Below are positions 1 through 64,000 of a stretch of DNA of 64,000 nt, piece by piece; position 1 is the first letter of the stretch, and every line of letters begins with the position of its first letter. The notes under the pieces were generated by a model. It was not told the origin of the DNA and did no database searches. It saw nothing but the letters and a program-made list of their open reading frames with translations. The DNA is from Hypomesus transpacificus. Its lineage: Eukaryota > Chordata > Actinopteri > Osmeriformes > Osmeridae. The stretch spans positions 7,577,604 through 7,641,603 of the forward strand of contig NC_061078.1 of NCBI RefSeq assembly GCF_021917145.1, in the 5' to 3' direction. The position numbers and the translations under genes were made by a program.

Positions 1-3000
1 CTGTTCCACTCCCCTTTCCAATCACTGACTCGTGCAAGGGCGCCGCACCACTAAACTGTTATATTTAAAAGTTACTTTCAGAAAGGACAATAAACCTCCC
101 TCTCACCCTGCCACTAGGCGTGCACGTAACACTGTTCATTTAAAATCTTCCCTACTCTAACATGTAATTGTATTTTATTGTAAATCAGAGAGAGAATGAA
201 AAGGAAGTCAAACCTATTGGCCAAGGGCCAGATGAGCAAGGCCAGAGGAATAATAGCCAATGAGAAGTAGAGACAATAATGGTCCACATTCGTTTTTACA
301 ACCCAACTATCATCTGTGAGAAACAACCAATCAGATCACAGCTTGACCCTTACTTATCAACATATAAGACTACCAATACCACTTGGGTGACACAGTGAGG
401 TGTGAGAAACCACTCAAGTATTTACCATCTAAGAGGAGGAGGCAGACTGTCGCCCAGCCTAACAGGATCCTGTCTCCAACAACAACAATACAAATAATAC
501 TATTTCCTAAAGCTGTCGCCAGGCTTCCTCCATTCACCTTCCCAACTGCACACAGGTTGACCAGGACAGATGATCTGGGCTGTATCCTGGATCGATACAC
601 AGAATTACAGTAGGATCCCTGCAGGCCCATACAGCTGGGCACTGGGGAGAAAGCCACATGCACACACCACCACTGCTGCTTCTCCAAAACGAATCCACAT
701 TGATTTGTTGAGCCACTTTTCTAAATTGAGAGGCTTAGTAATGGTCTGTGGCTGGGCACTTAGATTGTGTGTGTGTGTGTGTTTATTAAATGTGCGCACC
801 ATAAGTACAGTATCTGCTGAGATGAGATCACAGCTCGAGGCTCCAAGTGTCAGGTACCATTGTGTTCAGTTTGCCGGGTCGGGGGCATTTCTAGGTTTAG
901 GCAACCTACAGCCTGCCTTGGGTGATTGCCCCCCCCCCCCCCCCTCTCCCCCTCAAAAATCCATATTTTAAGGGGGGGGATTTAATATTTTAATGTATTC
1001 TTTTTCATGAATAAAACTAAAGCGACTAACTAATGCATTGCATGCGTTGAGTCTCCTTTTTTGATGTAACTTTTTTTACACATCTGCTGTTGCACTTTTA
1101 TCTATTTTGTGTGTATAATAGTCAAATGTGTGTTATTTCCCCTGAAAATGGTTCCTATATTGGAGGGGGGTTGGGGGAGCTGCAGAATGGCCAGAAACAC
1201 TGAATCAGGTGTTTCGGTAACGAGGTATTCAGATAACAATAAACATATATCAGATGTCCTCTCTCTGTTCCCCCTTGTCTGTACTGGTTAAAGAGGAGCC
1301 ACCGCTGGGGAACTTGATGGAGAAAAATACTATTTATAGTGCATGTGGGAAAAGCTCATCACTGCTAGCAAGCCCAACTGTGCATGGATGACATTTAAAC
1401 ACGCAGACACGACCACACACAGATGTTCAGACCTACAACATGCACACGCATGTGTGAGGACTTTCTTTTGTTTTATGTTTTGTGTTATAAAAGCATTTTC
1501 TGTCAAACCTAAACTTTAGTCACAGAGAACATACCTATACTCTTTTAACTAGTTACTCACACAAATGTGCACACACAGACACGCATTCACACACACAGCT
1601 CTGCTTTCAGAAAAGCATCTGTACTTGTGAATAAACTGTTAGCGTTGGGAGTGTGCGTGTTTGTGATTGAGTGTGTGTGTGAGGCCCTATCCCATTCATT
1701 TGTCCTACACAACGTATGACATGAGATTAGCGTTGCTATCGTTACTCACCTTTCCGCTACTACTCACTCTCTAGTAATGTACCACTCCTTCACTCACTGC
1801 TCTGGATAAAAGCTTCAGCCAAATGGTACTGAGTGTATTTCATCACATGACAGGAAAGGGGGGCGGAGCAGGAATACATGGGTTTTCATCCCTAAGTCTA
1901 ACCTTGCATCGTAGGCGTTGTTCCTGGATGTGAATCTCCAATGCTTCCTTCTTTATATCTGTTCCTTGATGTGTTTCTCTCATGCACACTCACGGACATC
2001 TAGTCTCTCTCACACACACACACACACAAACTCAGACCCACAATGCCAGACGTATTGTTGACTTTCTGTAAACATGCTGTGCTCTGCTGACTCTAAAGTT
2101 ATCAGTCAGGATTTGTTCCAGCTCATAAAACCCTTATCATATCACAGCAGGAGCAGCCGGCTGCCTGGTTACAGTTATCATGGTGAGATGAAGGGAGGAG
2201 CGGTGAGAAGAGGAGGGGGGGAGAGAATGGAGGCCAGAGGAGAGGGAGCACAGAGGAGGAGAGGGAGCACAGAGGAGGAGAGGGGAGGAGGGGGAGGATG
2301 GGAGAAGAGGGGAGGAGGGGAGGGGAGAAAAGGAGGGAAGAAGAGGGCGTAGGGGCCTGTTTCTTCTTGTCCTGTCCCATGTTGGAGCCGTCCCCCTGGC
2401 AGGGCGATGCGTAATACAGACAATGATCCAGCCAAGCCACACTCACACACGCACACATGGATGATGAAGGCAATGAACTGGAGTTTTGTTGGTTTAGGAG
2501 GAGAGCCAACGCTTCTCTAGAAGCTTCTGTGGTTCCTCCTGGCTCTCAGAGGAGCAACTGTGATAGAACGTAGAAGGGTTAGAAGGGTTCCATCTGTCAA
2601 GGTTCCTTAGATGTGCGGAACATCAGAGTCCTGTATGTGTGGATGTGACAGATCGCTGCCCTGTTGCCAGGACCCACAGCAGATCTGATAGTGATCTAAA
2701 ACAGAGAGATTTAAGGAAAAGGAGAGAGCAGGAGGGACATGGAGGGCGAGAGAGATGAAAAGATGAGACAGAGAGAGACAGTCAGAGAGCAGGGTAATTG
2801 GTTAAGCTGTGTCTGTGATGCTTGTGTCTGTAATGTAATCTGCTCTCTGCTGCTCTGGTCTGGACACACCACACTGACTGTTGGGAATGGAGAGAACAGG
2901 TTGAAATGCAAATAGAGGTATAGAAAGAGAGAGAGATGAAGGTAGGAATGTAAGAAACTAGAATGTGCACCCCCACCACCACCACCACCACCACACACAC

Positions 3001-4723
3001 ACGCGCACACACACACGACACCAGCCGAGCTGCTGTTGTTCCCCCTGTTTCCATGGTAACTAGGGCTGGTTGGCTGGTTCTTTTGAGTTCCAAAGTGGAG
3101 GATATAGGATGGCAGAAGAGAGGGGGGAGGTAGACAAGGAGTGTGGAGGGAAGGCAGTGAGAGGGGGGAGGGGCGATAGAGATAGAGGGGGGTCTTAGAG
3201 AGAGAGACAGTGGGAAGTGGAGGCAGAGAGAGAGAGAAAAAATGGAGCGTCAGAGATGAGATGAAGGGGATGAAGGGTGGGAAAGAAAGGAGATGAGTAG
3301 AGATGAGAGAAGACTGATGCATGCCAGACAACCCGGCTTAAACACACATCAGCACACACACACTCATATAAATCGACCTCCTGTATGAACCGTGGTCAGG
3401 GATGGTAGGGGGAAGATCTCAGCTGCACATGGACAGTATGGGTCCTCCCCTGCAAAGCTCTTCTCAGTCTAACCAGACATCACTTCCTGTTTTACTGCCC
3501 AGAACAACCAGAGTTCCTAAGGGTTCCTCCCTGGTTTCCAAGGAATGTTAACACCTGGTGACAGTTTATGCAGGGTTCTTGATCTCGGCTAGGGGACAGG
3601 AGTAGGATACCCTTGCCTGCGGTGTTTAACACACAGGGGGAAGTAGAGAGATGGAGAGAGAGAGGAAGAGAGTAGAAGTCAAGTTTTGCCCCTTTTTTTA
3701 AGAGAGTCTCTGACAACCATTTAATCACTCCCCAGCTCCATTTCATTAGTGAGGAGTGCTGAGTCTCCTGACACATTCAATACAGCAGTACACACACACA
3801 CACATACACACATTTATACAAAGTCAACCACACACACATACAAACACATACTAGCATGCAAACATATCCTGCGGAGAAGCTCCCCCAAGTGGTGTCTGAC
3901 ACAACAGAGGGTGTGAGAAATGATGCATTAGTGTCTGCCAATGTGTGTGTGTGTGTGTTACATGGACACCGGGTGCTGGGTGGTGTGTGTGGTCAAATGT
4001 GAGTGACCTCTTGCAGTGCAGGGTTGATGGGAAATCATTATGGATGATGTGACCAGTGGGGCATTGCCTTGGTAACGTGTGCTAGGCTTCTATCCATAGA
4101 ACAAGTGTGTGTGTGTGTGTGTGGGTGTGTGTGAGAAAGAGGTCATGTGTGTGTTTGTGCGTGTGTGTAGTCACTCCTGACGGCCATTCACTGCAGGGTG
4201 CCTGATCACCATGATTAGTCCTGATGCCTACAGATTCCTAGAGGTCCTGCTGTCACCATACACACACAGAAGGTATATAGGAATGCATAGAAGGTACCCC
4301 AGCAGAGAGAGAGAACATGCACTAGGATCTGCAGCTGACAAAAACTTCTCTGGCAGGGCTGCTGCTCTCCTGCACAGTTCAATGATTCACTCACTGATTA
4401 ATTGACTTATTGTTTGATTTGTTCATTGGTTTGTTTATTGATGAGCAGGTGAGTCAGAGGGTAAGGGGTCTGTTCCTTGACATGCACACGAGCACAGAAG
4501 CGAGGCTGTTCCCTAAGTGAGGAGTGTTAATCCTATTTAGAGAGCAGTGGAGGAGAGTATCCTCCAGAGACTGACACCAAGCTAGCACAGGCCTCTCACC
4601 ATAACACCTCTCTGTGTGCTGCACACACACACACACACACACAGTCTCTCTACCTCAGTGTCTCGCTCTCTTTCTGTGCACCAGGGATGTGAGTGTGTAC
4701 TGTGTGTAAGCGTATGTGTATGT

Positions 4724-4894
<171 letters not shown>

Positions 4895-5651
4895 CTAAGG
4901 GAGACGAGGTGATCTGTCTGGCGCTGAAACACTTTTACTAGATTTACTACCTGTCATCGTTAACAGGGCTGTTCTCTTTTATAGTTTCAGTTTCTCTTTC
5001 TGAGTCTGTCCCTCTCTCTCTCTCCCACTTAACCGAACATGCCTCCAGATGATGTCAACCGTCTCTTCTTTCTGATTGGTTTAGCATTTTAGCGACTACC
5101 ATTAATTAATTACCTTAGTGTGGGATCTAGCATGGATGATTGTGTGTGGGTAAGAGTGGTCTCAATCTCAATCCTGAGACTCTTACCAAGGCAGCAGGGA
5201 AGGGGGCTTTTAACACAGGGGACGGATGGAGTGTTGTTGGAGGAGAGAGAGTACCAGGGGAGGAGGGAGAGGAAGTGTTGATGTTTAATGGAGGGTGAAG
5301 GAGAAAGAGGAGGAGAGAGGGAGGAAGGAAGGGAGAGGCAGAGGATAACGGGGCTGCAGGGTAATATAGAAGTGCTATTTCACAACAAGGTCTAACCAGA
5401 CAGACAGAGAGACAGAAAGGAGTACAAATATAATATTACATCAAAAATATTATATTACATCATGTGAAACATGTAATATTACATAATTTTCAATCCGGAA
5501 AAGAAACACATATAGAAGAGACATAAACAGAGAGAGAAAGAGAGAAAGAGGTGGGCAGACAGAGAAAAGTAAAAGTTTTTTTTATTTTTATTGTCCCTTG
5601 ATGTCAGATAAAACCTAAACATGTAATACAAAGCAGTGTCTCTAAACCTGT

Positions 5652-6262
5652 GTGTGCTCTCTAACCTGGGTGTGTGTGTGCTCTCTAACCTGGGTGTGTG
5701 TGTGCTCTCTAACCTGGGTGTGTGTGTGCTCTCTAACCTGGGTGTGTGTGTGTGTGCTCTCTAACCTGGGTGTGTGTGTGTGTGTGTGCTCTCTAACCTG
5801 GGTGTGTGTGTGTGTGCTCTCTAACCTGGGTGTGTGTGTGCTCTCTAACCTGGGTGTGTGTGTGTGTGCTCTCTAACCTGGGTGTGTGTGTGTGTGTGTG
5901 CTCTCTAACCTGGGTGTGTGTGTGTGTGCTCTCTAACCTGGGTGTGTGTGTGCTCACTAATCTGGGTGTGTGTGTGTGTGCTCTCTAACCTGGGTGTGTG
6001 TGTGCTCTCTAACCTGGGTGTGTGTGTGTGTGCTCTCTAACCTGGGTGTGTGTGTGTGTGTGCTCTCTAACCTGGGTGTGTGTGTGTGTGCTCTCTAACC
6101 TGGGTGTGTGTGTGTGTGCTCCATAACCTGGGTGTGTGTGTGCTCCCTAACCTGGGTGTGTGTGTGTGTGCTCTCTAACCTGGGTGTGTGTGTGCTCTCT
6201 AACCTGGGTGTGTGTGTGTGTGCTCCATAACCTGGGTGTGTGTGTGCTCCCTAACCTCTGTG
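5652..6262 (+). repeat. 24-30 bp minisatellite, about 23 copies, ending at a 3' splice site
   Basis: About 23 tandem units have the core CTCTCTAACCTGGG followed by a (TG)n of variable length. Variants include CTCACTAATCTGGG, CTCCATAACC and CTCCCTAACC. The last unit runs straight into the polypyrimidine tract and AG of the fam189a1 exon at 6277. Each core contains CTAAC, which fits the vertebrate branch-point consensus. The short open frames across it are translations of the repeat. Confidence 0.95.
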
Positions 6263-6276
6263 TTGTCCCTCTCCAG

Positions 6277-19615
<13,339 letters not shown>

Positions 19616-20135
19616 CACCTCCCATACACACACACACACACAACAAGAACTGGAACCCTCTGATGAGGGAAGGTCTTTCCAGGCTGCTCTCTCTCTCTCT
19701 TTTTCTCTCTCTCTCATAGTGCCCTGTGAAACCGTGCCAACCAAGACATCAGCAGAAACGGTAGCTTCCTTTAACTCCACCCACCACCTCTTGCCGGACC
19801 TGCTGCTACCCTCCTCTTTCTCTTTCACGCGCACACAAAAACCACCAAACTATCACACATACAAACACACCAGAATGTCTCCCTCAGGGGATTTTTGTAA
19901 AAACTCTCATTGGACTATCAGAACAGACCTGGAGGCGTTGTGTAAAACTGTGAAGCAGGCAGACTTAAGATACTACTGACTAGTAGTCTCTAAGAAATGA
20001 GTGGAGTTCTAACAGATATGGGGTGAATATTTTGTGATGGTGTTGGTCAGAGAACAAAAGTGGATAATTAAAATTACCTCAGTGTGTTATCATTCTTATC
20101 AGTGTTGTAATAAAATGTCAGTTTCTATCTTGTGT
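19616..20135 (+). other. fam189a1 3'UTR
   Basis: Sequence after the TGA at 19613 includes a short CA run and a CT run and leads to a canonical poly(A) signal at 20109. The exact cleavage site cannot be read. Confidence 0.65.
20109..20114 (+). promoter_or_regulatory. Poly(A) signal AATAAA, fam189a1
   Basis: AATAAA lies about 500 bp after the stop and is followed within about 25 bp by a GT/T-rich stretch, as expected for a cleavage region. Confidence 0.65.
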
Positions 20136-21936
20136 TTACCTCTTTTTTCTGTGTAAAATATTCGAATGTTTTACTGCACAATACCTTGTCGCGCTCAACA
20201 AAGTTGTGTAGTACAACAATCAGACAGCAGATGGCACTGACAGAAATAAAAGCTTCCAGACTCTTAAGTGGTTGTGGATATGGATAAACACAATATAGCA
20301 GTGATGTGGTATATGTACGGATGTCGTTCTTTGAGAATAGAGACGTACACTATATCATTTACACTCGGATTTATAACATTGATTTTATATATATGGCCTA
20401 AATACAATTATGATTGAGTTCATGTAAATGCAGAATGACACGTATAGGTCCAGTGCGTTAAAGTATTGTTGAGGTGACTTTGTTGTCAGTGTGGTTTCTG
20501 TGGAGGGCGGCTTCAATGTGTCAATGAAGATTGACAGAATAAATAATGTCGTCTGGACCGCTCTGATCCTTATTAGTCCGTAGTGGAATATAATCTGTTT
20601 TGTTATCTACGGGTCGCTTATCGGCGTGAACTAGACCCTTTGACAGCGCAACCGATTTTTAACTCCGCCCTCCATCCACGCCGTCTGTGTCCGGATTGCA
20701 AAATAAATGTCCCCATAAACTCGTTATCTGAAACAACCAATAGGATTCCCATATGTGTATGTGCCTTGCATTAGAGCTTTAGCACGATTGGATAATCCCA
20801 CTGTCAATTCAACTATCTTGTGCACTGACGGCTGTATGGTTTTGTCTTTAGAAGAGCCAGTTGGTAGACTTTAACATTCAGAACTTTACTAATTATATTA
20901 GTTATGTCGCTGTAATCCCATAAGATAAATATGTCATGTTGTATTTGTTATCACCACGACGCCCGCGCTCCGCTGCTTTCCCACATTTGCCGTGAAAAAG
21001 AGACAACACAGGAGGATTGTCTCCAACGAAACCGAGGACGCACTAGTCTAGGCTAGCTAAGTAACGTTAACCAACAATGTTAGCGGGGCAAAACGTTGCA
21101 GACCTAACATTTTTTGTCAGTTTTGTCAGTTGAGTTGTTTATCTGGTAATACACTGTTGCCCGTCCTCCGGACAATGAAGAGACCTTGGATATCATACGT
21201 ACTGTACAGACAGAACTAGCGATCTAAAATAGCGCTAGCCAACATCGATTTCAAGTCTTGGCTGAGGTCGGATGGTAATAACTGCTGTATTGGACAGCCT
21301 TTTAGATACCATAATCCATTGTGAGGTTCTCAAAACATGTTTTTATGCAAGATGTATTTATTATGAATGCTTTGTGTTTGCCGAAGCTAGTTATGTACAG
21401 GTTAGCCTATCTACTATTTACCAGCTAGCCAGTTTGTTTTGTCAGGTCTGGTTGCTGAGCAGCAGCGGCCAACCAACGCATATAATTTGCTCAGCCAATC
21501 ATTAACTACCTACGAGCTAGCTAGATATATATGCGTATACCAGAGCTTGTAATTGTCCAAAATAATAATAGCATTCAATGCGTTGTGTTTATTGCTAAAG
21601 TTGCTTGAAGCTAACGCCAATGCTTGCCTACGTTTGTTGTGTTCGCAGCTAGGCCACGTCGCTGCGGTTGCACTGACAAGCAGCGCATTGGATGAATGCA
21701 AACAAGAGCGAGACAACTGTACGGAAGGAAGAGGACGTTTTTTTGTTTCGTGGTGCTTCTGTCGTTTGAGAACAGAAAAAATGCTGAACTGGTAGCAGCC
21801 AATTTTGGTGGCATTTATCGTCTTAAATTTTTGCCGCAGCAATACGGCATGTCAGACATTCACATCTGGAATTCTCTAACGTTACCAGTGCTGTAGCAGA
21901 GCATCTTTGCTAGTTCAATTAGCGAGAGATTCAGAG
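20136..21936. other. Intergenic region between fam189a1 and golm2, including the golm2 upstream and 5'UTR region
   Basis: There is no coding exon in it. Repeat density drops compared with the left 20 kb. The last part before 21937 should hold the golm2 promoter and 5'UTR. I see no unambiguous TATA box and cannot place the transcription start. Confidence 0.5.
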
Positions 21937-28794
<6,858 letters not shown>

Positions 28795-29470
28795 ACCCTA
28801 CACTTAACTGTGTGCAAGACCCCGGACTTCCTGTGTAGGAGCTGGTGCACCCCTGTGCTGGGGGTGGGGCTTCTGACCACCTAAACTCGCCTTCCACAGT
28901 CTTCTTACTAGGATGTAAATCTCATGACAGTTTCCTAAAGACCTCCAGGATGTGGCAGCTCTGGAGAAACTGATGTTAACTGTAGGAACCTCCCACCCTG
29001 CAGCACTGCAGACAGAGACATGAAGACCAGGCTCTTGCCTGTGCTGCATCTGCAGATGATCATGGCGGTTTTATGTTTGTTTTTGTTTGCTTTGTAAGTT
29101 ATTTGTCACTTAGGGAAGCCCCAAACTAGATGACAGGTATGCAATGTGGGACTGTATAATGAGTTTCTGTTTATGTCTGATTATGAAGGTTTTCATTTCC
29201 TACTTGGCTAAATTTCCTTTGGACTGAAGCTGTCCGAAGTCTCTTATGTGTAGATAGGGGGACTGTTTCTGACCTGGCCAGAAGTCTGGCCCCCTCTCCT
29301 CTGCGCAGCCTGATAACACCTGTGGGCTTTTCTCCTGTTGGTGTTCCACCTTGACTTGACTTTCCCTTAACTGACTAGAGGTTCTCTCTGATTCTGAACA
29401 GCTGTTTCTTGATGGAGAGCTGAAACTAGTTTAATCCTAAATGTGTCAATTAAATTAAAAGTCCTCGGTG
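28795..29470 (+). other. golm2 3'UTR
   Basis: Unique sequence after the TAG at 28792, running to an AATTAAA/ATTAAA-type poly(A) signal near 29449-29458 followed by a GT-rich stretch (GGTGTTTCC, GGTGTGTC). Confidence 0.6.
29449..29458 (+). promoter_or_regulatory. Variant poly(A) signal, golm2
   Basis: ATTAAA occurs within a run AATTAAATTAAA, about 660 bp after the stop, with a GT-rich element about 20 bp downstream. No canonical AATAAA is found closer. Confidence 0.5.
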
Positions 29471-32400
29471 TTTCCTCCGGTGTGTCTTGGCTTGTTTTGA
29501 CACCGGCCCCCCATGCCAAGGATCTGTCATGCCGTTAGGAAACATCTCTGACTGCCCTCATATTCCAAAGTGTTGGTCTGAGGGCTGATGTTGCATGCAT
29601 GACCACCACTACTAGCAATCTTTATGAACCTCACCCCCGCCCCCCCCCCCCCCCCCCCTCACTCCACTTAATGAAGCTTCAAGCAATACTCATACAAACT
29701 TACCTAGGTACACTTCTGGGTAAATGACTCTGGAACTTAAGCTTTTATGAAGGAGTGTTGGTAGCAGGTGTCTACATGTTGGAGCTGTCTCCATTTATAC
29801 TGTAGGACATAAGGTACAAACTTATCTGTGGCATTTTAGAAACATGAGCATTAAATCATTTGTTTTTGTAGCTCTAAAAGAAAGATTTCATATTGAAGGG
29901 CGGCATATTGAATGTATTGTGTCTTTGTTTTCTTCTTTTTATTAAAGGGAAATTGTACAAATCAGAGACGCATATGGGCAAGGCCAGCCAGGGAGATCCG
30001 TTTCCTTCAAATGGGAATTACAGGAGAGAGAAATACAGCTGGTAGTTCAGTCACTGTGATCTGTAGGACAAGTGGTCTTGATTCGGTTTTCTTGTTTCAT
30101 GGTAATTAATGGTAAACATAGATCATCATGCTTAATAATGGTCATCCATCATTGGTAACAGTAATCAATCAATTGCTTATATGTATCCCTCAAATGCTTT
30201 TTGATTTATAATTTATTAAAACCGTTTTGTGCTCTTTTGAATGTGTATTAGTTGTTTGAAACGTAACTGATCTAGATGAGGCGTACCAGTGGGATTCATT
30301 GTAGAGTTGATGACTCCGTGCAGACACCACAGTAAGTCTATGGGTACACCGATTTGGTTCGGTTTTGGACCCTTATTTTGTCGGGTAAGTATTGTTTTCA
30401 TCTTCAGCCTTGGAAAGTATATCGTAGCTACACTTATTGTGACTGCCACGAAGTTGGCAAGTATTGAACGTTCATTTTAAAGCTACCTATTATCTTACGA
30501 GAGGTTGTGTGTGATGTTTGTGCATCGAGTGTCGGAGGGGGTGTGTGTTCATGTGTGCATACGGGTATCTGGTTTTCAGTGTGTGGATAAGGAGGCGGGA
30601 AATGGCGACTAGCTACATATCGCAGTATCAGTTTTTAGACGGTCCCTGAACGAATAGAAGTCGGATCACAGAAAAAAACTGACTGCTGCCCCCATCGTGG
30701 CTACCCGCAGCAGTTTGCTCGACCTGTCCCTTCGCTTTAGAGGCACTGCGGAGCACTGTAAAGTAAGTGAGGATTTTAACATGAGGGGGTGTGTATGACG
30801 TACAAATAAATATTTTCCTTTGATATTCAGGCACGTCTGCTAAGCTTCACGCTCTGTTTAGCTATTGTTGGCTAGCTAGCTAACCTAACGCGTTCGCAAA
30901 AATTCATGGCCTCCTTGGATCAGGCTAATCCCTGAAACATTTGGTTTCTAACGACTCGATGTTGGTCGCTAATAAAATGTATAATCTGTAACTACTAAAT
31001 GATCACATCCTCTCGTACTTTTACTGCTGTAGGGAACTGTCATTTTACGTAGTTGGGTTGCTAACGACTGGTTGTTACCATCATAACAACCCAGGGAACG
31101 TTCCGCTAGTGCGAGTTACACAGCAGCATTCCAGCAATGCAATGGACATTCCCGGACCCAAGCTATTAACCAAGTTAATTAGTTTGGTAGTTCATGGCTA
31201 TGTCATTCTCTAGCTAACGTGTTCAAAGTATCGTTTTAGGATTGCTTTGGCTGTTCATAGTTGATTTATTTCATAAGACATTTTTTAACCACGGTATTAC
31301 CGACTAGCTTTATCTAATGCAGTTAATCGACTAGCTTGGTAGCCTAGCCTTGCTGAACGGCAAGCAGCAGACAGACGGTCATGGCTAAATGCTGGAAGGT
31401 ACGGATCCGCTGCATAGCTAGCTAACTAACCATGTCAATCGCAAGTTTAATGAGTGGGCAATCTTAAAAAAGACTGAATATAATATAACAGCTAGGCTGC
31501 TTGCTACAAGAGAGTTTCTAATGTCAGCTAATTATATTGTTTGGCCCATTTGCTACCTGGGCGCAGGCAAGAAAGGTCTCCTTTCTTTTCCCGCTCAGTT
31601 TATGCGATGTGCATGCATTCTTCAGTATGTTGAAAGCGGCTACTTCAGTGGCTGACTAATTGGACTTAGCGATCGAATTTTGGTTTTATCAAACACTTTA
31701 GCATGTTGTTAGCCTACTAATAATGTTTTATTAGCAGTGCACGTCGCATTGTTGTTTTCTGCAATGCCATGGTCGGTGTCAGCTCCTGCAGCCAGCATAC
31801 CTGACAAGGGGAGCTGGTTGAATTGGCTAGATATGTGACACTCACTTTCTCAACAAAGCTCAAGAGTTGGCTACACAGCACCGCTGACAGGATAGTTAGG
31901 TGACATTCCAGCCTTTCTAATTACAGGAATGTTTCTAATCCACGACGTGTTGGTTGTTTGTTCCACATTGTGGACTCTTGAGACCCAGCTGGGTGTCCCT
32001 CCACAGCACTGGTGCCTGCCTGGCAGAGGTAGATGCTGTCAGTGCCTCAACAGGAGGGCATATATCTGCTCAGTACATCCTGCTTACTCTGGCCTGTGGG
32101 CACATTTAATACAGGATATTTTTTAAATGGTCTCTTGTGTTTCATCCCTGTTCTGATACAAACCAGATGTAGTGTAGAACGATGCAATAGGTGGTGGAGC
32201 TGGACGGCTAGAGTAGCACACACACGCACAGTCTTTCTGTAACGTGTAAGTGTGTTTTTCTGGCACGGAATCTGACAGGTCCAGGACATGCCTGAACACA
32301 TTTTCAGCCAGTTGTTCTTATGTAACTGCACTGGTTGGTAGGATGGGGCCAACAAGAACAGTTCTCCCTGGCTGGGGTTTGTTAATGAGCTTGTCTGCAC

Positions 32401-32928
32401 AGACTTTCATCCAGCTAGTCAGGTTTCAGTTTGAGCAGAGACACCCCCAGAGGGTGGATGGTGTGGGAAGGCACAGGTTCCTAGTAGGGCACTGAGAAAA
32501 GGAAAAGAGCATGTTGAAAAGTGTTGGAGCAGGGCCGTGGCACAGTTGAGGCTGGGTTAGTGTTGTGGGGAGGGGGGGGGGGGGGGGGCTGCATTGGTGA
32601 ACCATATAGTGAAGGAAATGGGATCCTGAACACAACCAGATGTTTTGCTGCTGCACGCTCTTTGCTGGACCAGTGCTTTTTCTCTGTTTGTGCAAGACCA
32701 GTACTTTTTCTGTGTGTGTGCGTCGATTGCGTTCAAGTTTTCTACTCCATTTAGTTTGTACCCCATTCCATTGAGTTGACCTAGAGTATAGTAGTAGAGC
32801 GCCATGTCCACTGGTAACTGGTCTAAAACCATAGTACTCTGCTAGCTTTATGACAAAGTTAACAAATCTTTACTCTCTTGCTCGCCCTCTCTTTCTCCCC
32901 CCCCCCCCCCCCCCCCCCCTCCTCCCAG
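29471..32928. other. Intergenic region and ctdspl2 5' non-coding region
   Basis: There is no coding exon. A poly-C run lies at about 29638-29659. A candidate non-coding first exon of ctdspl2 ends at 30762. The part from about 30763 to 32928 would then be its first intron; it includes a poly-G run at about 32570-32588 and a poly-C tract at about 32897-32919. Confidence 0.5.
30560..30762 (+). other. Candidate 5' non-coding exon of ctdspl2
   Basis: A repeat-poor stretch ends with a good donor (AA|GTAAGTGAGG). It lies upstream of the acceptor at 32928, and the exon at 32929 begins 23 bases before the ATG, so an upstream non-coding exon is required or likely. The left limit is a guess. Confidence 0.35.
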
Positions 32929-32951
32929 TCTTGCATGTGACTGCTAAGACG

Positions 32952-34656
32952 ATGAGGCTGAGAATGCGCAAGGCTTCTCAGCAGCCTAACCCCGCCCATG
33001 CGGCACGCCCCTCCAGGACCAAGAGGAGGCACTCTGAAGTGGAGGAGGACACGCCCCCTAGTGGGGGGAGGGGACTTCTGTCCACCATCAAGAAGTTTAT
33101 CAGAGGAAATGCTGTCAAGGTGAGCCCCTTCACCACCAGCACCCTCTGTCCTTCCCCCAAGCCTTCACCATCTAATCTGGGATAGCAACACCTGTACAGA
33201 GGAAGAGCACATGCTTTAAACTATCTCATGTGAGATCAGACATTGCCTCAGTGAATGAAGGAAGGCTGCAGTTATACTATTGGAACAAGGCCAAAGTTGA
33301 GCTTTGACCGGCCCGTTGTAGCAGTTAACCTGTGTACTGCACATGGTGTGACATGCAAGGCTGGTGTTACGTAAGTCTACGTTGGCTGACCACTCCCGAT
33401 TTAGCTCAACGTTTACCATGTAAATCTACTGTTTGTCAGGAGACAGTGTCATGTTACCCAGAAATGTGTGGCGGAATGCAGCTGCCTGGCAAGGACTCTG
33501 ACTGGGGGCTAATTTTAGCCAGGCTCAGAGTTTCCCTTCTCTCTCGATCCGTCTGTCTCTCGCTCTCTCTCTCTCTCTCGGCTCTCTCTCTCAGGTGGCG
33601 CAGGAGAACTCTGCTAAGAGAACACGGCTCCACTGTGATGTGGACAACAACTTGATCACCTCCACACCTCAGGGTGGTGATCCCCCCAGGAGGACCATGG
33701 CCCGGGGGGGCAGGAGGGGCTCTGTCAATGGAGGTGAGACTACGTTTATTTTCTTATGCTGACTTCTTAGACCATTCATGTTCAAGCTCCTCCCATTAAT
33801 AGGCAGGTGTCCCAACGTGGATTTTAGGCCAGGACCCCAGGGTGTTTTGGGATGTGCTATTCCCCAACAACGCTTCTTACGGAGTATGTGCTGCTGCTGA
33901 CCTTTAACCCCTGCTACCACAGAGGCCACCAACCATGACAGAAGTAAGGCTGAGAAGGTCAACGGCAGGCTGGAGGAGGTGGAAGTTGTCAGCCCCCCCA
34001 GAACCACCCTGCTGGGAACCATCTTCTCCCCTGTCTTCAACTTCTTCTCACCCGCCAATAAGAATGGTGAGACTAGCTCAACTGTTCAATCTAACCTACA
34101 CTACCTTCTGTCCTATCATACATCTCCTCTGTACTTCTATTCCAGTGTTTCCCACACATAGACTAATTTGTGGCGGTGCGCCACAGAATCAACACCGGCC
34201 GCCACACATTGCGTTTCGTAAAACATTTTTTTTTCGCTATTTAGGTAAAAACACGCAGCGTATTCGTTCAGCTGCATTTCCTTTCCCTGCTCTCCCTCCG
34301 TCTCTTTCACGCACGCGTCTTTCTCACATACACACACAGTCACTACGTCAGCACACGTTAGCAACAATGCATACGCCGTTCTAGTGAGACCGACAGCTAC
34401 ATCAGCGAGCCTTCAGCATTAGTGCCGTAGCTAAAGGTCTAGGAAAGTTGAGGCTACTTTTCGCTAGGTACCGACGGACATGTCTTAATCGAAGGTTCCC
34501 CTTCGTTCTTTTGGTGAGAAGTTTCAAGAGCTAGCTACTTACCCGGCGTCATGGAGCCGACCAGTTAAATAGTTATTTAGCACCCTGTATGCAGCGTCGC
34601 TACCTGCATATGCAGAAATTATTTGTTTGTTGTTGTTGATTTTGTGAATTATTTCG

Positions 34657-34692
<36 letters not shown>

Positions 34693-37023
34693 CCACATAT
34701 AGTTTTCTAATCTGTGGGAAACACTGTATTCTACCATACATCCCACCCACCGGTCCTCCCCCGGTCCTCCTACGCTACATATGCATCCTACCCTTCCCCA
34801 CTCTACCTTTCACTGTATCCTGTCTCCTACCCCATCAATCCACCATACCGCCTGGGGGGTGGGTGGTCTGTGCATGGCTAATCCTGATTGGTTTTCCCCA
34901 ATCAGGCTCTGATTCGCCGGGGCAAGCGGTGGAGGCAGAAGAGATTGTGAAGCAGCTGGACATGGAACAGGTGGAGGAGACGCCCACCTGCACGCTGGAG
35001 GTCTGTACCTCCACACCCCAGTACCCCCCTGTCCCCCCGGTCCTACGGCCCCCCCACCCTCCAGAGGCCGCCCCGGAACAGGCGCAGATTGAGCCTGATG
35101 CTGACCTGCCCCCCCTCACAGGTGAGCAGGGAATGGCAGTTATGGTGAATCATGCCTCCCTACTATTGATGTGAGTTTTAAGGAATTTTTAATTATTGTT
35201 AATTGATCCGTGGCTAATGACAGACTTCTTCAGTTTGCATTACCTGTTCTAACTATTCTTATTGTTCTCTCCCTCATTCTTTACTCTCTTCTACCTCTTA
35301 ACTTTCATTCCTCCACCCCTCCCTGCCCTGCCCAGCCCCTGGTATGCCCCCAGAGGCGACTTATGTGGAGGTTCAGCCCACTGTCCCAGCAGAGGGCACC
35401 TATGAAGAGGACTGGGAGGTCTTTGACCCGTAAGTACTAAAAACTATAATTCCCAAAATAAGTTTCTTTTTTGTTATTGGTGATGGCTGTACTTGGTTGA
35501 CTATGTGCTGCTTGCTGCTAGTCTGTCTTCCTGGCTGGTGTATGATGTGTCCTCTGTGTTTCTGCTTGCGGTGCAGCTACTTCTTCATCAAGCATGTCCC
35601 TCCCCTGACTGAGGAGCAGCTCACCCGAAAGCCAGCGCTGCCTCTGAAGACCCGGAGCACGCCTGAGTTCTCCCTGGTTCTGGACCTGGTCAGTACCTTC
35701 ACCTCCACCCTCTCAGAACCTGGCCAATATCAGTCTGTTACCTGCCTTCCCATATCTCTGTCTCTCCTTTCAGGATGAGACGCTAGTCCACTGTAGTCTG
35801 AATGAGCTGGACGACGCAGCTCTTACCTTCCCTGTCCTTTTCCAGGATGTCATCTACCAGGTACAGGCTTGGTGTTCTACCAACGTCCTTACTAGTGAGC
35901 AACCTGGCCAGCAGGGGGCAGTGCTGCCCTGAGTTTAGTTTCCCACTGTCTTCCTATAAGCTGTTTTTGGTAGAACACAGCCTGAGTATGAACGTTTTGT
36001 AATTGGCTTTATTTTAATGAACCGTTTAACTTTGTTTCGCTGTCTCCTGTTTGTTTGCAGGTGTTCGTGCGGCTGCGGCCTTTCTTCAGAGAGTTCCTGG
36101 AGCGCATGTCGCAGATCTACGAGGTCGGATCCTGATTTCAAGTTCCTTCATTTGACAAGAGGAGCTGGTGGTGGTGTGGCGAGACATTCATCCCTGTGTG
36201 TGTTTGTCTTACAGATCATCCTCTTCACAGCCTCTAAGAAGGTGTACGCAGACAAACTGCTCAACATCCTGGACCCCAAGAAGCAGTTGGTTAGGTGTGT
36301 GTGTGTGTGGCTGGAGCAGGTGTTGAATCACATGTTATGTCCAAGTGATATTCAGGTGTCAGAGTTGTGGTTTAGCTACATTATTGATAAATGTCCCTGA
36401 ACCAGGTCATTGATTTCTTTTTTTCCTCTACTTCTGTCTCCGTTGTCGTGGCTGTAACTGAAGACACCGCTTGTTCCGAGAGCACTGTGTCTGCGTGCAG
36501 GGCAACTACATCAAAGACCTCAACATCCTGGGCCGAGACTTGTCCAAGACCATCATCATAGACAACTCACCTCAAGCCTTCGCATATCAGGTGACCTCTC
36601 TCATGAACTATGCATCTACCCTGGGTTGAGAGGTCAAACACTAACACACACACACACGTGCTCTCTGTTCCAGTAGTAGCACTGTATTTTTCCCGAGTGT
36701 TTAGTTCTCCAACTGACTGTTTGTCTAGCTGTCTAATTGTGTGTTTGTGTGTGTTTAGCTATCAAATGGCATCCCCATTGAGAGCTGGTTCATGGACAAA
36801 GGCGACAGTGAGCTGCTGAAGCTGGTACCCTTTTTGGAGAAGCTGGTGGAGCTGGTAGGATCTCACAAAATATGGATCCATAATGTACCAATCAATACTG
36901 AATCAATCCTTATTCTATAGTTGTACCTGACCACTTGGCTGTTTGCTCCCCTACCAGAACGAAGATGTGCGGCCACACGTCAGAGAGCGATTTCGTCTGC
37001 ACGACCTGTTGCCCCCAGACTGA
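32952..37023 (+). CDS. ctdspl2: CTDSPL2, SCP/FCP-like CTD phosphatase
   Basis: Twelve coding exons: 32952-33119, 33595-33733, 33923-34066, 34906-35121, 35336-35429, 35577-35688, 35774-35860, 36061-36123, 36215-36294, 36464-36590, 36759-36854 and 36958-37023. They join in frame to 463 residues (human protein about 466). The N-terminus [11 protein letters not shown] and the segment [18 protein letters not shown] match CTDSPL2. The C-terminal FCP1/SCP (NIF) domain covers about 240-460 and has the catalytic DLDET motif at 290-294 (both aspartates present) and the IIIDNSP motif near 398-404. The family are Mg-dependent serine phosphatases of the HAD fold; CTDSPL2 (SCP4) acts in the nucleus on substrates such as SMADs and FoxO proteins. 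A transposable element sits in intron 3 (34143-34726), and the 3'UTR carries a minisatellite. Confidence 0.97.
34138..34731. mobile_element. Non-autonomous DNA transposon copy 2 (584 bp), inverted relative to copy 1
   Basis: The element spans 34143-34726 with the same ends as the copy in golm2 intron 1 (CAGTGTTTCCCACA and TGTGGGAAACACTG), and is flanked by TATTC on both sides (34138-34142, 34727-34731). Its left half matches the reverse complement of the right half of copy 1. It lacks the RecQ insert and has a long poly-C run (about 34660-34691) at that place. It lies in ctdspl2 intron 3. Confidence 0.88.
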
Positions 37024-37434
37024 GGTGTAAAGCAGGACTGCTGCCCCCGGACGCCAGAACTGACTGACCCCTCCCTCACAGACGCTGTACAGAGCCCCTT
37101 TGGAACACCTGCTACAGACATTGCCATTGCTCTTGATATTTTAGCCTTTTCTCTAAACCTATGATGTTCCTGCATTTCTTTGTCCTGCATACTTGCATTT
37201 AAAGCAACTTAAGAGGAAAGAAAAGGACATTTTTTCAAAGCAAGAATTTTTAATTGTATAGACCCAAATCACAAACTTTTAGGGAGACTGTGAAGGACTC
37301 CTCCTGTCCCATTGGTTGGCTGCCGGGTCCTACACAGCCCCCTCCACCCACTGCAGCAGGTGCTGTCTGTATGGGCTGACCGTCTCACCAGAAGAAGAGG
37401 ATTATCTCGCACACTGGCCCGAGACCCTCTGGCT

Positions 37435-37855
37435 CCAGACCCCTCCCCTCTGGCTCCAGACCCCTCCCCTCTGGCTCCAGACCCCTCCCCTCCGGCTCTA
37501 GACCCCTTCCCTCCGGCTGTAGACCCCTTCCCTCCGGCTCCAGACCCCTTCCCTCCGGCTCCAGACCCCTTCCCTCCGGCTCCAGACCCCTTCCCTCCGG
37601 CTCCAGACCCCTTCCCTCCGGCTCCAGACCCCTTCCCTCCGGCTCCAGACCCCTTCCCTCCGGCTCCAGACCCCTTCCCTCCGGCTCCGGACCCCTTCCC
37701 TCCGGCTCCGGACCCCTTCCCTCCGGCTCCGGACCCCTTCCCTCCGGCTCTGGACCCCTTCCCTCCGGCTCTAGACCCCTTCCCTCCGGCTCCAGACCCC
37801 TTCCCTCCGGCTCCAGACCCCTTCCCTCCGGCTCCAGACCCCTCCCCCCCTCTGG
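37435..37855 (+). repeat. 21-bp minisatellite in the ctdspl2 3'UTR
   Basis: About 18 tandem copies of a 21-bp unit (core CTCCGGCTCCAGACCCCTTC), with shorter 18-bp variants at the left end and single-base variants (CGGACC, CTGGACC). Since 21 is a multiple of three, the array is open on both strands, giving repeats of APDPFPP (+) and GSGAGGK (-). Confidence 0.95.
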
Positions 37856-39902
37856 CTCCAGGCCCAGTTCTCTGGTGCTCTACATACTGGACACTCCGTT
37901 GGCACACGTATGGCCTGTTTTTGTGTAGCTGTTTATCTGGTTGGGCTCCTATTTTTGAGGATTTTGCCACCTTTTACCCTGTAGTGTTAGGACCTCATAA
38001 TGCATTCCTCTGTGTCTTCTGTTCTAGAGCCTCTTAAACAGTTGTTTCCTTGAACAGCCTTGATCCTGCTAAAATATCTACACAATCTGAACTGGTTCCT
38101 CCTCTCCGTAACTACATGGAGATGTTAAGAGACTAAGGTCCCATTTTCTTGTCAGATCATGAAGAATTGATCCTGACCTTCTGTTTATGGTGCATAGTAT
38201 TCAAAGGTAATTGAGTGGTAGGGGCTTGTATTTAGTGGATTTAACAGCACATCCGGAATGGTGTCAGTTTGGCTTGGAGGTTTTACACAAACGCATAAAA
38301 AAAGAAAACGGTTTATTTCTGCTGTTTTGTGCTGTAGATATCTGCTTTGTGTAACCGGTCATTTAGGAAGCTGGAGTACTCTTGGGCTTTCGTGTGAACC
38401 TCCAGTTACTGTTCTATACAATGTTCCTATACTCTGTAAGTTTGTATCCAGCTATACCAGATCAGTACAGATGACATCTGTCTCAGTGGGTAGAGGGGGA
38501 CATCCCAGAGTTCTCAGTAACCAGGTGACGGCTGGCAACACCAGAATTCTGAGCTGCCAACATTCTCCTCAGTTCCAGGTGGACAGTGTCACCTGAGGTG
38601 CGAGGGCCCTGGAAGGGGATGGAATGTCTCACTGTTATTCTCGACCCACATCTGCCATGTAGAATGTTTCACTTTTATGAATTGATTTTTACTTGTGTAC
38701 TTTTTAAAGCCTTTTTCTTCTAAGTGCAGTTGAAGTATGTTAATGTCGAGGCAGAGGTTTATGACTGAATGTGTCTCTGTCCTGGCTTTTGGAGAGATGT
38801 AGACCAGGATGTATTAGTTCTAGTGGACCCCAGACCCTCATCTCCTCCAGTCGGCTCTCATGGACCATGATCCCAGAGAGGCTTCCCCAGCCCTGCTGAT
38901 GGATGCTCATCAATGGTGCCATACTACCCTTCCTCCCCAGTCTAAACAAAGTCTTATATCTTCCTCTACAATGTAAAGATGTCCAGAGACAATCAAATTC
39001 TGGAAGCTCGTCATGCCAGCCCCTAGGCTGCCCCTTCTGGCCTCCAGCCTCTCCTCTCTCTGTAGAGACTCACTAGAACCAGACTAACAGATCAGATCTA
39101 GTCAGCAGTGTTGTATTGAGTGTATTGACTATGAATGTAAAGTGTTTTCCAGTTTTGAGGGGGGGGGGAGAGGGAGTTATATAGTCCATGTGATCCAAAG
39201 GATCTAGTCTTTTTGTATTTTTATCTTCCAAATCTTAAAAGATGAGAAAAAAAAAAAAAAACATGGTTTGGTTTTATTCACCAAAAGTTGTCATTGTTAT
39301 TGAGAGGTAAAGATCTGCTGTTCAGTTATTGTAGTTCCCCACCATGCAGACTCGGTCAGAAGACTATTAGCTCCCATATGTGTTTATGGTCCAGTGGCCT
39401 GGTTTTGTCAGCTCATTCAGGTCCTGTTAACACCAGTGGTCATCTAAACCTTGGGCCAGGCCAGAATATCCATCCACAGTGACACCAACAGAACTAGAAC
39501 CAACCCATGAAAGACCCAAAGCTCCATCTGACCTGGCCCAGCTCTGTGGGGTCTGACCAATGTGTGTGTTCTGAAGGGTTGTGTTTTCTAACCAGCTTGG
39601 TGATGCTGAGGATGTAGGTGTTGATAGAGACCCGGTTCATTTGTGCATTACCAGTTTATTATTGTACAATGGGGTGTACAGTACATGCAGCTTAAAAAAA
39701 TCCTTAAAATAAGGACTCTTTTTGTATTTTTGATTTCAAAAGGCATGTCATATCTACTTTTTAAATGTATTAATGAAGATTTAACTTTACATCAGCAGGA
39801 GTGTTTTCTTACAAATATCTGTATGTTTAGTTTAGCGCGTTGTCACTGACCCGTAGAAATTTAGCATGTAGAGAATACGCTTGCATTTGTGGGAAAGTCC
39901 TG

Positions 39903-39908
39903 AATAAA
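39903..39908 (+). promoter_or_regulatory. Poly(A) signal AATAAA, ctdspl2
   Basis: The canonical hexamer is followed by a T/GT-rich region (TTTTGTTTCATGTCTCTTT) about 35 bp downstream. It is the last good signal before the next gene. Confidence 0.6.
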
Positions 39909-39925
39909 ATTTAAATCATGGCACT

Positions 39926-40991
39926 TTTTCTGCAGGAAAAAAGATTTTGTTTCATGTCTCTTTCCCATCAAATATCCTTAGGCCTACTCTGGACAGATTT
40001 TGTGCTAATCATCTATTGGAATTATTTTAATTGGGATATTTAAAGGTAAAGCTTGCATGCAGGCAAAGATGGGGCCAGTGTTTAATCAGAGGGGCACATT
40101 AAAAGAAGAAACAAATGATATTTAAATACTTTAATATTTCTTTACATTAAAATCATACAAATGGCTCTGGCTCTTCCAGCTCCTCAGCTCTCTCAATACC
40201 TTGATATGTTTTCTCACGCTTTATTTACTGGGGCAAAAGAAGGCTGCAATGTCCCTTCATTTCATGATGACTGCTTTAAGAAGAAAAAAAACGTTAAAAA
40301 ATAGATACTATTTTATTCAGTCAGCTCAGGGGGTGCCACAGGGGGTCCAGGCACTGGCCCCTGTAGGCCCCCGTGTTGAACCGCCACTGACTCGGCCCCG
40401 GTGGTCATCTTAAAGCAACCTGTCTGGCAAGTGTATACTGCTTCCACCACTGTTGTAGAGAGACATGAGCTCCGGTTACTCACATTGGTCTGAGAGGACC
40501 TAATCAACTCGCCGTATTAATATTTCAGCACCCAAGACGCCGTGTTTGTTTGCAAATCCGGACGTAGAATTTCACAGCCACCCTTTCGCACCTTTTTGCG
40601 TCGGTTCTTAATTAGGCTACTTTAGACCATGGGTAGGGTTGCAACCGGACAGGGAAGAAGAGCTTAAGTCGACACGGTGGAAGGATAGTGACTTCGCTGT
40701 GGGGCAGTGTATCGTGTAAGTGGGAATATCCAACTTGACAAAGAGACCTGAGAATTTGAAGACGTCTTTGGAACGAAGAACTGGGCTACCTGAAGAACCG
40801 TTTTCATGATTTTCTATGCAAAATTTCACGAACCAAAATTCAACGATGTCGCTGAATATCGGTTTTGTGGTGGCACAACTAAAATGGTTTTGTCATCCAA
40901 CTGGATAGATGAAAACTGTGCTTGTCTGCTTTCGTGGTAGTTTTCCTAAGTATCATCTTGAAATTAACGTATAGGCTCTAACCTGCTGCTC
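39926..40991. other. Intergenic region between ctdspl2 and strc
   Basis: There is no coding exon. It contains a transposon-like terminus at about 40326-40392 and should contain the strc promoter and 5'UTR. No clear core-promoter motif is seen. Confidence 0.5.
40326..40392 (-). mobile_element. Possible terminal fragment of a hAT-like element
   Basis: Read on the - strand the segment begins CAGTGGCGGTTCAACACGGG and continues with runs of GGGGCC and CCCCCTG, a style common at hAT-type ends in fish. No matching opposite end or target duplication was found, so this is a tentative fragment. Confidence 0.4.
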
Positions 40992-43900
40992 ATGACAATG
41001 GGGCGAGTAATAAGCCTACGAACATTTTGCGTATTAAGCATGTTTATTGGTAAGTAGGCTATCCCGCTGATCATATTTTAAAGTAGACACATTGCTGGGT
41101 TGATACATTTATCTTAATGCCACATTTCCTTTTTTTTTTTCAGGCGTGATGTATGGTGATAACGCCAGACAGGTGCGCTCGCTGCCCCAAACTGTTGCGC
41201 GAAAGGATCCCGGGGACTCCAGCCAGCTTGATAAGAACATACTTGAACTGATTGAGCGCCTTCATGCATTATCCGGAAAAAATCTAAACACTGGCCCCAG
41301 CGTCCGAAGCGGCATCCCTCCAGAGCCTCAGGTATCCGGACAACCGACGAACCGGGCCGATGGTACCACCTTCACAATGTCGGGGAGCATAGACTTTAGT
41401 AGCTACTATGGAGTCTTGAGCGGAATATTAGCCGTATACGGGCCGCTACTTAAAGACAGGTTTGTAGAGAACCTTCCAAAAACGATAGTATGTATTTTAT
41501 CCGGGAGGCAGGACTGTGGATTGGAAGCCGAGCTGACCAGAGCAATATCGCTCGAACTGGGAAAGCCTTTCCTAGAGCACCTGTCATCGCTCACATCTCA
41601 GACCTGCCCTAGCGGGAGCGCGGAGCCCCCCAGTTTCCTCAACTCTTATCTTAGAATGGGAGAAGCCAACAGTACAAACTCCCTTCAGAAGATGGTCATA
41701 ACAGCTCTATCTCAGCTACCCCTGTCTGGCAATCTGGTCTCCGCACTCAGTGGCCTTGTGGACACGACGTTTCCTCCTATTGTCACATATTTGACAGATT
41801 TCATGCAAACTTTTATTCAAACTCCCATGGACTATGTCAAACTAGGACTGCAGTTAGGAATCAAGATTCCCTCCATAGACCAAAGTGGGCAGTGCCAGCA
41901 AGGTATTACTATTCAGGCCACAACTATCCACTCGATTGATCAAACTGATCACATGTGTGTTTAGGATTCTGGTTATATGTGTCTTCCTGTCTCTCCACAG
42001 GGGACCTCAAACAGCTCATCATGTGGTAAGCATTGATGTAGCATCTACTGAATGACTTCTGAGTGAGGCACACAGCATCACTGCATGCTGTGATGTGACA
42101 TATTAGAGAATCAATATGAGAACGTCATGGTGTGACCTTCTTAAGCTGAGGGGAAAGAGACAGGCAGGATGGTTGGCTCTCTAACAGGTGTGTTTTTCTC
42201 CAGGGGGATGAGCCACAACGTGACCTGGTCGTTTGGTAATGCCATCCTGGACATCTTCCTGGGTCCAGGGCCAGCCCCTTGCTACCCGGCCTCAAACTGT
42301 CAGAACCCCACTGTCCCCGTCAGCCGTTCCCTAGACAGCAGCATTGCCTCGGACCCCCTGACCTGTGACCGCCACACCCTGGCCCACTTCAATGACACCT
42401 CCTGCGCTGACATCATCAAGAAGGGACAGCAGGGCCTTGATTCAGGCTCCACCTCCCTGCTGACATTCTGCCAGGCTCTGAGCACGCTCAGTAGTGCCCA
42501 GCTGGAGCAGGTGTGGAGCTCCTCCTGCCAGATGGTTTTGGGTGTGACCATGCCCATGATGCAGAGAGCCTCCTGTATTTTAGAAACCCCGCTTGCCTCA
42601 CCACCACCCCTCGCTCCCTCTCGAGTCGCCAGGGCAGCCATCAACCTCAACTCACTTGCTTGCAACTATGGCAATTGGTCAGGAAGTGGACAGGTGATGA
42701 TTGTTGATTGGTCAGTGTTTGGTTTAGAAAAGATCAGTGTCCTGGAAATACTATTTTTAGGTTTCTTTCTCCCTGTCTCTCACTCACTCACTCACTCACT
42801 CACTCACTCTCTCCCTCAACCAGGTAGATGCAGGGCTGGTGACCCTTTGCAGTGATAACGATCGTGACGAGTTTGTGAGCCGTGTGTGTCAGAATGCCTC
42901 CATGATGAAGAAGCTTCTGTTAGACCCTCAGAACACTTGGCTGTGGGGCTACTGCTCCAACACCACCCAGAACTATGTGGTGTCCCAGTTCTGCAGGTAA
43001 CACATCACTAAAACCTTACTTTTGATGCAGTGTGGACACATCTTCTGTCCTCACATAAAAGGTGATTAAGTCTCTCAGTCAGTCCAAGCTGCATGGTCAA
43101 AGGTCGAATTAATGGAAAGAAATCCAAAACACCATCTTCCTCCTCCTCAGGTATGACATGTGGCTGGCGGAGGGTGTGGTAGACACATCCCTGGTGGCAT
43201 TCTGCTGGGAGCAGGATCGGGAGCGGTTCAAGGCCCTGCTCTGTGACGACTTGAACTTTTTCCTGGTTCTGTACTCCAACCCAGCCAACAACTGGCTGCA
43301 ACCAAACTGTACCATGGCACCGCCTCCAGTGGACACCAACACCATGGTGGCCGAAGAGTGTAACTACGCCAGCTGGAAGGACATGAAACAGGTTACCATG
43401 AACACAGTGTCCCTGTGCGTTCAGTACGACCCCGAGCGCTTCATCTACGTTGTCTGTAGCAACGCCACCTTCCTGGCTGCGCTGTTGCGTAACCCCGGCA
43501 TTGACTGGGTGAACGACTATTGTGCTCTCAACGGGAACGCCCCGCATACAGACCCCCCACCCTTGTTCAACATCCAGGACTGGTGTAACTACCAGTTGTG
43601 GGGTGGGCTGACGATCGACTCCTCCCTGGTGGGCCTGTGTTGGCAACATGACCAGCTCAGCTTCTCAAAGAATGTGTGCTGCAACATGCCTCTATTTGAG
43701 CAGTTGACTCTTGACCCCCAGAACTCTTGGCTGATGTCAATATGCTCTGAGCAGGACAACTCACTTCTGATTTCCCAGCTGTGCCACTATGCAGACTGGA
43801 ACCAGCCCATCATTGTTGACATGACTGACTTGGCGTTCTGCGCCGAGTTCGACCCGCTCAACTTCACTCGTCAGGTCTGCTCCAACAGATCCGTGCTGCA

Positions 43901-46663
43901 GAACTTGCTAGCCAACCTGGACAACACCTGGCTGCTGCAGCACTGCGCCAACCAGACAGGGGGGGCCGAGGGTGACCTGCTGGGCTTCAGGCCAGCCGTG
44001 CAGTGCCAGTACAAGAGCTGGTACATCTCCATACCGGACCAGGCGCTGCTGGCTCTGTGCTGGGACTACGACCAGGCAAACTTTGTCTCCTCCATCTGCC
44101 CAGACGCTGGGCTCTTGGCTAAGCTGATCCGAGAGCCCTCTGCCGTCTGGGTGGGCCAGCTGTGTGCCACTTACACCAACCACATCTCTGTGAACGGCAG
44201 TAGCAGCATGGCGGGGGCAGGGGCAGGGGCGGGGGAAGGGGCAGAGGGTGGCCAGGCCTGTCTGGTCAGGGATATTGTGCTGAGGTTCAACTGGACCTGC
44301 TCTGCTGACTTGACCCCAGCCTGCAGCCCTGGAGCCAGCCCGACCATGGCCCTGCAGGTCAGAACACAGACCAGAGCTAACCCTAACCCTAAACATCAAT
44401 GTGTGTAAACTTCATCTTGTGTGTGTGTCTGTGTGTGTGATCAGATGCTGCTGAGGTGTGGTGTGGAAGCCTTGAGCCCTCGTCTGCACAACATGCTGCC
44501 TCAGAATGGAAATTGGCTGGCGGGACAGGCAACCACTGTCACTGTGGTGATCCTGGTTGCTATGGAGGAGAACCGGATGACGTCACTGCCTGTGACGGAG
44601 AACATACGTCTGAGCGTGCTGGAGGATGTGGTCCTCTACATGGAGAGGGAGAGCAACTTGGAAAACAAGAGGGTCTTGCTGCAGTGTTTTGGGGTAGGCA
44701 CGAGGGAGGGAGTTCTCAGGGTGGGGCCTCTAAGCCTATCCACAAGTGTGACGTGTTAGTTCAAGCTCTCCGTGAGCTGCCCGTTTTTTTTGTGTGGAGT
44801 TGATTCAGTCATATCGGTTACACTGCTGCTGTAACCGACCTCCTCACCTTGCCAGCTGCAGGTGTTTTCTTACACTCTCCTGTCATGGCTGAAAATCTCT
44901 TCCTCTGTGTGTAATCTCCACTGATAAGACATCTGATTTGATAGTACGTATGACAAGCTGACACCAACACTCTCTGTTCCTAGTTGTTGATGATGGTGTT
45001 AAGGAGGGTGTGTGTGTCTTCCACAGAAAGTGCTGACCAGTCTGATGCAGACCAGTAGAGATGTGACCAGTGATGGATTCTTTCACATCAAGGTAAGCTA
45101 TACGACCTAACACTGACAGAAGATTAGGTTGACAGTGTTTTAACCTGGTTCAGTGGTTTACTGTTGTGTGTGTGTGTGTGTCCTCCAGGAGTATTTTAAA
45201 ATCCCCCTGGCTAGTCTGACGGAAGTACTGAGAGCTGTGGACATCAGCACTGTCAGACAGATCCTCCAGTACTTCAACAGAAACAAAGATGCACTGAAGG
45301 TGAAGTAGAACCTGCTTTCTCTCTGCTCTTTACATCTTCTCTTCCTACTGACATTTAATTCCATCAAATATGACTCACAGCCAGTGCTTTTCTGCCAGAA
45401 CAAAATGTTATATGGGAATACAGGCTGGAGACTGACAGCTAGCATTGGTAGTTAATGTGGAAGGGAGAGATGCTTTGTTGAAGCAATGTTGCAAAACACA
45501 ATGTCAGAGATCTTTCATGTAATTATGAGAAGTTATTAATGGGAAACACTGCTCCCAGAGAATATGATTATAAAACAAACTAATAAACGATGGACATGAA
45601 ACTATTTATCCCCCACCTTTCCAGCTCTCAGAGGCCTACGTCTCCACCATGGTGTCGGTCTTGTTCCAGACACAGCTTTCCAAAGATCCCAGTCTGTTCC
45701 CAGAGCTGGCTCCTCTCCTGCGCCTGGCCAGTCCAACGGACATCCAGGCCTTCCCCAGACTGCAGAACAACCTCAATGTGTGAGTCAAATTGAGTGCACG
45801 CCATATCATCTAAACATTCAGCTACATACACAACCTTCTGAGGTGCATACATTATTATTTATCTTTTGTGCACCCCTATCTTTCTTTCTTTCCTTCTCAG
45901 GAAGACCATCATCAACGACAACTTGGTTCTCCTCTCTCTGGAGCAGCGCTGGGCGTTTGGCCGCTGGTACAGGCAAGCGTTGGGCCCTGGCAACATCACG
46001 GCCGGAGGCCTGACGGTGGTCCGGGATACTGGGAACTTAATCACCTGCTTGCCCTTTGTCCTCTTCCAGCTCCTCTCACCTGCTCAGGTAGCACACACAT
46101 GTTCTATGTAGCTGGATGTATGGCTGAGAAAGGACAGAAGCAGGGTTAAGGGCAGCAGGGCCTAGCCACCTGTTACTGGCTGTACTCCATGTTCAATATG
46201 TCACTTCTCTTCTTTTCTTTTCTCCTCTCCGCTCTCCTCCCTCCTCCTCTCCTCCCTCCCCCTCTCTTCCTCCTTGCTCCTCAGATCCTGGACGGTCTGG
46301 ATGTTCTCCTGAGGAATCCTCTCACTCTCCTACAGCAGCAGTTTGTAGCTCAGAGTGTCTTTGGCACTTTCAGAAATCTGACAGCTATGCAATTCCATAG
46401 GTCAGACCCCCACCCCCCCACACACACACACTCTTTCTGTTTCAAACGCTCATTTTAAAATGATGTTAAAGCTTGTTCTCTGTTGTGTGTGTGTGTGTGT
46501 GTGTGTGTTCAGGCTGGGGAACCTGTCATGCCTGGCTGAGCCCCAGAACCTGCTGTTGTACCATGACTCCGAGGCCTTTTCTGGCATCCAAGACAAGATC
46601 AGGAGCTGTGCCATCCACGGTGTCAGCCTACCTAGCAACATGGTACCTGTGGACGGATGCTTT

Positions 46664-46744
<81 letters not shown>

Positions 46745-49700
46745 ATATCTGTGCTTGCTTGCCCTTGTGTTTTTGTGTTGACCCCTTCTACGTCCTTCAC
46801 CAGATCTCCAGTCTGTTCCTGAACACCAGTGATCTGCAATCCCCCGGGTCCCTCTCCTCAGCCCGCCTCTCCCAGCTCGCAGATTTTCTTCCCTGGCTAG
46901 GCATTGACTTCTTGCAGAAGCTCAACCAATCACAGCTCAGCCTTTCTCTTCCTGCCTTATCTGCTGTGACCTTCTCTCCGGCAGAGGTACTGAGCCAGCC
47001 AATGGCATGCATCTGTTGACATTGTATGTTTTTGAATCAACAAATGGTAGTGGATGAGTTAAATATCAGCTAATCACACAGGTAACATTAGGTTACCTTA
47101 GGTACATTAGGTTTGGAGCAGCCAGTCCCAGGTGGTTCCAGTTGGTTACCAGGTTCAACAGATGACAGACAGCTGGCAGGTTGTCTCATGTGGCTTGAGA
47201 CGGGGCTGACCTGCAGTCTGACAGCTGCTCTACTGGCACCCAGACACCATCCGACTCTGGATGAATAGAGCAGCAAGGAGGGGAGAGTAGGAGAGAGTGT
47301 TCAGGTAGTGATGAGTTTCTTTTGTTTGTTCTAGGCTGCTGTAATTGTGGACAAGTTGTCCAGCAACACTGTAAGTATTTGAACGAAGGAAAGTGTGTGG
47401 TTTATCCTCAACTTCTTGCTGTGTATGTTGTGGCTACTTTTAGTGATGCTTTCTTACCCTTTCTTAACACATCCTTTTCTTTTCTTTACTTCTGCCCTTA
47501 CCTCTCCCCTGTTGCTTCCCCTCGCCCTCCCCCCTTCAGCTATCGGCCCCAGGGGGGCTACAGCAGCTGGGCTCCCTGGTGAAAGGGGTGAAGGTGGAAA
47601 CCCTCTGGAGCCTGACCTCCGACACACTGCTATCCTCACTGCCTGCCATGGCCCTGCCCAACCTCACCTTCAGCCCTTCACAGTCCAACGCTGTGGCCAG
47701 CAAACTCTGGGTACGACTCTAACCCTAACCCGTCTGCGTAGGAACATGCGCACACACAAACACATCCACTTGTGTGTGTGTGTGTCTGAGTATTGTGATG
47801 TTGTGTGGATGCAGGGCTCTGTAAATGTGACAGTCTGGCTGGACCAGGTGGAACCTCTCCTCTCCAGCACCCCTCTACTGAGCCTGCTGCCCCGGGCACG
47901 CCCCCTGATGACCAATACTTCCTCTACAAACACACGCCCCTGGAACACCCAGCAGGTACACACACACACATTCACACACACACACATGATATCACTGGCT
48001 TGTGTTTCTGTGGACAGCAGCCAATATTGAGATATTAGGCATATTATTAACCTGACAAATGTGTTTGGCAGCATGCCAGTGTTTGTGTGTGTGTTTGTTT
48101 GTGTGTGTTTGTTTGTGTGTGTGTGTGCATTTCCGTCAGTGTGATCATGTATTTGTCCCGGCTGCCTGTCATGAGAAGTGTGTCTGACAGAGTGCTGATG
48201 AGCAGCTGACTTATTAACCTCCAGGAGAAGGTGGGGTGGTTGTGTAACCTGGGACTCTGTTAACAAGAAACACTCATCCATCTGACACATTCACAATCAG
48301 TCTGGTCTGATGGAAATAGATCTCAGTGGGCTGTGTCAAAGTCAATCATAGATGATTAACTCCAGCTACTATCAATCAGAACAACACCAGGCCAATGTGA
48401 ACAATGACAATTTTCCATCCCATTGATGGCAGCAGTAATGGTTTGTGGTCTCTCTCCAGGCTCAGGCTCTGTTCCAAGAAGTGATGAACATAAAATCCAA
48501 CCTCTCCCCACAAGCTTTCCTGTAAGTCTCCCCTCTCTTCCTCATGTGAACTGTAACCGTGTGCTTAATTCATTTGAATAAACTTTCCATAGAAAGTTTA
48601 TTCAGGAAGGAAGTAAACTGTCTGTCTATGTTGTCTCTGTGTGTCTGTGTCTGTGTGTGTCTGTGTGCTTGTGCATGTGTACGTGCTTGTGTGTGCAGTG
48701 CCCTAGGTACCGTTGGCCCAGGTGCAAGCTGCAAGGTCCTGAAGAAGCTCTTCTTCTCTCAACCCTCCTCTTCCTCCCTACGGAGTCTACTGGTCTTCCT
48801 CCGAGAGCAGCCTGTTCCTTTACACAGCTCCTTGGTAACACACACACAAAGCTGTCTGCCAGTGGTGTGACCATGAGTCCAAGTGTTACTGACCAGATGT
48901 GTGTCTACCCTCTACCTGACAGACAAAGTGTGTGATAGAGGAACTGTACAAGCTGGACCTGTTCTCTGATCTGCTGGGGGAGCTGGGGGCTCAGATGGCT
49001 GTGGCCATGACGTAGGTTTCACAACATCAACATCAGAGACATTTGATTAGATATGAGAAAAAGGTATTGACAACGCCATTGGCAATACAGACTAATCACC
49101 ATGGCTTCTTCTTCTCCTTTCTCTCTCCAACTCTCTCTCTCTTTCCCTCTTCTCTATCTCCATCCCTCTCTCTCAGGGTGAGCACCATTAAGAAGTTCCC
49201 TTCAGACATGATGAACATCCTCAGGAAGATGATCGTCCAGGAGCCGCGCCACTTCCTGTTGCTCCCCAGGACCAAGCAGGAACTGCTGGTGGACAAGATG
49301 GTGCAGACCCTGGTCAGTCCCCTTCCCTCTATTACTCCCCTTTCTCCCTATCCTCCCTCCTCTCTACCTCTACCCTCTCCTCACTTCCCTCCAATCTTCT
49401 TTCTGACAGCCGTCATCAGTTTGATGTCTGGGTGCTGAGGTTACCAGGTTACACTGTGTTCATGTGTCTAAGATGTTGTTACCATGACAATCCTCTCTCC
49501 AGGAGATGTACACAGGACAGTACACGCAGGAAGAGTTCCAGTCGCTGGGTGTCATGGCGACCAGCGTGGTTGACGAGATGTTTGTCCAGCTGGATCGCAT
49601 GTTCCTGATGGACAGCGTGGAGCTGCTGAGAACGCTCTGCTACAGTAGCAGCAAGAGAGACCTGATGGCCCTCATCCTGCAGGAGCCAGCCATCTTTGGG

Positions 49701-51225
49701 TAGAAGACACGCGTGTGAACACACAGTCCCACACACTCACACAAGCACTCATACACAACACACACATCTCTCCTCAGATGAGTAACATGTGTCTCTCTGC
49801 CCCCTCAGACCGGTCCAGAACTGGACCACAGCAGTTCTGAACCAGGTGGATCGCTTCATCTTCTTCCTGCCTCCAGACAAGCTGAAGCTTTTACCCCCGG
49901 TACCATTCTCTCCTTCTCTTTGCTTCTTTTCTCCTCTCTTCTCCTGTCTTCTCCTCTCCTCTCTTCTATTCTTAGGATGCCCACAGTGTGTTTGATGACG
50001 GTATAATGATTGTGTATTGGACCTTATTGTCTAGTGGTGGATAGTGTGTCCTGATTTGTGTGGAGGTGTTGAGCTGGCTATAGGACACCAGGCAGTAGGC
50101 CAGGCTGTACCGTGCTCAGCCGGGTCAATGGAAACCTACCTGCTGGTGTCAGGTCTCCTGGAGGTGTCGGGATCTTAGGTGCTGTCCAAGTCAGTCCTGT
50201 TCATGTTATGTGTGTGTGTGTGTGTTTCGGTGTGTGTGGTCCACAGGCTTTGTTGACCCAGGGTCGTATTGAAAGGTTATTCCAGAGCCAGCGGCGGTGG
50301 GAGGTGGAGGAGATGGGTGCCTTATGCATGGCGGGGCGGGACCAGGAAGAGAAGATGGCGCTGTTTGGCAGAGAGCAGTTCCTGCTCCAGTATTTCTTGG
50401 GTTTCCTCATCGTGGGCCGACTCACAGGTGAGGAGCAGATTGTGATCAGCTCGGTGTGAACGGCACCTCTCTAGATATCCAACTAACTTGTTATTGAATA
50501 AAACATAGTTGGTAAACTGACCCAGCAAGTAATCCAATTATGTCTGACCCTTGATGTCTCTGTGTCCAGCCCCCACACTGGTCCCAAGCTGTGAGAACCT
50601 GAAGTCCACTGCCCCCTCGGCCTGGAGCATCGGCAGCCTGACAGGCATGTCCAAGGATGCCTTCACCAGCTGCCTGGAACTCATCGGCCAGGACCCCTTC
50701 CTCACCCCCTATGACCTCACTGTGCTGTTGAAGAAAACCAAGCAGGTTGGTTTGAGTCGTTTTAATATCCACTGAGCCTAGAGGTCTCAGCGTAGGTCCA
50801 CTGGATCAATAGTTCTCTCTATTATACAACATTGTCATTAACTTACTCTGCTGAAATCCAATGTCAAAGTTTACCTAAATTGCCAGATGTCTTTCTGTAT
50901 TGACCCTTTCTGTTACCGGAAGCAGGGCTTTGCTCTTTCTTGCTCTCAATCTCTCTCTCCAACCCCCCCCCTCCCCCAGGTGTATGGTGCAGTGGCGTCC
51001 TTCCCCCCCTCTGTGGTGTCTCGCCTGGGCAGGCTGGCCCTCCAGCTCACTGTGGAGGAGCTAGGGACCCTGAGGCTCTCTGAGCTCAGCAGCGTTGCTG
51101 CCCTGGGGTCCATCAGCACCTGGTCCACTAGACAGGTCTCACACACACAAACGTGTACACACAACCGTACATACACACACAATATTGTAGACTGTCTTCT
51201 ACCCATCCATATCCTGATTGTAAAT

Positions 51226-51259
<34 letters not shown>

Positions 51260-52784
51260 TCAGCTGCCAGCGTTGTTCTCCTCACTGCTCAACTCCACCA
51301 AGCTCAGTCCCAGCCAGCTGGACTCCAGCACTTTGGTGGCAATTGGGCATATAATCTGTGGGATCAGCTCCATCGAAATGCGCACACTCAATGCGGTCCA
51401 GTTTAGGTAACGAGAGATTTAGTTTCCTCTCCTTTACCCGATTCTCTTCTTCCCCACCACCTCTCTTTACCTCTTTTTTCCTCTCCTTCATCCTCTCATT
51501 TCCTCTCTCTTCCTTTCCACTCCTCTTGTCTCCTCCCCACTACTGCCTCTTTCTCTTCCCTCCTCTCGTTTCCTCCCCCCCTCCTCCTCTGACCTGTGTC
51601 TCCCTCTGGTGGCTGCAGTAAGGCAGTGCTGTGGCTGGGTCATCTGAGGTTGGCCTGTTCTGAGGAGCAGCTGGCGTCCCTGGTGGGTCTGCTGAGCCAC
51701 GACCAGGCCTTTGGCCTCATCAGCTCCTGGGGGCCCCAGGTCTTCATTGAGATCGGGGTTTTGGCAGGTAGACCTCAGATTCATGGTTCTACATAGTTGT
51801 ATACTGAGATTCACTACTATGTGGTTCACTTAAGATAGAAGAACATACAAAAAGTATGACATCATGCTGCTGGGTACTTCATGTGTAGACTTGTTAAGAC
51901 ATTATCAGGCTGTTGCAGTGGCCCTGTAGAGTTAATTTGACATTCTTCTGAAACAATGTTGAACTATGTACAAAAATGTTGCTGTCAGAGTTGATCTTTC
52001 TGGTGTTGTCTCTGCCCTTCTGTAGCTGGCATCTCAGACATGTCCATGTCTGCTCTGGTGAAGGAGCAGATTGAGGGATTCTCTCCTCTGGCTGTCTCCC
52101 TCATCCCTCCACAGAAGTTTGCTGTGAGTGTCATGTAGCCATGCTACAATACTGAGTGCAGCGGTCCAGCTGGTCTTTATTGTTGATGCTATGTTCATGT
52201 GCTCATAGTCATCATGTCATCATTGTTGTCTTCATAGCCATGTGCTTGGATTTATGTGTTAATGTATGCGCTCATAGGTTCATATTCACGTTGTGTCATG
52301 TTTAATACAGTAATGTAATGTCAGTGCGTTTAAATGAATCTGTTTCTATTCCTATGTTCATACTAACGTATTCATATCCTGGTGCCACATCCTCAGGTGG
52401 TGTTCAACCAGGCTCAGATCAACATGTTCTCATATGAACAGGCTATGGCGGTGACCCCGGAGCAGCGAGCCCTTCTGTCGGACGTGCAGCAGACAGCTCT
52501 GTCCATGGTGTTAACGTCCTGGGAGAACAGACCTCTGGACTTCAGAGGTAATTATGAAGATGCCGCCTCACAGCTAGAAAAAGGACCTTCACACAACCCC
52601 CTTCAAGAAGATCCTCATTCAGTCGTTCTAGTGTCCAACATGTATATTAATGTGTGGTCTTGGTCTGCAGTATAACAATGGGGATTGTGTGTGCTCCCCA
52701 GACAGGTCTTCAGGGCTCACCCTGAGTCCCAGTCCTCTGTGTCACCTGCTTGGACTACTGATGCTTCTGCTTTGGTTGGTCTGA
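40992..52784 (+). CDS. strc: Stereocilin-like protein (mesothelin/otoancorin superfamily)
   Basis: 31 exons join in frame to 2034 residues: 40992-41049, 41144-41902, 42001-42025, 42204-42693, 42824-42996, 43151-44357, 44445-44693, 45027-45092, 45189-45299, 45625-45779, 45901-46087, 46285-46400, 46513-46642, 46804-46986, 47335-47370, 47540-47710, 47815-47955, 48460-48521, 48699-48834, 48923-49011, 49177-49312, 49503-49699, 49809-49899, 50247-50427, 50570-50745, 50980-51135, 51264-51406, 51619-51767, 52026-52123, 52397-52547, 52702-52784. It begins with a signal peptide ([19 protein letters not shown]). Residues about 445-835 form six cysteine repeats. The long C-terminal part is made of leucine-rich helical repeats like those of mesothelin, otoancorin and stereocilin. 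The last exon ends in a hydrophobic run ([12 protein letters not shown]) with no tail, as in GPI-anchored proteins. Stereocilin links hair-cell stereocilia to each other and to the tectorial membrane. The choice of stereocilin over otoancorin rests mainly on the chromosome 15 neighbours. Confidence 0.85.
42779..42808. repeat. (ACTC)n microsatellite before an strc acceptor
   Basis: About seven ACTC units in the short intron between the strc exons ending at 42693 and starting at 42824. Confidence 0.9.
46664..46742. repeat. (TCTG)n microsatellite
   Basis: About 20 perfect TCTG units in the strc intron after the exon ending at 46642. The repeat starts only about 20 bp from the donor. Confidence 0.95.
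51228..51259. repeat. (GT)n run directly before an strc acceptor
   Basis: About 16 GT units lead almost directly to TCTCAG at 51263, leaving only a very short polypyrimidine tract. Confidence 0.9.
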
Positions 52785-53520
52785 ACAGGTCTGGTCTAAA
52801 CTGGCTTGTCCTGGCCTGGTCTGGTCTGGACCGCCTGACCTGCTGAATGACTCCCTCAATGATTCCGAAGTTGGAGAATTTAAGATGTAAAGATTGTAAG
52901 AGATTAGGTGAGCAAAGACAGTGTAGAGAAGAATAAAACATTTTCTCATGTCAGGTGTAAAAATCCTATATACACTCACGCTTTATACAAATATATAAAA
53001 AGTTATTTATTGAAATGTTGCATTTTGCTTACTATCAAAGATTGGGTTTATTTTACCCTAATTAAATATAATACATCATTGCATTTTGTTCTGCGCTAAC
53101 CTTTGTTGATATTGCTGTGAGTTTTGTATTGTTGTGAAAATAATCGATATTCAAATAAAATAATAGCCTATAACAAATGTTTGTCTCTCTGGACACCTTT
53201 GTGCAACTTAACATACAAAAACGGTGTAAACAACTCAAAGAAAATACTGCTTCTGGCCACATTCAACAAAAAACCTTTAGAGCCGTACTTGAATAGATGT
53301 TTTGTAAAGATTTTAGAGGATGGACTGGAGTAAGCAAGATGGCCGCTAAACCACAAAAGGCGTTGATAAGCCCGTTCCCGTTACATTGCGTTCAGATCTA
53401 GAAGTCTTACAGCGTAGGTGCCAGGAGTTGTTTCTGGACTAGCCCAAAGAGCTCGTGGGTGAATGCCTGGTCGCTCCATCTGCTGACTGCTGTCAAAACC
53501 TGCACACACACACAGCAAAG
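52785..53520 (+). other. strc 3'UTR and eif3j upstream region
   Basis: AATAAA occurs at 52932 and again near 53155. Only a few hundred bases then separate strc from the eif3j ATG at 53521, so the eif3j promoter must lie in the region of about 53160-53520. No TATA box is seen. Confidence 0.55.
52932..52937 (+). promoter_or_regulatory. Poly(A) signal AATAAA, strc
   Basis: The canonical hexamer lies about 150 bp after the strc stop. A second one lies near 53155. Confidence 0.6.
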
Positions 53521-55571
53521 ATGGCGGACGCCGACTGGGGTGAGATTCTAAGTTAGAAATGATCACATTATCTAACTAGAAAGCTACATATAAAGTTAAA
53601 ACTACTACTATTTATTAGATGGATATTGAAATGAACTCAAGTTAAATTGTTATCGTCTCCGTATATTTCATATAGATAATGACAACTTCGAACATCTTGA
53701 ACCGATCCCAAAGGCGGTTGTACTGGACAAATGGGAGGGCGAAGACGAAGAGGATGATGTAAAGGTAAGCTAAGCTATTTTACTTGCGCGCAAGATAGTC
53801 CAGTGAAGGTTTTAACAGTTGGCCATATCCAAACTCTCAACGTGTAGTCAACTGCTCCATTTTGTTTGATGCAGTGTTTTAACTAGTCAAGCCTATATTT
53901 GCGTTCTCTGAACTGTTGTCAGCTAACAGACTCTTAAAACGCGTTGCTCTAGCTAGCTAGCTACGTACTGGCCGTAACGTGAAAACCATGCATGGCAGAG
54001 GCTCATCCAGCTAGCCTAGCCAGTGTTAGTTAGCCTAGCCAAAACTCAAGGCCGCATGTGAAAATGTCAACGTGTGTTGCCTGTTGGATTCTTCATCCAA
54101 GTTTCTTCTCCCACTTTAGATACGCTTTTGCTGGTGACACTACATCGCTAGAAAGCTAGCAAGAGCTACGTTGTCACAGATTGTAAAGGGGGTTAATTGC
54201 GTACACATAAGTAGTTATTACTTTCGAGCTAGCTCGGCTAGCTAACGTTTAAATCTGTCAAGAAAATGTGAACATGATAAAGAAGATCACTATCCGATGA
54301 CTCAGTTGGGCAACAGTGCTAGAAGCTTCCAACTCTGAAACATACCAGGAGTAATGTGCTTTTTCTAGCACTCCCAGCTAAAGACATTTTCCCGTTCTCT
54401 TACTCTCCTGAATGTTAAAGAAAATTTGAGAATTTTGTGGAAAGGTTTAGTCAGGCCTGTTCTGTAGCATATGGTGTGAACGGCCAGGACAAATGATGCT
54501 TTATTCAGGCGCATACAGCAACTCTCATTGTAGTTTGTGCCTGTAGGGAGGCTTACTGTGTATATGAGCCATATTCAACTGTCAAATGTCAATTTCTGAT
54601 TCTAATCAGATTTTGGATGCCAGTGTCATGTGTAAATGTGGTCTGTGTGGTTTGTTTTGTGATGTTGCTCTCTTTCAACCTGTAGAGCCATAAAACTAAA
54701 ATAATGCTCAAATCTTTAAAGATGCATCATGAAATCATTCCCCATCTGTGCTAATGAGATGCTGAGTGTCTCAGTATCTAACTGATCTTTTGTTCAAACA
54801 TGGTGTGATGGTCTCACCTGCACACAGGGGTTCTGAAAATTCATTACATCTCAAGTTTCTGATTCTCTCTTCAGGACAATTGGGATGATGAGGAGGAGGA
54901 GAAGAAGGCGGAGGTTAAAAAAGCAGGTGCGGTAATACTCATATCAATACTACAGAAGACTCAAGTAGACAGAAGTACCGGAATGCTGTCTGCTGTCTCT
55001 CGTGATGTGACTTTACTCTCATCATGCACCTTTTCGTTTCAGAGACAAAAGTGTCAGAAAAGAAGAAATTGAGTGAAAAAATCAAAGAAAAAGAAAACAG
55101 ATTAAGGAAAAAACAGGAGGAGAAGCGTTCAATGGTGAGTTCAAGGGCCTGCCTGCTCACGGGTGTTCAACTCTACATTTACATTTAATTAATTTAGCTG
55201 CATTTTTATCCAAAATTACATACAAATAGTGCATATGGTAATTACAGCATCAGAATAGCTGATAATGTCAGCCTGCTCTACCACTTATCTTGAGCTGAGC
55301 CTTGGGAGAATTGTAATTGTTGTCACCAGGAAGCAGAGGAGCTGAGTCCTGAAGAGCAGCAAGCGGAGAAGCTGAGGGTGATGCAGCTACAGGAGGCAGC
55401 AGATCTGGAGCTCGCTAAGGAGGCTTTCGGTATGCCCTGGATGATCACCTGAAGCCTGTCCCTGTCTCACTCACTGTCCCTCTCTGTCTCTCTCTCTTTA
55501 TCTCTCTCTCTCTTTATCTATCTCTCTCTCTCACACTCTCTCTCTCACACTCTCTCTCTCTCTCTCTCTCA

Positions 55572-55605
<34 letters not shown>

Positions 55606-56378
55606 TTCTCTCTCTCACACTCACTTTCACACTCTCTCTTTCTCTCACTCTCTCTCTCTCTCACACTCACTTTCACACTCTCTCTCTCTCTCTCTCTGTC
55701 CCTCTCTCTCTCACTCACACACTCTCTGTCCCTCTCTCCCCTGCTACAGGTGTTAGCAGTAGTAACAACTTGTCAGGTCTAGATGCTATGTGCCCATCCT
55801 CCAAAGACGACTTCACAGAGTTTGAGAAGCTGCTGAAAGAGAAGATCTCTCAGTTTGAGAAGTCGGTTCATTATTCAAATTTCCTGGATTCCTTGTTTCG
55901 GGAGCTTTGTATTTCATGTGAGTTTCACCTTTTGACTTTTAAACACATTGGCATTACTTCAATCACATCCATTCCCTAAGTAAGTGTTTTATTTATCTAT
56001 TCACAGTGGAAGTTGAAGACTTGAAGAAGATCAGCGGTTCTCTGACAGCTCTACTGAATGAAAAACAGAAACAAGAAAAAGTGAGTATCTGGCGCTTTTT
56101 TGTTTGGGAATTGTAGTTCTTCCTATGACCAGGGGAGGGACAAGTTAACCTAGCTCTGGTCCAGCCAGCAACTCAAAGCATCCTGTGTGTAAAATGGACT
56201 GTCTTATGTTTGGTTAATTCATGCTCTTCTTTTTTTGTCTTAGCAAAACAAGCAAGGCAAGAAGAAGAAAAAAGGTGTGGTGCCTGCTGGAGGGATGAAG
56301 TCCAAGATGAAGGACGACCTTGCAGACTACGGCGATTTTGAAGGCGGCTACACCCAAGACTATGAGGACTTCATGTGA
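53521..56378 (+). CDS. eif3j: Eukaryotic translation initiation factor 3 subunit J
   Basis: Eight exons: 53521-53539, 53676-53764, 54875-54926, 55043-55134, 55330-55429, 55750-55917, 56007-56080 and 56244-56378. They join in frame to 242 residues (human protein about 258). The start MADADW sits in a short 19-bp first exon. The acidic N-terminus (DKWEGEDEEDD, DNWDDEEEEK) is followed by a basic coiled coil (about 55-120), the conserved DAMCPSSKDDFTEFEKLLKE region, and a lysine-rich tail ending DYEDFM. eIF3j is the loosely bound eIF3 subunit that contacts the decoding centre of the 40S ribosome and helps recruit eIF3 and recycle ribosomes in the cytoplasm. It lies tail to tail with cilp. The intron before exon 6 holds a long CT repeat. 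Confidence 0.97.
55473..55735. repeat. (CT)n/(CA) low-complexity tract before eif3j exon 6
   Basis: About 260 bp of CTCTCT with ACACTC interruptions run almost to the CTACAG acceptor at 55749. Confidence 0.92.
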
Positions 56379-56970
56379 CAACGGCCTCCCCACCTCCACC
56401 ACACCCCCTCCTCCTCCTCCCCCCAGACATGCAGCTGCTCCCCCAACATAGTGCCACTTTGGAACTATGTGTCATTCTTCATTTTGCTTCTACCACCTGA
56501 GGGACTACAGGGAGCATCTTGTATCACAACCTCTTATGTTTCACACATAGACATGGACCTGCCTTTTCTTTCCTTCATTCTGCCTCAAAACACAAATCCT
56601 CAAGTCACAAAACCTCTCGACCCCATTGTTCACGATCAGTTTAACGACCCAGCTTCAGTCAGAAAATACAATGCCTGCTGTCTGTGTTCTGTGTAGGTAT
56701 CATTTTTGATTTAGGAAAATGATTGCTCGTCTCAAAATACAGCAGATTACAAAGTATTGCTAATTGCAGCTTCATAGAAACGATTGAGGTTCTATGCAAA
56801 TTGTATTCAACCAGAATGTCTGTAAATATTAGGTCTCTCACTTTGCCTGTGATTGGGTTCCTTACAGGAAAAGTATATAGTATCTATAAACCTTTTGGTT
56901 GCCAAATACAAGAATCAAAGTACATTTCATCTTCAGAATAAATAAAGAAGTTTAATTAGTTTTTGCTTTG
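56379..56970 (+). other. eif3j 3'UTR
   Basis: It follows the TGA at 56376 and ends with overlapping AATAAA signals at about 56937-56946. Confidence 0.65.
56937..56946 (+). promoter_or_regulatory. Overlapping poly(A) signals, eif3j
   Basis: AATAAATAAA gives two overlapping hexamers about 560 bp after the stop, followed by a T-rich stretch. A later AATAAA near 57438 could be an alternative. Confidence 0.65.
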
Positions 56971-58074
56971 GACTGATACTGACACTACAGGTTGAGTGGG
57001 AGCCCCAGGGCTTCACTGGAAAAAGGGACAGAGAGAGTAGCAGAGCGACCACCTCACAGACGCTCTCTGGAAACGTCTGGAATATCTTTGAAGAAGTTGA
57101 AGCAAAGGAAACTTCTTTTTGTTTTTTTGTGTGTGTATTCAACAATGTAATTAACAAAATAGGTGTAATTACTCCTGATGCAGATAGAGAAGTGTGATCT
57201 GGCGAGTTGTCCTTGGCTTGCAGCACAAAGTCCCCTTATAACTGCTTTTGCAGGCTTGTATCCAATGAAATGTGTAGAAGGTGGCCTGTAGTGTCTGTCC
57301 TCAAAAGGGACAGTCTTGAAGGTGGCTCGTTAACCTTCTCCCTATTTGCTAATTATCGACCAGTTCCAACTTGATCAGGAAAGGGGTAGGGTATTAAGAC
57401 TCCAGCATCTGCTGTGTTTTATATGCATCATAATTTAATAAAATCACTGGTCAGAAATAAGTTTTGCCTGTCTTTGCTGTCTTGAACCAGAGAAAAAATA
57501 AGTTACTGTATAGAGACATTTAAAGGACTCTGGAATAATCTCATAACATATATCCATGTTTGTTTCCATTTTTATTGGGGGTTTGACTTATACATCAATG
57601 GTTACAACCTAGTAATAAATATCCCTTTATTTACAATTTCAAGTAGTAAATATTCATCTCACTACAGATGAAGAAAAGGTATTAATATTTACTGTTAAAC
57701 TCCTGTTAAACCTCCCGACAAATGTTCCCTGGGACAGATACCTGTTGTAGATAATAGTTTTCCAGTTATGAATTAATATTGGTGTTTTTACAAAATGTAT
57801 AAGTGAGAGTTCTATATCAAAAGCTATATCAAAACAGTACAAACAGTTTGAAAATATAACATAAGAATCAGCCAGCATTATAAAATTCATCCGCTATACC
57901 TGAATGACTTGGGCCTGTTACTACTCAAAAATGCATCCTTTCCCATTCCCAGATCACCACACAGTGAATTAAAGTGATTTCTCAGAGTAAGGAAGATTGA
58001 GCACAGGGCCCATGTGTTGTATAGTGAGTTGGAGTGTGGAGCTGAACAACTGGCCTGAGGAGAAGTGTGTAATT
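56971..58074. other. Region between the convergent genes eif3j and cilp, holding the cilp 3'UTR
   Basis: No coding exon is seen. On the - strand, AATAAA signals for cilp are present (+ strand TTTATT at 57626-57631 and 57571-57576), giving a cilp 3'UTR of about 450-520 bp. Confidence 0.55.
57571..57631 (-). promoter_or_regulatory. Candidate cilp poly(A) signals
   Basis: Two AATAAA hexamers on the - strand, at 57626-57631 and 57571-57576, downstream of the cilp stop. Confidence 0.5.
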
Positions 58075-61000
58075 CTAGCCTGAAGTCTGGGGGCGTCTAC
58101 CAGATATTCTAGAACTCACTGCTGGGTCCCGGGTACTGCGCCTATGGCTGTTCCTGACCGCATTTGCTCCTCCCCTCTGGCGTCTTCTTTGCCCCTCTCT
58201 CACTGCGCTGGTCAGGGATTGGCCAGGGGAGTTCTGCAAGGCCTGGAACACGCTCTGGCGTGTCACCTCGCGGTCTCCACACGTGAAAGTCAGCGCCACA
58301 CCCTGATTGCTTTTCATTACGCGGGACGTACCGTCTGAGGTGCCATCAAAACAGCGCCCCAGGGCGATCTCCTTGGCAGTGCGTGGATCCTGGTCCGTCA
58401 CTGTGTAGATGCCATAGTTGTGGCCCAGCGGGTCAAGCGGCGCCAGCATGGTGAACTCGTTGGTGTCGTTGTTGACGGCTAGAGGCAGGTGGTTGACCAG
58501 GTACTCCTGCAGCATGGAGTTGACGTTGTCCCTCTTGCAGCTCCCCTGAGGGATCACCTTCACCAGGGTGCGGTCCACTCGGTCCTGGTCATACAGCATC
58601 CCACTGCACTTGAACTCCAGGCACACGGCCGACACCGTGGACTGGTCCATGTCCCGAATGCTGCGTGTGTCCCTGAGGCCATACAGCTGGCCTACTGTCT
58701 TGGGGTGTGTCCCTCCCATGTTGCGTGAGCGCACATTAATCTCATGAGGCGCGTTCATCTTGACCTTGATGTAGCAGGCGCGGTACTCCATGGGCTTGGG
58801 CCACCAGCTCAGGTAGTCCTCGGTCCAGCTCATTGGGTCATCCTCATTGAATGGTACAGTGTTGTAGTCGTAGCGATCACCTTCCACCCGGGAGAAACGG
58901 AAGTGTGCCGCACTGAATGAAGCCTCCTCGCAATCCTTCAGGTTCTCAAAGGAGTAGACGGGTCCGTTGGCCTCCTCTGCCACGTTGGGGCCAGGCTTGG
59001 CCACGTGGATGCTGAAGGCCGTCTTCTTCACTCTTGGGTCATCGTGGTCCGTCCTTCTGTAATTGAGCTTGCCCAAGTATGGCTGAGGAACGCCCACAGT
59101 GTTGGGATTGAGTTTGGGAGACGAGGCGACAGCCTCCAGTTCCTCTCCTCCTAGGTTAGCCATGATGAAGGCGGAGTACGCATCCGCTTTCTGTTCGTCA
59201 CAGAAGGCAGGCAGACAGGCGCCATTGGGCCCGGTTACTACACTGTCGAAGCGACCCCAGGCACGTGGGTTGGTGGAGTAGCCAGCTGACGGTTCCATGT
59301 TGATGAGGGTCATGACCACACCCTCCACCTGCTCGCTGGGCATGTAGCGCTCGCTGCGGAAGGATCTAACCTTCACGTAGCACCTGCGGTTCTCCGGAAC
59401 ATCCAGGTTGAACAGACGCCTCTCCCTGATCTCCATGTTCCCGATCAGGAAGGTCCTCTCCTCTCTCTTCCCGCGTTTTTTCTTCTCCATCTTCAGGCTG
59501 GCCTCCTCCTCCCAGAGTCCCGTCTCTGGGTTCAAGGACCAGAGCTTCATGGTGCTGAGGTGCTCCAGCATTTTGACCTGCTCTGAGTCCAGGGACACCT
59601 TCACCTCGCCAGCGTTCAGTGCCTCTCCGGACTCCGCACCTGTGAAGTCCACAGAGAACATTCCATAGGTCCGCAGGGGCAGCGTGTCACCTTCAGACCC
59701 TACAAAGTTGAGGTCACTCTGAGCTGCGGTTGCGGTCGACAGGTCCCTGGGATCCAAGAATGTGACAGACGCCTGGACGTTCCCAACAAACACCTCTCCG
59801 TTCTGCTTGTAGAAGGAGTTTGGCGGGATCTGGATGGAGGCCATGGGGTCCTGACCTTCCACCTCCCCCAGGTCCAGGGTGTTGGTCTCGATGGAGCTGA
59901 TTGTGACCGGAGCCTTCTTCCTCAGCAGCCTGATCTCATGGTAAACCGCGCCTCCTCTGGTGTTGAACGGTAGCACCTTGGTGGTGTTGACAAATTTCTG
60001 CATGTGGTCCACAAAGGTGACCACCAGCCTCTCTGTCTCCGGCGGGACCTGGATGGAGAAGGTTCCTTTGTAGCCCGTACGGCTCACCCTGACTCCATTC
60101 ATGTAGATGTGTCCGAACCTCATTGGCTCTCCGGTGTCTGCAGCCACAGCTCGCCCTCGGACGAGGGCTCTGGTCTCCACACACTTCTGGCAGCCGCAGG
60201 TGGTCACCACCATGATGGGCAGCTTGTAGCCCTGGCACGTCAGCTGACGCTCCTCCATCTTGGACACGCCACAGCAATAGGCCACACTGTCCTTGCACCT
60301 GATGCCTTTATCCAGCTGCCCATTGCAGGAGGCTGTGGGGCACTTTCCCACGTCATAGTAGAGAGAGGCGCTGGCATTCTGATAGCAGTCGTGAGGCAAC
60401 CGGATCAAGTGGGATTCAGGCAGGGGGTGACATGATGGCTCGTTTTGACCTGAGGGTGACAGGAAATAGTTAATTGGATTTGAACGTGAGAGAAATTCTA
60501 AAGTGTTTCATTCAGGTACATTTTGTGTTGACTTGTAAAGACCTAGGATAGTGAGCGTGGCTGCTTTGGACTTGATGGCTCCAGCTGGTCCGCTGGCTCT
60601 GCAGTAGTATTGACCAGCCTGGTCCAGACTCAGCTCTCTGAGAACCAGTGTGCTGTCTGTGTTCTTCTCCAGCAGGTTGCCATTGTGGAACCTGGCAACG
60701 TAGAGATAAACACACTCCATTGGTTATCAGGGGGATTTTTGAATGAACTCTCCATTCAGTGAGGTGTGTTCTATTACCATTTGTATTGCTCTGGCTCTGG
60801 TGAGCCGGCCACCTTGCAGCAGAAGGCAGCAGTCTGACCAACTCTCCTGGACTTGCTCTCCGGGTTGTTCAGCACATGGAGCTTCTCTGAAGGAAGAACA
60901 CAGCAGTGATTGGTGTTAGTGAGGTTAAGGACCACAGGCCGATAACTCCCCCATCCTTTCCACCTCCTTCGCCGCAATACCTGCTCTCTGCAGCTGTACG

Positions 61001-63508
61001 CTGAGCACGGAGGTGTGTTCAGAGCTGAGGGGCACAGTGACCGTGTGGGGGGAGTGGTCCTTCAGCAAAACGGTCAGCGTGGTGTTGCCATCAGGGCAGA
61101 GTCCCGGGACCCTGAAGTGTCCGTTGTGGTCCGTCAGGGTGAGGAGTTTGGAGGCAGGAGAGAGGGAGGAGAGGAGGACAGCCGCGCTAGGAGCGGGGAG
61201 ACCGCCTGCGCCGCGGACAGAGCCCAGGACCAGGTGATCCTGACACATGCACGAGTCACACTCTACATTCACTCTGCCCATTATGCACTGAAGAGAACAG
61301 CCTGGAGGACGGAAGGTAATCAGGAGATGTTCAGGAAGTGAATGTGATAAGAATGATGATAAATAATCCTTGGGATTTCAATGACTCTGATAATGACCAA
61401 GATTATATTGATGAGAATGGGGATGAATGTGATGGTGACAATTGTGCAAACGATGATCATGAGATTATATTTGTATTGATGATGATGATGAAGAATGTGA
61501 GCACCATCTACCTGTGCCGGGGCAGTCTGGGCCCTTGCAGGGTCTCCCCTCCACGGTGGGCCCACTGCAGGCCTGATTCTGGGCCTGGCAGATCCTGGAC
61601 CGGACCTGGACCCCAACCTGGCCACACTGGGCTGGACACACACTCCAACCCGACCAAGGACCCCATACCTCCGGTGCTGACCCACTGCTGCCTGATGGCA
61701 AATAATATGAAACACAAGGTACAAATGCAGCACGTCTCACATTATACTGTTTCTAGGAGTATAAAACTATTAACATTGTATTCATCATCAACATTTAGTT
61801 AAAATGTATAAGTGGAGGGATGTTCCTGTATGTATGTGTGTGTGTGTGTGTGTGTGTCACTGCCTTACTTCCTTTGACTGACCTTTAGAACACAGAAAAC
61901 GAACGGCGTAGTTGGAGCAGTTTCTGCCGGGCGCCTGCTCTGCGTTGGAGCACCAGAAGCCCAGGGCGGGGTCAGCGTGGACCCACTCCCCCGTGCTGCG
62001 GGCCGGGACCCAGTCTGTGGTGCGGGCCTCCAGAGCCCGCGGGGACACACACACTCGAGCCCGGTAGTAGAACCGGATGGCGTCCAGTTGCTCATAGTCA
62101 CCACGGCCACCTGGGTGGTCCACGTTGAACCAGGTGGTCCACTCATAATCATCTGAACAGAGACAGGAAGTTAGATTAGGGGTTCAGAATTGATGAATGG
62201 TGGAAGGAAAGAATGAAGACAGGTTGTCAGAAAGGGGAAGGGGGTAGAAGTGTGTACCGTCAGTATGATAGATTTCAGGGTTGCTCTCTGTGGAGACTCT
62301 GGAGCTGTCCCTTCTCCAGGTCCCTGTGTCAAACACAAACACACACGCACACACTTCATCAGTCATCTCCATGTATAAATCAATGTAGTCATTTCAGAAT
62401 GATGTAGGGCATGGTGTTTCACATGGCCTTCTTGTCTAGCCCTGCTCTGATCTCTGGAAATGACATCAGCCCAGGGGTGGTGCCAGCAGCCTGTTGCTAG
62501 TGTTTAGGGGAAATTGTGTGTTTGTGGAAATAACATTTACAAGCCAGCAGTGAAATGAAATGCTGTCAGAAGTCAAACATGTATTTATTAGACCAATTAT
62601 CTTCCTTCAAAATTTCGTCAGTCAGCTGGAAACGATCAGGAGCTTTGTTCTGTAGTCCATAGAGACATGTAGTTACACACATTCATTTTTCATTCTAATC
62701 ATTATTTAAACTGTGTGTGTGTGTGTTTGTTTGTGTGTGCCTGCAGCATGTGTGTATGTGTGTTTGTATGCTTCTGTAAGCTAGCAACACTAGAGATCTG
62801 AAAACTGACCTGGTCATCTTTCTGCAATAAACGGACATTGGTTTCACTTCACACTCTAGTACTGTGGGATCACACTAGCCCCAGGCATGCCATTGGTTCA
62901 CCCAGGTCACCAGCACATCCAATAAGCAGGGTTTTAGGCTTGGCATACATGCCTCACACCAGTGAAGAAGCCAGGGAGTCATGTCACTGCTGTTCACCAA
63001 TAAGGAGGAAGGAAGAATTGAATTCTTCAAGAACTCATTATTGAGTGGAGATAAGGATATTTGTACTAGTGTTCATGTAGCTGGTCAATCACAGGATGGA
63101 CAGTGGCTATTCTCTGTTCTATTCTCTGGGGGAGCCTCATGATCAAGAAGCATCTGGCCTAGTCCACTGAGTGTCTTTCATGGATTCATCCCCTACAACT
63201 CTGTCTCAACTAGTTAATGAAGTTCCCATCCGACAATTGAATTTCCACACACAGACTATAAATCTCTTCTGACAAGTTAAAGAGAACAGACTGAAGCGGT
63301 GTTTCCTGAACATCATGAGGGAATTCCAGCAGACCAACCTCTCTCTCTCCCTGTGTGTCTATGCATATGTATGTGTCCTTGTGTGGTGTGTGTACACGCA
63401 AGCATGTGTGTGTTTGAAGCATGAAGCTGCTGCAAACCAACCTTGCCCTGTAGTCGTCTTCATGGTGATTCCCAGGATCAGGAACAGAACCCACGCTGAC
63501 TGGCCCAT
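58075..63508 (-). CDS. cilp: Cartilage intermediate layer protein
   Basis: Eight coding exons on the - strand, 5' to 3': 63508-63442, 62323-62258, 62152-61883, 61691-61512, 61301-60981, 60886-60778, 60691-60543 and 60449-58075. They join in frame to 1178 residues (human CILP 1184). It begins with a signal peptide (MGQSAWVLFLILGITM). Next come a WxxW domain starting EWTTWFNVDHPGG (residues about 47-134), a thrombospondin type 1 repeat with WGPWSGWS (about 135-195), a carboxypeptidase-regulatory-like segment (LTDHNGHFRVPGLCPDG), an Ig-like domain (about 302-388), and the large C-terminal part in one exon of 2375 bp. A basic site RGKR followed by EERTF (cleavage after about residue 716) corresponds to the known processing site that splits CILP in two. 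CILP is a secreted matrix protein of cartilage and heart that binds TGF-beta and IGF-1. CILP rather than CILP2 is chosen because of the chromosome 15 neighbours. Confidence 0.96.
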
Positions 63509-64000
63509 TCTGGCTGCTGACCTTTGCTGCCAACCCTTAACCCCTGACCCCTGACCCGTGGTGATGACCCCGACACGCCAAGAGTTCCAAACCTGGTCCC
63601 GCTGCACAACAGCCCTGATGTGGACAGGAACCTGGACACGCACACAGGGTCATTAATCACTCTGCCAGAAGCAGCAGAAACACGGCTTCAGAGTCAGTAA
63701 GATGCCGAAGCTTCGCTCTGCTACTCTGGTAGGATAAGCATCAATTGAAACGAAAAGCCATTAAACAGGCTAAACTAACTGGTGTTTTGTGTGTATCCAA
63801 ATGACGTGACTGGTTCAGTAACTGATCAGTCCCCATTCTCAGAGAGTTAATTGGTGATTTAGGAAAATCTTTTAAACGTGTTACATAGAGAGGCTAACTT
63901 CAGCCCGGAGCAGCTGGGGTCATTCCACAGCATCTTGAAGCCATTAGGGAACCATTACTGAAACTAAGATGCTACACAGGGAACATTTATGGAGGTAGAA
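63509..64000. other. cilp upstream region
   Basis: It should hold the cilp 5'UTR and proximal promoter (- strand). No further exon and no clear core-promoter motif is seen. Confidence 0.45.

Follow-up and report, generated by a model that had tools for sequence, protein, structure and literature searches.

Long AG exclusion zones upstream of acceptors have been described in human genes, with lengths of 381 nt (PTB), 438 nt (nPTB) and 1,126 nt (one human gene), and zones of at least 100 nt precede 838 of 67,334 human introns' acceptors; one of the human zones is due to an AG-free repeat and has its good branch site at -17 (Gooding et al. 2006, PMC1431707). In OGDH, one branch point is said to have expanded into several within one intron (Kralovicova et al. 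2021, PMC7969005). Intron 18 of ABCA7 carries a VNTR of a 25-bp repeat with a splice signal in each unit, and the in-frame exon 19 is skipped more as the VNTR lengthens (PMC5954066). Teleost introns that carry AC repeats at one end and GT repeats at the other have been reported (Lin et al. 2016, via PMC9198270), and tandem UACUAAC repeats in the Gomafu transcript bind SF1 (PMC3116199). These descriptions, and the comparisons drawn with them below, follow the excerpts of the articles that were available. A tandem branch-point array at an intron end does not appear among the matches listed in the open-access literature, as far as their titles and abstract openings go.

The array described here lies at the 3′ end of intron 1 of fam189a1, in a 64-kb piece of contig C19 (the window, whose positions are used throughout) from a fish genome of 437 Mb. 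Exon 2 of the gene is 57 nt long, in frame and on the plus strand (6277..6333, donor GTGAGT), and exon 1 lies upstream of the window, where it ends at -6705 with the donor GTAAGT; intron 1 thus measures 12,981 nt and includes 5,000 N, which lie upstream of the window (-4999 to 0, L010). The exons were called with a small predictor that uses splice matrices and codon scores, the latter trained on 1,560 window codons. The joined fam189a1 exons match the Pfam CD20-like family over residues 31-195 with an E value of 1.1e-19, and because this match is obtained after splicing exon 1 to position 6277 and on to further exons, the acceptor at 6276/6277 is well supported. A U12-type intron was considered, since CTCCCTAAC is close to the U12 branch consensus, and was rejected; U12-type introns have the donors ATATCC or GTATCC, and the donor here is GTAAGT.

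Splitting the sequence on TAA yields 24 TAA-bearing units, separated by (TG)n, at 5637-6276. The exact 14-base core CTCTCTAACCTGGG occurs 18 times within the array, and when up to two mismatches are allowed the window holds 22 matches, every one of them inside the array, where shuffles of the window lead to an expectation of 0.95. Unit 1 (5637..5655) is diverged, reading TCTCTAAACC / TCTCTAAACCTG without GGG. The 22 internal units, 2-23 (5656..6245), follow GCTCTCTAACCTGGG(TG)n; the core varies in units 13, 19, 20 and 23. The last, unit 24 (6246..6255), is again diverged and lacks GGG (CTCCCTAACCTCTGTG / GCTCCCTAAC); it is followed by CTCTGTGTTGTCCCTCTCCAG and then by the exon at 6277. Its A at 6254, the predicted working branch point, lies 22 nt upstream of 6276, the final base of the intron, and the pyrimidine-rich tract that leads from it to the acceptor AG (6256..6276) is 84% pyrimidine. 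Since units 19-20 have variants in common with the end units 23-24, the end unit belongs to the array. The first-pass annotation had counted about 23 motifs, in agreement with this split, and had considered a last unit CCCTAACC to be in a good place for the real branch point; this is unit 24, which does occupy an ordinary branch-point position. Between the motifs run 23 TG tracts of 8 to 18 nt each (290 nt in total, with 13 of at least 12 nt), and CTCTCT occurs 18 times.

A scan for AG shows that the array lies in an AG exclusion zone of 638 nt on the plus strand (5637..6274). No other AG-free run in the window is as long; the next on the plus strand measures 426 nt, and the minus strand reaches 203 nt at most. 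CTAAC is present 20 times in the zone, as opposed to 2.0 times in dinucleotide shuffles (largest value 7). Zones of at least 100 nt, the threshold used by Gooding et al., precede 14 of 94 predicted exons (6/35 in the window and 8/59 in random stretches) and 24 of 560 acceptor-like AGs outside predicted exons (P 3e-4); the 94 are the exons that score at least 16 in the predictor, drawn from the window and 18 random 10-kb stretches on five contigs, and fam189a1 exon 2, at 15.2, is outside this set. These counts come from a rough predictor, and other exon calls underlie the human figure. Of the AG-free runs on the plus strand of the window, 18 reach 110 nt; 11 of these read as ending at exons, that at 25674 being the least sure. 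A search for selection against AG or on the branch core has no power here: 12 of the 84 possible single changes within a unit would create an AG, and there are about five variant events.

With the human distant-branch-point exons, the fam189a1 intron shares a long AG-free zone with several candidate branch sites. It differs from them in that the zone is a tandem array with a branch motif in nearly every unit; moreover, distant-branch-point exons in the sense of Gooding et al. have their good site far away and lack one in the ordinary position, and the fam189a1 intron has a CTAAC whose A is 22 nt from the last intron base. OGDH is comparable in having several branch sites that are said to stem from one within a single intron, but its four sites are, in the text available, conserved, mapped and near the 5′ splice site, while those of fam189a1 form a tandem array at the 3′ end. 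As in ABCA7, a splice signal lies in the repeat unit beside an exon, here a branch motif in nearly all units at the acceptor 6276; the ABCA7 unit, in contrast, begins with a donor. The GT repeats at the 3′ end of the teleost introns of Lin et al. find a counterpart in the 23 TG tracts, and no AC tract of at least 10 nt is found in the readable 1.7 kb after the intron 1 donor, beyond which the next 5 kb are N. The tandem branch-point motifs of Gomafu are UACUAAC in a noncoding exon, as opposed to CUCUAAC at an intron end, and the UG repeats directly upstream of the acceptor of CFTR exon 9, studied in relation to TDP-43 (PMC12171016, as excerpted), differ from the 23 tracts of fam189a1, which are separated by branch motifs.

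The array is confined to one place. All 16 genome matches to an exact two-unit linked pattern lie within it, and the bare core is found elsewhere in the 437 Mb as six solitary matches with no TG arrays in about 100 bases on either side. A dispersed or transposed repeat, which the first-pass annotation had named as an outcome that would speak against its reading, is accordingly rejected for the exact pattern. The same annotation had proposed an expansion of the intron's own branch-point segment, and this gains support from the single-locus pattern and from the recurrence of the same design at other acceptors. Judged from sequence, the array appears to have grown out of the 3′ segment of the intron itself, and one of the intron's own units would have been its origin. 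The idea that the unit is a copy of the whole branch-to-AG segment is unsupported: when the tail of a six-TG unit is compared with the end of its own intron, 7 of 21 positions agree, and 20 of 94 other intron ends reach as many agreements, so that the tail is no closer to its own end than to others. A four-TG unit matches the intron's own end at 12 of 21 positions, a figure that stands without a null. A paralogue of fam189a1 exon 2 on contig C7 (L035 600-1570) has a plain acceptor without an array, and an array of about 500 nt directly after its donor; this paralogue cannot show the ancestral state of the array.

We propose that a minisatellite grew in place from the 3′ end of fam189a1 intron 1. 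A TG tract beside the branch point would have been the unstable seed, and the copied unit would have taken in the branch motif. The last copy would stay joined to the polypyrimidine tract and the AG, leaving a branch point about 22 nt before the exon at any copy number, and the AG-free unit would introduce no false acceptor between any copy and the exon. Since the last copy keeps its position and the unit is without AG, copy number would be nearly free to drift. The last unit would then be the main branch point, and the internal units would be mostly spare, many of them folded on each other and in minor use at most. We give this reading, that is, growth in place with the last copy working and copy number near-neutral, a probability of roughly 0.6; the sequence itself shows the anatomy of the array, its single locus, the AG-free zone and the return of the layout at other acceptors, and from these we infer the origin in the intron's own unit, the dominance of the last unit and the near-neutrality.

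The proposal made at first pass, that the array offers the spliceosome many alternative branch sites, is not supported so far. It would hold that many units act as branch points, that the AG-free zone lets scanning from any lariat arrive at the same AG, and that the outcome is redundancy or a tuning of exon 2 by copy number. CTAAC does occur 20 times, and no AG separates any of these copies from the acceptor; the PTB and nPTB zones are associated with tested or predicted distant branch points (PMC1431707, available text), and OGDH uses four clustered distant branch points (PMC7969005, likewise). However, a good motif with its own pyrimidine tract is already present at the ordinary place, what comes after each internal unit is a run of UG repeats and not a pyrimidine tract, and pairing is predicted for most of these units. 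In a long fold (5601-6340), the branch A has an unpaired probability of 0.01-0.07 in units 2-23 and of 0.29 in the last unit; in a short fold (6181-6334), the values are 0.03 for the last unit and 0.27 for unit 23, so that the predicted pairing of the branch As depends on the stretch that is folded. A 211-nt piece folds far better than its shuffles (z -5.65), which we ascribe to the nearly self-complementary ACCUGGGU. In addition, the human AG-free repeat whose sole good branch site is at -17 is described by Gooding et al. (PMC1431707) as apparently unrelated to splicing. On balance, use of the internal units as alternative branch points is unlikely, although it deserves some weight.

The composition of the spacers raises a different explanation. 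UG tracts are preferred by TDP-43 or CELF, and CUCUCU by PTB. The array could therefore be mainly a binding platform, with its 23 UG tracts for the former and its 18 CUCUCU for the latter, that represses or otherwise regulates the 57-nt exon 2. The number and length of the tracts fit such a role, and because exon 2 is in frame, its skipping would keep the frame. On the other hand, TG tracts precede several acceptors in the window and in the random stretches, mostly, one presumes, without regulation, and we regard a platform as the chief function of the array as quite improbable. In the window, the acceptors at 15358, 17786, 18956, 46512 and 51263 lack a classical polypyrimidine tract: TG repeats there give way to a few pyrimidines and then the AG.

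The layout found in fam189a1 is repeated in the window in golm2, where a repeat scan finds a 33-mer present 4.2 times with 98% matches (27713..27851, plus strand) in an AG-free zone of 264 nt before the acceptor at 27861. CTGAC is found in three units and CTGAT in the last, with As at -125, -92, -59 and -26, the last branch-like A being 25 nt from the last intron base. The sequence differs from that of the fam189a1 array, and it is likewise single-locus, all three genome matches to a 17-base piece of the unit being at that array. Three further acceptors on the plus strand serve as comparison. The golm2 acceptor 24849 follows a C/T-rich array with an AG-free zone of 426 nt (24423..24849); no yTnAy is present inside this zone, and TTCAC (-440) and TTGAC (-435), the only candidates, lie just upstream of it, making a very distant branch point a candidate interpretation. 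The eif3j acceptor 55749 follows a (TC)n array with CTCAC motifs and an AG-free zone of 293 nt (55465..55749), and a further fam189a1 exon has an array-like pyrimidine tract with an AG-free zone of 190 nt (14541..14637). The golm2 peptides have no match in Pfam and the gene was named by peptide reading, as was ctdspl2, also in the window, whose peptides match the NIF phosphatase family. Across the 94 predicted exons, arrays are found at 18 acceptors and after 9 donors, a difference that is not significant (P 0.09).

The growth reading gains further ground from recurrence across the genome. The pattern CTAAC, TGTGTGTG, CTAAC gives 101 forward and 119 reverse matches genome-wide (mirror pattern 18 + 18), and its CTGAC version gives 390 and 360 (mirror 159 + 168). 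We examined all tandem loci among the matches listed, 11 with CTAAC (C2 to C10) and 8 with CTGAC (C1 to C6); ten of the CTAAC loci were read around or at the array ends and the one on C5 as one stretch, and the CTGAC loci were read on the sense 3′ side. Among these 19 loci from the matches listed, 9 abut an acceptor on their own strand (5/11 CTAAC, 4/8 CTGAC), and 4 lie at or closely after a donor of the opposite strand (2/11 and 2/8). The other 6 show no splice site (4/11 CTAAC; 2/8 CTGAC, for the sense 3′ side that was read). Six of the nine exons behind acceptor arrays are confirmed, those of HMGCR, acetyl-CoA carboxylase and VPS52 by Pfam (the VPS52 exon has no match among PDB sequences) and those of EIF2AK3, DCTN1 and CAD by PDB sequence. 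The remaining three (on C10, L061 and L062) are supported by open frame, L061 with a sub-threshold RPEL match (E 0.43).

In the nine acceptor arrays, the distance between the last branch-like A and the last intron base ranges from 20 to 35 nt, as compared with 22 nt in fam189a1 and 25 nt in golm2: it is 20 nt in VPS52, 21 in L062, 22 in acetyl-CoA carboxylase and CAD, 23 in EIF2AK3 and HMGCR, 27 in L061, 28 in DCTN1 and 35 in the C10 intron. The motif at that place is CTAAC or CTGAC in six, and CTAAT (HMGCR), CTGAT (CAD) or GTAAC (EIF2AK3) in one each; the nearest CTAAC of EIF2AK3 is at 39 nt, and the nearest CTGAC of CAD at 50 nt. The C10 intron (13129895-13131763; L047, L048, L059) is 1,869 nt long, runs from GTACTG to CTCTAG and is, in the parts read, nearly all CTAACCCTGTGTGTGTGTTT repeat, with 53 CTAA(C/T) motifs; AG occurs there twice, once at the donor and once internally, and 799 middle bases lie outside these parts. 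At the HMGCR exon (C7 9442045-9442327, L057), GCAG|GGTACAGA is repeated in tandem, with CTAAC and (GT)n as spacers, to a total of ten copies including the real acceptor, and the acetyl-CoA carboxylase exon (C5 954100-954400, L058) has seven tandem copies of the acceptor and exon start, again including the real one. Because their units hold the acceptor and the first exon bases, these two are tandem acceptors rather than AG-free arrays, and since 2 of the 9 acceptor arrays thus contain AG, freedom from AG is not a general rule.

The exons at the donor-side arrays are identified as PLU-1/KDM5 and ankyrin by Pfam and as myosin X by PDB sequence, and one is recognized by open frame only, with no match among PDB sequences; the donors were placed by reading. 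The myosin X array starts about 25 nt after its donor. The other three opposite-strand arrays apparently start at donors, placed by reading, and repeat them together with exon-end bases, in the manner of the ABCA7 VNTR; they are at C7 10169240-10169504 (L055, KDM5-like), C7 10115117-10115283 (L051, unnamed frame) and C4 8488505-8489213 (L065, ankyrin gene).

These loci bear on the simplest alternative, namely that in a repeat-rich genome an ordinary minisatellite ends at an acceptor by chance, and by chance has CTAAC in its unit. Minisatellites are common, since the random stretches (180 kb, five contigs) hold seven that measure 200 nt or more, and CTRAC on either strand is present in 14 of 116 arrays of the window and the random stretches. 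The layout recurs, however, in golm2 within the window and at 9 of the 19 loci elsewhere, among the matches listed. The genome presumably has 200,000 to 300,000 introns, and at this assumed count the chance that an array edge falls within a 40- or 50-nt reach above an acceptor of its own strand is about 0.009-0.017 per locus, the 40-nt reach taken by itself giving 0.009-0.014. The probability of 9 out of 19 is then 4e-14 to 1e-12 for 40 nt and 3e-13 to 1e-11 for 50 nt, that is, about 1e-11 or less, an estimate that is valid for TG arrays with CTAAC or CTGAC only, since the loci were chosen by motif. We therefore find coincidence hard to credit.

A control in which CAATC replaces CTAAC gives 17 + 16 matches genome-wide, and arrays with the branch motif are more numerous than CAATC arrays. 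Of the three tandem CAATC loci, one is 90 nt above an acceptor, one is at a donor of the opposite strand (both by open frame only) and one is at neither; the CAATC repeats on C178, 0.2 to 3.3 kb apart, lie outside the three loci that were read. As two of the three are near likely splice sites, the tie to junctions concerns TG arrays generally and not the branch motif as such, and a position at splice junctions is probably characteristic of TG-bearing arrays as a class in this genome. The control also points to a TG tract close to the acceptor as the likely seed, with the branch motif copied along as its neighbour.

Taken more broadly, exon-intron junctions may be birthplaces of minisatellites in this fish. 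Growth at an acceptor would copy the branch point (fam189a1, golm2, VPS52, EIF2AK3, DCTN1, CAD) or, in HMGCR and acetyl-CoA carboxylase, the acceptor as a whole together with exon bases; growth at a donor would copy the donor, as in the KDM5-like and the ankyrin gene, and an entire intron could turn into a branch-point repeat. Several copies would be in use, so that the number of branch points would be a length-variable, heritable dial of splicing. We put this forward tentatively, as a possibility with the odds against it. The recurrence at junctions suggests a filter, by which arrays survive at intron ends if the branch motif is kept and no harmful AG arises. Branch-point choice is hard to study, as introns usually have one or a few weak sites. 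Arrays of a few to more than 50 near-identical strong motifs, at graded distances to one AG and, in the AG-free cases, with no competing AG, form a natural series, which could be used to ask how a choice is made among equal sites, what weight distance and RNA pairing carry, and whether copy-number alleles alter exon inclusion. The fam189a1 array and its recurring counterparts would thus be a natural test of the number of branch points that an intron can carry.
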